Positions 1 to 64,000 of a stretch of 64,000 nt of DNA are shown in pieces (the first letter of the stretch is position 1; every line of letters starts with the position of its first letter). Below the pieces are notes generated by a model. It did not search any database. It was not told the DNA's origin and saw only the letters and a list, made by a program, of their open reading frames with translations. The stretch comes from Chryseobacterium endalhagicum. GTDB lineage: Bacteria; Bacteroidota; Bacteroidia; Flavobacteriales; Weeksellaceae. The stretch is from NCBI RefSeq assembly GCF_016745235.1, contig NZ_JAELVM010000002.1, positions 744,001 to 808,000 on the forward strand. Direction: 5' to 3'. The position numbers were made by a program, and so were the translations under genes.

Positions 1-2472
1 AACCGGAAGCTGGAATTCAGCCGGGTTGCCTGAAGTATTCGGAAGCCTTTGTTTTCCTACCCAGTTCAGAGTGGTATCAAAGCTCCAGAATCCTCCTTTA
101 TCGTTTTTATTCGTTGCATAGGCAAGATTCACAAAACCTCTGTGCTTGGCCATGAATGGAACCTCTCTTCTGCCGTCGATATAATCTGCCTGTACATCAT
201 AATATTTATAAGCCAGTCTTACATCAAAGTTCTTAAAAGGTGTAAAATCCCACTGGGTCTGGAAAGAGTTCGCAAAAGATTTTCCTTCCAGATTATAAAA
301 GGTAAGCTGCTGTGGTGAGCGGTCCAGATCCACAAGAACCTGATCCTGGAAATCTGTTCTGAAAAAATCTGCAACGATCGAAGATTTTCTTCCGAAAAGT
401 TTAAATTCCTGCTGTAAGCTGACTCCGTAATTCCATGCGATCTCCGGCTTTAAACCATAAATATCTCCACCGTTCTGAAGAATCTGAATGTTTCTGTTGG
501 ACGCAAAATACTGCTGGTTTTCTGCAAAAACATTGGCCGTTCTGAATCCTCTGCCCGCAGAAAGTCGTAAGATCGTCTGAGGCGTGAAATCATACTTGAA
601 ATTAACTCTCGGAGTAAACTGGGTTCCTGCAAGATTATGGAAATCTGCTCTGGCTCCTGCGACTAAAGTATATTTTAGCCCAGTCAATGTATATTCTGCA
701 AAAATACCCGGAACGATCTCGTTTCTCTTCATATCATCCGTTAAATATGTTTCCTCGTAGCCGTCATACAAAAAGCTGGCTCCGGCCTTGTACTTGTGAT
801 TGGTATTCCCGATGATGCTTTCAAAAATTAAATTGGAATAATACGTATGCTGTTTTCCGGCATAATTTCTCAGTCCGAAAAAGCTGTCCTGCTGGTGATA
901 CACATATTGGTTCATCCAGCCTAAGCTCTGATAAGGCTTTCCTTTAAATACGTATCCTGTTTTATTCCAAACCTGAAATCTGGAAATATCAATTCCGACA
1001 CCGTAGGCTCCCTGCTCGTCCTGAGGAAGCTTTTTATCAAAACCTATCTGTCCGGCCGTTCTCTCATCCTTGATGAAATTAATCCCGAAATGAGACCCGA
1101 ATCCTGATTTTTCAAGATCATTATAATTAAGGAGATAAGCTGCATTAATCTGCGTTCCTTTCGGTCGGTCCAGGAAAGTATCGTCATTCATATCCGTATC
1201 CCCGAAAGTTCCGTTTCCATGCAGTAAAAAGGTCTGAGACCATTTATCGTTGATAGGAGAGACGCTTGTGATATTGGCTTCCGCTCTTCCGTTGAAATCC
1301 GCAAAAATATTTAATGAAGTTTCAGGTTCTTTAGCGTTTTTCAGAAGCTCTGTATTGATTTGTCCTGTGATGCTTTCATAACCGTTGGTTACAGTACTTC
1401 CTCCTTTGGTCAGCTGAATGCTTTCAATCCATCTTCCGGGAATGAAATTCAGTCCATAGGCAGAAGCAAGACCTCTGATCTCCGGGAGAAGTTCCTTCGT
1501 TAAACTGGTGTATTTCTGATCCAGCCCCAGCATTTTAAGCTGTTTGGTTCCTGTAACGGCATTGCTGAAAGAAACATCTACCGTGGCATTCGTTTCAAAA
1601 CTTTCAGAAAGGTTGCAGCAGGCGGCTTTCAATAGTTCTTTTTTGTCGATATTAAAAACCAGTCCGGCTTCTTTTTTACTCAAAGCTGTGGCTGCTTTAG
1701 ATCCCGTAACCACTACGCCGTCGATCTTTTTTTCGTGCTGCTCATGGTTTTCGGAAGTGGCTTCAGGCTGGGTTTCCTGATGCTCTGCATGTTTTGTCTC
1801 TTCTGTAAAGTGAACTTTTGGATTCGCTTCTCCAAAAGCAATATCCCTGTCGTACAGGCAGCATCCGGGAAGGTTTTTGTAAACTGCATCCGTGGTTTTA
1901 TACTTTTCGTTGTCATGACCCGCATCGGCAATAGCTTTCAAAATTTTATCCGATGAGGTTTTTGAAGGATCAAAATGTAAGATAACGGTCTGCTTTTCTG
2001 CGCTCCATTCCGCTGAATCTGCGCCGGCTGTTTTGGCTGCTTTTTCAATTCTGGCTTTACAGGATTCGCAGTTGCCTTTTACATAAAACTCATTGTCTTT
2101 TCTTGCCTGATGCTGATGAGCTTCTGCCGCAGCAGGCTGAAGATCTCTTTCATAATGGCAGCATCCCGGAAGACCTTTGTAGGTTTCGTCGTTAGATTTA
2201 AATTTTTCGTTGTCGTGGCCAGCGTCTGCTACTTTCTTTAGGATTTCGTCTGTAGAAGTTTTAGAATCGGTTTCAAAAGTTAAAGTCTGCAGATCAACAG
2301 AATAAACCGCGGTTTTTGCGCCCGCTTTTTTGGCGGCAGTTTCTATTCTTGATTTACACATTTCACAGTTTCCTTTAACTTTAAACTGGTTCTTTGAAAG
2401 GTTTTGAGCTGATATAAACTGTACGGACAGAAGCATGAGACCAAGAATGATCTTGGAAATATATAATTTCAT
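1..2472 (-). CDS. TonB-dependent outer-membrane receptor with two N-terminal heavy-metal-associated domains (3' end cut by window edge)
   Basis: I translated this frame from the ATG at 2472 (MKLYISKII...) and it stays open to position 1, so at least 824 codons are present and the C-terminal barrel end is missing. A signal peptide (residues 1-22) is followed by two HMA-like domains: GNCEMC at 34-39 and GNCESC at 134-138 are CxxC metal sites, and each domain ends in an LPGCC motif (101-105 and 201-205). A His-rich linker (about 229-247) leads into the TonB plug, which contains AACCNLSESFETN near 283-295, and then beta-barrel sequence. Most receptors of this phylum carry a carboxypeptidase-like domain in this place; here the HMA pair replaces it. 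The plausible role is outer-membrane uptake or sensing of a soft metal such as copper; the substrate is inferred. It lies last in a same-strand run with 2543-2902 and 2921-3565. Confidence 0.9.
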   Translation of the reverse strand, partial: MKLYISKIILGLMLLSVQFISAQNLSKNQFKVKGNCEMCKSRIETAAKKAGAKTAVYSVDLQTLTFETDSKTSTDEILKKVADAGHDNEKFKSNDETYKGLPGCCHYERDLQPAAAEAHQHQARKDNEFYVKGNCESCKARIEKAAKTAGADSAEWSAEKQTVILHFDPSKTSSDKILKAIADAGHDNEKYKTTDAVYKNLPGCCLYDRDIAFGEANPKVHFTEETKHAEHQETQPEATSENHEQHEKKIDGVVVTGSKAATALSKKEAGLVFNIDKKELLKAACCNLSESFETNATVDVSFSNAVTGTKQLKMLGLDQKYTSLTKELLPEIRGLASAYGLNFIPGRWIESIQLTKGGSTVTNGYESITGQINTELLKNAKEPETSLNIFADFNGRAEANITSVSPINDKWSQTFLLHGNGTFGDTDMNDDTFLDRPKGTQINAAYLLNYNDLEKSGFGSHFGINFIKDERTAGQIGFDKKLPQDEQGAYGVGIDISRFQVWNKTGYVFKGKPYQSLGWMNQYVYHQQDSFFGLRNYAGKQHTYYSNLIFESIIGNTNHKYKAGASFLYDGYEETYLTDDMKRNEIVPGIFAEYTLTGLKYTLVAGARADFHNLAGTQFTPRVNFKYDFTPQTILRLSAGRGFRTANVFAENQQYFASNRNIQILQNGGDIYGLKPEIAWNYGVSLQQEFKLFGRKSSIVADFFRTDFQDQVLVDLDRSPQQLTFYNLEGKSFANSFQTQWDFTPFKNFDVRLAYKYYDVQADYIDGRREVPFMAKHRGFVNLAYATNKNDKGGFWSFDTTLNWVGKQRLPNTSGNPAEFQLPV

Positions 2473-2542
2473 TTTGTTTAAAAAAGTTTAGATTAATTAA
2501 AAACGGTCCATTACAATGTATAACGGACTCTGAATGTTGTTA

Positions 2543-2902
2543 TTAACCTATTTTAGGCGGCTGCCAGATTTCTTTTAAACGGTCTGAAAGATAAGGTGCT
2601 GAATATTGGAACTGAGGATTCTTACTGGCTTTGTAGTAAGACAGTTCCAGATGTAAATTCTTTGAAAACGGGGTTTCAATATAAGTAAAACAGGTGATGC
2701 AGGTCGAGCAGCAGTCGTCATTGCATGAAGAATGCTCTTTGTCATCCTTACTGTCTTTTGAGCTGTGATCTTTGCAGCAGTCACTTTTTTCTGACTTGGC
2801 TTTACAGCAGCTTTCCTGTGTGGTTTGTGAAAATAAGCTGTCTTTAGGAACTAAGAAAATTCCTAAACAAAATACAATGGCAAGTATATGAAACAGCTTC
2901 AT
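2543..2902 (-). CDS. Small Cys-rich exported protein, putative metal binding
   Basis: This 119-residue protein has an N-terminal hydrophobic signal (about 1-25). A central segment of roughly residues 31-72 is very rich in Cys, Lys, Asp and His, including repeated CC pairs and a CCSTCITC motif. The C-terminus ends in IWQPPKIG, which resembles small Bacteroidota proteins of the DUF6660 type found next to TonB receptors; that assignment is from memory and not firm. It starts 18 bp after the lipoprotein gene at 2921-3565 and ends 70 bp before the HMA-type TonB receptor, all on one strand, so co-transcription is likely. Periplasmic metal binding is inferred from composition and neighbours. No catalytic motif is visible. 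Confidence 0.75.
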   Translation of the reverse strand: MKLFHILAIVFCLGIFLVPKDSLFSQTTQESCCKAKSEKSDCCKDHSSKDSKDDKEHSSCNDDCCSTCITCFTYIETPFSKNLHLELSYYKASKNPQFQYSAPYLSDRLKEIWQPPKIG

Positions 2903-2920
2903 CTCTGCAAAAATACGAAA

Positions 2921-3565
2921 TTAAGACAAAGGATCACCAACTTTTAACGCACAATTGTGCCAAGGCTCTCCGTGAGCAGGGTTCAGTTTTGGTTTTGGAC
3001 CTGTTGGAGCTGGTGCTGTTACCGGACCGGGAACGTTTTGTGCACTTTGAACAGGTTGTGGTGCAGGTGCAGGTGCTGGTACTGGTTTGCTGTTTAAGGG
3101 CTGACCTACCGCAATATCACATCTGTGGCCGGGCTGTCCATGAGGAGGATTCATGCCGGGAGCGGTTTTAGCCGGCTGTCCGGTTTTATCGATCTGTATT
3201 TTTCCGGCTGACATGGAATTGGCATCTAGCTTAATGGCATTGTTCGGGTTTTGGCCGGGAGCCGTCTGGATAGCTGTAGGGCTTACATTAAGAGGCTGTC
3301 CCACCGGGATATCACATCTGTGGCCAGGCTGTCCGTGCGGAGGATTCTTTATTCCCGGAACATTAGAGGAAATAGGAGCCGGGGTTGGATTGGATTGTAC
3401 ACCTGCCTGTTCCATCAGAGCTGTTTTAGACGTTGTATTAACGGCCACATTGGGCTGCTGAACTCCGGCATCTTCTTTTAAATAAGTAGCTTTTTCGTCT
3501 TTATTACATGAAACAGCTAATAAGGAAATGGCAATAACGCCTAAGAATGTATTTTTCATATCCAA
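2921..3565 (-). CDS. Lipoprotein with three NPPHGQPGHRCD-type repeats
   Basis: The 214-residue product starts with a lipoprotein signal peptide with lipobox LAVSC (Cys20). The mature protein is Pro/Ala/Gln rich and holds three copies of a roughly 20-residue repeat at 74-93, 139-158 and 195-214. The first two are nearly identical (PHGQPGHRCDI, then VGQPLN). The third is diverged (HGEPWHNCAL, then VGDPLS) and forms the very C-terminus. Each copy keeps two His, one Cys and Pro-Gly turns, which suggests metal coordination; this is inference. Pro/Ala linkers separate the copies. The gene sits between a two-component system and a Cys-rich protein plus HMA-domain receptor on the same strand. I do not recognise a described function. 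An opposite-strand open frame across it is a shadow of its proline-rich codons. Confidence 0.85.
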   Translation of the reverse strand: MDMKNTFLGVIAISLLAVSCNKDEKATYLKEDAGVQQPNVAVNTTSKTALMEQAGVQSNPTPAPISSNVPGIKNPPHGQPGHRCDIPVGQPLNVSPTAIQTAPGQNPNNAIKLDANSMSAGKIQIDKTGQPAKTAPGMNPPHGQPGHRCDIAVGQPLNSKPVPAPAPAPQPVQSAQNVPGPVTAPAPTGPKPKLNPAHGEPWHNCALKVGDPLS

Positions 3566-3576
3566 TCGGTATGAAA

Positions 3577-3584
3577 CAAAATTA
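3577..3584 (-). promoter_or_regulatory. -7 box of the repeat-lipoprotein gene
   Basis: On the minus strand this reads TAATTTTG, matching the Bacteroidota -7 consensus TAnnTTTG, 12 bp before the lipoprotein ATG. It lies inside the right arm (as read on the minus strand) of a perfect inverted repeat. No TTTG was found at the usual -33 distance. Confidence 0.4.
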
Positions 3585-3615
3585 GCAAAACATTTTTAAT
3601 TGTTTTGCTAATTTT
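3578..3615 (-). terminator. 15-bp AT-rich inverted repeat after the response regulator gene
   Basis: The arms 3578-3592 and 3601-3615 are perfect reverse complements (AAAATTAGCAAAACA) with an 8-base loop. It lies 24 bp beyond the response regulator stop and overlaps the -7 box of the next gene, so it may act as a terminator, an operator, or both. Confidence 0.5.
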
Positions 3616-3638
3616 ATATTTATAATCAGTATTCGGGC

Positions 3639-4325
3639 TTAATTTTTAACCAAAAGTCTGAATCCTTCTCCGTGAACGTTGATAATTTCCAATCCTTCAT
3701 CGTCTTTTAACAGCTTACGAAGCTTCGCGATATACACGTCCATACTTCTTGCGGTAAAATAATTTTCTTTCTTCCAGATTTTTCTCAAAGCAAGATCTCT
3801 CGGCATGAAATCATTTCTGTGGATACAAAGAAGTTTTAACAGTTCGTTTTCTTTTGGAGAAAGTTTGTACTCTTTGTCACCTACTTTCAATTGTCTCAGC
3901 ATGGAATCGAAGAAGATATTGCTGATTTTGAACTGCTCCTGCTCTTCATTTTCCAAAGTAGAGCTTCTCTGCAGGATCGCTTTGATCTTATACAAAAGAA
4001 GTTCCGTATCAAACGGCTTGGTAATATAGTCGTCTGCACCCAGCTGATAACCTTTCAGGATATCTTCTCTCATATTTCTTGCGGTAAGGAATATGATAGG
4101 TGTGTTTTTATCGATTTTTTTTACGTCTTCCGCTAATGAAAATCCGTCTTTTTTTGGCATCATGACATCGAAAATGCAGATGTCAAATTCATTTTCTGTA
4201 AATTCTTTTAAACCCTGTTCCCCGTCTGTAGCAAGGGTTACCTCAAAGTTGTTGATCGTAAGATAATCCTTCAGCACTGCTCCAAAACTCTGATCGTCTT
4301 CTACTAATAATATTCTGTTGCTCAT
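3639..4325 (-). CDS. Two-component response regulator, OmpR family (RprY-like)
   Basis: This 228-residue protein has an N-terminal receiver domain with acidic residues D10-D11, phospho-acceptor Asp53 in IFDVMMP, Thr81 and Lys103 (TKPF). A C-terminal winged-helix DNA-binding domain spans about 130-225, ending in NVHGEGFRLL. The length and both domains are complete. The partner histidine kinase gene lies 102 bp upstream on the same strand. Overall it resembles the RprXY pair of Bacteroides, but orthology cannot be established by eye. Targets are unknown; the downstream same-strand lipoprotein, Cys-rich protein and HMA receptor are the natural candidates because of position. An AT-rich inverted repeat follows the stop codon. 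Confidence 0.93.
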   Translation of the reverse strand: MSNRILLVEDDQSFGAVLKDYLTINNFEVTLATDGEQGLKEFTENEFDICIFDVMMPKKDGFSLAEDVKKIDKNTPIIFLTARNMREDILKGYQLGADDYITKPFDTELLLYKIKAILQRSSTLENEEQEQFKISNIFFDSMLRQLKVGDKEYKLSPKENELLKLLCIHRNDFMPRDLALRKIWKKENYFTARSMDVYIAKLRKLLKDDEGLEIINVHGEGFRLLVKN

Positions 4326-4427
4326 GATTTTAATAATTAAAAATTAATGATTAAAAATTAAGAATGAACGTTCTCACTCTATCTTCCTATATTTTGTTAT
4401 TTGGTTTCTATATTTATCATTTATGAT

Positions 4428-5975
4428 TTAGCTCATCGGCAGCTTTATCGTAAACGTACTTCCATTATCCTTGTGGGAGTCTACAATAATCTGTCCTTTA
4501 TGCAGCTCTACAATTTTCTTCACGTAGGAAAGTCCCAGACCTTGGCCTTTTACATTGTGGATATTCCCGGTTTCTTCTCTGAAAAATTTTTCAAAGATCT
4601 TCGTCTTGTTCTGGGTTTCCATTCCCATTCCTTTATCAGAGATTTCGATGACATACAAATGTCCTTCATTTCTTGTCTTTACATGAATTTCCGGTGCTTC
4701 CGGTGAATATTTGTTGGCATTATCCAGTAAATTCACCAGCATATTGGAAATGTGGAATTCATCTATTTTAAAGGTGTAATGGGTCGCATTGAATTCCTGG
4801 GTCAGCGATCCGTTTCTCTGCTGTACAATAAGATTGAAAGATTCTGTCGTTCTTTTGATCAGCTCCCGTACATTAGTTTCCTTTAAAAACAGCTTCACTT
4901 CATTTCTTTCAAGCTTGGACATATTCAGAACATTTTCCACCTGCTTTTTCATTCTTAAATTTTCCTGCTTGATCAGCTCCGAATAATATTTTACCTTATC
5001 CGGGTTGGTGGCAATTTTGTCATTCGCCAAAGAATCCGTCGCCACAGAAATGGTCGCCAGAGGAGTTTTAAACTCGTGAGACATATTGTTGATAAAGTCT
5101 GTCTTCACTTCCGCCAGCTTTTTCTGCCTCATCATATAATTAATGGAAATAATATAAATTCCCAGAATGGTAAGCAATGAAAGGAATGTTCCCAGCAGCA
5201 TCGGCCAGTTGTTCATCGCCAGAGAGTATTCTTTTTTAGGAAAAACCAAAGCCAGACTATATAAAGTCCGGTCCTTTGTATCCGTGAAAAGAGGATAGGA
5301 ATACGTATTGTTGTCTTTTTTTTCTTTATATACTTTATTGACGACGCTTGTGAGCTTATTGTTCTTATCTGTAATTCCGTACCCGAATTTTGCAGAAATT
5401 CCTCTTATTTTTAATTCTTTTGCAATGACGGAATCCAGAATTTTATCATCTACTCTTTTTGTTATAGGTAAATTATTGCCATAAATTTTAGCAAATTCTT
5501 TTATGGTGTAATCTCCATTTTCAATATCGGTATTGATTTCTGTAGTCAGCTGTTCCGGCCTGGTAGTATCCCTTTTTACTTTGTAGGCAGCTTCATCGCT
5601 GTAAAGCGTGGTCCATTTTATAGAATCTCCTCTTTGGGAAATAGGAAGCTGTGTTTTTTCAATGATATTTTTAGAATAAATAATCTGTCTCTGGGTTCCG
5701 GAATCTTCAACCTGTTGAATGGTCGTCATAGAAGGCTGCTTACTGTTCGCAATAATATTATTCCGGAAATTTTTATTGTTTTCATTCATGTATTTTTCCA
5801 CCTCAATTTCTGAAACACTTTTAGCGGTGCTTTCCAGGGCAGTATATACTTTGTTTGAAAAATCTTGTTCAAGAGCTCCGTAATAACCCTTCAGCCAATA
5901 AAATTGGAGCGTCACAAAAACAATCAGTGAGATTGTCATAAACACCGAAATTATTGGGATGAATTTATTATTCAT
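4428..5975 (-). CDS. Sensor histidine kinase (RprX-like)
   Basis: The product is 515 residues. TM1 is at about 7-28 and TM2 at about 259-280, enclosing a periplasmic sensor region of roughly 230 residues with no family I recognise. The dimerisation/phospho-acceptor motif NNMSHEFKTPLATI places the phosphorylated His at 300. The ATPase domain shows an N box (NLLDNANKYS), a G1 box (DKGMGME) and a G2 region (GQGLGLSYVKKI). It would sense an extracytoplasmic signal and phosphorylate the regulator encoded 102 bp downstream. The gene is complete and the kinase residues are intact. The signal is unknown. Confidence 0.93.
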   Translation of the reverse strand: MNNKFIPIISVFMTISLIVFVTLQFYWLKGYYGALEQDFSNKVYTALESTAKSVSEIEVEKYMNENNKNFRNNIIANSKQPSMTTIQQVEDSGTQRQIIYSKNIIEKTQLPISQRGDSIKWTTLYSDEAAYKVKRDTTRPEQLTTEINTDIENGDYTIKEFAKIYGNNLPITKRVDDKILDSVIAKELKIRGISAKFGYGITDKNNKLTSVVNKVYKEKKDNNTYSYPLFTDTKDRTLYSLALVFPKKEYSLAMNNWPMLLGTFLSLLTILGIYIISINYMMRQKKLAEVKTDFINNMSHEFKTPLATISVATDSLANDKIATNPDKVKYYSELIKQENLRMKKQVENVLNMSKLERNEVKLFLKETNVRELIKRTTESFNLIVQQRNGSLTQEFNATHYTFKIDEFHISNMLVNLLDNANKYSPEAPEIHVKTRNEGHLYVIEISDKGMGMETQNKTKIFEKFFREETGNIHNVKGQGLGLSYVKKIVELHKGQIIVDSHKDNGSTFTIKLPMS

Positions 5976-6177
5976 TATTTGATTTTATATATATTGGGAA
6001 AAATGAATGTTAAAATTAATTATTTTAAGACTTGATAAACAAAAAACGAGCCAAAAAATTGTTTAATTTCTCTTAAAAGTGAGTTTTTTAACAAATATTT
6101 ATGAATTTTAAATTACTTGTCCTATGGAAAGACCTCTAAATTGATTAAATGAGTAGCTTTGATAAAAATAATTACTT

Positions 6178-6660
6178 ATGGAATCTAATATCGTTTTCAA
6201 CAAAGATTTTGATGCAAGCACAGTGTATGTCATGAAAATTTATGATGCTGATGTCTCAAAAGTGTGGGATTATTTTACCAAATCTGAATTATTGGATCAA
6301 TGGTGGGCTCCGAAGCCGTGGAAATGTGAAACAGTGAAGCAGGATTTTAGCGAAGGCGGAATCTGGCACTATGCCATGGTAGGTCCTGACGGCGAAAAAA
6401 TGTATGGACAGGTAACCTATGGCGAGATCATGGAGCACCGCAGCTTCGACGGGGTAGATGCTTTTTGTGATGAAAAAGGGGATATCAATGAAGATTTTGC
6501 GCAGGCTAAATGGTTATTCGGGTTTACAGGAGTGGAAGAGGGAACAAAGTTGACCATTAATATTCACTTTCCTGATCCGGAATCTATGAAGAAGCAGTTG
6601 GAGATGGGCTTTGAAGAGGGGTTCAAGATGGGACTGAGCCAGCTGGAGGATTTGATTTGA
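6178..6660 (+). CDS. SRPBCC / AHSA1-like START-fold protein
   Basis: This 160-residue cytoplasmic protein lacks a signal peptide. It has the pattern of the activator-of-Hsp90-ATPase-homologue family: an early helix with VWDYFTKSELLDQWWAP, a central GGIWHYAMVGPDGEKMYG hairpin and a C-terminal long helix. Family members bind hydrophobic ligands or have unknown roles, so no specific function can be assigned. It is divergent from the histidine kinase and convergent with the gene ending at 6980. A nested inverted repeat begins three bases after its stop codon. Confidence 0.85.
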   Translation: MESNIVFNKDFDASTVYVMKIYDADVSKVWDYFTKSELLDQWWAPKPWKCETVKQDFSEGGIWHYAMVGPDGEKMYGQVTYGEIMEHRSFDGVDAFCDEKGDINEDFAQAKWLFGFTGVEEGTKLTINIHFPDPESMKKQLEMGFEEGFKMGLSQLEDLI

Positions 6661-6662
6661 TA

Positions 6663-6956
6663 ATTTGCTGATGAGTTAATGGGTTGATGTGGTGATGTGA
6701 TGATTCGTTGATTTGCCAATTAGATGATGTGATAGTTTGTTGATTCTAAAGTGTTTTTTAGGTTTTGGCTAAAGCCTCATCGAGGTTTCACAAAAAAAAG
6801 ACGGGCTTTAGCCCGTCCCTATTGAATTTTATATGCGTATGTGCATTTGAAATTAATAATATGATTGCTCTGAGTGATCGTTCCTGAGAAGCCCTAGATT
6901 TGTACCAATGCACATCATCCTAATTACCACATCAACCCATTAACTCATCAGCAAAT
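6663..6956. repeat. Nested inverted repeat between two convergent genes
   Basis: The outer arms 6663-6693 and 6926-6956 are perfect 31-bp reverse complements built from TGATG/CATCA-like words. Inside lie GGCTAAAGCC (6767-6776) and the palindromic hairpin ACGGGCTTTAGCCCGT (6801-6816). The 319-bp gap between the convergent genes contains no plausible coding frame. It could be a two-way terminator or a REP/MITE-like element. Confidence 0.7.
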
Positions 6957-6979
6957 CATCGCATCAACCCATCATCACA

Positions 6980-7330
6980 TCAAATCAACTCTTCCTCCTG
7001 AAAATACTGAATAATCGCTTTTTTCATCAGAAGAGACTGTTCGTTGGGTCTTAATTCCGGAAGTTCTTCCAGTTTGTCATATTGTGGCCATCCGTCTTCG
7101 TAGTGGGTAAATTTATAGTACCCAAAAGGTTCCAGCAGTCTGCATACCGCGATGTGGATCAAATTTACTTTGTCTTCTTTTGTATATTTTTGTTGGCCGC
7201 TTCCTAGTTCCTGTAGTCCGATCAGAAATAAAAGGGTTTCAATCGGAGGATTTTTTTCGGTGTCGAAATTATCTATAAAGAACTGTTCTATTTTTTGCCA
7301 GTAATCGGACTCGTTCATAATGTTTGTCAT
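6980..7330 (-). CDS. Conserved hypothetical 116-residue protein
   Basis: The protein is soluble and acidic, with no signal peptide or TM helix and no motif I recognise. It is predicted mostly helical, starts MTNIMNESDYWQKIEQFF and ends FQEEELI. Its start codon overlaps the stop of the upstream small membrane protein (ATGA, 7327-7330), which indicates translational coupling. The 3' end faces the nested inverted repeat. Alternative starts exist (Met5), but the coupling supports the first ATG. Confidence 0.75.
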   Translation of the reverse strand: MTNIMNESDYWQKIEQFFIDNFDTEKNPPIETLLFLIGLQELGSGQQKYTKEDKVNLIHIAVCRLLEPFGYYKFTHYEDGWPQYDKLEELPELRPNEQSLLMKKAIIQYFQEEELI

Positions 7331-7500
7331 TTACTTTCTTCAGCTTTTTTTGCATCTTCTTCTCTTGCTTTTTCAAGAAGCTGTTGCAGTTTTTTTTCTT
7401 GCTTTTCTTTAAAAATTTCCCGCTTTTCTGCCTTTCGGATTTTATCCTTTTGTATTAGATAATAAACAATAACTATTGCAAGGAATGTTAATAATAACAT
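7327..7500 (-). CDS. Small single-pass membrane protein (57 residues)
   Basis: Reading from the ATG at 7500, the frame encodes a hydrophobic N-terminal helix (MLLLTFLAIVIVYYLI) followed by about 40 highly charged residues rich in Lys, Glu and Gln that should form a helix or coiled coil in the cytoplasm. The stop TGA at 7327-7329 overlaps the ATG of the next gene by four bases. No homologous family is recognised. The coupling and the compact gene order support it being real despite its size. Confidence 0.6.
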   Translation of the reverse strand: MLLLTFLAIVIVYYLIQKDKIRKAEKREIFKEKQEKKLQQLLEKAREEDAKKAEESK

Positions 7501-7535
7501 AATTTTATTTTTAAAGTTGAAGAAAAAATTAAAAT

Positions 7536-9578
7536 TTATTTTTTGTCAATCTTTAACAGAAACGCATATTCCAGTGCATCTTCTTTCAATGATTCAAATC
7601 TTCCACTTGCCCCGCCGTGGCCTGAGCTCATATCGGTTTTGAATAATAAAAGATTGCTGTCGGTTTTCATCTCTCTCAGTTTTGCCGTCCATTTTGCCGG
7701 CTCCCAATACTGAACCTGCGAATCGTGAAGGCCTGTTGTGATGAGCATATGAGGATAGTCTTTCGCTTCTACATTATCGTAAGGAGAATATTCTTTCATG
7801 TACTGATAATATTCCTTGTCGTTCGGATTTCCCCATTCGTCGTATTCTCCGGTTGTTAATGGGATGGTTTCGTCCAGCATTGTGGTAACGACATCTACAA
7901 ATGGAACCTGTGCTACAATCCCGTGGAAAAGGGAAGGTTCATAATTGATAACAGCGCCTACCAGAAGACCGCCGGCACTTCCGCCCATTGCAAACATATG
8001 TCTGGAAGATGTATAATTTTCTTTGATCAAATGTTTTCCGGCATCGATGAAATCAAAGAATGTATTTTTCTTAAACAGCATTTTTCCGTCTTCATACCAT
8101 TCTCTGCCCAGGTATTCCCCGCCGCGGATATGCGCAATGGCGTAAATAAACCCTCTGTCTAAAATAGAAAGCCTTACATTGGAGAAACTGGCATCTACCG
8201 TATGTCCATAACTTCCATAGCCGTATAAAAGGAGTGGGGTATCTGTTGATTTTTTGGTGTCTTTATGATAAACCAGTGAGATTGGAATTCTGGTTTCACC
8301 GTCTCTGGATTCTGCCCAGATTCTTTCCGAGATATAATTTTCCGGAAGGAAATTTCCACCCAGAACTTCCTGCTGTTTCAGAAGCTGAGTTGTTTTCTCC
8401 TTCATATTATACTCGTACGTTGAGCTTGGCTGGGTCAGGGAAGTGTAGCCATAACGGAGAACCTCGGTATCAAATTCCATATTGATCCCGATGTATGTTG
8501 TATAGGTTGGATCAGAAAAAGGAAGATAATAGGCTTCCTGAGTCTTTTCATCAATGATTTTAATCTGCAGAAGTCCTTCCTCTCTTTCCTCAAGAACAAG
8601 ATAGTCTCTGAAAATTTCAAAACCTTCCAGCAGTACTTCTGCACGGTGTGGAATAACGTCTACCCAGTTTTCCATTCCGCAGTTTTCAATTTTTGTTTTT
8701 ACGATCTTGAAATTGATGGCGTCATCTGCATTGGTGATGATATAAAATTCATCTTCAAAATGTTCCACCGAATATTCCAGGTCATCAATTCTTGGCTGAA
8801 TAATCGTCCATTCAGCAAAAACATTGTTGGAAGGAATAAATCTGTGTTCATCAGAAATCGTACTGGAGCTTGCGATGAAAATGTATTCCATGGATTTTGT
8901 CTTGAAAACATTCACATCAAAAGTATCATCCTCTTCATGGAAAATCAGGACATCTTCTGAAGAATCTGTTCCCAGCTTATGACGGTACACCTGGAAAGCA
9001 CGCAGACTTTCGTCTTTTCTGATATAAAAAACATGTTCATTATCATTGGCCCAGACTGCTTTTCCGGTAGTATTCAGAATCTGATCCGAGAAAACTTCTC
9101 CCGTTTCCAGATCTTTAAAATTGATCGTGTAAATTCTGCGGCTTACATTATCCGAGGAAAAAGAAACCAGTTTGTTATTCGGAGAAACAGCAACGCTTCC
9201 CACTTCAAAATAGGTTTCACCTTCTGCCAGTATATTGACGTCAACAATAATTTCTTCTACATTGTCAAGGCTTTTATGTTTTCTGCAGAAGATAGGATAT
9301 TCTTTTCCTTCTTCATAGCGTACAATATACCAGTAGCCGTTAAAAAAATAAGGAAGCGACTCGTCATCCTTTTTATAGCGGGCTTTCATCTCTTCGAAAA
9401 GCTCTTCCTGAAAAGCTTCCGTATCCTTCATCATGAATTCTTCATAGGCATTCTCTTCTTCAAGATATTGTATCACTTCCGGGTTTTCCCTTTCGTTAAG
9501 CCAGAAGTAATTATCAGTTCTTCTGTCGCCGTGTATTTCTAGTATTTTTTCTATTTTTTTTGCCTGTGGAGCTTTCAT
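7536..9578 (-). CDS. ptrB: Oligopeptidase B-like S9A serine peptidase
   Basis: The 680-residue protein has the prolyl-oligopeptidase layout: an N-terminal beta-propeller (about 75-400) and an alpha/beta-hydrolase domain (about 415-680). The catalytic triad is visible as Ser534 in GGSAGG, Asp619 in GLHDSQV and His654 in SSGHGG. The hydrolase domain contains LLLYGYGSYG and an IRGGEYLGREWY segment typical of oligopeptidase B. Such enzymes cut short peptides after basic residues. There is no signal peptide, so it is likely cytoplasmic. A possible -7 box TAAATTTG lies at 9684-9691 on the minus strand, about 100 bp upstream. Confidence 0.93.
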   Translation of the reverse strand: MKAPQAKKIEKILEIHGDRRTDNYFWLNERENPEVIQYLEEENAYEEFMMKDTEAFQEELFEEMKARYKKDDESLPYFFNGYWYIVRYEEGKEYPIFCRKHKSLDNVEEIIVDVNILAEGETYFEVGSVAVSPNNKLVSFSSDNVSRRIYTINFKDLETGEVFSDQILNTTGKAVWANDNEHVFYIRKDESLRAFQVYRHKLGTDSSEDVLIFHEEDDTFDVNVFKTKSMEYIFIASSSTISDEHRFIPSNNVFAEWTIIQPRIDDLEYSVEHFEDEFYIITNADDAINFKIVKTKIENCGMENWVDVIPHRAEVLLEGFEIFRDYLVLEEREEGLLQIKIIDEKTQEAYYLPFSDPTYTTYIGINMEFDTEVLRYGYTSLTQPSSTYEYNMKEKTTQLLKQQEVLGGNFLPENYISERIWAESRDGETRIPISLVYHKDTKKSTDTPLLLYGYGSYGHTVDASFSNVRLSILDRGFIYAIAHIRGGEYLGREWYEDGKMLFKKNTFFDFIDAGKHLIKENYTSSRHMFAMGGSAGGLLVGAVINYEPSLFHGIVAQVPFVDVVTTMLDETIPLTTGEYDEWGNPNDKEYYQYMKEYSPYDNVEAKDYPHMLITTGLHDSQVQYWEPAKWTAKLREMKTDSNLLLFKTDMSSGHGGASGRFESLKEDALEYAFLLKIDKK

Positions 9579-9694
9579 CCGGATATTTTAAATTTTGATT
9601 GGGTGTGATGAAAAGTGTTCTTCTGTTTTTTCCTCTTTTGAAAGTGGTTTACAGAAACGTTTCATTCAATATTAATTCTTGTTCAAATTTAGTT

Positions 9695-9737
9695 AAAAAA
9701 AAGCCATCTTTCCTGAATTGAAAAGACGGCCGTTTTT
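9695..9737. terminator. Terminator hairpin downstream of hemD
   Basis: The stem 9703-9711 / 9722-9730 (GCCATCTTT with AAAGACGGC, one wobble) has an A-run on the left and a T-run on the right. It lies 18 bp beyond the hemD stop and could act on the minus strand, or in both directions. Confidence 0.65.
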
Positions 9738-9754
9738 ATGTTAAATATTAAAGA

Positions 9755-10498
9755 CTATTTATGAAGGGCTTTAATATACTTTTCAAGTGCCATGGTCATG
9801 GATGGAGTTTCCTTTGTAGGAGCCATCAGGTCTACTTTTAGCCCTGCTTCTTCCGCAGCTGCCAATGTGGTATTTCCGAAAACACCGATCTTGGTTTCCT
9901 CCTGTTTGAAGTCTGGGAAATTCTGCTGTAGGGATTTGATCCCCTGCGGGCTGAAAAAGATAAGCATATCATAATCCTTAGCCTTGATATCCGTCAGGTC
10001 GCTGCATACAGTTCTGTACATGATCGCTCTTGTCCAGTCTACATTAGCAGTTTCCATTGTTTTTACGATATCCGGGCTTAAGACATCTGAAGATGGCAGA
10101 AGGTATTTTTCAGTCGGGAATTTCTTAAACAGAGGCAGAAGGTCTGCGAAGTTTTTCTCCCCAAAGCTGATCTTTCTCTTTCTATAAACAATATGTTTCT
10201 GAAGATAGTTGGCAATCGCCTCAGACTGGCAGATGTATCTCATCGTATCCGGAACCGCAAAACGCAGCTCTTCGGCAAGTCTGAAGTAATGGTCTATCGC
10301 ATTTTTGCTGGTGAAAATAATTCCAGTAAACTGCGTAAGATCTATCTTCTGTGTTCTTAGTTCTTTGTTGTCAACTCCTTCGACGTGGATGAAAGGACGG
10401 AAATCAATCTTTATTTTTTCCTTCTTTGCTATATCCAGATATGGAGAAGACTCACTAGGCGCTGGTTGAGAAACCAATATAGACTTTATTCTCATCAT
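9755..10498 (-). CDS. hemD: Uroporphyrinogen-III synthase
   Basis: The 247-residue protein matches the HemD fold, in which two alternating alpha/beta lobes close hydroxymethylbilane into uroporphyrinogen III for haem synthesis. Visible features are the N-terminal ILVSQPAP strand, GIIFTSKNAIDHYF in the first lobe and MLIFFSPQGIKSLQQNF plus IGVFGNTTLAAAEEAGL in the second. HemD is a poorly conserved family, so the assignment rests on these motifs and the length. It starts 9 bp after the DUF4271 gene, an arrangement common in Flavobacteriia, so the two are probably one transcript. Confidence 0.88.
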   Translation of the reverse strand: MMRIKSILVSQPAPSESSPYLDIAKKEKIKIDFRPFIHVEGVDNKELRTQKIDLTQFTGIIFTSKNAIDHYFRLAEELRFAVPDTMRYICQSEAIANYLQKHIVYRKRKISFGEKNFADLLPLFKKFPTEKYLLPSSDVLSPDIVKTMETANVDWTRAIMYRTVCSDLTDIKAKDYDMLIFFSPQGIKSLQQNFPDFKQEETKIGVFGNTTLAAAEEAGLKVDLMAPTKETPSMTMALEKYIKALHK

Positions 10499-10507
10499 TG
10501 ACTTTTA

Positions 10508-11176
10508 TTAAAAAAATAACAACTTCCAAAGCAGCAATAAAGGTGCAATTTGGAGGGTGCAAATATACAAAAATTTATAATACCATTTTTCGGGTAGGAT
10601 GTTGTTTTTATGAAACAAATAGAAGAAAATCTTGAAAACCCCGACAAATGCGAAGAAGTAGAAATAGTAGAAAAATATTTTATTTCTGTCCACGGGGAAA
10701 TAATAGTGGGTTACACACAAAATTATCAGCAAAAATGAAAGGATGAAGTAGAATTTTGTGGAGGTGAAATAGAAAATAGTCCATTTTTTACCGTCCCCAA
10801 TGCTTTGGTAAAATAAAAAGCCCAGTGCCGATTTTGTTATGTAAAAAAATAAAACAGCCAGAAATGTATACCCGAATTTATTAAGCTGATAGCCCATAAC
10901 CTGAAGATCGCTGATGGATTTCGGGACAATCGGGATATACTGTGAAATGAGAACAGACAAAGTAAGCGCCGTTACACATGAAGTAATGATCCAGCTGGGA
11001 AGGTTATTGCTCGCATCAAAATATTTCTGAAGCAGGAAATCTTTCAGGCTTGCATCTCTTTCTATAATATTCATCATGAAAACATACAGAAATACGCATC
11101 CTATCAATATAAAGATCACCCAGTCATTATTCTCGGGTATCCTTACGTGGTTTATAAAATTTTGTGATAACGGCAA
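10508..11176 (-). CDS. DUF4271 integral membrane protein
   Basis: The product is a polytopic membrane protein with roughly five to six TM segments and basic, aromatic loops, matching the Bacteroidota family DUF4271, of unknown function. The open frame extends upstream to an ATG at 11272, but that would run past the start (11253) of the divergent glycosyltransferase gene. I prefer the TTG at 11176 (222 residues), because a TAATTTTG -7 box sits just upstream (11191-11198) and the conserved part (HVRIPENNDW) follows soon after. The start is therefore uncertain. It is followed 9 bp later by hemD. Confidence 0.75.
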   Translation of the reverse strand: MPLSQNFINHVRIPENNDWVIFILIGCVFLYVFMMNIIERDASLKDFLLQKYFDASNNLPSWIITSCVTALTLSVLISQYIPIVPKSISDLQVMGYQLNKFGYTFLAVLFFYITKSALGFLFYQSIGDGKKWTIFYFTSTKFYFILSFLLIILCVTHYYFPVDRNKIFFYYFYFFAFVGVFKIFFYLFHKNNILPEKWYYKFLYICTLQIAPLLLLWKLLFF

Positions 11177-11190
11177 AGGAATATTTTTTG

Positions 11191-11243
11191 CAAAATTATA
11201 GATTATTTTGTATAAAATAAAAAGGTTAAATAACTTATCTTTG
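11191..11243. promoter_or_regulatory. Divergent promoter region between DUF4271 and the GT2 glycosyltransferase
   Basis: A minus-strand -7 box TAATTTTG (11198-11191) faces a plus-strand -7 box TATCTTTG (11236-11243). Each matches TAnnTTTG and lies within about 15 bp of its proposed start codon. No convincing -33 elements were found. Confidence 0.5.
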
Positions 11244-11252
11244 CAAACTGAA

Positions 11253-11969
11253 ATGAAAAAACTCGTCATCATCCCTACCTACAACGAAAAGGAAAATATT
11301 GAAAATATTATTTCCGCGGTTTTTGCATTGGAAGATGACTTTCATGTTCTGGTGGTGGATGACACTTCGCCGGATGGAACAGCTGAGATTGTAAGGGGTC
11401 TTCAAAAGAGATTTCCTCATTACCTGCACCTGTCCGTAAGACATGTAAAAGATGGTCTTGGAAAGGCTTATATCCACGGATTTAAATGGGCTATCGAAAA
11501 TAAATACGATTATATTTTTGAAATGGATGCCGATTTCTCCCACAATCCCAATGATCTTCCCAAGCTTTTTGAAGCCTGTCTGAATGCGGATATGGCCATC
11601 GGATCACGATATTCAAAAGGAGTAAATGTAGTGAACTGGCCCATGGGCAGAGTGCTGCTTTCTTATTTTGCATCCAAATATGTAAGATTTATTTTAGGAC
11701 TTCCAATTCATGATACCACGGCAGGATTTGTATGCTTCTCAAGGAAAGTTCTTGAAGAAATAGGACTGGATAATGTAAAACTTAAAGGCTACGGCTTTCA
11801 GATCGAAATGAAATTCAGAGCTTTTAAAAAAGGTTTCAGAATTGTAGAAGTTCCTATTATATTTACAAACAGAATTTTAGGAGAAAGCAAAATGAACGGT
11901 GGCATTATTCATGAAGCTGTATTTGGAGTATTAAATTTAAAATGGAAATCAATCATCAACAGATTATGA
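11253..11969 (+). CDS. GT2 polyprenol-phosphate mannosyltransferase-like glycosyltransferase
   Basis: The 238-residue protein is a single GT-A domain of the dolichyl-phosphate mannose synthase (DPM1) type. It starts MKKLVIIPTYNEKENIENII, has the nucleotide-sugar/metal motif MDADFSHNP, and includes GSRYSKG and a GFQIEMKFRA segment. There are no C-terminal TM helices. Such enzymes transfer a sugar from a GDP- or UDP-donor to polyprenyl phosphate at the cytoplasmic membrane. An in-frame start 45 bp upstream exists, but the ATG at 11253, nine bases after a TATCTTTG -7 box, is preferred. The stop overlaps the next ATG (ATGA), so the DUF4296 gene is translationally coupled. Confidence 0.88.
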   Translation: MKKLVIIPTYNEKENIENIISAVFALEDDFHVLVVDDTSPDGTAEIVRGLQKRFPHYLHLSVRHVKDGLGKAYIHGFKWAIENKYDYIFEMDADFSHNPNDLPKLFEACLNADMAIGSRYSKGVNVVNWPMGRVLLSYFASKYVRFILGLPIHDTTAGFVCFSRKVLEEIGLDNVKLKGYGFQIEMKFRAFKKGFRIVEVPIIFTNRILGESKMNGGIIHEAVFGVLNLKWKSIINRL

Positions 11970-12334
11970 AAAAACTGATCTTCATTTTCGTTATGCTGTG
12001 CATGTTCTCATGTGGTGATTATGTGGACAAGCCCAAAAACCTGATCGAACCGGATGCCATGGCTGAGATCCTGGCTGATCTTGCTATTGCAGACCAGTCC
12101 ATTATGGAGTATCAGAACAAAAATCTGGAAGCAGGAACAAGATTTGTGCTTAAATCCCATAAAGTAAAATCGGAAGATTTTATTGAAAGCTTCAAATATT
12201 ATGTCGTTAAAGACAAAATGAAAGATATTGCTGACGACGCACAGAAAATAATTGTAAAAAAAGATCCCAAGGCGGATCAGTATATAAAAGATAAACTGAA
12301 AAACAAGGGAGACGTACCTTTTTTAAAAAGATAA
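11966..12334 (+). CDS. DUF4296 lipoprotein
   Basis: The protein has 122 residues from the ATG at 11966, which overlaps the upstream stop by four bases; an upstream in-frame Met is less likely because the signal peptide begins here. A lipoprotein signal (MKKLIFIFVMLCMFSC) is followed by a helical domain with the family pattern IEPDAMAEILADLAIADQ. DUF4296 is a Bacteroidota family without known function, regularly found beside glycosyltransferase or tgt genes. It is probably anchored in a periplasm-facing membrane leaflet. Confidence 0.85.
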   Translation: MKKLIFIFVMLCMFSCGDYVDKPKNLIEPDAMAEILADLAIADQSIMEYQNKNLEAGTRFVLKSHKVKSEDFIESFKYYVVKDKMKDIADDAQKIIVKKDPKADQYIKDKLKNKGDVPFLKR

Positions 12335-12336
12335 TT

Positions 12337-12417
12337 ATGTTGCAGAAACGTGTTCTGTCCACAAAAACAGAACCGCTGATGAGAGAATTAAAAGAATATA
12401 CGGATGAAATTTTTTAA
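12337..12417 (+). other. Short open frame and small hairpin between DUF4296 and tgt
   Basis: A 26-codon frame (MLQKRVLSTK...) begins 3 bp after the DUF4296 stop and ends inside the tgt start region, overlapping it by 14 bp. The sequence GTTCTGT...ACAGAAC within it can form a weak hairpin. It may be a leader peptide coupled to tgt, or chance. Confidence 0.2.
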
Positions 12418-13534
12418 TATAGAAAAAACCTCTGAAGGAAAAGCAAGAGCCGGAGAACTTATTACCGACCACGGAAAGATCCAGACGCCCATCTTTATGC
12501 CTGTAGGAACTGTAGCAAGTGTGAAAACAGTTCATCAGAGAGAATTAAAAGAAGACATTAAAGCTCAGATTATTCTGGGTAATACATACCACCTGTATCT
12601 TCGTCCCACGATGGACACGATGCAGGAAGCAGGAGGACTGCATAAATTTATGAACTGGGATCTGCCTATCCTTACCGATTCAGGAGGGTTTCAGGTGTTT
12701 TCTCTTTCCAAAAGCAGAAAAATGTCCGAGGAAGGAGTGAAGTTCAAATCCCATATCGACGGAAGTTATCACATGTTCACCCCCGAAAAATCTATGGAAA
12801 TCCAGCGACAGATCGGTGCGGATATTTTCATGGCTTTTGACGAATGTACCCCTTATCCTTGCGAATACAACCAGGCTAAAACATCCATGGAGCTTACCCA
12901 CAGGTGGCTGAAAAGATGTATTGACTGGACTGAGGAAAATAAAGAAATTTACGGTCATAAGCAGAGACTTTTCCCGATTGTACAGGGTTCTACCTATTCG
13001 GATCTCAGAAAAATTTCTGCAGAAGTGATTTCAGAGGCCGGAGCAGAAGGAAATGCGATTGGCGGGCTTTCAGTAGGAGAGCCTGAAGAAGAAATGTACA
13101 GAATCACTGATGAAGTGACGGATATTCTTCCAAAAGATAAACCAAGATACCTGATGGGGGTAGGAACGCCCTGGAATATCCTTGAATCTATCGGTTTGGG
13201 AATTGATATGATGGACTGTGTAATGCCGACCAGAAATGCCCGAAATGCAATGCTTTTCACATGGCAGGGTGTGATGAATATGAAAAATGAAAAATGGAAG
13301 CAGGACTTTTCACCTCTTGACGAATTTGGAACAAGTTATGTGGACAAAGAATATTCAAAGGCTTATCTTCGTCATTTATTTGTGTCAAAAGAATATCTTG
13401 CCAAGCAGATTGCATCAGTACACAACCTTGCTTTTTACCTAGACCTTGTAAAAGTGGCTAGGGAACATATTGTGGCAGGTGATTTCTATGAGTGGAAAAA
13501 ATCCATAGTGCCGGTTCTGAGACAGAGACTTTAA
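12404..13534 (+). CDS. tgt: tRNA-guanosine(34) transglycosylase
   Basis: The 376-residue enzyme exchanges guanine 34 for a queuosine precursor in GUN-anticodon tRNAs. The active-site motifs are intact: Asp92 in TDSGGFQVFS, the nucleophile Asp268 in GIDMMDCV, and VMPTRNARNAM at 273-283. An oddity lies at 305-317: the segment aligned to the zinc-binding CxCxxC of E. coli Tgt reads DEFGTSYVDKEY, so all three Cys ligands are replaced (Gly309, Ser311, Asp314), while the fourth ligand His (His340 in VHNL) remains. It lies in a plus-strand run with DUF4296 and the LptF/G permease. Confidence 0.95.
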   Translation: MKFFNIEKTSEGKARAGELITDHGKIQTPIFMPVGTVASVKTVHQRELKEDIKAQIILGNTYHLYLRPTMDTMQEAGGLHKFMNWDLPILTDSGGFQVFSLSKSRKMSEEGVKFKSHIDGSYHMFTPEKSMEIQRQIGADIFMAFDECTPYPCEYNQAKTSMELTHRWLKRCIDWTEENKEIYGHKQRLFPIVQGSTYSDLRKISAEVISEAGAEGNAIGGLSVGEPEEEMYRITDEVTDILPKDKPRYLMGVGTPWNILESIGLGIDMMDCVMPTRNARNAMLFTWQGVMNMKNEKWKQDFSPLDEFGTSYVDKEYSKAYLRHLFVSKEYLAKQIASVHNLAFYLDLVKVAREHIVAGDFYEWKKSIVPVLRQRL

Positions 13535-13548
13535 AATAAAGAAAGATC

Positions 13549-14661
13549 ATGATCAAAATTGTAGACGGGTATATCATCAAAAAATATCTTGGAACATTCA
13601 GTTTCATGCTGATATTGTTGTCTATAGTGGTGCTGGTGATTGATGTACAGCAGAAGATTCCGAGGATAGAAAATGCAAAAGCTCTCGATCCGAAGCTGAA
13701 TCTGATGTATTTCCTGATCCATTTTTATCCGTTCTGGATTATCAATCTCGTGGTGACGTTCCTGGCGATCCTGGTATTTATTTCCGTGATTTATTTTACA
13801 TCCAGGATGGCAAACAATACGGAAATTGTAGCGATCATCAGTAGTGGTGCCAGTTTCCACAGGTTTGCAAAACCCTATCTCTATACATCACTTTTTATTG
13901 CTGCCATATCGCTTGTGGTGAACCATATGGTGCTTCCATGGGCCAATATCAAGAAAAATGAACTGGAAGCATATACTTATAATGCGGCCAACAAAGAAAA
14001 GATTCTGGGAACAGGGCCTGCATCTGCACAGTTCAGCAAAACAGAATATATCTTCGTAAATTCCTGGAACAGAAGAGAAACGAGAGGTTCAGGATTTGTC
14101 TATCAGAAATACGACAAAGCCAGAAAAATGGTGTACGAATTAAAAGCTTCCGAAGTATACTGGGATAAAGCTAAAAAACAGTTCACCCTCACCAATTATC
14201 TCGAGAAAACCATCAATAAGGATAATACGGAAAAGCTGGCCAATGGTGTCGAAATGAGGAAAAGCTACGGACATTCTCCGGAAGAGCTCTTCCCCAACGA
14301 ACTTCTTGGACAGAACAAAACCACACCGGAACTTATAAAATTCATAGAAAGGGAAAAAGACAGAGGAAACAGCAACCTGAATTCTTACCTTAATGAATTT
14401 CACCAGAGAACCGCAATGCCGGTGGCTATTATTATTCTGACGTTTCTCGCGCTTTCTCTGGCTTCCCAGAAAAAAAGAGGAGGTCTTGGAGTCAATCTGG
14501 CTATAGGGATTTCCCTTGCGTTTGTTTTCGTTTTCTCCTTTGAAGCATTAAAAGTGGTTTCCGAGAACAAAAGCTTATCGCCCGCAGTTGCCATGTGGCT
14601 TCCCAATATGGTTTTCTTCCCGCTAACCCTGTATCTGTACCTGAAAAGAGCGAATCAGTAA
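13549..14661 (+). CDS. LptF/LptG family lipopolysaccharide-export permease
   Basis: The 370-residue protein has the YjgP/YjgQ layout: three N-terminal TM helices (about 12-35, 55-80, 98-120), a large periplasmic beta-jellyroll region (about 125-280) and three C-terminal TM helices. It starts MIKIVDGYIIKKYLGTF, a typical family N-terminus. It would move LPS from the inner membrane to the Lpt bridge with LptB. Only one of the two permeases is here; whether it is LptF or LptG is not decidable. It follows tgt by 14 bp and overlaps the convergent birA gene by seven bases at the 3' end. Confidence 0.9.
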   Translation: MIKIVDGYIIKKYLGTFSFMLILLSIVVLVIDVQQKIPRIENAKALDPKLNLMYFLIHFYPFWIINLVVTFLAILVFISVIYFTSRMANNTEIVAIISSGASFHRFAKPYLYTSLFIAAISLVVNHMVLPWANIKKNELEAYTYNAANKEKILGTGPASAQFSKTEYIFVNSWNRRETRGSGFVYQKYDKARKMVYELKASEVYWDKAKKQFTLTNYLEKTINKDNTEKLANGVEMRKSYGHSPEELFPNELLGQNKTTPELIKFIEREKDRGNSNLNSYLNEFHQRTAMPVAIIILTFLALSLASQKKRGGLGVNLAIGISLAFVFVFSFEALKVVSENKSLSPAVAMWLPNMVFFPLTLYLYLKRANQ

Positions 14662-15371
14662 AGGAGTTTGATCTCTTTGTGATAAAACGGTTTTAAACCG
14701 TCTCTTTCGAGCTCTATCCAGAGTTCTCCCTTTTCGTCTGCATTCCGGATAATGCCATTTTGTCTCTCTTTTTCAATTTCGAAGACAGAGATCTCATCTT
14801 TGCGGAATAAATTCAGGTTAAATAAGTCAATGATTTCCTGTTCGGACGGCATGTTTTTCAGTTTTTCTGAAAGATATTCATGGAGATTCAGTACAAAATC
14901 ATCCAGGTCAAAAACCTTTCCTGTGAGCGTCAGGAGTGATCCTGCGTGCGATATTTCATTAAATTTATCCTGCAGGACATTGAACCCTGCACCTATAATG
15001 AAATAATTATTTTGGTTAATTTTTTTCTTTTCTATTAAAATCCCGACGATTTTTTTATTTTTAAGGATCATATCATTCGGCCATTTTATTTTCACGTCAT
15101 GATCAGTCAAATTGGCAAGGAAGTTCCGGATCAGCACTGCGGTATAGTAATTGAATATAAAATCAGAGAGTACAAAACTTTCAGCCTTTACCGCCAGCGT
15201 GTATGCAATGTTTTTTCCGGCTGCCGCTGCCCATGTATTTCCGTATTGCCCGCGGCCTTTGGTTTGGTTGTATGTAGAGAGCCCAATAAAATCTGAATTT
15301 TCATAAAGTAAAAACTTTGAAATTTCGTCATTAGTAGAAGAGCACTCTTTTAAGTGGAATAATTGGGTCAT
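14655..15371 (-). CDS. birA: Biotin--[acetyl-CoA-carboxylase] ligase
   Basis: The 238-residue protein is a ligase-only form without the N-terminal DNA-binding domain of E. coli BirA. The biotinyl-AMP site is seen in TKGRGQYGNTWAAAAGKNIAYTL, near residues 38-60, and the catalytic region in IKWPNDMILKNKKIVGILIE near 95-115. It attaches biotin to the carboxyl carrier protein. It is divergent from rsfS, and its 3' end overlaps the permease gene by seven bases. No repressor role is expected without the winged helix. Confidence 0.93.
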   Translation of the reverse strand: MTQLFHLKECSSTNDEISKFLLYENSDFIGLSTYNQTKGRGQYGNTWAAAAGKNIAYTLAVKAESFVLSDFIFNYYTAVLIRNFLANLTDHDVKIKWPNDMILKNKKIVGILIEKKKINQNNYFIIGAGFNVLQDKFNEISHAGSLLTLTGKVFDLDDFVLNLHEYLSEKLKNMPSEQEIIDLFNLNLFRKDEISVFEIEKERQNGIIRNADEKGELWIELERDGLKPFYHKEIKLLY

Positions 15372-15430
15372 TTAAGAAAACTTTAAGACTTTAAAGGGCT
15401 AAAAGTAAGGCTAAAGTAAAAGAAAAACAA

Positions 15431-15438
15431 TAAATTTG
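15431..15438 (+). promoter_or_regulatory. -7 box for rsfS-ftsH
   Basis: TAAATTTG matches TAnnTTTG and ends 18 bp before the proposed rsfS ATG at 15457. The upstream in-frame TTG at 15436 overlaps this box, which argues against it as the start codon. Confidence 0.5.
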
Positions 15439-15456
15439 CAGATTATAGATATTTTA

Positions 15457-15825
15457 ATGAATAAAACAGCAGAAAAGCAGGCACTAATAGATAAAATTGT
15501 TGAAGCCATACAGGACGTAAAAGGAGAAGATATCATGATTTTTGATCTTTCAAAAATTGAGAATTCTGTGGCCGAAACTTTCATTATTTGCAGCGGAAAC
15601 TCCAATACACAGGTTTCTGCACTGGCAGGAAGTGTCGAGAAAAAAGTAAGAAACGATCTTAAAGACAGACCTTGGCACGTAGAAGGTACAGAAAACTCCA
15701 TGTGGGTTTTGGTAGATTACGTGACGGTGGTAGTGCATATCTTCCAGAAAGAAGTACGTGAGTACTATGATATTGAAGAACTTTGGGGAGATGCAGCCAT
15801 TACCAAAATAGAATATGAATTTTAA
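15457..15825 (+). CDS. rsfS: Ribosome silencing factor
   Basis: The 122-residue protein carries the RsfS/Iojap pattern: IMIFDLSKIENSVAETFIICSGNSNTQVSAL and then RPWHVEG and WVLVDYVTVVVHIFQKEVREYYDIEELWGDA. It binds L14 on the large ribosomal subunit and blocks subunit joining under starvation. I start it at the ATG 15457 rather than the in-frame TTG at 15436, which lies in the promoter. It is followed 16 bp later by ftsH, and this order is common in Bacteroidota. Confidence 0.92.
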   Translation: MNKTAEKQALIDKIVEAIQDVKGEDIMIFDLSKIENSVAETFIICSGNSNTQVSALAGSVEKKVRNDLKDRPWHVEGTENSMWVLVDYVTVVVHIFQKEVREYYDIEELWGDAAITKIEYEF

Positions 15826-15841
15826 ATTTTAAAAAGTATAA

Positions 15842-17857
15842 ATGAACAATAAAGGATTCAACTGGTTTTTTCCAATTGCAATCGTAGCTCTTTTGTTATT
15901 TTTCGGCTCCAATTTTTTAGGGGGCGACAGTGCAAAGTCTATTGATGAGGATGCTTTCTTCAGGGAAATGCAGGCAGGAAAGGTCCAAAACGTTATCATA
16001 TACAAAGACACAGAGAAGGCTGATGTTTTCCTTACAAAAGCAGCAAAGACAGCAATGGTTAATAAAACAACCAACCCAAGCAATCCTCTTTCTGCATTCG
16101 AGATGACTCCAAAAGCAGATTTTTCTGTAAAATACGGAGATCTTCAACTTTTCCTTCAAAAATTCGATCAGATTAAAGCAGCTGATGCTAAAATCGCAAC
16201 GACGAAAGATTACGGAGCCGGTAAAAATCCTTTCATGGATATCCTGGTTTCGGCCCTGATATGGATTGCTATCTTAGGACTTTTCTACTTCCTTCTTTTC
16301 AGAAAGATGGGTGGAGGCGGAGGCCCTGGAGGACAGATCTTCTCTATCGGAAAATCCAAAGCGAAGCTTTTTGACGAAAAAGAAAGAATTCAGGTAACAT
16401 TTAAAGATGTTGCAGGTCTTGAAGGAGCTAAAGAAGAAGTACAGGAAGTGGTAGATTTCCTTAAGAATTCTGAGAAATACACAAAACTGGGTGGTAAAAT
16501 CCCTAAAGGTGTACTATTGGTAGGTCCTCCGGGAACCGGTAAAACCTTACTGGCGAAAGCCGTTGCAGGAGAAGCCAAAGTACCGTTCTTCTCACTTTCA
16601 GGTTCAGATTTCGTAGAAATGTTCGTTGGAGTAGGTGCTTCCAGAGTGAGAGATCTTTTTGCCCAGGCAAAAGCCAAATCTCCGGCAATTATCTTCATCG
16701 ATGAGATTGACGCGATCGGACGTGCAAGAGGAAAGAATAATTTCTCAGGCGGAAACGACGAAAGAGAAAATACCCTGAACCAGCTTCTTACGGAAATGGA
16801 CGGTTTTGGAACAGATGTGAACGTTATCGTAATGGCTGCTACCAACAGAGCGGATATCCTGGATAAAGCTTTAATGAGAGCCGGACGTTTTGACCGTTCC
16901 ATCTATGTAGATCTTCCTGAATTACACGAAAGAAGAGAAATATTTGATGTTCACCTGAAAAAAATCAAGCTTGATGATACGGTTGACAGAGATTTCCTTG
17001 CCAAGCAAACCCCTGGATTCAGTGGAGCAGATATCGCGAATGTGTGTAACGAAGCAGCACTTATTGCAGCTAGAAACAGCCACACTTCCGTTACAAAACA
17101 GGATTTCCTTGATGCGGTAGACCGAATCATCGGAGGTCTTGAAAAGAAAAATATGGCCATAAAACCATCTGAAAAGAGGAGAGTGGCTTATCATGAAGCA
17201 GGTCACGCTACGATTTCATGGCTGGTAGAACATGCAGCACCACTTTTAAAGGTAACGATTGTTCCGAGAGGACGTTCTTTAGGTGCAGCCTGGTATCTTC
17301 CGGAAGAAAGACAGCTTACCACTACTGAACAAATGCTGGACGAATTGTGTGCAACATTGGGAGGTAGAGCAGCAGAGCAGGTTATTTTTAACAATATTTC
17401 AACCGGGGCATTATCTGATCTTGAATCAGTAACGAAAAGAGCGCAGGCTATGGTTACTGTTTACGGGTTGAGTCCTAACATCGGAAATATTTCTTATTAT
17501 GACAGCTCAGGACAGTCTGAGTACTCTTTCGGGAAGCCTTATTCTGAAGAAACAGCGACGAAGATTGATGCAGAGATCAAATCGATTATCGAAAATCAAT
17601 ACGAAAGAGCTGTAAGGATTCTTGCTGAGAACAAAGATAAACTTGATGCTCTGGCGAATAAACTTTTAGAAAAAGAAGTTATTTTCCGTGAAGATCTTGA
17701 AGATATATTCGGTAAAAGAGCGTGGGATCCTGAATTAACAGAAAGACCTGTTACCAGCACGATTTCTACGGCAAAAGAGCCGGATGAGCAGATCATTATT
17801 AAAGACAAGGAAGAAGAAAGTGAAATTCAGGCTCCGGAAAGCCCGACTCAACTATAA
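15842..17857 (+). CDS. ftsH: ATP-dependent zinc metalloprotease FtsH
   Basis: The 671-residue membrane protease has TM1 at about 8-24, a small periplasmic domain, TM2 at about 132-153 and a Gly-rich linker. The AAA module follows, with Walker A GPPGTGKT at 228-235, Walker B IIFIDE at 283-288 and the second region of homology around 330-350. The M41 zinc site is HEAGH at 451-455. The acidic tail is typical. It degrades damaged membrane proteins and regulatory substrates. All catalytic residues are present. It is in an operon with rsfS and ends in a strong intrinsic terminator. Confidence 0.97.
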   Translation: MNNKGFNWFFPIAIVALLLFFGSNFLGGDSAKSIDEDAFFREMQAGKVQNVIIYKDTEKADVFLTKAAKTAMVNKTTNPSNPLSAFEMTPKADFSVKYGDLQLFLQKFDQIKAADAKIATTKDYGAGKNPFMDILVSALIWIAILGLFYFLLFRKMGGGGGPGGQIFSIGKSKAKLFDEKERIQVTFKDVAGLEGAKEEVQEVVDFLKNSEKYTKLGGKIPKGVLLVGPPGTGKTLLAKAVAGEAKVPFFSLSGSDFVEMFVGVGASRVRDLFAQAKAKSPAIIFIDEIDAIGRARGKNNFSGGNDERENTLNQLLTEMDGFGTDVNVIVMAATNRADILDKALMRAGRFDRSIYVDLPELHERREIFDVHLKKIKLDDTVDRDFLAKQTPGFSGADIANVCNEAALIAARNSHTSVTKQDFLDAVDRIIGGLEKKNMAIKPSEKRRVAYHEAGHATISWLVEHAAPLLKVTIVPRGRSLGAAWYLPEERQLTTTEQMLDELCATLGGRAAEQVIFNNISTGALSDLESVTKRAQAMVTVYGLSPNIGNISYYDSSGQSEYSFGKPYSEETATKIDAEIKSIIENQYERAVRILAENKDKLDALANKLLEKEVIFREDLEDIFGKRAWDPELTERPVTSTISTAKEPDEQIIIKDKEEESEIQAPESPTQL

Positions 17858-17882
17858 AATACTTCCAAAACATATTAAAAAA

Positions 17883-17916
17883 AACCTGACAGTCTTAGAA
17901 TTGTCAGGTTTTTTCA
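17883..17916 (+). terminator. Intrinsic terminator after ftsH
   Basis: The stem AACCTGACA (17883-17891) pairs with TGTCAGGTT (17902-17910) and is followed by a T-run. It lies 25 bp beyond the ftsH stop. Confidence 0.85.
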
Positions 17917-17957
17917 TATTTAAAGGCGGTTTTTTAGCATCTATTGTAATTTATTTC

Positions 17958-17965
17958 TATTTTTG
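17958..17965 (+). promoter_or_regulatory. -7 box for the LUD-cdsA-psd unit
   Basis: TATTTTTG matches TAnnTTTG, lies just after the ftsH terminator and 27 bp before the TTG start of the LUD gene. No clear -33 TTTG was seen. Confidence 0.45.
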
Positions 17966-17992
17966 TATAAAGTTGACTAAAAATAAATTAAG

Positions 17993-18574
17993 TTGAATTT
18001 ATTCAAGAGGATTGTAAACAAACTTACCAACCAGCCTGAGGAAGAAGAAAAACAGAGTCTGGAAAAGCTCGGGGATTCGCTGAAAAATGCAGATCTCGAC
18101 TATAAGTTTGCGCAATTATTTACGCATTCAGGGGGATTTTTTAATTATTGTGCGGATGAAGCGGAAGCTCTACAGACTTTAAATCAGATTGTCAAAATAG
18201 AAGGGATCAGTAATGTATTCTGCTGGGACAAGGAACTTCAGAACTTTCTGAATGTGGTAAAGATACCATACACTTCAGAAATGGACCCTTCCAATGATAC
18301 TGCTTTCATCACCTGCGAGTATCTTATTGCCTACGACGGGCGGATCATGCTTTCGCACAACAACATCCTGCACTATCATTCTTCAAGACTTCCGGGTAAG
18401 ATCATTATCATGGCCAATGTTTCACAGATCGTGAACAACCTGAATGATGCAATGGGTAAAATAAAAAGAAACGGAAATATCAAAAACCTTACTTCCATCA
18501 GTGGAGGGAAGTCAAGTTTAGATACTTCCTCCAATACAAATACAAAACTGTTTTTATTGCTGCTTGAAGATTAA
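17993..18574 (+). CDS. LUD-domain (LutC/YkgG-like) protein
   Basis: The 193-residue protein appears to start at a TTG (17993), since no ATG precedes the conserved region. The C-terminal part, from about residue 60, has the LUD pattern with FITCEYLIAYDGRIMLSHNN, followed by a strand with IIIMANVSQIV. LutC-type proteins take part in lactate oxidation with LutA and LutB, but those genes are absent here. Single LUD proteins between ftsH and cdsA are usual in Flavobacteriia and have no proven role. It is followed 24 bp later by cdsA. Confidence 0.8.
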   Translation: MNLFKRIVNKLTNQPEEEEKQSLEKLGDSLKNADLDYKFAQLFTHSGGFFNYCADEAEALQTLNQIVKIEGISNVFCWDKELQNFLNVVKIPYTSEMDPSNDTAFITCEYLIAYDGRIMLSHNNILHYHSSRLPGKIIIMANVSQIVNNLNDAMGKIKRNGNIKNLTSISGGKSSLDTSSNTNTKLFLLLLED

Positions 18575-18598
18575 GCATCAACTTATAAATTTTACATC

Positions 18599-19471
18599 TT
18601 GGACAAAAACCTTATTCAGAGAACCATTTCCGGGCTTGTTTACGTTGCCGTTATCATTCTTTGCACTACGCCGCTGGGAGCCCAGCTCATCAACAGTATC
18701 CATCCGGACCTTATCAAACAGGAATATCTGTATCACGGGCTGATCAGTCTTTTACTGCTTGTGGGGGCATGGGAATGTATCAAGATCATGAAATTCGGGA
18801 AAGGCTATGAGAAATGGATCGTACTCCCGCTTGTGGTTTTTATTTATTACGTTTTTTCCAAAAGATACTTCAACCACGATTTCTTTTTTGATTTCAGGCT
18901 GAATGAAATACTGGCCATTGTTCTGATTGTGATTGCAGTGGTGACTTTATTCAAATATCCCAACGAACTTTATTACGACAGCGGAAAGCTGATTTTTACA
19001 GTGATCTACGTGGCACTGCCTTTCAGCTTTGCCCTTGGTCTGCCTAAATTTTCCAGCTATGAAGGAACATTCTCGCTGGAAGTTCTTTTCCTGTTCATCC
19101 TGATCTGGAGCAGTGATACCTTTGCTTACCTTACCGGAAAATTTTTCGGAAAACATAAAATGGCCCCCAAAATCTCTCCAAAGAAAACCTGGGAAGGGTA
19201 TGCGGGAGGAGTAGTCCTTACCTTGGTTTTATCCTACTTTATACAGCATTACCAGCCTGAGCTTCGCGGCAACTGGATGGTGGTAGGTTTCCTGGTGGCG
19301 GCATTTGCACCGTTGGGCGATCTGGTAGAAAGCCAGCTTAAAAGAAATTTCGGCGTGAAAGACAGCGGAAACATCATTCCGGGGCACGGTGGAGTGCTGG
19401 ACAGACTGGACAGTTTTTTAATTTGTGTTCCTGTCGTATATTTGTACTTTATTTTAGAAAAATTTATTTAA
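18599..19471 (+). CDS. cdsA: Phosphatidate cytidylyltransferase
   Basis: The 290-residue polytopic membrane protein makes CDP-diacylglycerol from phosphatidate and CTP. It contains the full CDS signature near the C-terminus: SQLKRNFGVKDSGNIIPGHG, followed by GVLDRLDS. About seven to eight TM segments are visible. A TTG at 18599 appears to be the start codon; the conserved N-terminus (NLIQRTISGLVYV) follows at once. It lies between the LUD gene and psd; the product feeds phosphatidylserine synthesis, and psd, 4 bp downstream, acts later in the same pathway. Confidence 0.94.
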   Translation: MDKNLIQRTISGLVYVAVIILCTTPLGAQLINSIHPDLIKQEYLYHGLISLLLLVGAWECIKIMKFGKGYEKWIVLPLVVFIYYVFSKRYFNHDFFFDFRLNEILAIVLIVIAVVTLFKYPNELYYDSGKLIFTVIYVALPFSFALGLPKFSSYEGTFSLEVLFLFILIWSSDTFAYLTGKFFGKHKMAPKISPKKTWEGYAGGVVLTLVLSYFIQHYQPELRGNWMVVGFLVAAFAPLGDLVESQLKRNFGVKDSGNIIPGHGGVLDRLDSFLICVPVVYLYFILEKFI

Positions 19472-19475
19472 TCTC

Positions 19476-20129
19476 ATGAAATTACATAAGGAGTCAAAAG
19501 GAACGATTACCGTAGCAACAATACTTTTTATCATCATCAGTGTGTTGGCTATCTATTTTCTTAAAATGTGGTCGTTGCTGATCATTATGCCCTTACTGAT
19601 TGTTTACAGTCTGGTATTTTGGTTTTTCAGGGTTCCGGACCGTGATATTCTTGAACACAGGGAAAACGTGATCGCTCCGGTAGATGGAAAAGTAGTAATG
19701 ATCAAAGAAGTGGAGGAAACGGAATTCATTAAAGGGAAAGCCATTCAGGTATCTATCTTTATGTCACCGCTTAATGTTCACATCTGCAGATATCCGGTTT
19801 CCGGAAAAGTGATCTACAAAAAATACCATCCCGGGAAATATCTGGTAGCATGGCATGAAAAATCATCTACAGAGAATGAAAGAACAACCGTTGCTGTAGA
19901 AACACCGACTAATCATCAGGTGGTTTTCAGACAGATCGCAGGATATGTGGCCAGAAGGATTGTTTTCTACTGTAATGAAGGAGATCAGGCGAAGGCCGGA
20001 CATGAATTCGGGTTTATTAAATTCGGTTCAAGAATGGACGTATTTCTGCCTTTAGATACAGAAATCATCTGCAAGATCGGGGATATTACCAAAGGAGGTC
20101 TTGATGTGATCGCCAGAATGAAAGATTAA
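19476..20129 (+). CDS. psd: Phosphatidylserine decarboxylase family protein
   Basis: The 217-residue protein belongs to the short phosphatidylserine decarboxylase group. Two TM segments near 14-53 are followed by the catalytic domain. The sequence KFGSRMDVFLP near 181-191 contains the Gly-Ser pair that self-cleaves to give the pyruvoyl group; this group has FGSR rather than the LGST of E. coli. Conserved IAPVDGKV and SIFMSPLNVHICRYPV segments are present. It converts phosphatidylserine to phosphatidylethanolamine in the inner membrane. It starts 4 bp after cdsA and ends at an intrinsic terminator. Confidence 0.93.
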   Translation: MKLHKESKGTITVATILFIIISVLAIYFLKMWSLLIIMPLLIVYSLVFWFFRVPDRDILEHRENVIAPVDGKVVMIKEVEETEFIKGKAIQVSIFMSPLNVHICRYPVSGKVIYKKYHPGKYLVAWHEKSSTENERTTVAVETPTNHQVVFRQIAGYVARRIVFYCNEGDQAKAGHEFGFIKFGSRMDVFLPLDTEIICKIGDITKGGLDVIARMKD

Positions 20130-20154
20130 GAATACAAACATTCAAATAAAAGAT

Positions 20155-20184
20155 AAGGAGAAATTAAGTTTTCTCCTTTTTTTG
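20155..20184 (+). terminator. Intrinsic terminator after psd
   Basis: AAGGAGAAA (20155-20163) pairs with TTTCTCCTT (20170-20178) and runs into seven Ts. It closes the LUD-cdsA-psd transcription unit. Confidence 0.85.
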
Positions 20185-20216
20185 TTTCCTTATTTCTGCC
20201 GCCGAAATTGAGTTTT

Positions 20217-20281
20217 TACACGCACGAGTGCTATTGCGTATTTGTTCTTTTGGTATTCACTTCAGATGATCAATAATTTTG
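20217..20281 (+). promoter_or_regulatory. Island promoter 1: activator-like motif plus -7 box, upstream of the LuxR-type regulator
   Basis: The motif copy ends GTGCTATTGCGTA at 20240. A -7 box TAATTTTG lies at 20274-20281, exactly 33 bp downstream. Two other intergenic regions in this island have the same arrangement. If used, the regulator mRNA would have a leader of about 340 bases; a second TATTTTTG box at 20392-20399 might give a shorter one. The rest of the ~450-bp gap up to 20630 shows no gene. Confidence 0.6.
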
Positions 20282-20630
20282 TCTGTTCCATAGACTCGCA
20301 AACCGGTCTGGAAGAAAAGGGATTTTGTAAGGTTTTATTTATTGCATACTAATTTTTTGTTTCTGAAATTAATTTAATATTTAATGGAAACTATTTTTGC
20401 GTAAATATGCTTAGGAATTATACAGATTTATTTGGCCTTCAAATAGCATAATACCTTATTAAAAAACACACCTCTTCACACTTCATTATTCCTAGAATAG
20501 CAGACAAATCAACCGTTCTGCGGCTTTACTATATGTCTTAATGAATATTAATATGAATTCAGACCGCTCTGATTGTGTCAAAGGCAACCTGAGCATTGAT
20601 AGTACAAAAACATAAAAAAACAGAAGTAAG

Positions 20631-21623
20631 ATGATTTTTAAATTTTTCTTTAAAATGGTCAGCGATGAAGTTGAAAGAATTGATAATGAATATGAACGTA
20701 ATTATCTCAACCTGATTAACAGGTATCTGTTATTTCTTTTCCTGCTGTTTCTTTTCTACTCGGTTTTTATCATCATTTTTTTCGGCGATGCGGTGATATC
20801 TACATTTCTGACCCTGACTACCTTTGTATGGTTTTTCCTTATGGTGCTCAAAGGTAAAACCGGCAGGTACAGAAAACGCCTGAAAGCAATTGTTGTTTTT
20901 GTCTTTATTTTACTGGTGTTTATCGTGAGCTTTTTTCATATTTACACCTTCAAAAACGCCGGTGTGGAATATTTTTATTTTTCACTGCTGTTTGCCATCC
21001 CGTTCTTTTTCAATTATAAAGAAGAGTCTCTGAAGATCCTGTGGGTGGCTTTTATCATCAGCATTAATTTTATTGCCTGTCTGTATTTTGACTTTGATTT
21101 TATGCCTAAAAGCAGATTCTTTGAAGAAGGAGATTTCAAAACAGTCAAGCTGCTCAATATTTTATTCTCCATTATCTCGTTTCTGATGGATATTTCTTTT
21201 ATTACCCAAAAAGACGATCTCATTTATGGGCTTATTGAAGATACAAAGCTGAAAAGTTCTACGATAGAAGATTTACAGAAAACCAATACAGGCCTTCTTA
21301 AACAGCAGATGCTGATCAATCATCTTACAGAAGAAAATATCCGGGAGATCTATAATCTTGCTGAAAATAACTCGCCTATGTTTTTTGAAAAATTTCAGGT
21401 GTTTTTTCCGCATTTTATTCCTGAAGTTCTGGCGATTAATTCCAACCTTATTCATTCCGAGCTGTATTTCTGTGCACTGATGAAAATTGATTTTGATACC
21501 AAGAAAATCGCACAGTGTACGAACAGCAGTATCAGGGCAGTAGAAAGTAAAAAATACCGGATCAGGAAGAAACTCAATATCCCATCTGAAATGAATATCA
21601 ACAGTTTTATTCTCAAGATATAA
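20631..21623 (+). CDS. Six-TM membrane-anchored LuxR-type transcriptional regulator
   Basis: The 330-residue protein has six predicted TM segments (about 31-52, 55-73, 85-104, 112-128, 136-152, 172-192) and a likely coiled coil at 195-240. The C-terminal LuxR/GerE-like HTH region is at about 275-320 (ELYFCALMKIDFDTKKIAQC, then SSIRAVESKKYRIRKKLNI). No phospho-acceptor or enzymatic domain is visible, so it would bind DNA from the membrane. It is the first gene of an island whose three transcription units share one promoter motif, including its own, so autoregulation is plausible. The start ATG follows an A-rich stretch. The family is typical of Bacteroidota, but its targets are unknown to me. 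Confidence 0.8.
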   Translation: MIFKFFFKMVSDEVERIDNEYERNYLNLINRYLLFLFLLFLFYSVFIIIFFGDAVISTFLTLTTFVWFFLMVLKGKTGRYRKRLKAIVVFVFILLVFIVSFFHIYTFKNAGVEYFYFSLLFAIPFFFNYKEESLKILWVAFIISINFIACLYFDFDFMPKSRFFEEGDFKTVKLLNILFSIISFLMDISFITQKDDLIYGLIEDTKLKSSTIEDLQKTNTGLLKQQMLINHLTEENIREIYNLAENNSPMFFEKFQVFFPHFIPEVLAINSNLIHSELYFCALMKIDFDTKKIAQCTNSSIRAVESKKYRIRKKLNIPSEMNINSFILKI

Positions 21624-21628
21624 TTTTT

Positions 21629-21693
21629 TACGGCAGTGCGTAGTATTACGTACCGGTATCATCTTTTAATTCAGGTTGTTGTTGATAGATTTG
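21629..21693 (+). promoter_or_regulatory. Island promoter 2: activator-like motif plus -7 box, upstream of the HTH pair
   Basis: The motif copy contains GTAGTATTACGTA, ending at 21652. The -7 box TAGATTTG lies at 21686-21693, again 33 bp downstream, and the ATG is at 21713. No TTTG occurs at the normal -33 position, as expected for a promoter that needs an activator. Confidence 0.65.
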
Positions 21694-21712
21694 TTTTCAA
21701 AAACGATGGAAA

Positions 21713-22126
21713 ATGAATTTAAAAAAAATACACATAGGAAGCCTGGTGAAATCAAAGGTTGATGAACACTCAATGCCTGTTGAAAGAATTATGAAATTTT
21801 TCAGCTGTACGGAAGAGGAAATCGGAGAGATGTATTCGCAGGAAAGCATGGATACGCTGAAACTGCTCAGATGGAGCAAACTTCTGAGCTTTGATTTTTT
21901 CAGAATTTATACAGGCCATCTGGTGCTTTATTCGCCGCCGACAAGAAAAGATAAGGCTGTAAAGGTGGGGAATTCAAAGATTGAGTTCAGAAAAAGCATT
22001 TATACAGAGGAAGTAAAGAATTTTGTATTGAACAAAATCAAAACAGGGAAGCTTACCAGCGGAGAAGTAGTGGCGAGATACAGGATCCCGAAGACAACCC
22101 TTTATAAATGGATGAAAAAACAATAA
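21713..22126 (+). CDS. Small DNA-binding protein with C-terminal transposase-type HTH
   Basis: The 137-residue protein starts MNLKKIHIGSLVKSKVDEHS, a segment that resembles a degenerate phage-repressor-type helix bundle, and ends in a helix-turn-helix (GEVVARYRIPKTTLYKWMKK). A central part, WSKLLSFDFFRIYTGHLVLY, is a pattern I associate with repeated HTH proteins in Chryseobacterium and Elizabethkingia that are sometimes labelled transposase. No DDE catalytic domain or terminal inverted repeat is present, so I treat it as a regulator or orphan element protein. It is followed 3 bp later by a second HTH gene. Confidence 0.7.
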   Translation: MNLKKIHIGSLVKSKVDEHSMPVERIMKFFSCTEEEIGEMYSQESMDTLKLLRWSKLLSFDFFRIYTGHLVLYSPPTRKDKAVKVGNSKIEFRKSIYTEEVKNFVLNKIKTGKLTSGEVVARYRIPKTTLYKWMKKQ

Positions 22127-22129
22127 AAA

Positions 22130-22447
22130 ATGGCGGACTACAGACTTATTTATACAGATATTATTGCAGAGCTGTTTCCTGAGAAAGCAGATGATCCAAA
22201 AATAAAAAACAGACTGGATAATCTCAATACAACAGTTGATATTTTAAAAATGAACGTGTTGGTTTTTGGACAACCGGAATATGCTGTGGAGTTTAAAAAT
22301 CAAAGACTTCGCTCCTATGATGAAGGATCGGTTCGTGAAATTCTTTCGTATCAGAACAAAAATAAACTGACCAATACGGAAACAGCCAATCATTTCAAGA
22401 TCAGCAGGAATACCATTGCAAAATGGAAGGCTGTTTTCAAAGTATGA
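22130..22447 (+). CDS. Small HTH protein, partner of the preceding gene
   Basis: This 105-residue protein starts MADYRLIYTDIIAELFPEKA and ends in an HTH (NTETANHFKISRNTIAKWKAVF). The central part, LNTTVDILKMNVLVFG, resembles a short helical dimerisation region. It is co-directional with the gene ending 3 bp upstream and surely on the same transcript. Like its neighbour it lacks a catalytic domain. Two HTH proteins of different N-terminal type in one unit suggest a heteromeric DNA-binding complex or an ancient IS-derived pair. Function is unknown. Confidence 0.7.
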   Translation: MADYRLIYTDIIAELFPEKADDPKIKNRLDNLNTTVDILKMNVLVFGQPEYAVEFKNQRLRSYDEGSVREILSYQNKNKLTNTETANHFKISRNTIAKWKAVFKV

Positions 22448-22481
22448 TTATTTGTTTAAAACACGATTGATTATGAGTTTT

Positions 22482-22546
22482 AATACGCGCGCGTAGTATT
22501 GCGTAGACGATTGTACAGGAACATGAAGAGGCGTATGATATTTTTG
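22482..22546 (+). promoter_or_regulatory. Island promoter 3: activator-like motif plus -7 box, upstream of the secreted protein
   Basis: The motif copy contains GTAGTATTGCGTA, ending at 22505. The -7 box TATTTTTG lies at 22539-22546, 33 bp downstream. The ATG of the secreted protein gene is at 22596, giving a leader of about 45 bases. Confidence 0.65.
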
Positions 22547-22595
22547 CGTTGGATGAAAAGGCCAATTTAAAAATAACAATCATAATTATTTCGAA

Positions 22596-24398
22596 ATGAT
22601 GAAAACAAATTCTACAACAGCAAAAATCAAAGTACTGCTTATCGCTTTACTGCTGACTTTTGGACAGTTCTATTCACAAACTCATAACGGGGCAGTAGGA
22701 ATCAATACCACTTCACCTAATCCCAATTCGGTGCTGGATGTGATTTCAGGCAATAATAATAAGGGAATACTTATTCCGCGTCTCACCGAAGCACAGAGAG
22801 ATGCCATAACAATTAATAAACCTCAGGACGATGGACTGACGATTTATAATACTACAGAAGACTGTTTCAACTATTGGAGTCTGGCAGATGACGAATGGAA
22901 AAGCGTCTGCGGGCAGCTTGGAAAAGCCGTTTTTACCATAGACTGTTCTGCTGCGAAAGCAATGGGAACTTATGTGAAAGGAAGAGATTTAACGGCTTCA
23001 AATTATCTGAGTATCTCAGTGAATGTAACCAAAATCGGGAATTACACGATTTCCGGGACTACTCCCAACGGATATAATTTTTATGGTACAGGAACTTTTC
23101 TGAATACAGGAATTCAGACGATACGGATTGCAGGGCAGGGGAATCCTCTCAATATTCAGACAGATACGGTATCCCTGAATGCCAACGGAACTGATGTTAC
23201 CTGTACTCCGCCGGTTTCTGTTACCGTTTTAAGCCCTGCAGGAACGTTTACCATGAGTTGCGGCAGTGCAACGGTAAATGGAGTGTATAAAGTAGGAACA
23301 GCTCTTGGAGCTTCCAATACAATCACCCTTCCGGTGAATGTTTCTTCATTGGGAAGTTATACTGTGACATCCAATACCGTAGACGGAATTTCGTTCAGCG
23401 GTTCCGGAACATTTACAGCCACGGGAAACCAGAATATTACTTTAAGCGGAACAGGAACCCCAACTTCCACTTCTGTAAAAACACTTACCCTTACTTCAGA
23501 CAGCCAGGGCGGAGTTTCTACTACCTGTGCCGTGAATGTCATCGTAGTGATTCCTAAGAAAACAGTGCTGCATATTGGGCTGGAAACCGCTTACGGATAC
23601 AGCGCCTTCACCGGACCTTCCAGAAGTCTGATGGATTCTCCGACCAATTTCGGGACTACGGCTTCCAGCATTGTAAAATATGAAGGTTTTACCCATACAT
23701 CTCTTGGAAACTCACCATCTTCAGCAGCGCTTCAGACAGCACTGAACGCAAAGCCGGATATTGTGATCATTGGATATAATTACACTCCGAATGCTACAGA
23801 TGCAGGTTATATTGCTTCCTACCTTAATAAAAAAGGGATTGTTATTGCGCTTACCGATGATACCGGAACCGCACAGAATTTATTCAGGGGGATATTTTCA
23901 GATCCTACGATTTCAGCATCCAATGGAGCGGGAGCAGGATCGGTTTATGCACTTTCCAATACAGATGATCCTGTGTTGAATGGTCCTTTCGGCGATGTAC
24001 GCGGAAAAAACTGGGGTGAAGATGCCTCCACTACAGTTGGAATGTCGGGTCTTACAAGCGGATTTATTCCTTACAGTTATGCACAGCCCATTAACAGTAC
24101 CACGGCAAGAACCGGAATTTCAGGTTTAAGAAGCAGCAGCGTGAATTTTATATGGTTTGGTGACGGAGGTTTCTTAAGTAATGAAAATGCCAACGGAAAT
24201 CCCTATTCAAGCAATACCATTGAACCTTTCGTAGCACCAAGCTCAGGCGGATATTTCCCTGTTCAGAAAGCGACGTATGGATACGCAGGAAATGGGTATT
24301 CCACAGGAGGAATGCAGGTGCAGAATTCTATACTGTTTGCGAATATGATCGCATGGGCTATTAAGCAGGCAGAATTCAGCGGAATTAATACACAGTGA
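22596..24398 (+). CDS. Large secreted protein with two Ig-like repeats and an alpha/beta C-terminal domain
   Basis: The 600-residue protein has a Sec signal peptide (about 1-27, ending FYSQ). The N-terminal motif GAVGINTTSPNPNSVLDV is widespread in Bacteroidota surface proteins. A segment with TEDCFNYWSLADDEWKSVCG follows, then two similar Ig-like repeats (about 109-210 and 215-315), each starting with FTIDC or FTMSC and ending in a Cys. The C-terminal region (about 318-600) looks like an alpha/beta fold (KKTVLHIGLETAYGYS; PDIVIIGYNYTPNATDAGYIASYLNKKG split by loops), perhaps related to flavodoxin- or amidotransferase-like domains. I see no T9SS C-terminal signal. Its own promoter carries the island motif, and a strong hairpin terminator follows. 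Confidence 0.78.
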   Translation: MMKTNSTTAKIKVLLIALLLTFGQFYSQTHNGAVGINTTSPNPNSVLDVISGNNNKGILIPRLTEAQRDAITINKPQDDGLTIYNTTEDCFNYWSLADDEWKSVCGQLGKAVFTIDCSAAKAMGTYVKGRDLTASNYLSISVNVTKIGNYTISGTTPNGYNFYGTGTFLNTGIQTIRIAGQGNPLNIQTDTVSLNANGTDVTCTPPVSVTVLSPAGTFTMSCGSATVNGVYKVGTALGASNTITLPVNVSSLGSYTVTSNTVDGISFSGSGTFTATGNQNITLSGTGTPTSTSVKTLTLTSDSQGGVSTTCAVNVIVVIPKKTVLHIGLETAYGYSAFTGPSRSLMDSPTNFGTTASSIVKYEGFTHTSLGNSPSSAALQTALNAKPDIVIIGYNYTPNATDAGYIASYLNKKGIVIALTDDTGTAQNLFRGIFSDPTISASNGAGAGSVYALSNTDDPVLNGPFGDVRGKNWGEDASTTVGMSGLTSGFIPYSYAQPINSTTARTGISGLRSSSVNFIWFGDGGFLSNENANGNPYSSNTIEPFVAPSSGGYFPVQKATYGYAGNGYSTGGMQVQNSILFANMIAWAIKQAEFSGINTQ

Positions 24399-24420
24399 TG
24401 AAAAAACGTTTTTAAAAGAT

Positions 24421-24455
24421 AGCTTCGGCATGGTGAAACCATGCCGAAGCTTTTA
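24421..24455. terminator. Strong hairpin between convergent genes
   Basis: The 13-bp perfect stem AGCTTCGGCATGG (24421-24433) / CCATGCCGAAGCT (24439-24451) is followed by a T-run and preceded by an A-rich stretch. It probably terminates the secreted protein gene and also DUF1801 from the other side. Confidence 0.9.
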
Positions 24456-24800
24456 TTTTATATACTGTTTAACCTCTTCTGTAAGGCTTAAAATAGTTTC
24501 TACAGGCAGATCCTCTTCCATATCGATCAGAAGGATTTTAAATTTTTTTCTGCCGTCCTGAATCAGCAGGGGATGATCAAGCCTGTCCCCATGATAAAAA
24601 CTTACGTAATGCTGTTTGTACTTTTTGCTGTAATAGAGATAACACAGCATTTTCTTTTTATACTTGAAAAAAGGAAGCCCGAAGCTTAAAGTTTCCGTAA
24701 TATGTTCCGTATCAGATTCAAGGATCTTTTTGCGTAAAAACAAAAGAGTACTTCTTTCAGGCTCATCGATTCTGTAGAAGTACTCTTGTATAGGATTCAT
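24453..24800 (-). CDS. DUF1801 domain protein
   Basis: The 115-residue cytoplasmic protein has the DUF1801 / YdhG-like pattern: LRKKILESDTEHITETLSFGLPFFKYKKKMLCYL and then a C-terminal ILLIDMEEDLPVETI. The family fold resembles a small ligand-binding domain, and its role is unknown. It starts 27 bp downstream of the ABC transporter gene on the same strand and may share its transcript. Confidence 0.85.
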   Translation of the reverse strand: MNPIQEYFYRIDEPERSTLLFLRKKILESDTEHITETLSFGLPFFKYKKKMLCYLYYSKKYKQHYVSFYHGDRLDHPLLIQDGRKKFKILLIDMEEDLPVETILSLTEEVKQYIK

Positions 24801-24826
24801 TTCAAAGAATTTAATTCAGTAAATGA

Positions 24827-26659
24827 TTAGTCGAAATTTTGGAGTTCCACCAGTTTGTGGTACATTCCTTTCTTAGCGATCAGGTCGTGGTGTGTTCCCT
24901 GTTCCACTACGATTCCTTTCTCCATAACTACGATCCAGTCTGCTTTCTGAATGGTTGAAAGTCTGTGGGCAATCACCAGGGAAGTTCTGTTTTCCATCAT
25001 TTTATCCAGCGCATCCTGAACAAATCTTTCAGATTCAGTATCCAGGGCAGAAGTGGCTTCATCCAGAATCATCACCGGAGGATTTTTCAGTACCGCTCTG
25101 GCGATAGAAACTCTCTGTTTCTGGCCGCCGGAAAGTTTATTTCCATCATCTCCGATATTGGCATCATATCCGTCAGGAAGATTGGTAATAAAAGAATCGG
25201 CGTTGGCAATTTTGGCAGCCTCCACTACCTCTTCTTTGGTAGCATCAGGTTTACCCATCAGGATGTTATTGTAAACCGAATCATTGAACAATACGGATTC
25301 CTGAGTCACCATTCCAAGTAGCTGGCGGTATTCTTTCAGTTTTAAATGTTTGATATCAACGCCATCAATTAAAATTTGTCCCTCATTCACATCATAGAAT
25401 CTTGCTAAAAGGTTGGCGATCGTGGTTTTTCCACTTCCGCTCTGTCCTACAAGGGCTATCGTTTTTCCTTTTGGAATGATCAGTGAGAAATTTTTAAGGA
25501 TGACATTGTCTTTATCGTAATAGAATCCAATGTTTTTGAATTCAATCTGGCTGCCAAGGGTAGCGATGGAAACCGGTTCTGCAATTTCTTCCACCTTTAA
25601 ATCATAGTCAAGAACTTCAGCTACTCTTTCCAAACTTGCCATACCTCCCTGAATGGAAGAGATCGCGCTGGAAAGCTTTTTAGCAGGGTCAAGGATCTGG
25701 AAAAACATTCCGATGAACACCAGGAAAGCCTGAGGTTTCATAGTCTGCTCCTCTAAAATCTGTGTTCCGGCATACCATGTAATGATCAGAATGGTGATAG
25801 ACCCGAGAAATTCGCTCATAGGAGACGCCAGTTCTCGTCTTCTGCTCATATCGATGGCATATTTCTGCCAGTTGTTCGTGGTTTCGTTGAATCTGTTCTT
25901 AAGGATTTTATCTGCATTGAAGATCTTGATCACCTTAGACGATTTCAATGTTTCGTCTACCAGTGAGAAAAGATTTCCAAGTTCTGCCTGAGCAAAATGA
26001 GCCTGTTTTTTTAAGCTTTTTCCGGTCCACGAAATCAGCCAGCCCATAATCGGGAAAACAAGCAGTGAGAACAAAGTAAGCTGCGGAGACAGTAAGAATA
26101 ACGCAATCAGTGAAGAGATAATCATAAACGGAGCATTGATAATATCTACCAAAACGCCCATAATTCCGCCTTCTACACCACCGATGTCATTAGAAATCCT
26201 GGACATCATATCTCCCTTTCTCTGCTCTGTAAAGAATGATACAGGAAGCTGGAGGAATTTATTGTACATCGCAGTACGAAGATCCCTGGTAATCCCTACA
26301 CGGTAATTCACCAAAAGGAAAGACCCGATGTATCTGAAAATATTTCTTAATAAGAATGAAACTCCCGTAATGGCACAAAGAACAGCTAATACATACACAG
26401 CACCGTGCTGCTCAATCTGGATCTGTACAAAATAGTACGCTTTATCTTTTATATAATTGAAATAATCGCCGAAAGCTCCGCTCCATACCGGTTCTTTTGC
26501 CTGTTTTTCAATCGTACCGAACATTAATCCCAAAATAGGAAGCATGGTTCCTACCGATAAGATATTAAGTAAGGAGTACAGAATATTGAAAAACATACTT
26601 CCGAAAAGGTATTTTTGATGCGGTTTCGCGAAATAAAGTATTCTTTGTAATGGTTTCAT
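24827..26659 (-). CDS. ABC exporter, fused permease and ATPase (MsbA-like)
   Basis: The 610-residue half-transporter has six TM helices in residues 1-330 and a nucleotide-binding domain from about 350. Walker A is GQSGSGKTT, the signature motif LSGGQKQRV, Walker B VMILDEATSALD and the switch His is in VIAHRLSTI. It is similar to the lipid A/drug exporter family (MsbA). In Bacteroidota genomes several such exporters exist, so lipid A flipping is only one possibility. It is a homodimer by design. The gene is complete. Confidence 0.93.
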   Translation of the reverse strand: MKPLQRILYFAKPHQKYLFGSMFFNILYSLLNILSVGTMLPILGLMFGTIEKQAKEPVWSGAFGDYFNYIKDKAYYFVQIQIEQHGAVYVLAVLCAITGVSFLLRNIFRYIGSFLLVNYRVGITRDLRTAMYNKFLQLPVSFFTEQRKGDMMSRISNDIGGVEGGIMGVLVDIINAPFMIISSLIALFLLSPQLTLFSLLVFPIMGWLISWTGKSLKKQAHFAQAELGNLFSLVDETLKSSKVIKIFNADKILKNRFNETTNNWQKYAIDMSRRRELASPMSEFLGSITILIITWYAGTQILEEQTMKPQAFLVFIGMFFQILDPAKKLSSAISSIQGGMASLERVAEVLDYDLKVEEIAEPVSIATLGSQIEFKNIGFYYDKDNVILKNFSLIIPKGKTIALVGQSGSGKTTIANLLARFYDVNEGQILIDGVDIKHLKLKEYRQLLGMVTQESVLFNDSVYNNILMGKPDATKEEVVEAAKIANADSFITNLPDGYDANIGDDGNKLSGGQKQRVSIARAVLKNPPVMILDEATSALDTESERFVQDALDKMMENRTSLVIAHRLSTIQKADWIVVMEKGIVVEQGTHHDLIAKKGMYHKLVELQNFD

Positions 26660-26810
26660 TCAATGAAAAATTGGATAGCAAAATTACGTAAAATTAAAGG
26701 AAAAGACGTTCTTAATCCTGTTTTACTTTAATTAATATGTTTCAATCGGTCCCGTTTTGTTACAAACGTTTGTTTAATTTTATATCATTAAAGGAATGTA
26801 GGCTAAAGAA

Positions 26811-26833
26811 AAAACCGCCATTCCGGCGGTTTT
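26811..26833 (-). terminator. Terminator hairpin after the M28 peptidase gene
   Basis: AAAACCGCC (26811-26819) pairs with GGCGGTTTT (26825-26833). On the minus strand it ends in a T-run, 16 bp past the M28 gene stop. Confidence 0.8.
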
Positions 26834-26848
26834 GATGATTATATTTCT

Positions 26849-27769
26849 TTAAAATTTTACTTTGTCATTATATTTCGGAGCAAAATTCTGAGGATTTAAT
26901 TTTTCAAGAGTTTTTCCAACATTGTTGATAATACCCGTTAAATTATCAAAATCCACAACACTCACGTCATCACTTTCATTATGATAATGAGAAGCTTTCG
27001 TCATATCCACAGTAGAGAATGAATGGGCAATGATTTTCTTCTTCACAAAACTTACATTATCTGATCTGTAGAATAATTTTTGTGCAGCGTAAGGATCCGG
27101 ATTTATTTTTAAACCGTTTGCTGCGTATTTGTTGAAAAGTTCATCAAAATCAGAAAACTCGTCACCCGTCATAAAAAGGGCATTTTTTCCGAACTGGGAT
27201 TCCGTAGCCACCATTTCAAAATTGAAAAGCGCAGTCATATTATTATAAATCTTATCCAGACTGGCATCCGTAGAAATGGCTCTTGAGCCCAGCATTCCTT
27301 TTTCTTCACCGTTGAAAGCCATGAAAACCATTGAGAATTCAGGCTTTTTATTTTTGAAATAATCAGCGATACCTGCTAAAGTGGCAATTCCGCTCGCATC
27401 ATCATCAGCGCCGTTGTAAATATTGTCTCCGGTTTTGTTGCTCGTTCCGATATGATCGAAATGGCCTGAGAATCCCAGATATTTATCCGTTTTTCCCTTT
27501 TTGATCCCGCAAACGTTATACACTTTCTTCCCTTCATATTCGAAAGGAATCAGATAAGAGTTTCCGGTACAGTATTCCAGATTGTTCTCTTTAAAAAGCT
27601 TGGCAATATATTCTGCAGCCTTGTCGTTTTCCGGAGTTCCGATCTCGCGGCCTTTCATTTCGTCCGAAGCCAACGTGGAAAGGATAGTGGTTACTCTTTC
27701 TTTTGAAACTTCCTGTGCGAATGTAAATACGGAGCAGAACGACAGGGCAAGGTAGGTGAGTTTTTTCAT
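26849..27769 (-). CDS. Secreted M28 family zinc metallopeptidase
   Basis: The 306-residue protein has a signal peptide (MKKLTYLALSFCSVFTFAQ). The M28 di-zinc site is seen in FSGHFDHIG (first His), NGADDDASGIA (bridging Asp), FNGEEKGMLGS (Glu-Glu catalytic/ligand pair) and a late HSFSTVDMTKASHYHNESDD segment supplying the last His. It would act as an exported aminopeptidase. No C-terminal T9SS domain is visible, so periplasmic or outer-membrane release is open. It ends at a good terminator. Confidence 0.92.
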   Translation of the reverse strand: MKKLTYLALSFCSVFTFAQEVSKERVTTILSTLASDEMKGREIGTPENDKAAEYIAKLFKENNLEYCTGNSYLIPFEYEGKKVYNVCGIKKGKTDKYLGFSGHFDHIGTSNKTGDNIYNGADDDASGIATLAGIADYFKNKKPEFSMVFMAFNGEEKGMLGSRAISTDASLDKIYNNMTALFNFEMVATESQFGKNALFMTGDEFSDFDELFNKYAANGLKINPDPYAAQKLFYRSDNVSFVKKKIIAHSFSTVDMTKASHYHNESDDVSVVDFDNLTGIINNVGKTLEKLNPQNFAPKYNDKVKF

Positions 27770-28122
27770 TTTTTGATACTATTTTAAAAGATCAGTCGTA
27801 TTCTTAACGGAAATGTTGCATGAAATGGTATAAAATTAATTGGCCGAGCTTACATTTAAAAACTTTTGTAGTTTATATTTTCTTATCTCCCGCAGATTTC
27901 TCAGATGACACAGATTCTAATAAAAGCTTTTTAAAACATTGAGAATAAGATGATTTTTTTAAGCTGTCAATCTTAAAGCGAAGCTAAACTTAATATTCTA
28001 AAGAACTTAATCAATCTTAATGTTTAAAATTAACTTAATTTATAAATCAATGTATGTTCTGATTATGGCATAAAAAAACAGCTCCTTTCGGAACTGTTCT
28101 CACTCAAAAAATCGTTGTAAGG
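27770..28122. other. Intergenic stretch with a candidate dispersed repeat
   Basis: No coding frame is supported. The part 27880-28030 (CTCCCGCAGATTTCTCAG..., then AGCGAAGCTAAACTTAATATT) looks like a repeat type I associate with Chryseobacterium intergenic regions. Only one copy is in this window, so this is not proven. Confidence 0.3.
28072..28098 (-). terminator. Terminator hairpin after DUF4293
   Basis: AACAGCTCC (28077-28085) pairs with GGAACTGTT (28090-28098) with one wobble. The A-run at 28072-28078 gives the T-run on the minus strand. Confidence 0.7.
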
Positions 28123-28512
28123 CTATCGAAGTCGGTCTACAGATTTCACGAGCCTCTCATCTCTGCGGATCGATACGTTTGCAATAAGCAGACATATCAC
28201 CGCGATTAATGGGAAAATCGGCTCAATACCCTTCTCAGGAATTTGAATTCCTCCGGATAAGTTTAGTAACCAGTACGCCAATACACCAATCAACAAAGCG
28301 TTTATAATGATGCTGATGGTATTCAGCAAAATTTGTCTTTTCCTGTTTTTAAAACTGAAAATACTCAATGCTCCTGCCAGAACAAGGGCAATACAGCTGA
28401 TATCAATCACCGGAATATTGCCGAAAACAGCAACATCCTGCCCCGTAATGAAAAGGAAAACAGCAGCCAAAACTGCCAAAAGAGTCCATATAGTCTGTAT
28501 TCTCTGTAACAT
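28123..28512 (-). CDS. DUF4293 membrane protein
   Basis: The 129-residue protein has four predicted TM helices and the family start MLQRIQTIWTLLA, with a C-terminal RDERLVKSVDRLR. It is a Bacteroidota family without known function that is regularly found divergent from rho. Its promoter is clear: TTTG at 28561-28558 and TATTTTTG at 28538-28531 on the minus strand, separated by 19 bp, with about 12 bases of leader. Confidence 0.88.
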   Translation of the reverse strand: MLQRIQTIWTLLAVLAAVFLFITGQDVAVFGNIPVIDISCIALVLAGALSIFSFKNRKRQILLNTISIIINALLIGVLAYWLLNLSGGIQIPEKGIEPIFPLIAVICLLIANVSIRRDERLVKSVDRLR

Positions 28513-28530
28513 TGATTATTAAATACCTGG

Positions 28531-28561
28531 CAAAAATAACATAAATTTTGCACAATTCAAA
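28531..28561 (-). promoter_or_regulatory. Promoter of DUF4293 (TTTG-N19-TATTTTTG)
   Basis: On the minus strand a TTTG -33 box (28561-28558) and a TATTTTTG -7 box (28538-28531) are 19 bp apart, the Bacteroidota primary sigma spacing. It overlaps the oppositely oriented rho promoter. Confidence 0.75.
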
Positions 28562-28577
28562 AATTAGTGTAGATTTG
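28547..28577 (+). promoter_or_regulatory. Promoter of rho (TTTG-N19-TAGATTTG)
   Basis: The -33 box TTTG (28547-28550) and -7 box TAGATTTG (28570-28577) are 19 bp apart. It would give a leader of roughly 75 bases before the rho ATG. Confidence 0.75.
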
Positions 28578-28587
28578 CATTATACAT

Positions 28588-28638
28588 ATGTACTTGAAAA
28601 CAAAAGTCACCGGACTTACTTTTCTTACTCACAATTAA
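28588..28638 (+). other. Possible leader peptide frame before rho
   Basis: A 16-codon frame ([16 protein letters not shown]) starts shortly after the predicted transcription start and ends 19 bp before the rho ATG. E. coli rho also has a leader peptide, but no similarity is claimed. It could be chance. Confidence 0.25.
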
Positions 28639-28657
28639 TTACATTTTTACATTAAGT

Positions 28658-30469
28658 ATGTTTAACATAGAAACGTTAAGGTCAAAATCCGTAACGGAAC
28701 TGACTAAAATCTTAAAAGATTTAGGCGTTAAAGTTGCTAGAAACAGCAATGATAATGATAAGATCTTTGCCGTTCTTGACTTTCAGGCTTCTAACCCTAA
28801 AGTTGCAAAAGATTATTTCAACGCCACAGAAACCAGTATGAATACTGAAGAAACACCGGCAGACAAACCTGCCAAGGCTCCTGTAAAAAAAGCAGCGCCT
28901 AAAAGACAACCTGCCAAACCGAAAGCAGAAGCCAAGGCTCCGGCAGAAGAAAAACCACAAACGGAGGAAAAAATTCAAGTGCCGGCTGCTGAAGAAATAA
29001 AGCAGGAAGAGCCAAAAGCTGAAACAGTTTCTGCCCCTGAAGAAAGCAGTGCTGCACAAGCCAAGAAAAAAAGAAAAAGAGTGGTTTCCAACACAGCCAA
29101 TACAGAAACTCCTCAGGAAAGAGCAGAAGCTCCCAAAAACACACCACCACAAGAATCTGCACCGTCAGAAGAAAAGCCGAACAACCCTCAACCTCAGGCC
29201 AGATCCCAACAAAAAGGACACAACAATCCGCAGAACAGCGGAAACCAGCATAAAAACCAAAATCAGCACCAGAACCAGAATCCGAATCAAAACCAGCACA
29301 GACAAAATGCTGAAAGGACTGAGGAGCATACTGAGCACAGAAAAGAGTTCAGTTTTGATGGTATGGTAAGCATTGAAGGGGTTTTAGAGATCCTTCCGGA
29401 CAACTACGGATTCCTTCGTTCATCAGATTTCAGTTATATTTCTTCTCCTGATGATGTGTATGTATCTACCGCACAGATCAGAAATTTCGGTCTGAAAACC
29501 GGAGATACCGTTAAAGGAATTGTAAGACTTCCGAAAGAAGGCGAAAAATATTTTTCTTTACTAAAACCTACAGAAGTAAACGGACGTGATCTTGCGTTCA
29601 TTAAAGATCGTGTTGCTTTTGAATATTTAACGCCGCTTTTCCCTGAAGAGAAATTTAACCTGGCAGGAAATAATTCTACAATGTCTACGAGAATTGTGGA
29701 TCTTTTCGCGCCTATCGGGAAAGGGCAGAGAGCAATGATCGTTGCCCAGCCTAAAACGGGTAAAACGATGCTGCTTAAAGATATTGCCAACTCTATTGCC
29801 GCCAATCATCCTGAAGTATATATGATGGTCCTTCTGATCGACGAACGTCCTGAAGAGGTTACCGATATGGAAAGAAGTGTCAATGCAGAAGTTATAGCTT
29901 CTACATTTGATGAAGCCGCTGATAAGCACGTAAAAGTGGCGAACCTTGTTTTAGCAAAGGCTCAGAGAATGGTAGAATGCGGACATGATGTGGTGATCCT
30001 TCTGGATTCTATCACGAGATTGGCCAGAGCCTATAATACCGTTACTCCGGCATCAGGAAAAGTACTTTCCGGTGGGGTAGATGCTAACGCGCTTCACAAG
30101 CCGAAGAGATTTTTCGGGGCAGCCAGAAAGATTGAAGGCGGTGGATCTTTAACGATCATCGCTACTGCATTGATTGATACCGGTTCTAAAATGGACGAAG
30201 TGATCTTTGAAGAATTCAAAGGTACGGGTAACATGGAACTTCAGCTGGACAGAAAAATTGCGAACAGAAGAATTTATCCTGCCATTGATCTTGTATCTTC
30301 AAGCACACGTAGAGATGACCTTCTTCTGGACGAAGTGACTTCCCAGAGAATGTGGATCTTCAGAAAATACCTTTCTGAAATGAATCCTGTAGAAGCCATG
30401 GAATTTGTAAATAAAAACATCAGAGGAACTTTAAATAATGAAGAATTCCTGATGTCTATGAATAAATAG
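28658..30469 (+). CDS. rho: Transcription termination factor Rho with long disordered insert
   Basis: The 603-residue protein is much longer than the 419 residues of E. coli Rho. Residues 1-48 form the Rho N-terminal helix domain. About residues 61-228 are a low-complexity insert, first Ala/Pro/Lys/Glu rich and then Asn/Gln/His rich (about 177-216). The cold-shock RNA-binding fold follows, with [13 protein letters not shown] at 248-260. The ATPase has [10 protein letters not shown] (Walker A) and [16 protein letters not shown] (Walker B), and the R loop region is intact. It acts as a hexamer on untranslated RNA. It has a clear promoter and an intrinsic terminator. Confidence 0.96.
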
Positions 30470-30488
30470 ATTAATTTAATTGTTTGTT

Positions 30489-30527
30489 AAAAAAAGCACG
30501 GGGATCGTTGATCTTCGTGCTTTTTAT
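30489..30527 (+). terminator. Intrinsic terminator after rho
   Basis: AAAAAGCACG (30491-30500) pairs with CGTGCTTTTT (30516-30525), with an inner GATC/GATC pair, and ends in a T-run. Confidence 0.85.
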
Positions 30528-30529
30528 TT

Positions 30530-30660
30530 GGGCTTGAGAGGTTTTAGGGTTGGAGTGTATTAGGGTTTGAGAGTGGGAGAGTTTGAGCGTTGGAGAGTTT
30601 TAGAGTTTTAGGGTTTGAGAGTGGAGAGTTTGAGAGTTGGAGAGTTTTAAGTTTTGTAAG
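30530..30660. repeat. Degenerate GAGAGTTGGAGAGTTT-type low-complexity tract
   Basis: Purine-rich words such as GGGTTTGAGAGT and GAGTTGGAGAGTTT repeat irregularly here. Related words recur at 41920-42010 and, inverted, at 43190-43290. There is no coding frame. The remaining ~150 bp up to the sod promoter shows nothing else. Confidence 0.55.
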
Positions 30661-30810
30661 TTGAGATTTTTATCAATTAAGAATAACTTGGAGGTGTATT
30701 TTAGACGATGATAACCTCCCTCTTCCGGCTTCCCTCTCCCTTCCTATAAAAATTAATTCATTCTAAATCAATATATCAATGTTAAAGATTTATTAAAGTA
30801 ATCCCCAGTT

Positions 30811-30842
30811 TTTGATTATCGCTTAAATATTGGCTAAATTTG
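30811..30842 (+). promoter_or_regulatory. Promoter of superoxide dismutase (TTTG-N20-TAAATTTG)
   Basis: The -33 box TTTG (30811-30814) and the -7 box TAAATTTG (30835-30842) are 20 bp apart. The expected transcript start is about 18 bases before the ATG at 30867. This is the cleanest promoter in the window. Confidence 0.8.
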
Positions 30843-30866
30843 ACTATAACATTAAAAATAAAAATT

Positions 30867-31463
30867 ATGTCATTTGAATTACCTAAATTAGGATATGCAT
30901 ACGATGCATTGGAGCCTACTATTGATGCAAAAACAATGGAAATTCACCATACAAAACATCACCAGGCTTATATTGACAATCTAAATAAAGCAATCGAAGG
31001 AACTGAATTGGCAGGAAAAACGATCGAAGAGATCTGCCAGACAGGAACTGATAAGCCAGCAGTAAGAAACAATGGTGGAGGACACTTTAACCACTCTTTA
31101 TTCTGGGAAATTTTAACTCCGGGTGGAAGCAATGAGCCTGTAGGAAACGTAAAAGCAGCGATCGAAGCTTACGGAGGTCTTGAAAAATTCAAAACTGATT
31201 TTTCTGAAGCCGCTAAAACAAGATTCGGTTCAGGATGGGCGTGGTTAGTGAAAAATGCAGACGGTTCCGTATCTGTTTCTTCTACTCCAAACCAGGATAA
31301 CCCGTTAATGCCTGTGGCAGACGTGAAAGGAACTCCGGTTCTTGGATTAGACGTTTGGGAGCACGCTTACTATCTGAACTACCAAAACAGAAGACCTGAC
31401 TATGTAGCAGCGTTCTTCAGCGTAGTAAACTGGGATAAAGTAGAGGAATTATTCAACAAATAA
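30867..31463 (+). CDS. sodA: Superoxide dismutase, Mn-type
   Basis: The 198-residue enzyme dismutates superoxide to oxygen and peroxide. Metal ligands are His27 (EIHHTKHH), His76 ([10 protein letters not shown]), Asp162 and His166 ([18 protein letters not shown]). The Gly-Gly before the second His motif and the NQDNPLMP segment with Gln143 are like the Mn or cambialistic enzymes rather than the iron-specific form. There is no signal peptide, so it is cytoplasmic. The ATG at 30867 is chosen because the longer frame from a TTG at 30840 begins inside the -7 box. Confidence 0.95.
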
Positions 31464-31488
31464 TTTTCAGCTATTATAAAAGTAAATA

Positions 31489-31520
31489 GGCCGTCTCAAA
31501 AAGTGAGGCGGTCTTTTTTT
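31489..31520 (+). terminator. Intrinsic terminator after sod
   Basis: GGCCGTCTCA pairs with TGAGGCGGTC through wobble pairs (31489-31513) and is followed by seven Ts. Confidence 0.8.
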
Positions 31521-31530
31521 GAATAATTTC

Positions 31531-31695
31531 AACGCAAAGTTTCATACTATTTCTCCTAATTTTAAGGTAAGCAAAGAGGTGTGGCTGCGCCACTGAATAA
31601 GCGGACGTTTTATCCACACGCTTCATCGAATCAATTGAAATTGATTCTCTACTTTGCATTCCTAAAATATAAAGTATGATCTTCAAACTTTGCGT
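31531..31695. repeat. Imperfect long inverted repeat with nested hairpins
   Basis: The left arm (31531-31578, starting AACGCAAAGTTT) and right arm (31650-31695, ending AAACTTTGCGT) share reverse-complementary blocks (ACGCAAAGTTT, CATACT, ATTTTA, GCAAAG). Inside are the hairpin GTGGCTGCGCCAC (31581-31593) and ATCAATTGAAATTGAT (31629-31644). No gene is present up to 31814. It looks like a small non-autonomous intergenic element. Confidence 0.5.
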
Positions 31696-31814
31696 CTGAT
31701 AAAACGGCTCCTTTTGACGGCAACCTTTGGATTTGTGAATTATTTCTGGGAAGCTTTTTAGACAGGCTCTTTTTTATTATACAATCTTAATCCTCTCAAT
31801 TATTTTTTTGAAAT

Positions 31815-32234
31815 CTATCTGAAAGCATCACTGCCGGAAAGGCCGTTCATTTTCAGTCCATACCTCCAGCTCACGTAAGCAAAAACCTGGTAAAGCTTAT
31901 ATTCAAACTTAATCCCGTAGTTTTCCCTCGGGCTGTAATCTATACCGGATTCTATAATATTCCGGTATTTTCCTGAATTGTAGTAAGAATTCCATTCACT
32001 GACAAGAAATGCATTTTTTGTTTTCAGATAAGATTCTGAATACTGGCTGATTGGTTTGGCTACTGCATTCAGAAAATAATCGAACTGGGTATCGATTACG
32101 GTAATGTCCCACTCGCCGTCTTCATTTTTAGACGGCTTCATTTCTGACTTTTCTTCATCTTTCTTGGTGTTATCCTGGGAAAAACAACTGAAAGGAATAA
32201 AGGCGAAGAAAAATACTATAATAAGATTTTTCAT
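31815..32234 (-). CDS. DUF6146 secreted protein
   Basis: The protein has 139 residues from the ATG at 32234, where a signal peptide starts (MKNLIIVFFFAFIPFSCFSQ); the longer frame from 32267 would add residues over the terminator. The mature part contains EWDITVIDTQFDYFLNAVA, SYLKTKNAFLVSEWNSYY and DYSPRENYGIKFEYKLYQVF, the pattern of the flavobacterial DUF6146 family, function unknown. A possible lipobox (PFSC) precedes the FSQ end, so lipidation cannot be excluded. A terminator separates it from the EEP gene. Confidence 0.8.
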   Translation of the reverse strand: MKNLIIVFFFAFIPFSCFSQDNTKKDEEKSEMKPSKNEDGEWDITVIDTQFDYFLNAVAKPISQYSESYLKTKNAFLVSEWNSYYNSGKYRNIIESGIDYSPRENYGIKFEYKLYQVFAYVSWRYGLKMNGLSGSDAFR

Positions 32235-32252
32235 AACATAGAGTATTGATAT

Positions 32253-32277
32253 AAAAAAAGCACTCAAAATGAGTGCC
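32253..32277 (-). terminator. Terminator between the EEP nuclease and DUF6146 genes
   Basis: GCACTCA (32260-32266) pairs with TGAGTGC (32270-32276). The preceding A-run is a T-run on the minus strand. Confidence 0.8.
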
Positions 32278-32289
32278 TAAGTTGATTTT

Positions 32290-33477
32290 TTATGGTTCTT
32301 TCTGAAGAATAACAAATGCAGGAAAGTGATCACTGTATCCTCCTGTAAACTGATCCCCGTTCCAGGATCTGAAAGGATAGCCTTTGTAATTCCCTTCCTT
32401 ATTCACTAAATAAGGGGGAGCAAAGATCTCAGCTTTGTAAACCGAATAGTCTTTAGTCACCTGATCAGAAATTAAATTCTTCGAAACAATAATCTGGTCA
32501 AACAGGTTAGGCGCATCCTGATAGGCCAGTGAAGCAATTCCTTTCTTATATAAAGGATACATAAGATTCAGATAAGGAGTGGTTTCGTTCAGGTCTTTCG
32601 GGCTTGCCACGGCTTTTAAATGATTCTTCAGACTTGCACTTACAGGATCATCATTAAAATCTCCCATTGCAAAAAGCTTGGTAGACGGATCTGCTGTTCT
32701 GATGCTATCCATCTGCTGTTTCAGTAAAGCGGCCGCAGCATTTCTTTTGGGTAATGAAACGGCTTCACCACCTCTTCTTGAAGGCCAGTGATTCATAAAG
32801 AAAGCTACTTTTTCATTGTCAAGGAAACCTGTTACCACTAAAATATCTCTGGTATATTCTCTTTTTCCGTCATCCCCGAAAACTTTCAGTTCCTTCTTTA
32901 AAGAGTTGGTTACGGTGAATCTTCTTTTCTGATAAATCAAAGCCACATCTATCCCTCTGTAGTCATAAGAATTGTAATGCACGATTCCGTAATCATATTT
33001 GGCAAGAACAGGCTGCTTGACAAGATCTTCAATCACCTGTCTGTTTTCTACTTCGATAAGCCCTACCACGGCAGGAGCTGTCTTAGTGTATTGTGCGCCC
33101 AGTTCGGCAATTACTTTTGCTTCGTTAGCCAGTTTTGCCTTATAGATTTTAGTATTATAATTTTTAGCACTACCCGGGGTAAATTCGTCTGCTCCGCTTT
33201 GGTATCTTACTGCTTTTTTACCCTTTAGCGCGCCGTCACTCCACGGGCCGTCATGTTTCTCTGCCTCTAAAAAACGGATGGAGTCAATGGGAATGCTTCT
33301 GTGGAAAGCCGGATTACGGATGTCTTTGGTTCCGTCTATATAATCAGCAGAACGGATGGTGTCCCAAAGGTTTTCTACATTCAAAAAGCCAACAGCAGCC
33401 ACCTTTCTAAGTTTCCCCTGCTGTGCAAAAGCCATTACCGAAAAAATAACAGCCATAAAACTCATCAATCTTTTCAT
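32290..33477 (-). CDS. Secreted endonuclease/exonuclease/phosphatase (EEP) family protein
   Basis: The 395-residue protein has a signal peptide (MKRLMSFMAVIFSVMAFAQ). EEP motifs are in order: FLNVENLWDT (Asn-Glu metal ligand region), VVGLIEVENR, FFMNHWPSRRGG (catalytic His), MGDFNDDP (Asp-Asn) and YSDHFPAFV (last Asp-His). Such exported enzymes hydrolyse phosphodiesters in nucleic acids or related substrates. It is divergent from a TonB receptor/DUF5689 lipoprotein pair, which suggests uptake of the products. A -7 box TAAATTTG is at 33514-33507 on the minus strand. Confidence 0.9.
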   Translation of the reverse strand: MKRLMSFMAVIFSVMAFAQQGKLRKVAAVGFLNVENLWDTIRSADYIDGTKDIRNPAFHRSIPIDSIRFLEAEKHDGPWSDGALKGKKAVRYQSGADEFTPGSAKNYNTKIYKAKLANEAKVIAELGAQYTKTAPAVVGLIEVENRQVIEDLVKQPVLAKYDYGIVHYNSYDYRGIDVALIYQKRRFTVTNSLKKELKVFGDDGKREYTRDILVVTGFLDNEKVAFFMNHWPSRRGGEAVSLPKRNAAAALLKQQMDSIRTADPSTKLFAMGDFNDDPVSASLKNHLKAVASPKDLNETTPYLNLMYPLYKKGIASLAYQDAPNLFDQIIVSKNLISDQVTKDYSVYKAEIFAPPYLVNKEGNYKGYPFRSWNGDQFTGGYSDHFPAFVILQKEP

Positions 33478-33653
33478 CCTCTTGAGTATTAAAATTAATT
33501 AAACGACAAATTTACCCCTTTTTTAATTCAAGCCATTTTAAATATTTGTAAATTTAAGACAATATAAAACAACTCTCTTACTTAATGAATCTTAAAAGAA
33601 TGCAATGTTAAGAAAAAATAATGTTAAAAAAATTGGGAATTCCAAATTTTGAT

Positions 33654-33661
33654 TAAATTTG
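33654..33661 (+). promoter_or_regulatory. -7 box of the TonB receptor / DUF5689 operon
   Basis: TAAATTTG matches TAnnTTTG. A TTG at 33633-33635 lies 18 bp upstream as a possible -33. The leader before the ATG at 33725 would be about 57 bases. In the same 246-bp gap a minus-strand TAAATTTG (33514-33507) serves the EEP gene. Confidence 0.5.
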
Positions 33662-33724
33662 TGCCCCCAACTTTTAAAACGTTGAAAATTAAGAAGAAAA
33701 GTATTAAAAAAAAATAATATACTC

Positions 33725-36592
33725 ATGATTAAAAAATTATCATTGGTCTCTTTATTTACTTTACTTCCTGCTTCATTCTATTTCGCGCAGACTACTGTGT
33801 TTGCGTATCTTAAGGATGCCGAAGGAAAGCCTGTTGAAAGGGCAGAAGTAGATCTTAAAGGGAGTGAGAATGATGTAACGGCTGACAAAATTGGATACTT
33901 CCAGTTTGTAGACCTGCAGCCGGGCCATTATCAAATTATGATTACGAAACCAAACTTCGAAACCAAAATGATGGAGTTTGACGTAGCAGATGAGAAAAGA
34001 AAGGATTTAGGGACTATTACCCTATATTCTGCTCTTACGAACGCAGACCAGGGCTTGGCAATTATTGATAATGATGGTGATGATGAAGACAGCAACAGCG
34101 GTCAGGCATCAACTGTAGGTTTGCTGCAGTCCTCACAGGATATCTTCAGCAGAATTGCGGCGTTTGATTTAGGGTTTTACTGGTTCCGCCCTCGTGGAAT
34201 CGATGGAAGATTTGGAGAAACTATGCTTAATGGTGTCTCTATGATCAAGTCTGATAATGGTAATGTTGATTTTGGTAATTGGGGCGGTCTGAATGAGATT
34301 ACCAGATATCCGGAAATTGCATCCAACCATTCTCCGTCTGAGTACGCTTTTGGTGGAAACAGCTCTGTTGTTTACAAAAATACCAAAGCCAGTGAGTATA
34401 GAAAAGGATTCCAGTTTACCCAATCGCTTACCAACAGAAATTATAGAAACAGAACCTCTTTGCGTTATAGTTCAGGAATGAACAGTAAAGGATGGGCGTT
34501 TACTGTTATGGGAGCAAGAAGATGGGCTGAAGAAGGAATTCAGGAAGGAACTTTCTATGATGCTTATGGAACCTATTTAGGGATTGAGAAAAAGTTTAGT
34601 GACAAGCATACCATGACATTCAACTTTATAGGTGCGCCCTACAGAAGATCTACCTCCAGCCCAAGTACTCAGGAAGTATATAATTACAGAGGAGTGCATT
34701 ATAATTCTTACTGGGGCTATCAGGACGGAGAACAGAGAAGTGAAAGGGTAAGAAAAGGTTTTCAGCCGATATTCCAGATTCAGGATTTCTGGAAAATAAA
34801 CAAGAACTCTTCACTTTGGACTTCAGTCTCTTATCAATTCGGAAAAGATAAAGGATCCCGTTTGGATTGGCAGAATGTGCAGAATCCATCTCCTACCTAT
34901 TATAGAAACCTTCCAAGTTATTATGATTCTTTAGATCCTAATGCATCAGTACAAAACGCTGATGGGTCTATGACTACGGCTCAGGATGCTTATAGAACAT
35001 CTTTAGCGGCCTGGCAGTCGGGAGATCCTAATGTTACACAGCTGAATTGGGACAGATTATACAGAAGAAATATGCAGCAGCCTGCTGGCAACTATTATGG
35101 TCAGTTTGGAAAAAGAGCATTATATTATCTTGTGAACGATGTAAGTGATGATAAAATCTGGAATGCTGCTACTCACTTTATACACAATTTTAATGATACC
35201 ACTAAGTTCTTACTCAACGTGTCTTATCAGAATTACCGTTCTGAACAGTATAGAGAGGTAAATGATCTTCTGGGTGCAGATTTTGTACTGAACCGAGATC
35301 CGTTTGCCGCTACAAATCAGCCTGGAAAATCTGGATTATTTAATGAAGGTGAAGAAAATGTAACTAAAAAAGTAGGCGATAGAATGGGCTACGAATACAT
35401 TTTTAGAAGACAGGAAGTAAAAGTAAATCCGGGTGTGAAATTCTCAACGGGGGCTTTTGACGTATTTGTTTCTGCAATGGCAGGATATTCCTCTTCCAGC
35501 AGAGAAGGTTTATCAAGACATTATTTATATAAAGATTCTTATGGAAAAGGATCTGATTACAACTATTGGAACTACGGTCTGAAAGGACAGGCTATTTATA
35601 GGCTGAACGGAAGAAATTTCTTGGTATATAACGGAGCTTATTATTCTCAGGCACCTTATCTTGAAGATTTATTTATCAACCCGCGTGTAAATGGTTCCAC
35701 AGCTCCTAATGTGAAGAACATGGTGGTCAATGCGAATGACCTTAGCTATGTTATTTCTACCCCTTTCTTAAAATTAAGATTAACAGGATATCTTGTTGAT
35801 ACAGATAATGAAACAACTGTTCAGAGATTCTTTGCCGATGGAATTCAGTTAAATAATTCCGATGACCAGGGTGATCAGACTATTGTTCAGAGTGCTTTCG
35901 TTACTCAGGTAATGACTGATGTGAAAAAAAGGAACATGGGATTGGAACTAGGTGTGGATTTAAAAGTACTTCCTACATTATCTCTCCAGGCTCTGGCGAG
36001 TTTAGGACAGTATACCTATAAAAATGATCCGACTACTTATTTCGCTTCTGATGCTACCGGAACTTTCTCAAACGGACTTTCTTACATCAATTTAGGAAAA
36101 GCCTATATCAATAATTACCGTCAGGGAGGAACACCACAGCAAGCCTTTTCATTAGGTTTCAGATACAATAACCCTAAATATTGGTGGGTAGGAGGTAACT
36201 GGAATTATTTTGATGAAAATTATCTTGATCCATCTGCTTTAATCAGAACAGAGAGTTTCATCCAGAATAATAATTCCGGTACACCATATTCTAATTTAAC
36301 GGAGTCTGAACTTAGAAGAGTATTAGAACCTACAAGATTACCTTCTTCCTTCTTCCTTAATGTGAATGCAGGTAAATCATGGGTGATAGGTAAATATTAT
36401 GTTCTGATTTCCGGTACCGTTAATAATATTTTAAATAACAGAAAATATATTACAGGAGGATTTGAGCAAACCAGAAATGCAAAATTCCCTGACTTCGTTC
36501 AGGATACGGACAGAGAATTTACCTTGTTTGGGCCTAAATACTGGTATACTCAGGGAAGATCTTATTTCGTAAATCTTCAATTTAGATTCTAA
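33725..36592 (+). CDS. TonB-dependent outer-membrane receptor with carboxypeptidase-like regulatory domain
   Basis: The 955-residue protein starts with a signal peptide (to about 22), followed by a carboxypeptidase D regulatory-like domain (about 25-100: AYLKDAEGKPVERAEVDLKG, DLQPGHYQIMITKPNFE). A plug-like region then leads to a large beta-barrel ending with the aromatic strand SYFVNLQFRF. It takes up a substrate at the outer membrane using TonB energy. It is followed 31 bp later by a DUF5689 lipoprotein and is divergent from a secreted EEP nuclease, so a nucleotide or phosphorylated substrate is a reasonable inference. Confidence 0.9.
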   Translation: MIKKLSLVSLFTLLPASFYFAQTTVFAYLKDAEGKPVERAEVDLKGSENDVTADKIGYFQFVDLQPGHYQIMITKPNFETKMMEFDVADEKRKDLGTITLYSALTNADQGLAIIDNDGDDEDSNSGQASTVGLLQSSQDIFSRIAAFDLGFYWFRPRGIDGRFGETMLNGVSMIKSDNGNVDFGNWGGLNEITRYPEIASNHSPSEYAFGGNSSVVYKNTKASEYRKGFQFTQSLTNRNYRNRTSLRYSSGMNSKGWAFTVMGARRWAEEGIQEGTFYDAYGTYLGIEKKFSDKHTMTFNFIGAPYRRSTSSPSTQEVYNYRGVHYNSYWGYQDGEQRSERVRKGFQPIFQIQDFWKINKNSSLWTSVSYQFGKDKGSRLDWQNVQNPSPTYYRNLPSYYDSLDPNASVQNADGSMTTAQDAYRTSLAAWQSGDPNVTQLNWDRLYRRNMQQPAGNYYGQFGKRALYYLVNDVSDDKIWNAATHFIHNFNDTTKFLLNVSYQNYRSEQYREVNDLLGADFVLNRDPFAATNQPGKSGLFNEGEENVTKKVGDRMGYEYIFRRQEVKVNPGVKFSTGAFDVFVSAMAGYSSSSREGLSRHYLYKDSYGKGSDYNYWNYGLKGQAIYRLNGRNFLVYNGAYYSQAPYLEDLFINPRVNGSTAPNVKNMVVNANDLSYVISTPFLKLRLTGYLVDTDNETTVQRFFADGIQLNNSDDQGDQTIVQSAFVTQVMTDVKKRNMGLELGVDLKVLPTLSLQALASLGQYTYKNDPTTYFASDATGTFSNGLSYINLGKAYINNYRQGGTPQQAFSLGFRYNNPKYWWVGGNWNYFDENYLDPSALIRTESFIQNNNSGTPYSNLTESELRRVLEPTRLPSSFFLNVNAGKSWVIGKYYVLISGTVNNILNNRKYITGGFEQTRNAKFPDFVQDTDREFTLFGPKYWYTQGRSYFVNLQFRF

Positions 36593-36623
36593 TAACTACT
36601 AACTACAATTAAAATTATTTAAG

Positions 36624-37937
36624 ATGAATAATATAAAGAAATACTTAAGTTTAGTAACGGGGATTGCATTTGCGGCAATTTCTATTACATCTTGTGTGCA
36701 GAAAGATGATTGGGAGACTCCGCCTATTAAATGTGAAAATAAATTTCCGGAACCTACGATCACAATGGCTGCTTTTAAAGCGCAGGCTCCTGCTTCAGGC
36801 TTCATTTATATCGGTACAGATCAGATTTTTGACGGATATGTGGTTTCCTCTGATGAAAGTGGAAATTTTTATAAAACGATTTCTTTCCAGGATAAACCTG
36901 AAAATCCAACTGCCGGGCTTCAGATTGAAGTGGACAGAGCAAGTAATTATGCAGATTTTCCGGTGGGGGCACACATTAGAATTAATGCCAAAGGTTTAAG
37001 ACTGGGTCTGGACAGAGGAGCGGTAAAAATAGGTTCGGTGGATCCTATTTATCCTATCGGAAGAATTCCCGGAGCTTTAGTAAGCAGATATGTTGCTGGT
37101 GTTTGTAATGGCAGCGGACTTGATATTGCAACTTTAAAGCCGACAGAATTGGCTACCCTGAAAATAGCTCAGGACGAGAAATACATCAATACTTTAGTAA
37201 AAGTACCTAATGTACAGTTTTCAGCGGGAGAAATAGGGAAGAAATATATTGATTATGTGGCTGGGGCCGGTGTAGATACGGACAGAGGGATCGTAGATCA
37301 GGCTGGTAATGCAACCGTAATCAGAAACTCAGGATTTTCTACTTTTGGTTCTACATTAATTCCTGAAGGCAAAGGAGATCTTACTTTTGTGGTAAACCGT
37401 TACAATAGCTCATGGCAGATGCTGATCAGAAATCTTAAAGATGTAAACTTTACCGGAAAAAGATTCTTTTTCGAGGGCTTCGATGGAAATCTTGCAGATA
37501 ACTGGGATGCTGTAAGTGTCGTGGGAGCGCAGGTTTGGAATATCCAGCAGTTTGGAAACCCAAAACCTTGTGTGGTAATGAATGGATTTGCAGGAACCAA
37601 CCAAGTAAATGAAGACTGGTTGATTTCCAAGCCAATTTCTTTGAACGGATTTACTTCTGCCGTTTTATCTTTCGAAACAGACGTAAGGTATGCCGGAAAT
37701 GTTCTTGAAGTTTTTGTAACAGATACTTATACAGGAGATCCTACCACAACGGCATGGACGCCTTTGTCAGCAACTATGGACCCAAACAATGCAGCATTCA
37801 ATACCTGGACCAATTCAGGAGATATCAGTCTGAATGCTTTTGTAAACAAAAGTGTCCGTATTGCATTTAAATATACTTCTACAACAACAGGGGCTGCTAC
37901 ATGGGAGCTTGATAATGTAAAAGTTGTTGGTAACTAG
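36624..37937 (+). CDS. DUF5689 lipoprotein with choice-of-anchor J-like C-terminal domain
   Basis: The 437-residue protein begins with a lipoprotein signal (lipobox ITSC near residues 20-24). Residues about 40-275 contain the DUF5689 region (FDGYVVSSDESGNFYKTISF, then PVGAHIRINAKGLRLG). The C-terminal part, from about 283, shows the pattern FFEGFDGNLADNWDAV, VNEDWLISKPISL, VRIAFKYTS and TWELDNVKVVG, typical of choice-of-anchor/jelly-roll domains in surface proteins. It probably serves as the surface lipoprotein partner of the receptor encoded 31 bp upstream. A terminator follows. Confidence 0.87.
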   Translation: MNNIKKYLSLVTGIAFAAISITSCVQKDDWETPPIKCENKFPEPTITMAAFKAQAPASGFIYIGTDQIFDGYVVSSDESGNFYKTISFQDKPENPTAGLQIEVDRASNYADFPVGAHIRINAKGLRLGLDRGAVKIGSVDPIYPIGRIPGALVSRYVAGVCNGSGLDIATLKPTELATLKIAQDEKYINTLVKVPNVQFSAGEIGKKYIDYVAGAGVDTDRGIVDQAGNATVIRNSGFSTFGSTLIPEGKGDLTFVVNRYNSSWQMLIRNLKDVNFTGKRFFFEGFDGNLADNWDAVSVVGAQVWNIQQFGNPKPCVVMNGFAGTNQVNEDWLISKPISLNGFTSAVLSFETDVRYAGNVLEVFVTDTYTGDPTTTAWTPLSATMDPNNAAFNTWTNSGDISLNAFVNKSVRIAFKYTSTTTGAATWELDNVKVVGN

Positions 37938-37961
37938 TAATGATCAATACATCATATAATG

Positions 37962-37988
37962 GGCTGTCTTTTAAAGGCAGCCTTTTTT
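37962..37988 (+). terminator. Intrinsic terminator after DUF5689
   Basis: GGCTGTCT pairs with AGGCAGCC (37962-37982), with a wobble, and is followed by six Ts. Confidence 0.75.
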
Positions 37989-38004
37989 ATGCAGAACTAA
38001 TGAA

Positions 38005-38121
38005 GTGAACTTTGTGTGCCATGCTGAGCACATTATTGATCAATTAAAGGAAAAGCCAGTATTTGATGAGTATCCGGACGATTTTATTATAGATGAAATA
38101 GAATCAAATACTTTTTTGTAG
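38005..38121 (+). pseudogene. Possible gene remnant
   Basis: A 38-codon frame starting at a GTG reads like a protein C-terminus (NFVCHAEHIIDQLKEKPV, then DEYPDDFIIDEIESN) and ends at a TAG. It lacks an ATG, sits just after a terminator and has no obvious upstream part. It may be a decayed gene end or chance. Confidence 0.25.
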
Positions 38122-38182
38122 ACTTCCGGGTTTTAAAATAAAATGACTTTCATAAAGAATAGATTTTGTAATCAGAATAAAA

Positions 38183-38212
38183 CAAAAAAAACCACCGCAT
38201 CTGCAGTGGTTT
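38183..38212 (-). terminator. Terminator hairpin after DUF6702
   Basis: AAACCAC and GTGGTTT with an inner GCA/TGC pair form the stem (38189-38212). The A-run on its left gives the minus-strand T-run. Confidence 0.75.
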
Positions 38213-38233
38213 ATATTTTAAAAATTATTCTGT

Positions 38234-38704
38234 TTAGAACGAAACTTCATTCACTTCCTTGCCTCGCTGGAAATTCATTACTTTAAGGTTTCCTTTATAA
38301 GCAATACTTACCACGTTGCTCTGCTTAGGAAAAGCGCTTAAAAGAATCGTATTTTTAATCTTTAAGGTATTGATGTCCGACACTCCTCCGGTTTCAAAAT
38401 ATACCCATACCGTTTCTCCGCTTACCTGACTTCCGGTGAAGGTTATAGTTTTCGGAGAGCCATTGACATACACATCAAAATTATTATTTACATATTTTTT
38501 AACCTCTGCTTCAAATCCTGCTGTATTAGGATTGATTTTGATAGCATCAGAAATATGGTTGGTATTTATTTTTGTGGTAAACTTCAATGTCTTACTTCCA
38601 TCTATATAATCCACTTTTGTCATTGAAGAGAAAAAGTCTACATACATAAAACTCATTAACACAAAAAATGTTAAAATTCCTGATATATATAAAAGTTTTT
38701 TCAT
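38234..38704 (-). CDS. DUF6702 family exported protein
   Basis: The protein has 156 residues from the ATG at 38704, at the beginning of the signal/anchor (MKKLLYISGILTFFVLMSFM); the frame from 38728 adds eight unlikely residues. The mature part has the pattern VDYIDGSKTLKFTTKINTNH, an acidic middle with VKKYVNNNFDVYVNG, and VWVYFETGG, typical of DUF6702. The function is unknown. It stands alone with its own terminator. Confidence 0.78.
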   Translation of the reverse strand: MKKLLYISGILTFFVLMSFMYVDFFSSMTKVDYIDGSKTLKFTTKINTNHISDAIKINPNTAGFEAEVKKYVNNNFDVYVNGSPKTITFTGSQVSGETVWVYFETGGVSDINTLKIKNTILLSAFPKQSNVVSIAYKGNLKVMNFQRGKEVNEVSF

Positions 38705-38762
38705 CTTAATTAATAGATTTACAATCATACTTGCTTTATATAGGTCACAAATAATATGCCAA

Positions 38763-39515
38763 TTAGAAATTTACATTCACAGAATACTTATCGTAAAATG
38801 CTTTAATGTGGGCAACTGCTTCATCAGCCGTATCTACCACACGGTATAAGTCAAGATCATCGTCTGCAATCATCCCTTCTTTTAACAGTGTTGCCTTGAA
38901 CCAGTCCAGCAGTCCGCCCCAGAATTCACTTCCTACGAGAACAATAGGGAATTTGCCTATTTTATTGGTCTGGATAAGGGTCATCGCTTCCGTAAGTTCA
39001 TCCAGGGTGCCGAAACCTCCCGGCATCACTACGAATCCCTGAGAATATTTTACAAACATTACTTTTCTCACGAAGAAGTAATCGAAGTTCATAGAATAAG
39101 ATTTATTGATGTACGGGTTAAAATGCTGTTCAAACGGCAGATCAATATTCAGCCCGATAGATCTTCCCTGTGCATTGAAAGCGCCTTTATTTCCGGCTTC
39201 CATGATGCCTGGTCCGCCTCCGGTAATGATCCCGAAGCCCAGTTTGGTGATCTTTTCGGCAATCTCTACGGCCATTTCGTAATATTTACTGTCAGGCTTT
39301 AGTCTTGCAGAACCAAATATAGATACGCAAGGCCCTATTTTAGCCAGCTTTTCATAACCATCTACAAATTCAGCCATCACTTTGAAAACCATCCAGCTGT
39401 CTTTGGTAATGGTTTCGTCCCAGGTTTTCTGTCTGAGACTGTTGTGAAGCTTTGTTTCGTTAATATCAAGGGCAGGATTTACCAAACTTTCATCCCTTGT
39501 TCCATCCATTTCCAT
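38763..39515 (-). CDS. LOG family (TIGR00730-type) Rossmann-fold protein
   Basis: The 250-residue protein has the two signature motifs of the LOG family: GGGPGIMEAGNKGA and PGGFGTLDE. The family includes cytokinin-nucleotide phosphoribohydrolases and nucleotide 5'-monophosphate nucleosidases, often labelled lysine decarboxylase in error. It is cytoplasmic and likely cleaves a purine nucleotide to base plus ribose 5-phosphate. It lies 8 bp downstream of the MurU-like gene on the same strand and may share its transcript. Confidence 0.88.
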   Translation of the reverse strand: MEMDGTRDESLVNPALDINETKLHNSLRQKTWDETITKDSWMVFKVMAEFVDGYEKLAKIGPCVSIFGSARLKPDSKYYEMAVEIAEKITKLGFGIITGGGPGIMEAGNKGAFNAQGRSIGLNIDLPFEQHFNPYINKSYSMNFDYFFVRKVMFVKYSQGFVVMPGGFGTLDELTEAMTLIQTNKIGKFPIVLVGSEFWGGLLDWFKATLLKEGMIADDDLDLYRVVDTADEAVAHIKAFYDKYSVNVNF

Positions 39516-39523
39516 TGCAAAAA

Positions 39524-40237
39524 TTATTTAAAATGTTTTTCGGCCTCTATTACGGATTCCGGTCTTCCCACATCTACCAGAATACTGTCGTGCACAAATC
39601 CGTGAATATGCTCAGTCTGCATCAGGTCCAGATATTCCTCCATAACAGAAAATTTGCCGGTTCTCTTTATTTTTTCAAAGATAACAGGGTTGATACAGTG
39701 AACGCCGCTGAAGGCAAGAGCTTTAAAGCCTTTATTAAATTCTGCGAGCCTCTGTTCTCCCGACTGTACATTAAGCCAGCCTCTCAAAACCAGATCATCA
39801 TTGAACAAAAGTTTTCTTGAACTGTCTCTGTCTGAAACCGCTAAAGTAGCAAAATCTTTTATCTTTTGATGATATTCAACAAAGGCGTTGATATTGATAT
39901 CCGTTAAAATATCAGCGTTCATGATCAGAAAATCTTCCCCGTGATCGAGGAACTTTCTAGCAAAAATCAAGCCGCCACCGGTTTCCAGCAGTTCATTGGT
40001 CTCATCCGAGATTTCAATGTTGCATCCGAAATTACTGTTTTTATTTAAAAATTCAACAATCTGATTTCCAAAATGATGGATATTGATCACAAAATCTTTT
40101 ATTCCGAAGCTTTTCAGATAATTGATATTTCTTTCCAGAAGCGGTATGCCGTTCACTTTGGCCAGCGCTTTCGGATGATGGTCTGTAAACGGTTTCAGCC
40201 TTGTGCCTTTTCCGGCTGCGAAAATTAAAGCCTTCAT
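39524..40237 (-). CDS. Sugar-1-phosphate nucleotidyltransferase, MurU-like
   Basis: The 237-residue protein starts with the nucleotidyltransferase motif MKALIFAAGKGTRLKPFTD (GxGTR loop), followed by PKALAKVNGIPLLE, and has LIMNADILTD as the metal-binding Asp region. Length and motifs match MurU, which makes UDP-MurNAc from MurNAc-1-phosphate, but other sugar phosphates are possible. Two genes upstream on the same strand is an AmgK-like kinase, which would supply the sugar-1-phosphate, so a role in peptidoglycan recycling is inferred. Confidence 0.87.
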   Translation of the reverse strand: MKALIFAAGKGTRLKPFTDHHPKALAKVNGIPLLERNINYLKSFGIKDFVINIHHFGNQIVEFLNKNSNFGCNIEISDETNELLETGGGLIFARKFLDHGEDFLIMNADILTDININAFVEYHQKIKDFATLAVSDRDSSRKLLFNDDLVLRGWLNVQSGEQRLAEFNKGFKALAFSGVHCINPVIFEKIKRTGKFSVMEEYLDLMQTEHIHGFVHDSILVDVGRPESVIEAEKHFK

Positions 40238-40245
40238 ATAGTATA

Positions 40246-40320
40246 GGTAATGAGTGATAAATAATGAGTAATTTCAGGAGTTGATGAATAAGTAAACCAT
40301 ATTACTTACTGCTCATTACC
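40246..40320. repeat. Short inverted repeat between the MurU-like and RapZ-like genes
   Basis: GGTAATGAG (40246-40254) and CTCATTACC (40312-40320) are perfect reverse complements and include related ATAATGAGTAAT / ATTACTTACT words between them. The right arm overlaps the RapZ-like stop codon. Confidence 0.4.
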
Positions 40321-40732
40321 CATTGCTGATGTTCAGTTGGTGCTGTTCATCGTGGTGAAGGCTTATTTCTATACCTTCAGGATATTTTTCCTTGATGAAT
40401 TGAGCAATTTTGATGGCAGAATATACAGATCTGTGCTGTCCTCCTGTACATCCGAAACTGATCTGAAGGTCTTCAAAGCCTCTTTCCAGATAGTTGTCGA
40501 TGTTGATAGAGATAATGGATTTTACCAGTTCCAGGAACTTAGGCATCTCGGTATTGGTTTCAAGATATTCCTGAACGCCGATGTCATTTCCAGTCTGGGT
40601 CTTGTATTCTTCAATTCTTCCGGGATTCAAAATTCCTCTGCAGTCGAAGGTAAAGCCTCCGCCATTTCCTGAATGGTCCTTGGGAATGCCTCCTTTCTTA
40701 TATGAAAAACTGTGTATGTCGATGTGTAGCAT
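40316..40732 (-). CDS. RapZ C-terminal domain protein (stand-alone)
   Basis: The 138-residue protein corresponds to the C-terminal half of RapZ/YvcJ only: it has GGFTFDCRGILNPGR and the signature GCTGGQHRSVYSA. The N-terminal P-loop kinase domain is absent and the start (MLHIDIHSFSYKKGGIP) matches the beginning of that C-terminal domain, so it is not a truncation artefact. In E. coli this domain binds glucosamine-6-phosphate and RNA. Here it lies between a MurU-like and an AmgK-like gene, suggesting amino-sugar sensing or processing. Confidence 0.88.
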   Translation of the reverse strand: MLHIDIHSFSYKKGGIPKDHSGNGGGFTFDCRGILNPGRIEEYKTQTGNDIGVQEYLETNTEMPKFLELVKSIISINIDNYLERGFEDLQISFGCTGGQHRSVYSAIKIAQFIKEKYPEGIEISLHHDEQHQLNISNG

Positions 40733-40794
40733 TGTTCTTTGTTTCTTTATTTGTTTTATTTAAACCATTAAGATTCTTTGGTTATGATATAAAA

Positions 40795-40873
40795 GCCTTC
40801 GACTCCGCTCAGGCTGACATTGCTAATACTATATGTTAATTTGTAAGTTGTCAGCCTGAGCGGAGTCGAAGGC
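40795..40873. repeat. 25-bp perfect inverted repeat (long hairpin)
   Basis: The left arm 40795-40819 (GCCTTCGACTCCGCTCAGG...) and right arm 40849-40873 are perfect reverse complements with a 29-base loop. The right arm touches the stop codon of the AmgK-like gene. The sequence resembles a dispersed palindromic repeat common in Bacteroidota. It could act as a terminator or RNA-stabilising hairpin. Confidence 0.75.
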
Positions 40874-41892
40874 TAACTTTTCAAGATAGTATTAATTTTA
40901 AGTTTCACGTCTTCTGAAGACAATTGCCCGATCACTTTTTTCAGTTCCGGATAATCCTCCATTTGTTCCCACGCTGCGGCAAATTCTGTGATATTCTTAA
41001 TTCCTTTTTCCAGACTGGCCATAAAATGCTGCTTCCTTTGGATCAGACCTCTGAAGCCATATGCTCCCAGTACCTGCAGGAATCTCATCATCTGAACAGG
41101 TTTTACCGAATTTTTTAGTTGTTTTTTAATGTCTTCATTTTCAAATTGTCCGATATAGTATTCGAGCATTTCTTTTTTGAAATTTTCCGGAAAATCAGCT
41201 TTGGCCTGGAAAAGAAAGGAGATCACATCATACATCAGTGGACCTTTCATGGCAGACTGATAATCTATAAACGAAACTTTACGATCTTCATTCACCATAA
41301 TGTTCCTTGCCTGGAAATCACGGATCATAATTCCTTTAGGTTCCAGGTTTTCAATGAGCACTGCGATTTGTTTGAATTCTTTAAGCAGTACAGATTTGCG
41401 GTATTCCAGTTCCAGGACATCAGCGACGAAGTTTTTGAAATAGTACAGATCATGAATCACAGGAAGTTCATCATAACATTCATATTCAAATGTTTTTGAG
41501 AAGTCAATTTTTCCCTGGGTTCCGATCTGAAGCTGGAAAAGTTGTTCCAGCGTTTGCTTTACCAATAATTGTACATCAGGAGACAGCCCATTTCGGGTAA
41601 TAACTTCTGAAAGCGTTTCTGCTCCAAGGAATTCCTGCACATACATTTTCCTGTCATCTGAGACCGCAAAAATTTCAGGGGTATTCAGGCCCAGTTCAGA
41701 GAATATTTCAGAATAATAGAGAAAACTTTCGTTCTCGGGAATATTTTCATTGCTGGTGATAATGTATTTTCCTGAGTCGGTTTGTGCAAGGAAATTGACC
41801 CTCGCCGAACCGCTTTGAGCCAAAGTAATGAACTCAGAAGATTTTTCACCGAGATGTTTTTCAAAAAATCGTTTTGCGTTTTCGGAAGTCAT
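40873..41892 (-). CDS. Aminoglycoside-phosphotransferase-fold kinase, AmgK-like
   Basis: The 339-residue protein has the APH kinase fold. The catalytic loop is IMIRDFQARNIMV (Asp, Asn) and the metal Asp is in FIDYQSAMKGPLMYDVISFL. This last motif closely resembles AmgK, the anomeric MurNAc/GlcNAc 1-kinase of cell-wall recycling, more than antibiotic kinases. With the RapZ C-terminal protein and MurU-like enzyme downstream it forms a recycling set. A -7 box TATATTTG lies at 41910-41903 on the minus strand, about 10 bases before the ATG. Antibiotic resistance is not supported. Confidence 0.85.
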   Translation of the reverse strand: MTSENAKRFFEKHLGEKSSEFITLAQSGSARVNFLAQTDSGKYIITSNENIPENESFLYYSEIFSELGLNTPEIFAVSDDRKMYVQEFLGAETLSEVITRNGLSPDVQLLVKQTLEQLFQLQIGTQGKIDFSKTFEYECYDELPVIHDLYYFKNFVADVLELEYRKSVLLKEFKQIAVLIENLEPKGIMIRDFQARNIMVNEDRKVSFIDYQSAMKGPLMYDVISFLFQAKADFPENFKKEMLEYYIGQFENEDIKKQLKNSVKPVQMMRFLQVLGAYGFRGLIQRKQHFMASLEKGIKNITEFAAAWEQMEDYPELKKVIGQLSSEDVKLKINTILKS

Positions 41893-41919
41893 AATATGAA
41901 AACAAATATACTAATTTTT

Positions 41920-42010
41920 TGAGTTGGAGGATTTTTGGGTTTCGGGGTACGGGATTCGGGGTGTGGGATCCGGGTTTGAGAGTTTCGGGGTTCGGGGTAC
42001 GAGATGCAGG
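41920..42010. repeat. Low-complexity GGGTTCGGGGTACG-type tract upstream of xrtF
   Basis: Irregular repeats of TTCGGGGTACGGGATTCGGG and GGGTTTGAGAGTTTCGGGG occupy this gap. An inverted, diverged version lies at 43190-43290 on the other side of the xrtF pair. Confidence 0.55.
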
Positions 42011-42105
42011 AGTCGGGGTTGTAGTAAGTCTTAAATCTGGTGTCTGAAATCTGACATCTAAAATCTAAATCAAACATTTCATACCATAAGTTTCAGCCTA
42101 ATTTT

Positions 42106-42113
42106 TATCTTTG
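42106..42113 (+). promoter_or_regulatory. -7 box of xrtF, four bases before the ATG
   Basis: TATCTTTG ends at 42113 and the ATG begins at 42118. The string TATCTTTGCATCATG also occurs at the dnaB start, so the transcript may be leaderless. Confidence 0.5.
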
Positions 42114-42117
42114 CATC

Positions 42118-42648
42118 ATGCTAAAGGATTTTAAACCAGTTTTAAACATTTTGCTGAGGTTCATCGTGATCTATCTGGTGCTCCTTTTTGCGTATCAGTT
42201 TTACCTGAACGGAAGTAAGGCTGGCGGGTTGGATCCTTTTTCCAGACTGATTGCTGATCAGGTTGCTGCTATCCAGAAAGGGATTGGATATCCTACATTG
42301 CTGTATGATGATGTGAAAAATGAGCAGGTGTGGTTTTATGTAAAGAAAGTATATGTGGCAAGAATGGTGGAAGGCTGTAATGCTGTTTCTATAATGATCC
42401 TGTTTATCGCTTTTGTATTTGCATTTTATAAAGGAGCTAAAACATTTGCTTTTGCGCTGGCGGGCCTTGTTTTGCTGTATATTATAAACCTTCTCCGGAT
42501 TATAGGCTTAAATATAGTGATGATAGATTATATGGACTATGGAAAAATGTTTCACGATTTTATTTTTCCGGCAGTAATCTATGGAACGGTGGTTGTTCTC
42601 TGGCTGGTCTGGATTAAATTCTTTGCTTTAAAAAATGAAAACTCTTAA
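42118..42648 (+). CDS. xrtF: Exosortase family protein XrtF
   Basis: The 176-residue polytopic membrane protein has the exosortase active-site Cys in ARMVEGCNAVSIMILF (about residues 80-95), followed by a TM helix and a later arginine (NLLRIIGLNIV), plus a conserved His in FHDFIFPAVIYG. It is shorter than the EpsH-type enzymes, as expected for XrtF. Exosortases are membrane transpeptidases that cut C-terminal sorting signals at the membrane. Its 3' end overlaps the next gene by 14 bp, so the two are translated together. I see no protein with an obvious exosortase sorting tail in this window. Confidence 0.92.
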   Translation: MLKDFKPVLNILLRFIVIYLVLLFAYQFYLNGSKAGGLDPFSRLIADQVAAIQKGIGYPTLLYDDVKNEQVWFYVKKVYVARMVEGCNAVSIMILFIAFVFAFYKGAKTFAFALAGLVLLYIINLLRIIGLNIVMIDYMDYGKMFHDFIFPAVIYGTVVVLWLVWIKFFALKNENS

Positions 42649-43069
42649 CTGGCTTCTCGTTATAGCAGGTATCTGCGGTCTTATCAGTATACGGATTCTG
42701 GAAGACAAAATTTTCTATGATCCCTTTCTGGGCTATTTCCATGAAGCGAATAAAAATATCGCATATCCGGCATTTGAATGGGGGAAATTAATAGCCAGCC
42801 ATTTTTTCAGATTTATCCTGAATCTTATCTTTTCATGCCTGATTATTCAATGTCTTTTTAAAAACAGGCAATGGACGGTTCAGGGCGCCTTTTTAATTAC
42901 AATTATCTTTATCATTACGTTCCCGATCTATCTTTACTGTATCTATGACCGGTTTGATATAGGCTATCTTTTTTCGTTTTATATGAGAAGGTTTGTGATC
43001 CAGCCACTGACCCTTCTTTTGATTGTTCCGATGTTTTATTACAGAAAGCAGTTGGAAAAAAATAAGTAA
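42635..43069 (+). CDS. Exosortase F system-associated membrane protein
   Basis: The 144-residue protein has about four TM segments and matches the small membrane partner that accompanies XrtF in Flavobacteriia (starts MKTLNWLLVIAGICGLISIR, contains YCIYDRFDIGYLFSFYMRRF). The start overlaps the xrtF end by 14 bp, which is strong support for joint expression. Its molecular role is unknown; association with XrtF is by conserved gene order. Confidence 0.88.
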   Translation: MKTLNWLLVIAGICGLISIRILEDKIFYDPFLGYFHEANKNIAYPAFEWGKLIASHFFRFILNLIFSCLIIQCLFKNRQWTVQGAFLITIIFIITFPIYLYCIYDRFDIGYLFSFYMRRFVIQPLTLLLIVPMFYYRKQLEKNK

Positions 43070-43189
43070 ATTTTAGTGTCTGATAAAGTTCCGGGATGCG
43101 AGTTTCGTGGTCCGAACTGGCAACTAAGACACTGGTGGCTTCGGGAGCCTCAGCCGCCAGATATGAGTCGTTTATTAAATATTTTCAGA

Positions 43190-43290
43190 TTCATCCCGGA
43201 TTCTTGAAATTCGCACCCTAAAACCTGCACCTCGAAACTCTCAAACACACCCAGTATCTCGAACCCCGAACCTCGAGCCTCTCAAACCTA
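43190..43290. repeat. Low-complexity tract downstream of the xrtF pair (inverted relative of 41920-42010)
   Basis: The sequence CTCGAAACTCTCAAACACAC and CTCGAACCCCGAACCTCGAG, read on the other strand, resembles the GGGTTTGAGAGTTTCGGGG tract upstream of xrtF. It reaches the stop of the CDF gene. Confidence 0.5.
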
Positions 43291-44289
43291 ATCTGCGGTA
43301 TGTTTATCCACACTCGTTACATTTTCCGGCGTCCACTGTACTCTTTTTACAAAATCTTTTTCGCGGACGGGGCAGTTCTGGATCTGGCAGACAGAGCACG
43401 ATACAGGTTTGCAGTCATCCATATGGAAGTTAAATTCTACACTTCTCTTGGTGTTTTTGGCTAAAACGATGATCATTTTTTCCATTTCGTTATGAGCATC
43501 ACGCAGGCTGTAATACCACGGCAGAGTAATATGGGCATCGATGTGAAGATTGGCTCCGAACTGCTGGATTTTCATATTGTGAACGTCTATCCATTCTGTT
43601 CTTCTGTTTTCTTCAAGAACCCTGATAATCTGGTTCAGAAGATCAGGATCCTGCTCATCCATAATGCCGCTTAAAGATTTTCTGACGATCTTATAACCTA
43701 CAAAGATGATGTAGAGTCCAAAAACAAGGGCGACCACAGAATCCAGCCAGTAGATCTTAGTAAAGTAGACGATCACCAAACTGATCACCACACCTAATGT
43801 TGTCACCGTATCAGACTGCAGGTGTTTACCTGAAGAGACAAGGACCAGTGAGTTTTCTGCCTGACCTTTTTTGATGGAAATATAGCCCAGTAGATAATTA
43901 ATCACAGCCGTTGCCGCAATAATCCAGATTCCAAGATCTATTTTACTCAGAGTCTTTCCTACGATAAGGCTGTTGACACCTTCATAGATGATCATAATCC
44001 CTGCAATGGCGATCAAGGCTCCTTCGATACCGGAAGTCACAAATTCCACTTTTCCGTGGCCGTAAGGGTGGTCGTCGTCTTTAGGTTTTGCAGCAAGATG
44101 AAGAGAGTAGAGGCCCATGAAGGCACTGATGACATTCACGATGCTTTCCATGGCATCAGAAAATACAGCATCGGAATTGGTGAGCTTCCAGGCAATGATT
44201 TTTCCGATGAATAAAATCACTCCGAAAGCTGCAATAAGCTTCTGAAACCCGATCTTGTCTTTAGGGGTAATGGTTTTTTTATTTTCCAT
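43288..44289 (-). CDS. Cation diffusion facilitator (CDF) metal transporter
   Basis: The 333-residue protein has six TM helices in residues about 15-210 and a cytoplasmic C-terminal domain. The metal site is seen as FSDAMESIVNV (TM2) and GKHLQSDTVTTLG (TM5); DDHPYGHGKVEF is the conserved loop. It exports divalent cations such as zinc, iron or manganese in exchange for protons. An unusual C-terminal tail has a Cys cluster, DDCKPVSCSVCQIQNCPVRE, near residues 292-311, that could bind metal. It is preceded by asd with a terminator between. Confidence 0.92.
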   Translation of the reverse strand: MENKKTITPKDKIGFQKLIAAFGVILFIGKIIAWKLTNSDAVFSDAMESIVNVISAFMGLYSLHLAAKPKDDDHPYGHGKVEFVTSGIEGALIAIAGIMIIYEGVNSLIVGKTLSKIDLGIWIIAATAVINYLLGYISIKKGQAENSLVLVSSGKHLQSDTVTTLGVVISLVIVYFTKIYWLDSVVALVFGLYIIFVGYKIVRKSLSGIMDEQDPDLLNQIIRVLEENRRTEWIDVHNMKIQQFGANLHIDAHITLPWYYSLRDAHNEMEKMIIVLAKNTKRSVEFNFHMDDCKPVSCSVCQIQNCPVREKDFVKRVQWTPENVTSVDKHTAD

Positions 44290-44297
44290 AGTTTGAT

Positions 44298-44331
44298 AAA
44301 AAAAAGAATCTCAATTCTGAGACTCTTTTTT
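44298..44331. terminator. Terminator hairpin after asd
   Basis: AAAAAGAATCTCA (44301-44313) pairs with TGAGACTCTTTTT (44318-44330) with one mismatch. It lies 12 bp past the asd stop and before the CDF start. Confidence 0.8.
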
Positions 44332-44342
44332 ATTTTGTTAGT

Positions 44343-45335
44343 TTAAACTAAGTTGTTGGCTGCTAAGTATTCTGCAATCTGTACAGCGTTCGTTGCGGCT
44401 CCTTTTCGCAGATTGTCTGCTACGATCCAGAGATTCAGCGTTTTGGGCTGTGAAAGATCCCGTCTTATCCTGCCGACGAAAACTTCGTCTTTACCTTCGG
44501 AGTACAGCGGCATTGGATATTCGTTGTTTTTTACGTTGTCCATTACTATTACGCCCGGGGTTTCGGATAGGATTTTTCTTACTTCATCAAGGTCAAACTC
44601 GTTTTCAAATTCAATATTCACGCTTTCTGAGTGTCCTCCCTGAACAGGCACTCTCACTGCAGTAGCGGTAAGATTGAAGGTATCGTCACCTAAAATTTTC
44701 TTAGGTTCTTTCATCAATTTAATCTCTTCTTTCGTGTAATCATCATCACTGAATACATCACAATGAGGAAGAGCGTTTTTGAAAATCTGATAAGGATATA
44801 CTTTATCTACATTTTCATCTCCGTTTATTTCACCATTTAACTGATCCACGGCAGCTTTTCCTGTTCCCGTCACAGACTGGTATGTGGAAACAACCACTCT
44901 TTTCAGATCATATTTTTTGTTCAAAGGTCCTAAAACCATTACTAATTGAATAGTAGAACAGTTCGGGTTGGCAATGATCTTATCTTCTTTGGTCAGAACA
45001 TTGGCATTGATTTCAGGAACCACCAATTTTTTGTCAGGATCCATTCTCCATGCTGAAGAATTGTCGATCACGGTAGTTCCGGCTGCTGCAAATAGAGGGG
45101 CAAATTCAAGAGAAGTAGATCCTCCGGCAGAGAAAATGGCAATATCCGGTTTGGCAGCTATAGCGTCTTTCATGCTTACAATCGTAAATTCTTCCTGTTT
45201 ATACTTCACCTTCTTGCCTACAGATCTTTCGGATGCTACCGGAATTAATTCTGTTACAGGGAAGTTTCTCTCCTCCAAAACTTTAAGCATAACTTGTCCA
45301 ACCATTCCTGTTGAACCGACTACAGCTACTTTCAT
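44343..45335 (-). CDS. asd: Aspartate-semialdehyde dehydrogenase
   Basis: The 330-residue enzyme reduces aspartyl phosphate to aspartate semialdehyde for lysine/diaminopimelate, threonine and methionine synthesis. The N-terminal NADP site is VVGSTGMVGQ (GxxGxxG). Catalytic Cys126 lies in ANPNCSTIQ and the acid/base His235 in VQGGHSESV. Length and motifs are of the Gram-positive-like short form. It has its own terminator. The gene is complete. Confidence 0.96.
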   Translation of the reverse strand: MKVAVVGSTGMVGQVMLKVLEERNFPVTELIPVASERSVGKKVKYKQEEFTIVSMKDAIAAKPDIAIFSAGGSTSLEFAPLFAAAGTTVIDNSSAWRMDPDKKLVVPEINANVLTKEDKIIANPNCSTIQLVMVLGPLNKKYDLKRVVVSTYQSVTGTGKAAVDQLNGEINGDENVDKVYPYQIFKNALPHCDVFSDDDYTKEEIKLMKEPKKILGDDTFNLTATAVRVPVQGGHSESVNIEFENEFDLDEVRKILSETPGVIVMDNVKNNEYPMPLYSEGKDEVFVGRIRRDLSQPKTLNLWIVADNLRKGAATNAVQIAEYLAANNLV

Positions 45336-45410
45336 TGATTTAATTAAAAATTTAAGGTTAAACTATTACAAAGTTATCAACTCATCATTGATACCTTGCC
45401 ATTTTATTTT

Positions 45411-45842
45411 TTAAGCCCCAAAAACTTTCGTCCAAGGGAACGCGAATGCAAATAAACCTACCGCAATAAGACCCATGATCACAATTCCTAAAGAAATAGT
45501 ATCATTGGATTTTACTTTTTTATTGATGATGGTCATCAATACGGCTGCGATCAACATAGAGAACGGGTGCTCCACATACTGGAATCTTAGATCAGCATTT
45601 TTCATTACAGATCCCATATCCAGGCCTTTTGTGAAATTAATCACCAACATAATGATCCCTATTAAAAACTGAACATGGAAAAAGATCATCGTAAAGAGTG
45701 TTATCTTCTTCAAAAATTTGTTCACTTTACCACTGAAGCCGAACATTGTCGCCAAAAGAGCAATAATAAATAATAAGGCCAAAAGAAGTTCGACATACGC
45801 GAATCCTCTGTGTGCACTAAGCAAAATCTTGTAAAAATCCAT
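45411..45842 (-). CDS. Small four-TM membrane protein, cytochrome b-like
   Basis: The 143-residue protein starts at the ATG 45842 (the longer frame uses a TTG). It has four TM helices with conserved His in the first (SAHRGFAYVELLLA), second (FFHVQFLIGI) and third (VEHPFSMLIAAV) regions. This pattern matches a Bacteroidota family often labelled cytochrome B, in which the His residues might hold haem; this has not been shown. It is monocistronic between asd and a TonB receptor gene. Confidence 0.75.
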   Translation of the reverse strand: MDFYKILLSAHRGFAYVELLLALLFIIALLATMFGFSGKVNKFLKKITLFTMIFFHVQFLIGIIMLVINFTKGLDMGSVMKNADLRFQYVEHPFSMLIAAVLMTIINKKVKSNDTISLGIVIMGLIAVGLFAFAFPWTKVFGA

Positions 45843-45878
45843 ATTCAATTTTTTCTATTTTTCTAGACACAAATATAG

Positions 45879-45904
45879 CAAAAATCCCGGCGAAAAGCCG
45901 GGAT
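45879..45904 (-). terminator. Terminator hairpin after the TonB receptor
   Basis: ATCCCGGC (45884-45891) pairs with GCCGGGAT (45897-45904). The A-run at 45879-45883 is the minus-strand T-run. Confidence 0.85.
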
Positions 45905-45936
45905 AGATATTTATAAAATCTAATATTGTGATGTTA

Positions 45937-48612
45937 TTAGAATCTGTAAGAAATAGATGCAGCCCATGTTCTTCCAAATCCGAAAAATACCTGGTTAGAA
46001 GAATCTAAACCTTTGTAGAAATTGGATGGATTGTTGATATAAGCATCATATTGCTGTTGAGCAGAAGACGTTACAACACCAGCTCCATTTTTGATATCTT
46101 TAAAATCACCAAGTTCTTTAACGTGGTTAGAAGATTTACCATCAGAAATATAAGTTGTATCTAGCAAGTTATAAACGTTACCTGTTACAATAAGTCTGTT
46201 TCCATTATTAAGATTAAATGTATAAGATAATCCTAAATCAAAAAGGTTATAGCTAGGCATTTTCAAAGCACCTTTCTCAGCTGCTTTAGGAATCACACCA
46301 TTGTTGATAATGAAATTCTGGTCAATGTTAAATGTTCCGTACAAGTTATCTGCGTATCTCCAAGTACTAAATACGCTAAGGTTTTTAACTGGCTTTAATG
46401 TAAATCCTAAAGCAGCAGTAGTTTGTGCAGCATCAGCAACTTTAACTCCATCTAATGCAAGTTGTACTGAATTGCTGGTTGCGTTAGGAACATCTGTTAA
46501 TGGAAGGTTGTTATCGTCAAATAACTCTCCTGTAGGATTATTTTTGTACTTCCAGTTACCAATTGATAGCATACCATTGAATTCTAAGTAATCTGTAACT
46601 TTATAGAATGCTTCAAATTCCATCCCCATGTGAACTTCCTGTACACCAAGTAAGTTTGCATAAGCTCTTGTCTGGTTATTAGGGTTTGATGGAGTAGGTG
46701 TTGGAATATTAATATTGGTTACTCTTTGGAATCTATCTTTCCAGGTAGTGTAATATAGGTTTACATTAGCTCTGAATGCAGAACTTCTGAATCCATATCC
46801 TAATTCTGCAGAAGCAATTTTTTCATTCTGAAGGTTAGAATTTAATACCTGTTGGTTATTAGGATATACAGCATAGTTATTAGGCTGCTTAGAGTAATAA
46901 CCCATGTTAGCAAACACGTTATGCTGCTCGTTGATATTATAGTTAATACCAGCTTTTACGTTATATCCCCAAATTCCTTTAAATCCAGTTTTAGTATTAA
47001 CTACTTGGTTCTGTTGTTTTGTAACACCATCCACAATCCAGTTGTCAATTCTCTGGAACTGCTGGTTGGAAAGTGATCCTTGTACGAAAGCAGAAATTGC
47101 ATCATTAGAATACTCCAATTGTCCAAAAGTTCCAAGCCACAATACTTCTCCGTTAAAGTTTCTACTAGCGATTTGTGAATCATCCTTGATCGCTTTTACA
47201 AAAGGATTAGCAGAAGGCTTAGGATCGTAAGACTGTGTAACGGTATAATATGGTGCAGCGTTCAGGTTGCTGTTTTCACGATATTCCTTATTCCCCAGGA
47301 ATCCTGAGATAACTCCAGGGTGGTATCCATAGTAATATCTACCGTCTAAACCTGCAGAGAAATTCCAGTTGGAATTGATTTTATGCTGGAAGTTGGTTAG
47401 GAAACCATACCAGTCGTGAGAGTTAATGTGTGATCTTCTTACAAGACCATTATTTCTTGTTGCTATACCTGGAGTTGGGTTAGCTGGAGCAGCTGTACCG
47501 GCAGCATTTGTAAAGTCCGCAATTGCAGTACCTTGATTCCATGCATAGATATCATCCCATCTGATTAAACCATCGGAATTTTTAAGTTTAGCACTGTTGA
47601 TATTGTTACCATTGATGCTACCAAGGAAACCTGTTCCTCCACCTCTTCCCCAAGAAGCATATAATACAGTTGATAATTTAGATTTTTCTGAAATATTCCA
47701 ATCCCAGTTAATAGATGCTACAGGCTTACTGTAGAAGTTAACAGATTGAGAATAAGTTTCTCCTTGAAGATATCCCCAGTTTGGGTTGTATCTTCTGTTT
47801 GGTTCTCCATCCTCACCATATTTAATATAGTCAGAAATTCTACTTTGGTAATTTTGCATGTGCCATTGTGGAGCACCTGTAAAAGTAAATTGGAAATCGT
47901 GTTTTTTATTTGGCTGGTAACCTAAAGCAAAATAATAGTTATATGATTCAAAATCAGTTCCGTCAACATACATTGCACCTGCCGTTCTTGACATTAAGAA
48001 TGAAGTGGACCATCCGTTTGCTGATTTACCAGTGTTATATGAGAATAATGTCTTAAGGTATCCGTCATTACCAAGACCTACCGTAACATTTCCTTCTCTC
48101 TTTTTGTCTGCTGCTCTTGTCAATACGTTAATTGTACCTCCAATAGATGCAATAGCTAATTTAGAAGAACCTAAACCTCTTTGAACCTGCATTGCAGAAG
48201 TTACATCAGAAAGCCCCGCCCAGTTTGACCAATAAACAGCTCCGGATTCCATATCATTTACCGGTACACCGTTGATCATTACAGCAGTGTTGTTCATATC
48301 AAATCCACGAACGTTAACTCTACCGTCTCCAAATCCACCGCCGCCTTTAGTTGCATAAATAGATGGGGTAGTATTTAGGATTTCAGGAAATTCCTGATTT
48401 CCTAATCTTTCAACAATCTGAGCTTCTTTAATTGTTGAAACTGCTACCGGCGTTTTTCTATCTTTAGCGATATCGGCAACACCAGTTAATACAACTTGTT
48501 CAATGTCATTGGATGTTGTTTTCACTGTATCCTGAACTTGTTGAGCATAATAAACACTAGCTGTAGATAATGTAATTACTACGGATAGCATCGATTTGTT
48601 GATTAATTTCAT
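45937..48612 (-). CDS. TonB-dependent outer-membrane receptor
   Basis: The 891-residue protein has a signal peptide (about 1-24) and a TonB-box-like segment (DIEQVVLTGV, about 36-45). The plug domain then contains VNVRGFDMNNTAVMINGVPV and VQRGLGSSKLAIASIGGTIN. The barrel ends in AASISYRF. It lacks the carboxypeptidase-like N-terminal domain found in the receptor at 33725. There is no SusD-like or other partner gene adjacent, so the substrate is unknown. A good terminator follows, and about 200 bp of AT-rich sequence lies upstream. Confidence 0.92.
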   Translation of the reverse strand: MKLINKSMLSVVITLSTASVYYAQQVQDTVKTTSNDIEQVVLTGVADIAKDRKTPVAVSTIKEAQIVERLGNQEFPEILNTTPSIYATKGGGGFGDGRVNVRGFDMNNTAVMINGVPVNDMESGAVYWSNWAGLSDVTSAMQVQRGLGSSKLAIASIGGTINVLTRAADKKREGNVTVGLGNDGYLKTLFSYNTGKSANGWSTSFLMSRTAGAMYVDGTDFESYNYYFALGYQPNKKHDFQFTFTGAPQWHMQNYQSRISDYIKYGEDGEPNRRYNPNWGYLQGETYSQSVNFYSKPVASINWDWNISEKSKLSTVLYASWGRGGGTGFLGSINGNNINSAKLKNSDGLIRWDDIYAWNQGTAIADFTNAAGTAAPANPTPGIATRNNGLVRRSHINSHDWYGFLTNFQHKINSNWNFSAGLDGRYYYGYHPGVISGFLGNKEYRENSNLNAAPYYTVTQSYDPKPSANPFVKAIKDDSQIASRNFNGEVLWLGTFGQLEYSNDAISAFVQGSLSNQQFQRIDNWIVDGVTKQQNQVVNTKTGFKGIWGYNVKAGINYNINEQHNVFANMGYYSKQPNNYAVYPNNQQVLNSNLQNEKIASAELGYGFRSSAFRANVNLYYTTWKDRFQRVTNINIPTPTPSNPNNQTRAYANLLGVQEVHMGMEFEAFYKVTDYLEFNGMLSIGNWKYKNNPTGELFDDNNLPLTDVPNATSNSVQLALDGVKVADAAQTTAALGFTLKPVKNLSVFSTWRYADNLYGTFNIDQNFIINNGVIPKAAEKGALKMPSYNLFDLGLSYTFNLNNGNRLIVTGNVYNLLDTTYISDGKSSNHVKELGDFKDIKNGAGVVTSSAQQQYDAYINNPSNFYKGLDSSNQVFFGFGRTWAASISYRF

Positions 48613-48821
48613 AATCGTGAGTAATAGTTAGATTTAATTTTCTGCAAAATTCGCGAAATAAAATTTAACTAATATTAACTGTATGTTAATTTTTACTCAA
48701 TCTTAATAAGATTTAACTTGTTGATTTTCAGTTTTATAAACAAAAATTGAATTTTCACATGAAGAAAATCATATTATTGAGTTTTTAACAAACAGGGGCT
48801 GTTTTTATTAAAAATACAACG

Positions 48822-49682
48822 CTATTTCACGGCTTTGAGACTCAAATCGATATTTTCTGCCGAGTGGGTAAGGGCTCCTGCAGAGATGTAGGTGACGCCG
48901 GTTGCGGCAATTTCCTTTAACATATCTCGGGTAATTCCGCCTGAAGCTTCAGACTCACATGAGCCGTTAATCATTTCAACAGCCTGCTTCATCATACTGA
49001 CATTCATATTGTCCAGCATGATTCTGTCTACTTTTGCTTTGATGGCTTCTTTAACTTCTTCCAGGTTTCTGGTTTCAACCTCGATCTTTAGTTTCTTTTT
49101 ATTCTTTTTAACGTAATCTTTTGCCATTTTTACGGCATTCGTAATACTTCCATTATAATCGATATGATTATCTTTTAGCATGATCATGTCATACAAACCG
49201 TATCTGTGGTTCGTTCCGCCGCCTATGGCAACAGCCCATTTTTCACATACTCTGAAATTAGGAGTAGTTTTTCGCGTATCTAAAAGTTTGGTCTTGCTTC
49301 CTACCAGTCGGGAATCCCAGTCGTAGGTAAGGGTCGCGATACCGCTCATTCTCTGCATGCAGTTCAGGATAAGCCGTTCTGTGGAAAGAATAGATCTTGC
49401 ACTTCCGGTTACGGTTAAAGCTACATCGCCCACTTTCGCTGCTGCTCCGTCTTTGATGAAAACTTCAACTTTCAGATTTTTATCGAAAGTTTTAAAAATA
49501 ATTTCAGCCAGCTCAACACCTGCCAGAATACAGTCCTGTTTTACCAGAAGCTTAGCACTCTGCTTCAGATCAGCGGGAATCGTAGAAAGGGTAGAGTGGT
49601 CACCATCCTGAATGTCTTCTTCCAGGGCGTTTTTGATGAATGTTTTTAATGCTTTATCTGTAGCGTAGCTTGGTCTTTTCAT
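48822..49682 (-). CDS. nadC: Nicotinate-nucleotide pyrophosphorylase (quinolinate phosphoribosyltransferase)
   Basis: The 286-residue enzyme makes nicotinate mononucleotide from quinolinate and PRPP. Family motifs include EEDIQDGDHSTLSTIP at the N-terminus, LLDTRKTTPNFRVCEKWAVAIGGG (catalytic basic residues), HRYGLYDMIMLKDNHI and a C-terminal EASGGITRDML. It lies 12 bp downstream of nadB on the same strand. nadA is not in the window. Confidence 0.96.
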   Translation of the reverse strand: MKRPSYATDKALKTFIKNALEEDIQDGDHSTLSTIPADLKQSAKLLVKQDCILAGVELAEIIFKTFDKNLKVEVFIKDGAAAKVGDVALTVTGSARSILSTERLILNCMQRMSGIATLTYDWDSRLVGSKTKLLDTRKTTPNFRVCEKWAVAIGGGTNHRYGLYDMIMLKDNHIDYNGSITNAVKMAKDYVKKNKKKLKIEVETRNLEEVKEAIKAKVDRIMLDNMNVSMMKQAVEMINGSCESEASGGITRDMLKEIAATGVTYISAGALTHSAENIDLSLKAVK

Positions 49683-49694
49683 TTTTAAATGCTT

Positions 49695-51266
49695 TTAGGC
49701 TAGATCTTTATTATAGAATGCACCCTTGTTTACCGTCATTTCCATAGACTGGGTAATGATGAGGTGGGCAACGGTTGTCAGGTTTCTCAGTTCAGAGAGC
49801 TGAGGAGAAAGAATGGAGTAGTGGTAAATTTCATCAACAGCTGCTGCAATTTCCTGGTGTTTCTGAAGAGCCATATTCAAACGTCTGTTGCTTCGGACAA
49901 TACCTACCAGGTCGCTCATCATTTCCTGAAGCTGCTTTCTGAGGTAGCTCACAATCACCATTTCATCCATGATCTTCATTCCTTCTTCATTCCATTCCGG
50001 AACGGCTTTCAGGTCATCGAAGTTGAAATTATTTTCATTGAGAAGAGCGACGGTTTTTATCGCGGCATTGTGTCCGAAAACCAAACCTTCGAGTAAGGAA
50101 TTGGAGGCAAGCCTGTTCGCGCCATGCAGTCCGGAATTGGTACATTCTCCCACCGCAAAAAGGTTTTTAATGGAAGACTGTCCGTCCCTGTCTACTTCTA
50201 TACCGCCCATTAAATAATGGCAGGCCGGTACTATGGGAATAAGCTGGGTAAAAGGATCAATTCCTTCTTCTTTACATTTTTTATAAATATTCGGGAAATG
50301 TTCCAGGAATCTTTCCTGGTCCATATCGCGGCAGTCAAGTCCGGCATACTCGTCTCCGGAAATTTTCATTTCATTGTCGATGGCTCTGGCTACAATATCC
50401 CTTGAGGCTAATTCTTCACGCTCATCATATTTATGCATGAATTTTTCACCTTTCTTGGTTCTTAATTTAGCACCGTCTCCACGAACGGCTTCGGAAATCA
50501 GGAAAAGCATTCCGTTAATCTTACTGTATAATGCAGTGGGATGGAACTGGTAGTACTGCATATTGGAAACCTTGCCTTTTGCACGGGCTACGAAAGCAAT
50601 TCCGTCTCCGGTAGCAATGGTAGGATTGGTTGTATTCTTATAAACATGGCCTGCGCCGCCTGTAGCCACTAATGTTATTTTGGAGGTGATCTTTTTAATC
50701 GTTTTAGATTTTTCATCTAAGATATAAGCGCCGTAGCAATTGATTTCGCCCTGGCTTACTTCTTTCCCCGGAACATGGTGCTGGGTGATGATATCAATCA
50801 CATAATGATGGTCAAGAATCTCGATATTCGGGCTGCTGTTGGCTGTTTCAAGAAGGGCTCTTTCGATTTCGAATCCTGTAATGTCTTTGTGGTGAACAAT
50901 TCTGTTTTCAGTATGTCCGCCTTCTCTTCCTAAAGCGAATTCTCCGTTTTTCATATCGAAATTGGCTCCCCATTCTACTATCTCATTGAATCTTGTAGGG
51001 GCTTCCCTTACCACCATTTCTACTACATCGCGTTTGTTTTCTCCGTCTCCGGCGCGCATGGTATCTTCGATATGCTTTTCGAAATTATCGTTTTTAAAGT
51101 CGGTGACCACGGCCAGTCCGCCCTGTGCATATTTAGTATTGCTTTCGTCTTCGTCAGATTTTGTTACGATGATGATTTTGGCATCAGGGAGCTGTTCAGA
51201 AACTTTAATGGCATAGGAAAGTCCCGAAATGCCGGAACCAATTACTAATACATCCGCTTTTATCAT
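49695..51266 (-). CDS. nadB: L-aspartate oxidase
   Basis: The 523-residue flavoprotein oxidises aspartate to iminoaspartate in NAD synthesis. The FAD site is VLVIGSGISGLSYAIKV at the N-terminus. Other family motifs are TKYAQGGLAVV, LGREGGHTENRIVH and YLMGGIEVDRDGQSS followed by LFAVGECTNSGLHGANRLAS. The C-terminal helical domain is complete. It forms a pair with nadC and follows a nitroreductase gene by 31 bp on the same strand. Confidence 0.97.
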   Translation of the reverse strand: MIKADVLVIGSGISGLSYAIKVSEQLPDAKIIIVTKSDEDESNTKYAQGGLAVVTDFKNDNFEKHIEDTMRAGDGENKRDVVEMVVREAPTRFNEIVEWGANFDMKNGEFALGREGGHTENRIVHHKDITGFEIERALLETANSSPNIEILDHHYVIDIITQHHVPGKEVSQGEINCYGAYILDEKSKTIKKITSKITLVATGGAGHVYKNTTNPTIATGDGIAFVARAKGKVSNMQYYQFHPTALYSKINGMLFLISEAVRGDGAKLRTKKGEKFMHKYDEREELASRDIVARAIDNEMKISGDEYAGLDCRDMDQERFLEHFPNIYKKCKEEGIDPFTQLIPIVPACHYLMGGIEVDRDGQSSIKNLFAVGECTNSGLHGANRLASNSLLEGLVFGHNAAIKTVALLNENNFNFDDLKAVPEWNEEGMKIMDEMVIVSYLRKQLQEMMSDLVGIVRSNRRLNMALQKHQEIAAAVDEIYHYSILSPQLSELRNLTTVAHLIITQSMEMTVNKGAFYNKDLA

Positions 51267-51297
51267 AGGCTTGGTTTAGGTACGACTGTTTAAATAA

Positions 51298-51924
51298 TTA
51301 AATAAATTTAAACAATTTTTCGTTTGGTTTTCTTACTTTTTTCATGTGTTGAAAAGCATCCTCCTCAGAACGGTAGCCTAAAGCCAGTGTTACCGTTACT
51401 TTCTCTGTGTCAGGATTGATGCTGAGGATCTCTTCGATGAGGTCCTGCCGGAAGCCTTCCATAGGGCAGGAGTCTATACTTTCAATAGCAGCAGCATACA
51501 TCATATTGGCCAGTACGATATAGGATTGTTTTTCTGCCCAGTTAAAAATTTCCTCCTGTGTTTTTTGAGTGATGTGCTGATTAATGCTTTTTTTGAAAAG
51601 ATCAAGCTTCTCAAGAGGCGTTTCCCTTACTTCGGAAATATGATTAAAGTAACCGTGAATATAATTATCCTCGATGGTTTTCTTCGAAATAATAACGATA
51701 AGGTGCGAGCACGTGGAAATCTGGGATGGATTATAGAAAGCCGGAATTAATTTCTGTTTCATTTCCTCACTTTCCACCACCAGAATTTTGTACGGCTGAA
51801 GTCCAAGCGAACTCGCAGACAGCTTTCCTGACTCAAGGATGTTGTGCAGAGTGTCCTGAGGAATAATCTCGTGATTAAATTTTTTCACAGAATATCTTCT
51901 GCTTAAAGCTTCCAAATAATTCAT
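51298..51924 (-). CDS. Nitroreductase family NAD(P)H-dependent flavin oxidoreductase
   Basis: The 208-residue protein has the nitroreductase fold with FMN-binding segments RRYSVKKF (start), KLSASSLGLQPYKILVV, and a C-terminal ALGYRSEED. Such enzymes reduce nitro compounds or quinones, and the natural substrate is unknown. A -7 box TAAATTTG (51936-51929, minus strand) ends only four bases before the ATG, so the message may be leaderless. It is 31 bp upstream of nadB and may be co-transcribed with it. Confidence 0.9.
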   Translation of the reverse strand: MNYLEALSRRYSVKKFNHEIIPQDTLHNILESGKLSASSLGLQPYKILVVESEEMKQKLIPAFYNPSQISTCSHLIVIISKKTIEDNYIHGYFNHISEVRETPLEKLDLFKKSINQHITQKTQEEIFNWAEKQSYIVLANMMYAAAIESIDSCPMEGFRQDLIEEILSINPDTEKVTVTLALGYRSEEDAFQHMKKVRKPNEKLFKFI

Positions 51925-51992
51925 AGGACAAATTTAAGAATTGAATGCGAATAAAGTGTGTTTATAATGAAATATCTCCCATAATGCAAAGC

Positions 51993-52023
51993 AAAAAAAG
52001 ATCACTCCAAATTTGGAGTGATC
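51993..52023 (-). terminator. Terminator palindrome after the first T9SS protein gene
   Basis: Arms GATCACTCCAAA / TTTGGAGTGATC at 52000-52023 form a perfect palindrome. The A-run at 51993-51999 gives the minus-strand T-run. Confidence 0.85.
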
Positions 52024-52053
52024 CCGGTATTAAAAAAAATAATCAATTTAAAT

Positions 52054-54315
52054 TTATTCTCGGTTCTTCACCATGATCCAGCCTGAGAACTTGATAGGGG
52101 TATTCTTGCTGTTGTTCTCATTCCATGTGATAGAATACCAGTAGTTTCCTGTAGGAACTTTTCTGCTTCCGTTCGCGGTGCCATCCCAGGTATACTTGTT
52201 GGATTTGTCGGCCTGGAACAGTTTGTATCCATATCTGTCGAAGATTCCGATTTCCAGATTCTGTTTATTGGCAAGCGCTGAATAATCAATAGCATCATTT
52301 ACGCCGTCCCCGTTCGGAGTGATCACATTGATCAGATTAGGAACAGTGATGTTGATTTGAATAGGCTCACAATCGTAGCTGTCTTTTACATATACTTTAG
52401 CCTCTCCTCTGGCAACATTAGGGAATATGTTAGAATCCTGCCACTGTACATTATCCATTGAATACTGGTAAGGCGGCGTTCCTCCGTTGACAAAAACAGT
52501 TACGGTGCTTCCTGAAATGTCAATGCTGGTCACTACCGGCTGTTCCGAAGCATATACTTTTACCGTCTGCAGTGCAATACAGTCTCCGGTTTTCAGTTTC
52601 ACCCAGTAAGTGCCTACACCTACATTGTTGATCGCCTGTGTTGTTGCTCCCGTGCTCCATTCGTAACCGTTGAAACCAGGCCCGGCATCCAATGTGGTTT
52701 TGTCCTCAATACAGATGATTTTGTCTTGAAGTACGCTGGAAAGGACAGGCGCCATTACAGTAAGCGTCACTTTTGCAATGGAATAACAGCCCTGCGCATT
52801 GAACACTTTTACATATACAACTCCGCTTGGGGCTTCGTAAGTAAGGAAATTCAGAATTTCATTCGTTCCGTTGATCGCATCTGTCAGTGATTTGTAATAT
52901 TTTTTAGTTGCTCCCGTTACCGTGGTTACTGCAGCATTGCTCAGATTGAATGAACCTAAGGAATGATTGCTTTCAAGGAAACAGGATCTTAGAGAAGCAT
53001 CAGTGACTACAACGACAGGGTGGTGGTTCAGGGTAACTTTTGCTATGCTTATACATCCCTGAGGAGTGGTTACTTCTGCAAATAATACGGCTGCTCCTGA
53101 AGCATACGCTGTAGGGTTAGGAATCTGGTTGATTCCTGCATTCAGGTCTGCCATGGTGTTATAGAACTTATAAGTACAGCCCGGCACTGTTGTCAGAGCA
53201 GCAGTGGTAAGATCAAATGTTGCCGTACCCGCATTATTGTTATTACATCCCGTAAGTGTAGCGTCCGTCGCAGCAAATGGTGTAGGATTCAGCTGTATGA
53301 CACCGTCTCCGTTATCGCAGAGTGTGGAAGTTGGATCTTTAATTACCACTTTAATGGTCGTATTCCCTGAATAGACAAAGCTGGCAGGGTTGGCAATCGG
53401 TGTTGAACTTCCCAGCACATAATAAGTGAATAAATAGTTGGCCGGATTATTAACGAACTGGTTATTGAAAGATGTTAAATCCACAGTTCCTGTACCCGTT
53501 GTAGGGTTGGTACATACAAATGGAGTAACGGTAGCGTTTAGAATAGGAACTTTATCCACAAAAACTCTTACATTCTTGATCGAGTGTCTTGCACTTGCCC
53601 CTCCGGTAGCTGCCGAAAACCCGAAATATCCCTGAGACATTCCGATAGCTGCTCCAGATGGAGCGAATGACTGGTCTGCAATAAGCACCCCGTCAATTCT
53701 TATTTTAATAATCCAGTTGGTAGGATTGGTAAGATCGGTTTCTCCGTTTACTTCTACATGTTTATAAAGAGGTCCTACGAAAGGCTGTGAACCGTTAAGA
53801 TCCGGAGAGTGAAATGTACTTCCCGGGGTCATATTGTATTCAATATTGTTTCCGGCGGTATTATTGGTTCCGTAAAGAACATGTACTTTACTCATCTGGC
53901 CTTCGGTGGTATTGTTGAAGATGTCAAATCCTACCATAAGCCCGGATGCATTCCCTGGAATTCCAAGTCCGCCTCCGGAAACGAATCCAGTAGGAGGATT
54001 GGCAAGGTACCAGAACGTAAAGCCGTCTCCTCTTCCGAACTGCGTAGTTCCGTTACCATCAATTCTAAAATCAAATTCTACTTTCCATTTGTCACAATAG
54101 CTTAATGTGATGGGAGTAGCCAGTTTTATGGCACCGTACAAACCGGTGTTATCTGTGGTAAGACGAATGAAATCATTATCCACGGCTGCATTGGAAACAA
54201 GGTCCCAGCCTGTGGTATTTACAGGGTTTCCCAAAAGCTGATAAGTCTGGGAAAACAGCTGCCCTGAAAAGCCGAATAAAAAAGTTAAACAATAAATGAG
54301 TAGTTTTTTTTTCAT
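52054..54315 (-). CDS. T9SS type B sorted surface protein with L-type lectin-like N-terminal domain (paralog 1)
   Basis: The 753-residue protein has a signal peptide (ending LFSQ). An L-type lectin-like domain spans about 25-265 (WKVEFDFRIDGNG, GDGFTFWYLANPP, VGFDIFNNT, YFGFSAATGG). Cys-containing repeats of about 75-90 residues each start with a CNNN or SCF motif and carry a KKYYKSLTDA-type core. A segment TTLDAGPGFNGYEWSTG follows, and the C-terminal ~90 residues are the gliding-motility type B sorting domain (ITPNGDGVNDAIDYSAL, FDRYGYKLF, YWYSITWNEN). It should be exported by T9SS and placed on the surface. Its C-terminal half is closest to the paralog at 61549, not to its neighbour. Confidence 0.92.
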   Translation of the reverse strand: MKKKLLIYCLTFLFGFSGQLFSQTYQLLGNPVNTTGWDLVSNAAVDNDFIRLTTDNTGLYGAIKLATPITLSYCDKWKVEFDFRIDGNGTTQFGRGDGFTFWYLANPPTGFVSGGGLGIPGNASGLMVGFDIFNNTTEGQMSKVHVLYGTNNTAGNNIEYNMTPGSTFHSPDLNGSQPFVGPLYKHVEVNGETDLTNPTNWIIKIRIDGVLIADQSFAPSGAAIGMSQGYFGFSAATGGASARHSIKNVRVFVDKVPILNATVTPFVCTNPTTGTGTVDLTSFNNQFVNNPANYLFTYYVLGSSTPIANPASFVYSGNTTIKVVIKDPTSTLCDNGDGVIQLNPTPFAATDATLTGCNNNNAGTATFDLTTAALTTVPGCTYKFYNTMADLNAGINQIPNPTAYASGAAVLFAEVTTPQGCISIAKVTLNHHPVVVVTDASLRSCFLESNHSLGSFNLSNAAVTTVTGATKKYYKSLTDAINGTNEILNFLTYEAPSGVVYVKVFNAQGCYSIAKVTLTVMAPVLSSVLQDKIICIEDKTTLDAGPGFNGYEWSTGATTQAINNVGVGTYWVKLKTGDCIALQTVKVYASEQPVVTSIDISGSTVTVFVNGGTPPYQYSMDNVQWQDSNIFPNVARGEAKVYVKDSYDCEPIQINITVPNLINVITPNGDGVNDAIDYSALANKQNLEIGIFDRYGYKLFQADKSNKYTWDGTANGSRKVPTGNYWYSITWNENNSKNTPIKFSGWIMVKNRE

Positions 54316-54517
54316 GAATGAAGGGGTTTGTGGTTATCGATATAAATATATTTATTTTGATTCAGGTTATATAATGAATAATTGTCAATTGTTTAGTTTA
54401 AATTGTCAATTTCAAATTGTTTTTTAATGATTAGTATTAATTGTTGAAAATGATTATAATTTTTTCTTGTATTGAATAAAAAAATCAATTGTTATTCTTC
54501 TTTTGATTGATATTATT

Positions 54518-54549
54518 AAAAAAATCACTCCATTTTTGGAGTGATTTTT
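54518..54549 (-). terminator. Terminator hairpin after the second T9SS protein gene
   Basis: AAAATCACTCCA (54521-54532) pairs with TGGAGTGATTTT (54537-54548). It lies 10 bp past the stop and is similar in sequence to the terminator at 51993. Confidence 0.85.
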
Positions 54550-54558
54550 AGTGAGAAG

Positions 54559-56811
54559 TTAGTCTCTGTTTTTTACCAATACCCATCCGGAATATTTTGT
54601 GGCGGTATTGTTTTTATCGTTTTCATTCCATGAGATAGAATACCAGTAGGTTCCTGTCAGGATTTTTTTGCCTGAAGCAGTTCCGTCCCATGTGAAGTTT
54701 CTCATTTTGTTGGCCTCATACAGTTTGTTACCGTATCTGTCGTACACTATAAACACAAGATTTTTCTTGTAAGCCAATGCAGAATAATCAATGAAGTCAT
54801 TCACGTTGTCTCCGTTAGGGGTAATTGCATTGATCAGATTTGGAACCGTGATTTGTACTTCAACAGGCGTACAGTTGTAAAAATCTTTAACATATACTTT
54901 ATGCTCTCCTCTGCTAAGTCCTGTGAATGTATTTGAATCCTGCCAGTCGGTTCCGTTCAGGGAGTATCTGTACGGTGGTGTACCTCCGGAAACATTTACG
55001 GTTACTGTAGTATTATTAATGTCAATACTTGTAACCACAGGATTGGCGGACGCGATAACTTTTACCAGCTGTGTCGTAATACAGTCCCCTGTCTTTAATT
55101 TTACCCAGTATAGTCCCACGCCAACGTTCTGGATAGAAGAAGTTGTAGCTCCTGTGATCCATTCGTAGCCGTCAAAGCCCGGGCCTGCATCAAGATTGGT
55201 GATTCCGTCAATACATACTATTTTGTCTTTTAAAACTGATGAATATACAGGCGGCAGTACCACAAGATTTACTTTAGCGATGGCAAAACAGCCATTGGAA
55301 TCGGTTACCTTTACATAGATGGCAGTGCTTACCGACATGTATTGGGAAGGATTTACAATTTCATTGGTTCCGCTTAATGCATCAGCAGTGCTTAGATAAT
55401 ATTTTTTTGTAAACCCGCTGGTAAGGGTAGTCACGTTCGCAGTCGTAAGATCAAATACCGCATTGCTGATATTATCCTGAATAAAGCATGATCTCAGCGT
55501 ATCGTCTCTTACCGGAGTTTCAGGGAAGAATGTCAGGGTAATTTTTGCTGTACCCGTACATCCTAGTGGAGTGGTCACTTTTACATATACAATTCCGGGA
55601 ACAGAAGTGTAGGCAGCAGGATTCGTGATTTCGTTGGTGCCTGCATTCAGGTCATCCAATGTTTTGTAATATTTTTTTGTGGCACCCAGTACATCCGTTA
55701 CATTCGCGGAATTAAGGTTGAATACCCCTTTCCCCAGTTTATTGTTATTACAGGTTGTTAAAGTTTTATCCAGAAGGGTAAGCGGAGCCAGTACAAGCTG
55801 TATCTTGCCGTCCGGGTTATCACATAATATGCCTGCATTATCCTTTACAATAACTGTTACCGTGGTATTTGCATTGAACTGGAAGGCTGTAGGATTGGCA
55901 ATTGGTGTTCCTCCCTGAACATAGGTGAATGTATAATTTGAAGGTGTAGCTACAAACTGAGAATTGAACGTCGTTAAATTCACTGTTGCAAATCCTGTGG
56001 TAGGATTCGGACAGAAAGATTGCGTTGCTGTAGGCTGTAAAATAGGTACTTTATCCGTATAGATTTTTACATTTTTAATGGAATGTCTTGATCTTGCACC
56101 TCCCGTAGAAGATGAAAACCCAAAATATCCTACAGTCATTGCCGCTGATGTTCCGGATGGAGCAAAAGACTGATTGCAGATTAAAGTACCGTCAAGTGTT
56201 ATTTTTACAATCCAGTTGGCAGGATTGGCTGGGTCAATTTCTGCTGTTACTTCAACGTGTTTATAGGTAGTTCCCTGAAAAGGTTGAGTAGTATTCAGAT
56301 CGGGTGAATGGAAAGAAGACCCCGGAACATTGAAGAATTCTACATTATTGTTGTCTGTTGTATTGGGTACCTGTCCGTAAGCAACATGTACCTTGCTCAT
56401 TGTATTGGAGGTCGTATTGTTGTAAGTGTCGAATCCTACAATAAAACCAACCGCATTCTGGGAAACCCCAATACCTGAACCTAATACACTGGCTACTGGC
56501 GGATTGGCCAGATACCAGAATGCGATCCCATCTCCGTTGTAATTTTGGTTGGAATCCATCCTGAAATCAAATTCAACCCTCCATTTATTGCAATATTTTA
56601 AATTTATCGGGTCATTCAGTCTGATAGAGCCGGATTTGTCGTTGGAATCCGGGGTAAGCTGAATAAAATCACCCATAACCTGAGCAGGAGAGACCATAGT
56701 CCATCCTGTAGTATTAACCGGATTTCCGGTGAGCTGATAAGTCTGAGAAAACATTCCTCCCGACAGAAAAATCAGAAAGAAAGAAATATAAGACAATAAA
56801 TATTTATTCAT
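54559..56811 (-). CDS. T9SS type B sorted surface protein with L-type lectin-like N-terminal domain (paralog 2)
   Basis: The 750-residue protein has the same layout as 52054-54315: signal peptide (ending FSQ), lectin-like domain (WRVEFDFRMDSNQ, GIAFWYLANPP, VGFDTYNNT), Cys repeats (TTCNNNKLG, KKYYKTLDDLNAGTNEITNP), TNLDAGPGFDGYEWITG and the type B sorting domain (AITPNGDNVNDFIDYSALAY, YDRYGNKLYEANK). The N-terminal half pairs with paralog 1, while the C-terminal half pairs with the paralog at 59326. It probably binds carbohydrate at the cell surface; this follows from the lectin fold and is not shown. Confidence 0.92.
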   Translation of the reverse strand: MNKYLLSYISFFLIFLSGGMFSQTYQLTGNPVNTTGWTMVSPAQVMGDFIQLTPDSNDKSGSIRLNDPINLKYCNKWRVEFDFRMDSNQNYNGDGIAFWYLANPPVASVLGSGIGVSQNAVGFIVGFDTYNNTTSNTMSKVHVAYGQVPNTTDNNNVEFFNVPGSSFHSPDLNTTQPFQGTTYKHVEVTAEIDPANPANWIVKITLDGTLICNQSFAPSGTSAAMTVGYFGFSSSTGGARSRHSIKNVKIYTDKVPILQPTATQSFCPNPTTGFATVNLTTFNSQFVATPSNYTFTYVQGGTPIANPTAFQFNANTTVTVIVKDNAGILCDNPDGKIQLVLAPLTLLDKTLTTCNNNKLGKGVFNLNSANVTDVLGATKKYYKTLDDLNAGTNEITNPAAYTSVPGIVYVKVTTPLGCTGTAKITLTFFPETPVRDDTLRSCFIQDNISNAVFDLTTANVTTLTSGFTKKYYLSTADALSGTNEIVNPSQYMSVSTAIYVKVTDSNGCFAIAKVNLVVLPPVYSSVLKDKIVCIDGITNLDAGPGFDGYEWITGATTSSIQNVGVGLYWVKLKTGDCITTQLVKVIASANPVVTSIDINNTTVTVNVSGGTPPYRYSLNGTDWQDSNTFTGLSRGEHKVYVKDFYNCTPVEVQITVPNLINAITPNGDNVNDFIDYSALAYKKNLVFIVYDRYGNKLYEANKMRNFTWDGTASGKKILTGTYWYSISWNENDKNNTATKYSGWVLVKNRD

Positions 56812-56970
56812 TGAATTGGGATTACTTTTAATTAGATGCTGTAAATATATTAAATCCCAAGCAATTAATGTGTATTTAATGTTAATTTTACTAAAAATGA
56901 TAGTAATATTTCAACAAATGATAGGTTAAATCAGAAAATGTCGTATGTAATGCGTATCAATTTAGATTGA

Positions 56971-57447
56971 TTAAAAAAGAGAGTTTTCTTCCAGTCCTTC
57001 AAAGTAGGTGTCGATCTCAAGATCGGATGAAGCTGCTGCTGCTACGGCAAGCTTGTCGCAAAGCTCATTTTCAAAATGTCCCGCATGGCCTTTTATCCAG
57101 TGCATTTGGGGTGTATGCTTATTGTACATTTCGATGAATCTTTTCCAGAGATCAGGATTTTTTACATTTTTCCATCCTCTTTTGATCCATCCCGCAATCC
57201 ATTTTTGGTTCACGGCGTCCGCTACATATTTGCTGTCTGTATAAATGTGGATTTCGTTCTCCGAAGATTTTAGTTTTTCCATGGCAGTAATGACGGCCAG
57301 GAGCTCCATTCTGTTATTGGTGGTTTTCCTGAAACCTTTGGAAAATGTCTTCTGATAATTCTTTTCGGGAACGCGCATGAGAATTCCATAACCTCCTTTT
57401 CCGGGATTTCCGCTGCATGCACCGTCAGTGTATATTTCTATTCTCAA
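56971..57447 (-). CDS. rnhA: Ribonuclease HI
   Basis: The 158-residue enzyme cuts RNA in RNA-DNA hybrids. The four acidic catalytic residues are present: Asp8 (IYTDGA), Glu48 (NRMELL), Asp71 (YTDSKYV) and Asp131 (LCDKLA), plus the loop His124 in GHAGH and a basic protrusion (KWIAGWIKRGWKN). It lies 64 bp downstream of dnaB on the same strand, and both replication genes sit between two pairs of surface-protein genes. Confidence 0.96.
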   Translation of the reverse strand: MRIEIYTDGACSGNPGKGGYGILMRVPEKNYQKTFSKGFRKTTNNRMELLAVITAMEKLKSSENEIHIYTDSKYVADAVNQKWIAGWIKRGWKNVKNPDLWKRFIEMYNKHTPQMHWIKGHAGHFENELCDKLAVAAAASSDLEIDTYFEGLEENSLF

Positions 57448-57511
57448 GTTCTGATAGGATAAAACGAGTATAAAAATACTCCGCTGTTATTTAAATTTAA
57501 AATGGGTCCGC

Positions 57512-59101
57512 TTAGAACGGGAAATCATCATCGTCATCAAAATCATTCATGGAAGATCCTGAAAGTTTTGAGCTGTCCGGAAGGTCAAATGCTGCACCCG
57601 GCTGGATCGTTGTTTTAATCTTGTCAAATCCGCTTGGCTCATTGGAGCCGAAATTGGAAGGATAACCGCCCATTCCACCATCCAATGCTGCTTCAATATC
57701 CCCGAATTTTGCAAAATGTTTTAAGAATGATAATCTTACATCCGCTGTAGCACCGTTTCTGTGTTTTGCGATAATCAGCTCAGCCTGGTTCTCTGTAGGA
57801 GTTTCCTGGCCTTCTTCATCATTATCCCACACGGCAATCTTATAGTATTCAGGTCTGAAGATAAATGATACGATATCCGCATCCTGCTCAATCGCTCCGG
57901 ATTCCCTAAGGTCAGAAAGCTGAGGTCTTTTTCCGGGACGTGCCTCCACACTTCGCGATAGCTGCGAAAGGGCAATAACAGGGACGTTAAGTTCTTTAGC
58001 AATGGCTTTTAATGAACGTGAGATCATGGAAATCTCCTGTTCACGGTTTCCAACTCCTTTTCCTCCGCCGCCTGCGGTCATCAGCTGAAGGTAATCCACC
58101 ATGATCAGTCTTACCCCGTGCTGCATAACCAGTCTCCGGCATTTTGCACGGAAGTCGAATATCGAAAGGGAAGGCGTTTCATCGATGAAAAGAGGCGCGT
58201 TTTCCAGTTCGGATACGTTGGAGAACAGTCTCTGCCATTCCTCGTCATCCAAAGTTCCTTTTCTCAGTTTTTCGGAAGAAATTTTTGTTTCGGAAGCAAT
58301 CATCCTGGTGATCAGCTGTACGGATGCCATCTCCAGAGAAAAGAGCACCATCGGGATTTTGTGGCCTACCGCAATATTTCTGGCCATGGACAGAAGGAAT
58401 GCCGTTTTTCCCATCGCGGGACGGGCTGCTATAATGATGAGGTCGGAATTCTGCCAGCCTCCGGTTTCTTTGTCAATATCTCTGAATCCTGAAGGAACTC
58501 CTGAAAGTCCTTCTTTATCTTTTAGAGATTTAATAGTGTCAATAGCCTGCTTTACCAAAGAATTGGCTGTGTCGAATCCTTTTTTGATCGTTCCGTTGGT
58601 GATCTCAAAGAAGGACTGTTCGGCCTTGTCCAGAAGTTCAAATACATCGGTAGATTCTTTATACGAAGAATCAATAACATTGGCGGAAACATTGATGAGA
58701 CTTCTTAAAATATATTTTTCAAGAATGACACGTACGTGGTATTCAATATGGGCAGATGAGCTTACTCCCATAGTAAGGTCGATGATATAATGATCACCGC
58801 CCGCAAGGTTTAATTTATCTTCTTTTTTTAATTCCTGAATAATCGTCATCAGATCCACAGGATGGTTTCCCTCATACAACTTTAAAATTGTGGAAAAAAT
58901 TACCTGATGTCTGGGATCGTAAAATACTTCCGGAGTAAGAAGGTCAATGGAATGGTCAAGTCCCTTTTTATCAATCAAAAAAGTTCCTATTACCAGTCTT
59001 TCAAAATCTACAGCATTGGGAGGCATTTTTCCATCCGCAATAGACAGCTCTCTTGCAAAGTTTCCGTGTGTAAGGGATGATAATGTTTCTTTCTGCGCCA
59101 T
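57512..59101 (-). CDS. dnaB: Replicative DNA helicase
   Basis: The 529-residue hexameric helicase has the N-terminal primase-interacting domain (PPNAVDFERLVIGTFLID...) and the RecA-like domain with Walker A RPAMGKTAFLLS and Walker B MVDYLQLM. SVEARPGKRPQLSDLRESG is intact, so no intein interrupts the usual sites. The C-terminus is acidic (DDDDDFPF). The -7 box TATCTTTG (59113-59106, minus strand) ends four bases before the ATG, with the same context as xrtF, so the message may be leaderless. Confidence 0.97.
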   Translation of the reverse strand: MAQKETLSSLTHGNFARELSIADGKMPPNAVDFERLVIGTFLIDKKGLDHSIDLLTPEVFYDPRHQVIFSTILKLYEGNHPVDLMTIIQELKKEDKLNLAGGDHYIIDLTMGVSSSAHIEYHVRVILEKYILRSLINVSANVIDSSYKESTDVFELLDKAEQSFFEITNGTIKKGFDTANSLVKQAIDTIKSLKDKEGLSGVPSGFRDIDKETGGWQNSDLIIIAARPAMGKTAFLLSMARNIAVGHKIPMVLFSLEMASVQLITRMIASETKISSEKLRKGTLDDEEWQRLFSNVSELENAPLFIDETPSLSIFDFRAKCRRLVMQHGVRLIMVDYLQLMTAGGGGKGVGNREQEISMISRSLKAIAKELNVPVIALSQLSRSVEARPGKRPQLSDLRESGAIEQDADIVSFIFRPEYYKIAVWDNDEEGQETPTENQAELIIAKHRNGATADVRLSFLKHFAKFGDIEAALDGGMGGYPSNFGSNEPSGFDKIKTTIQPGAAFDLPDSSKLSGSSMNDFDDDDDFPF

Positions 59102-59105
59102 GATG

Positions 59106-59113
59106 CAAAGATA
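59106..59113 (-). promoter_or_regulatory. -7 box of dnaB, four bases before the ATG
   Basis: The minus strand reads TATCTTTGCATCATG, with the ATG being the dnaB start. No -33 TTTG was found at the usual distance. Confidence 0.5.
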
Positions 59114-59275
59114 GTTTATTTACAAAAAATAATTAAAAAATAGTAACTAACAAGTTATCAGCAAACCTCTGTAAGACATAATGGACAGAAAGCAAAAGAA
59201 TGTTAGTAAAAAATGCGGGGCTCAAAAATAGAAAATTTTCAATAAGTAATGTACTGTCTCGTTAAAATAATGCAT

Positions 59276-59309
59276 AAAAAAAGACTGTCAGTTGTGACAG
59301 CCTTTTTTA
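59276..59309 (-). terminator. Terminator hairpin after the third T9SS protein gene
   Basis: CTGTCA (59286-59291) pairs with TGACAG (59296-59301), flanked by an A-run and a T-run. Confidence 0.75.
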
Positions 59310-59325
59310 TAGGGTAAGAATAAGT

Positions 59326-61443
59326 TTATTCTTTATTCTTTAACAGTATCCATCCTGAATATTTCGTTTCGGTACTGTTCTTATCGTTTTCATTCCATGA
59401 GATCGTGTACCAGTAAGTTCCTGTAGGAAGTTTCTTGCCTGAAGCAGTTCCGTCCCATTTGTAATCTCTTATTTTGTTAGCTTCGTAAAGCTTGTTTCCA
59501 TATCTGTCATACACGATAAATACAAGGTTTTTCTTATAAGATAGGGCAGAATAGTCGATTTCGTCATTCACCTTATCTCCGTTCGGAGTGATCGCGTTGA
59601 TCAGGTTAGGAACGGTTACTGTGATCTGTGTAGGGTTACAGTTGTAAGAATCCTTCAGGAATATTTTGTTTTCTCCTCTAGGAAGACCGCTGAAGGTATT
59701 CGTCGCCTGCCAGTTAACACCATCAATTGAATACATATAAGGAGGAGTTCCGCCCGAAGCATTCACTGTGATTGTATTGTTGCTGATGTCTACACTTGAG
59801 ATCACCGGCTGCTTGGAAGCATAAACGGTTACATTCTGAAGGGTGAAGCATTCTCCTGTTTTTAGTTTTACCCAATAAGCACCTATTCCTACGTTGTTGA
59901 TCGCTTGTGTGGTTTCACCCGTGCTCCATTCGTATCCGTCAAATCCAGGACCTGCATCCAATGTAGTTTTAGCTTCTGCACAAATTGTTTTGTCTTTTAA
60001 AACTTTAGAGCTTACCGGAGGCATAACCACTAATGTGATTTTAGCAATGTCGTAGCATTGGTTGGCATTGGTTACTCTCACAAAAACTTCAGAGTTTGCC
60101 GCAAGATACATGGCCGGATTAGGAATCGGGTTAGTTTCTGCCTTGGCATCATCCAGCGTTTTGTAGAATTTCTTGGTCTGGCCTGCTACAGCTCCCACTT
60201 CAGCCTGGGTAAGATCAAACATAGCATGAGTGATATCGTTTTCAATATAACATCTCTCCACGACAACATCTCTTAAAGTTACCACCGGATGGAATGACAG
60301 AGTAATATTGGCAATGGCAGTACATCCAAATTCAGAAATTACTTTAGCATATACTGTTTTCGGAGCCGAAATATACACTGTAGGATTGGTGATTTCGTTC
60401 GTATCAGCATTCAGATCTGCAAGAGTAGGATAATATTTTTTCGTACCGCCTGTAAAAACGTCGGCGGTCGTCAGATCAAATTTTCCGGTTCCCTCGCCGT
60501 CATTGTTACATGCAAAGATCGTTGCATTTTTTACGGTTATACTGGCGTCTACAAAATTGAATTTCCCGCTTATAAAGCATTTGTTGACCACGTTGTTAGG
60601 GTCGTCAGGATCCAGATATCGGATTCTGTAGTAATAGTCAGTTGTTGCATTTACGGTTGCAATGGTTAAAGGATCATCTCCCGTCACCACATCATTAAGG
60701 TTGTCATGGTAAGTAACCTGGAAGTTAGGATTGTTACCGTTAATAATCCCGGCAGTAAGCGTGTTAAAGTTAAACTGAGAAGGCAGTCCGCACACCATAA
60801 TCGTTGTTGGGTCTGTTGGTTCAGCACCCGGGATTCCCGGCGGAATAAATGGATTGGGTGCCAGGGTAGGATTATTGAACGCAGAGCTCAGCGTAGCTGT
60901 ACCACCCCATATCAGTCTGAAACCGTCATCAGAGCTCTCGAAGTTATCTACAATAAGATAATAGGTTTGTCCGGCTGTTACGTTCATATAAGGGCTCCAT
61001 TCTCCCACGTTTCCTGCGGTTCCGGTGCCATTAGGTGTTCCGGGAGGTGCTATGGTCAGGCTCAATCCGGTGTCTCCGTTAGGAACTCTACCTGCGTAGT
61101 TACATCGTACTGGCGTTACAAAAGTACCATTCGTATTTAAAGAAGCACATCCATTAGTAGTAGGGCCGTATACTGCAAAATCGTAATCATCCGTGTTAAC
61201 GTTAGGATCGATTGTAAATGACAGTGTCCCGGATGTTGCTATTGTAAAAGTATACCATACGGAGTAATTTTCATCTCTGCCCAGGCATCCGTTTGCAGAT
61301 AGGTTCTCCTCAATATTCCCATGTCCGTCAGGAGTATAGAAAATATCTGAGTTTCCACAGAGTGGAATGGCCGAACCACAGTCAGATTGTGCATAAAACA
61401 CCTGCGTGATCAGTAAAATTAAAAGAAGTAATGTTTTTTTCAT
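59326..61443 (-). CDS. T9SS type B sorted surface protein, non-lectin N-terminal type (paralog 3)
   Basis: The protein has 705 residues from the ATG at 61443, where the signal peptide starts (MKKTLLLLILLITQVFYAQ); the frame from 61467 adds eight residues. The N-terminal domain (about 20-190) has SDCGSAIPLCGNSDIFYTPD, VWYTFTIATSGTLSFTIDPN and a DDYDFAVYGPT motif, then Cys repeats (FACNNDGEGTG, KKYYPTLADLNADTNEITNP), AKTTLDAGPGFDGYEWSTG and the type B sorting domain (AITPNGDKVNDEIDYSAL, YDRYGNKLYEANK). Its sorting domain is closest to paralog 2 and its N-terminus to paralog 4. Confidence 0.92.
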   Translation of the reverse strand: MKKTLLLLILLITQVFYAQSDCGSAIPLCGNSDIFYTPDGHGNIEENLSANGCLGRDENYSVWYTFTIATSGTLSFTIDPNVNTDDYDFAVYGPTTNGCASLNTNGTFVTPVRCNYAGRVPNGDTGLSLTIAPPGTPNGTGTAGNVGEWSPYMNVTAGQTYYLIVDNFESSDDGFRLIWGGTATLSSAFNNPTLAPNPFIPPGIPGAEPTDPTTIMVCGLPSQFNFNTLTAGIINGNNPNFQVTYHDNLNDVVTGDDPLTIATVNATTDYYYRIRYLDPDDPNNVVNKCFISGKFNFVDASITVKNATIFACNNDGEGTGKFDLTTADVFTGGTKKYYPTLADLNADTNEITNPTVYISAPKTVYAKVISEFGCTAIANITLSFHPVVTLRDVVVERCYIENDITHAMFDLTQAEVGAVAGQTKKFYKTLDDAKAETNPIPNPAMYLAANSEVFVRVTNANQCYDIAKITLVVMPPVSSKVLKDKTICAEAKTTLDAGPGFDGYEWSTGETTQAINNVGIGAYWVKLKTGECFTLQNVTVYASKQPVISSVDISNNTITVNASGGTPPYMYSIDGVNWQATNTFSGLPRGENKIFLKDSYNCNPTQITVTVPNLINAITPNGDKVNDEIDYSALSYKKNLVFIVYDRYGNKLYEANKIRDYKWDGTASGKKLPTGTYWYTISWNENDKNSTETKYSGWILLKNKE

Positions 61444-61503
61444 GTTTAAATGATTTTCGTGAAACAAGATTTGAATAAAACAAAAGTTATCAGCATTTAT
61501 GTT

Positions 61504-61534
61504 AAAAAAAACCGCCCCGGAGAGCGGTTTTTTA
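61504..61534 (-). terminator. Terminator hairpin after the fourth T9SS protein gene
   Basis: AAAAACCGC pairs with GCGGTTTTT around an 8-base loop (61507-61532). The A-run gives a minus-strand T-run. Confidence 0.8.
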
Positions 61535-61548
61535 GAGTTTAAAAGAGA

Positions 61549-63684
61549 TTATTCTCTATTTTTTACCATTACCCATCCTGAGAACTTGAATGGTGTATTC
61601 TTTTTATCATTTTCATTCCATGTTACAGAATACCAGTAAGTTCCTGTAGGAATCTTTTTACCGGCCACGGTTCCGTCCCATTTGTATCCGTTTGATTTAT
61701 CAGCCTGGTGGATTTTGGTTCCATATCTGTCAAAGACACTGAATATAAGACCGTTTTTCCCTGAAAGAGCTGAATAATCAATCACATCATTTACCCCGTC
61801 TCCGTTTGGAGTGATCACGTTAATAAGGTTAGGAACAACCACTGTGATCTCAATCGGTTCGCAGTCATAAGCATCTTTTACATAGACCTGATGATCTCCT
61901 CTGGAAAGATTGGTGAATACATTTGAATCCTGCCAGTTGATATTATCCAGAGAGTATTTGTATTCCGGAGCTCCTCCGATCACATTCACTGTGATGGTAT
62001 TGTTTGAAATATCAATATTAGAAACTACAGGCTGCTCGGAAGCATATACTTTTACCTGCTGTAATGCGATACAGTCTCCGGTTTTCAGTTTAACCCAGTA
62101 CGTTCCTACCGCTACATTATTGATAGACTGTGTAGTTGCTCCTGTGCTCCATTCGTAACCGTTGAATCCAGGTCCTGCATCCAATGTGGTCTTATCTTCA
62201 ATACAGATGATCTTATCCTGAAGAACACTTGAATAAACAGGGGCAAGTACCGTTAATGTTACCTTGGCAACGGAATAACATCCCTGTGCATTGGATACTT
62301 TTACATACACTACACCGGTTGGTGCATCATAGGTTAAGAAATTCAGAATCTCATTGGTTCCGCTTACTGCATCAGCCAGAGATTTATAATATTTTTTAGT
62401 AGCGCCTACAACCGTTGTAACTAATGCATTGCTCAGATTGAATGTTCCTATTGAAGGATTTCCTTCATGGAAACAAGCTCTTAAAGAAGAGTCATTTACT
62501 GTAACCAAAGGATGGAATTTCAGCGTAATTTCAGCCGTAGCAGTACATCCGAATTCATTCGTTGCCTTTACAAAGATTTTTCCTTCCGCAGATACAAACT
62601 GATAGATGGATGGACTTGTAATTTCATTGGTCCCTGCATTCAGGTCAAACATAGTAGGGTAGTACTTTAAAACATGCGCCGGAAGGGCTCCGATCGCAGC
62701 TGTCGTAAGATCAAATACTGATGTTCCCGAATAGTTGTTGCTGCAATTCGTCAGCGTGGCATTATTTAAAGTAAAACTGGCGTCCTTGAATTTGAACTTT
62801 CCTGTAATGAAACAGCCGTTCATTGGGTTCGTCGGATTGGCAGGGTCCTGATAAACAATTCTGTAATAATAAACTGTTGTAAGGTTTGCTATTTCACTGA
62901 CAACAGGATTTCCTCCTGTGATGGCGTCATTCGTATTTTTATGATATGTTACTTTGAAATTCGCACTATTCCCATTAATAATTCCGTTGCTTAGCGAAGT
63001 GAAGTTAAACTGGGTCGTAGGTGAACATACCATTACTTCATTTGGATCTGCAGGGTTAGCTGCCGGAAGTCCCGGGGTCACAAAAGGAAACGGTGCTAAT
63101 GCAGGATCGTTGAATGCAGAACTTAAACTTGCAGTTCCTGTCCAGTTAAGAGAGAATCCATCCGGAGAACTTCTGAAGTTATCCACAATAAGATAATACG
63201 TTTCACCAGCCTGAACGACCATGTGAGGGCTCCATTCATTATTATTTCCTGCGTTTCCGTTGGTATTCGGCGGTGGCGGAGGAGGGATGGTTAATGATAA
63301 ACCTGTATTTCCTGTAGTTGTACCACCGTAGTAATTACATCTAAGCGGTGTTACAAAAATATTGTTGTTGTGCAGAGAAGTACAGCCGTTGGTAGTAGGG
63401 CCATACACTGCGAAATCGTAGTCATCACTATTAACGTTAGGGTCAATAGTAAAAGCCAGCGTTCCTGATGTAGCTGCTGTAAAAGAATACCACACGGAAA
63501 AATGCTCATTGGCGGTGTCACTCAGACAAGAATTCGCACCAATGCCCTCCAGGATATTTCCCGGTCCGGCTGGGGTATAGGAAATATCTGAATTTCCGCA
63601 GATAGATATTGCACTAATACAGTCTGATTGAGCATATAAGATGCGCGAGCAGATGATTAGAAAAACGAGTAATGCTTTTTTCAT
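61549..63684 (-). CDS. T9SS type B sorted surface protein, non-lectin N-terminal type (paralog 4)
   Basis: The 711-residue protein has a signal peptide (ending YAQ). An N-terminal domain like paralog 3 (SDCISAISICGNSDISYTPA, VWYSFTAATSGTLAFTIDPN, DDYDFAVYGPT) is followed by Cys repeats (LTNCSNNYSGT, KKYYKSLADAVSGTNEILN), KTTLDAGPGFNGYEWSTG and the sorting domain (VITPNGDGVNDVIDYSALSG, FDRYGTKIHQADKSN). The C-terminal half nearly matches paralog 1 at 52054. A -7 box TATATTTG lies at 63712-63705 on the minus strand. Confidence 0.92.
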   Translation of the reverse strand: MKKALLVFLIICSRILYAQSDCISAISICGNSDISYTPAGPGNILEGIGANSCLSDTANEHFSVWYSFTAATSGTLAFTIDPNVNSDDYDFAVYGPTTNGCTSLHNNNIFVTPLRCNYYGGTTTGNTGLSLTIPPPPPPNTNGNAGNNNEWSPHMVVQAGETYYLIVDNFRSSPDGFSLNWTGTASLSSAFNDPALAPFPFVTPGLPAANPADPNEVMVCSPTTQFNFTSLSNGIINGNSANFKVTYHKNTNDAITGGNPVVSEIANLTTVYYYRIVYQDPANPTNPMNGCFITGKFKFKDASFTLNNATLTNCSNNYSGTSVFDLTTAAIGALPAHVLKYYPTMFDLNAGTNEITSPSIYQFVSAEGKIFVKATNEFGCTATAEITLKFHPLVTVNDSSLRACFHEGNPSIGTFNLSNALVTTVVGATKKYYKSLADAVSGTNEILNFLTYDAPTGVVYVKVSNAQGCYSVAKVTLTVLAPVYSSVLQDKIICIEDKTTLDAGPGFNGYEWSTGATTQSINNVAVGTYWVKLKTGDCIALQQVKVYASEQPVVSNIDISNNTITVNVIGGAPEYKYSLDNINWQDSNVFTNLSRGDHQVYVKDAYDCEPIEITVVVPNLINVITPNGDGVNDVIDYSALSGKNGLIFSVFDRYGTKIHQADKSNGYKWDGTVAGKKIPTGTYWYSVTWNENDKKNTPFKFSGWVMVKNRE

Positions 63685-63775
63685 AAAGGGGGATTTAAAA
63701 AAGACAAATATAAAAAATTATTAAAGTTAAATTAAAGTTTTTGTGATATATTTAATAGAATCAGCATATTATTGT

Positions 63776-64000
63776 CTAATAATTCATTTTCCTCAGCTTG
63801 GGATTTGTACCAGCCACGAGAAGAGCAACGAGTACCGTCATGCTTCCCCCAAACACCACAGACCGCACTACGCCTAATAATTTTGCCATCAGTCCGCTTT
63901 CAAACTGCCCCATTTCATTGCTGGACATGATGAATATAGAATTCACGCTCAGTACACGCCCTCTGATATGATCCGGAGTTTTAAGCTGGACAATAGTTCC
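63776..64000 (-). CDS. MFS transporter, C-terminal fragment (5' part beyond window)
   Basis: The last 74 codons of a minus-strand frame run from the window edge to a TAG at 63776-63778. The translated part reads [40 protein letters not shown] and a final TM-like [19 protein letters not shown]. This matches the C-terminal helices of EntS-like major facilitator exporters ([11 protein letters not shown] and GQFESG motifs). The substrate cannot be told. Confidence 0.8.

Follow-up and report, generated by a model that had tools for sequence, protein, structure and literature searches.

A putative soft-metal cassette adjoining an RprXY-like two-component system in Chryseobacterium endalhagicum

Two-component sensors of the CusRS/CopRS type carry a periplasmic domain with His, Met and Cys metal ligands, and proteins of the SilE/PcoE type act as periplasmic sponges for silver and copper. 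TonB-dependent receptors are importers as a rule. To our knowledge, the passage of copper across the outer membrane of Bacteroidota is poorly described. For receptors of the OprC type, named after OprC of Pseudomonas aeruginosa, PMC11213822 gives the copper motif as CxxxM and HxM. In the literature consulted, which included passages of PMC3646045, PMC4072883 and PMC11213822, we found no description of the cassette reported here, nor of the arrangement combining a HYC_CC_PP protein, a TonB-dependent receptor and an HMA protein.

Gene order at the locus

ORF listing and profile searches identified five consecutive genes on the minus strand of the window, the whole 64,000-nucleotide stretch of Chryseobacterium endalhagicum DNA that was analyzed. 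They encode a sensor histidine kinase with HisKA and HATPase_c domains (HK, 4428..5975), an OmpR/RprY-like response regulator (RR, 3639..4325), a repeat lipoprotein of 212 amino acids (LIP, 2921..3559), a Cys-rich exported protein of 119 amino acids with 10 Cys and a C-terminal IWQPPK (CYS, 2543..2902), and a TonB-dependent receptor with two N-terminal HMA domains (REC, 1..2472). No further sizeable gene intervenes among the five. The initial annotation had described this minus-strand row, and the coordinates, the domains and the two HMA stretches confirm it. The order stands, but REC is not complete in the window: 824 of its 895 amino acids lie inside, and the gene runs off the left end to a stop at C3:743785, 216 bases beyond.

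The HK-RR-LIP-CYS-REC order is kept in 61 of 80 loci, which are the best 80 of at least 460 found in the LIP search and hence lean to Chryseobacterium. The 61 (L034-L092, L100 and L107) belong to Chryseobacterium, Kaistella and one Weeksellaceae MAG; L053 is seen as broken hits only and L090 is truncated by a contig end. In the remaining 19 of these best 80 loci, mostly from Flavobacterium, LIP is present and CYS and REC are absent from the stretch. From these comparisons, the conserved five-gene order is more than chance. As evidence that the two-component system controls the cassette, shared order inside the genus is weak, because the upstream genes POP, ORF116 and SRPBCC are retained as well, each in 55 of the 58 loci compared at genus level.

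The receptor, the Cys-rich protein and the repeat lipoprotein

By profile match REC is a TonB-dependent receptor. Its barrel scores 79.6 bits against PF00593 (cutoff 27), and its plug scores 16.5 bits against PF07715, below the cutoff of 23.9. HMA (PF00403) is found in two stretches at 44.1 bits (cutoff 24.8), with the CxxC motifs GNCEMC and GNCESC. The first domain, containing GNCEMC, covers about residues 26-90 (2203..2397, minus strand), with limits taken from a model of the orthologue, and the second covers residues 134-187 (1912..2073, minus strand). The orthologue modeled is L034 from C. lathyri, in which both appear as beta-alpha-beta-beta-alpha domains with pLDDT blocks mostly of 70-86. 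HMA is likewise fused to the receptor in 3 of 20 distant receptors. Two further features are present in all 100 of the 100 aligned receptors: two vicinal Cys residues of the plug, 285 and 286 (KAACCNLSESFETN; 1615..1620, minus strand) and His418 (1219..1221, minus strand). Beyond the HMA domains the model is of poor quality (its mean pLDDT is 45.2), so we do not place the Cys pair in the pore.

REC resembles OprC in being a TonB-dependent receptor proposed for copper. However, a motif search found neither CxxxM nor HxM in REC, which has N-terminal HMA domains and the plug Cys pair instead, and an OprC-type receptor was rejected by this motif only. With its KAACCNLSESFETN-like signature, REC is a testable candidate copper receptor.

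CYS occupies the slot held by HYC_CC_PP proteins in other Bacteroidota. Judged by eye, and partly without a family match, this slot, which lies upstream either of the receptor or of an HMA gene that comes before it, holds a small exported protein rich in Cys in 19 of 20 family regions. The same is true of 17 of 20 regions from distant Bacteroidota, and 16 of these 20 have an HMA, separate or fused. Six of the 17 distant slot proteins were scanned, and five exceed the HYC_CC_PP cutoff (NF047658, 28 bits). Slot proteins above this cutoff are those of L159 (132.7 bits), L163 (119.4), L126 (64.7), L176 (36.4), L171 (34.9) and L170 (32.5). The window CYS has no match to this model, and neither have the slot proteins of L114, L120, L129, L131 and L177. 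Profile-profile comparison of the CYS family with HYC_CC_PP gave 51.6% over 12 columns, all in the signal peptide, which does not establish homology, and a plasmid search with CYS returned no match. The window shares with the HYC_CC_PP arrangement its neighborhood, a receptor barrel with a plug Cys pair and an upstream Cys-rich protein. It differs in its HMA, which is present in two copies as part of the receptor, in having a repeat lipoprotein besides, and in an upstream protein that does not match HYC_CC_PP.

LIP has a lipobox, LLAVSC (read by eye), with the lipid-anchoring Cys at residue 18, followed by three 19-residue units with an H-x4-H-x-C pattern. A motif search placed these at residues 72-90 (3290..3346), 137-155 (3095..3151) and 193-211 (2927..2983), all on the minus strand. 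Three units are found in 81 of 81 LIPs, those of the best 80 of at least 460 loci plus the window; some LIPs carry two units only. The His residues of the 81 proteins fall almost entirely within the units (487 within, 11 outside). While the search pattern itself forces H4, G5, H9 and C11, the positions observed freely are N1, P2, V15 (242 of 243), G16 and L19. The linkers are Pro/Ala-rich and of low predicted order, with pLDDT blocks of 40-53 compared with 72-92 for the units.

The window LIP has no match in Pfam (scattered weak matches of other members reach E 0.0022 at best) and no NCBIfam family close to its cutoff. PDB sequences gave 0 matches and PDB folds a single meaningless one (E 9.8). 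The units look metal-binding, and LIP appears to lie outside the catalogued families of the libraries searched. Like SilE/PcoE-type sponges, LIP is exported, has low predicted order and repeats short metal-binding-looking motifs; unlike them it is lipid-anchored and its unit is H-x4-H-x-C. The likeness is one of working only, and we claim no sequence relation. The genome also encodes an MNIO enzyme (PF05114, 111 bits) at C4:154204, on a contig other than that of LIP. Modification of the LIP cysteines by such an enzyme was considered and found no support.

LIP and REC lie on the same strand within 3 kb of each other in 36 of 45 LIP-bearing family genomes, in two orders (LIP upstream in 23, downstream in 13). 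In the 13 genomes with the downstream order LIP and REC are still together, whereas RR lies on a different contig or at a distance of 88 kb or more. LIP is far from REC in the other 9 of the 45 and in the compared Flavobacterium genomes, and may therefore act alone.

The two-component system and the intergenic spacers

The sensor domain of the kinase, with the periplasmic part taken as residues 31-254, contains no Cys or His. Cys is absent from this domain in all 64 kinases compared (its own included), and among the Met residues of the window kinase's sensor domain only Met254 is conserved in that set. CusRS/CopRS-type sensors, in contrast, have His/Met/Cys ligands. The kinase scores 102.5 bits against the cztS_silS_copS model (cutoff 292.55) and the regulator 135.1 bits against cztR_silR_copR (cutoff 279.2), both below cutoff. 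The regulator is its genome's best match to the RprY model (NF051850), as would fit a relative of the RprXY system of Bacteroides fragilis, with the runner-up at 240 bits; however, its score of about 301 bits (300.9-301.3) is below the cutoff of 370, and the likeness comes from the regulator only. That cutoff is exceeded in 0 of 99 phylum genomes and in one control genome (Bacteroides). RprY-like regulators at E <= 1e-80 occur in 21 of 24 sampled class genomes and 30 of 99 phylum genomes.

Among 120 sampled family genomes, RR is present in 117 and REC in 109; the RR counts take in the 37 regulator rows whose E exceeds 1e-118. The initial annotation had offered a test of its linked module, whether the regulators stay next to the other three genes across genomes. 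By this test the link is not supported: RR adjoins REC in 25 of 107 family genomes holding both, and in none of 17 such genomes outside the family (compared by hand). Of the 82 family genomes without adjacency, split by hand, 42 have the two genes on a single contig with 25 kb or more between them and 40 have them on different contigs of draft assemblies. Outside the family, 4 genomes carry both on the same contig, separated by no less than 37 kb, and 13 on different contigs. Within the window's genus, RR linkage is kept in 12 of 12 sampled genomes. Across the family sample, a regulator of the window type lacks the stable linkage to controlled metal genes that marks CusRS/CopRS-type systems.

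A hairpin containing TAATTTTG, which fits TAnnTTTG, lies between RR and LIP (3578..3615, minus strand). Of the 62 RR-LIP spacers, the 55 shorter than 140 bases were analyzed, together with 61 spacers between CYS and REC; these sets include the window. The RR-LIP hairpin is present in 54 of 55 spacers, whereas mononucleotide shuffles average 1.7, its z in the window is -4.78, and its segment of the spacer is nearly invariant within the genus. In a terminator scan the hairpin was terminator-like on the plus strand and not on the minus strand, where the T-rich stretch falls inside the stem; this counts slightly against the two-unit reading given below. It could nevertheless act as a terminator, and given so strong a hairpin the five-gene run need not equal one transcript. 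Between CYS and REC, a hairpin followed by a T-run (2506..2528, minus strand) is a candidate attenuator or terminator. Its signal is moderate (z -2.16), as is that across spacers, where hairpins with at least 7 pairs occur in 49 of 61 compared with a shuffle mean of 28.7.

The initial annotation had proposed a two-component system sensing soft metal for an envelope module. As the cassette's sensor the system is not supported by its sensor domain, its linkage or the conserved hairpin that intervenes, and we rejected a dedicated metal sensor on the Cys- and His-free sensor domain and the poor linkage. HK and RR are probably a widespread signaling pair that neighbors the metal cassette and is not part of it. 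A two-component system should not be called a metal sensor on account of its neighboring genes. The envelope part of the proposal fared better: LIP, CYS and REC, with their several Cys/His motifs and HMA domains, form a set that recurs in other genomes and whose probable role is to capture a soft metal at the envelope, copper perhaps.

Proposed working and alternative explanations

We consider it reasonably probable that the locus consists of two adjoining units, an RprXY-like envelope pair and a cassette for uptake of a soft metal, most likely copper, which would be transcribed separately. The kinase and regulator would be the Chryseobacterium version of an RprXY-like system, with or without adjacent metal genes. 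The cassette would be of a Bacteroidota type made up of a small Cys-rich exported protein, a TonB-dependent receptor and an HMA protein, the last fused here in two copies to the REC N terminus. LIP, which flexible linkers would tether to the envelope, would hold the metal along with CYS, REC would pass it inward through the barrel and past the plug Cys pair, driven by TonB, and the periplasmic HMA domains would receive it for hand-over. More tentatively, the locus may be a dedicated Bacteroidota copper importer of new architecture, in which LIP, with its 19-residue units strung like beads and each an autonomous metal site, would feed REC, and the conserved plug Cys pair would gate the metal onto the fused HMA domains; we regard this as possible, though rather doubtful.

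It is unlikely, in our estimate, that the cassette of this clade is nonetheless under the control of the two-component system, with adjacency selected in Chryseobacterium and some neighbors and the kinase sensing a copper-altered envelope state and not the metal. The five-gene order and the near-invariant hairpin segment favor such clade-level control, as do the spread of RR-REC adjacency over 8 genera and two genomes (L120 and L121) in which RR adjoins REC without a detected LIP. However, Cys and His are missing from the sensor domain, the hairpin between RR and LIP counts against common control, and RR and REC are near-universal in the family yet mostly apart, with about half of the separations falling on different draft contigs; the likewise kept POP, ORF116 and SRPBCC make order within the genus a poor guide to control.

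Two other explanations concern what the cassette carries. REC might import a metal chelate, such as a chalkophore- or siderophore-like complex, with the Cys and HMA parts stripping the metal afterwards. The best solved sequence relatives of its barrel are, weakly, ferric enterobactin receptors (best E 1.7e-4), and the OprC motif is missing; but so weak a similarity is no guide to the ligand, and no biosynthetic or reductase genes were recognized by eye in the regions read, where the family scan covered a minority of the neighbors. We give this reading little credence, and find it similarly improbable that the cassette serves another soft metal (Zn, Ag or Hg) or detoxification instead of supply. 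In favor of another metal, the REC HMA domains do not discriminate between MerP and CopZ models, matching both under the curated cutoffs, and the CYS homologue of L120 weakly matches CzcI (19 bits, cutoff 100). Detoxification sits poorly with the usual role of TonB-dependent receptors in import, and no mer or czc genes were recognized among the neighbors, by eye and unsystematically. A single metal transporter was identified next to a receptor, in L166, one of 20 distant regions in which part of the neighbors was scanned; it lies directly upstream of REC and HMA and scores as a copper ATPase (577 bits against TIGR01511, cutoff 397). LIP, which has no match in the libraries searched, offers a repeat unit that is testable as a peptide.

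Gene order and linkage of the two units

In the window (G000:C3:744001-808000 of a 4.93-Mb genome) we confirmed the consecutive minus-strand run of five genes that the initial annotation had proposed. Reading downward from position 5975, these encode a histidine kinase (HK, 4428-5975), an OmpR-type regulator (RR, 3639-4325), a repeat lipoprotein (LIP, 2921-3559), a Cys-rich exported protein (CYS, 2543-2902) and a TonB-dependent receptor (REC, 1-2472). The receptor gene runs past the window edge to C3:743785 and its full product has 895 residues; its end is followed by no ORF of at least 90 amino acids before a plus-strand gene is reached. We favour, with moderate confidence, a reading of two juxtaposed units, HK-RR and a LIP-CYS-REC cassette, the second serving uptake of a soft metal, most likely copper.

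Positions were compared in 120 genomes sampled across the family, which hold RR (relatives at E <= 1e-80) in 117 cases, REC in 109 and LIP in 45. The lipoprotein is near the receptor and in the same direction in 36 of 45 genomes, lying upstream in 23 and downstream in 13, and is located elsewhere in the other nine. In the 13 genomes with LIP downstream, RR is at least 88 kb away or on another contig, and the LIP-REC link thus occurs in the absence of the RR link and in two arrangements. The tie between regulators and metal genes in the initial annotation was not supported: joint conservation extends to the lipoprotein and receptor, while RR lies within 4 kb of REC in only 25 of the 107 family genomes holding both. 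Among the other 82, 42 have the two genes on one contig at least 25 kb apart and 40 have them on different contigs, where fragmented assembly could conceal adjacency. Outside the family, hand comparison found adjacency in none of 17 genomes with both genes (four on one contig at a distance of at least 37 kb, 13 on different contigs). The 25 neighbouring cases span eight genera and include all 12 sampled genomes of the window's genus. Control of the cassette by HK-RR in this clade, in addition, is rather unlikely. At two of the 25 loci (L120 and L121) RR, a CYS-type protein and a receptor are adjacent, and LIP was not found in either genome. Across 58 loci (L034-L091) RR is 96-100% identical to the window copy, and LIP identity at the same loci averages 63%.

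Beyond the kinase, an SRPBCC-like gene (6178-6660) adjoins a stretch of 8-base-period repeats (6922-6990). An inverted repeat of 45 nt is also present (6652-6696 / 6923-6967, 91% complementary), with a hairpin and T-run between its arms as judged by eye. This region (6652-6990) could be a small mobile element or an expanded one.

A hairpin between regulator and lipoprotein

The RR-LIP spacer contains a hairpin (-19.5 kcal/mol, z -4.78 in the window), and one of at least 10 pairs is present in 54 of 55 spacers compared; mononucleotide shuffles gave a mean of 1.7 and at most 4. It is near-invariant within the genus, and the changes are to G-U pairs or, at one locus (L086), affect both arms. A 27-base pattern taken from the hairpin has no second copy in the window's genome at up to two mismatches. 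The hairpin includes TAATTTTG, which matches TAnnTTTG, the Bacteroidota promoter box; TAnnTTTG is found in all 55 spacers and GCTAATTTTG in 53. A terminator scan flagged the hairpin for the plus strand only, because the T-rich stretch on the minus strand belongs to the stem. We infer that it is the HK-RR terminator overlapping the promoter of the LIP unit, and that the two units are transcribed separately. Alternatively, it may be an operator or a regulatory RNA element.

The kinase and regulator

The top family model for RR is RprY (300.9 bits, cutoff 370), for which RR also ranks first in its own genome (301.3 bits, next 240.0). The model matches at E <= 1e-80 in 21 of 24 sampled class genomes and 30 of 99 phylum genomes, none of which passes the cutoff. 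Both HK and RR score far under the cutoffs of heavy-metal two-component models. The periplasmic domain of HK has no Cys or His; none of 64 kinases, HK included, has a Cys there, and the membrane-adjacent Met254 is the only periplasmic Met of HK conserved among them. In B. fragilis, rprXY has been reported as essential (PMC4072883), and an article on P. gingivalis links RprY to sodium and oxidative stress, the term 'copper' being absent from its text (PMC3646045). A different two-component pair stands beside the cassette in a distant genome (L163:2903-4665), where another kinase (29% identity to HK) and a 140-aa receiver protein follow the receptor and HMA genes on the same strand.

The lipoprotein and receptor cassette

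Three units occur in each of 81 LIPs (the window copy and the best 80 of at least 460 loci), and two-unit members occur in other family genomes. N1, P2, G16 and L19 are identical in all 243 units and V15 in 242; H4, G5, H9 and C11 were imposed by the search pattern. Nearly all His residues of these proteins (487 of 498) lie inside units, as do most invariant columns of a 16-row alignment, and predicted order is high in units (pLDDT blocks of 72-92) and low in linkers (40-53). The window LIP has no match in Pfam or PDB, and its sole NCBIfam match is in the signal-peptide region (12.8 bits, cutoff 50). Among named records searched, within the best 80 of at least 460 loci, the LIPs nearest to it (83-85% identity) come from Chryseobacterium lathyri, C. 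oleae and their relatives. The family is found in 23 of 296 phylum genomes (E <= 0.001; one, G315, weak at 7.5e-4). The receptor is present in 21 of these 23, a co-occurrence that owes much to relatedness because most are of one genus. In the Flavobacterium genomes compared by eye in which LIP and receptor share a contig, over 100 kb separates them. The window's genome also encodes an MNIO enzyme (G000:C4:154204-154896; PF05114, 111 bits), on a different contig from LIP.

A small Cys-rich exported protein lies upstream of the receptor, or of a preceding HMA gene, in 19 of 20 family regions, the exception being L127. Sixteen match CYS by BLAST, two are Cys-rich but unmatched, and one (L126) passes the cutoff of the HYC_CC_PP family (64.7 bits). 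By eye, the slot is occupied in 17 of 20 distant Bacteroidota regions; 16 of the 20 have an HMA domain (14 as a separate gene), and three of the 20 distant receptors carry it fused. REC thus represents a fused version of a more widespread arrangement. Models of both CopZ and MerP hit its two HMA domains, in each case under the cutoff. A Cys pair in the plug (KAACCNLSESFETN in the window, near variants elsewhere) and His418 are each conserved in 100 of 100 aligned receptors, the 20 distant ones among them. In our view, these residues hint most strongly at soft-metal cargo. Copper as the metal, import as the direction and the metal-binding steps are putative. The OprC motif is absent from REC. 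In the sections consulted of a copper-gene survey of the flavobacterium Bizionia argentinensis, an OprC-like receptor is named as the copper route and HMA proteins are listed as chaperones, and we did not find a cassette of the window type described there (PMC11213822). At a distant locus (L166) a copper ATPase is immediately upstream of a receptor-HMA pair.

Several other genes accompany such cassettes. At L166:1691-4849 an AraC-like protein, whose model matches fall below cutoffs and whose N terminus carries a metal-like CxxC motif, adjoins the ATPase and the receptor-HMA pair. TlpA/ResA-like thioredoxin-fold proteins were identified within one cassette by model (L172:4076-4564) and beside another by eye (L167:4948-5427), and an HMA-MauE fusion lies between a HYC-like gene and the receptor at L165:7646-8380. 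L003:804-5414, beyond the receptor and on the opposite strand, encodes a tandem pair of secreted paralogues; judged by eye, these look like GH18 (chitinase-like) proteins that also have a LamG-like region and a C terminus of sorting type.
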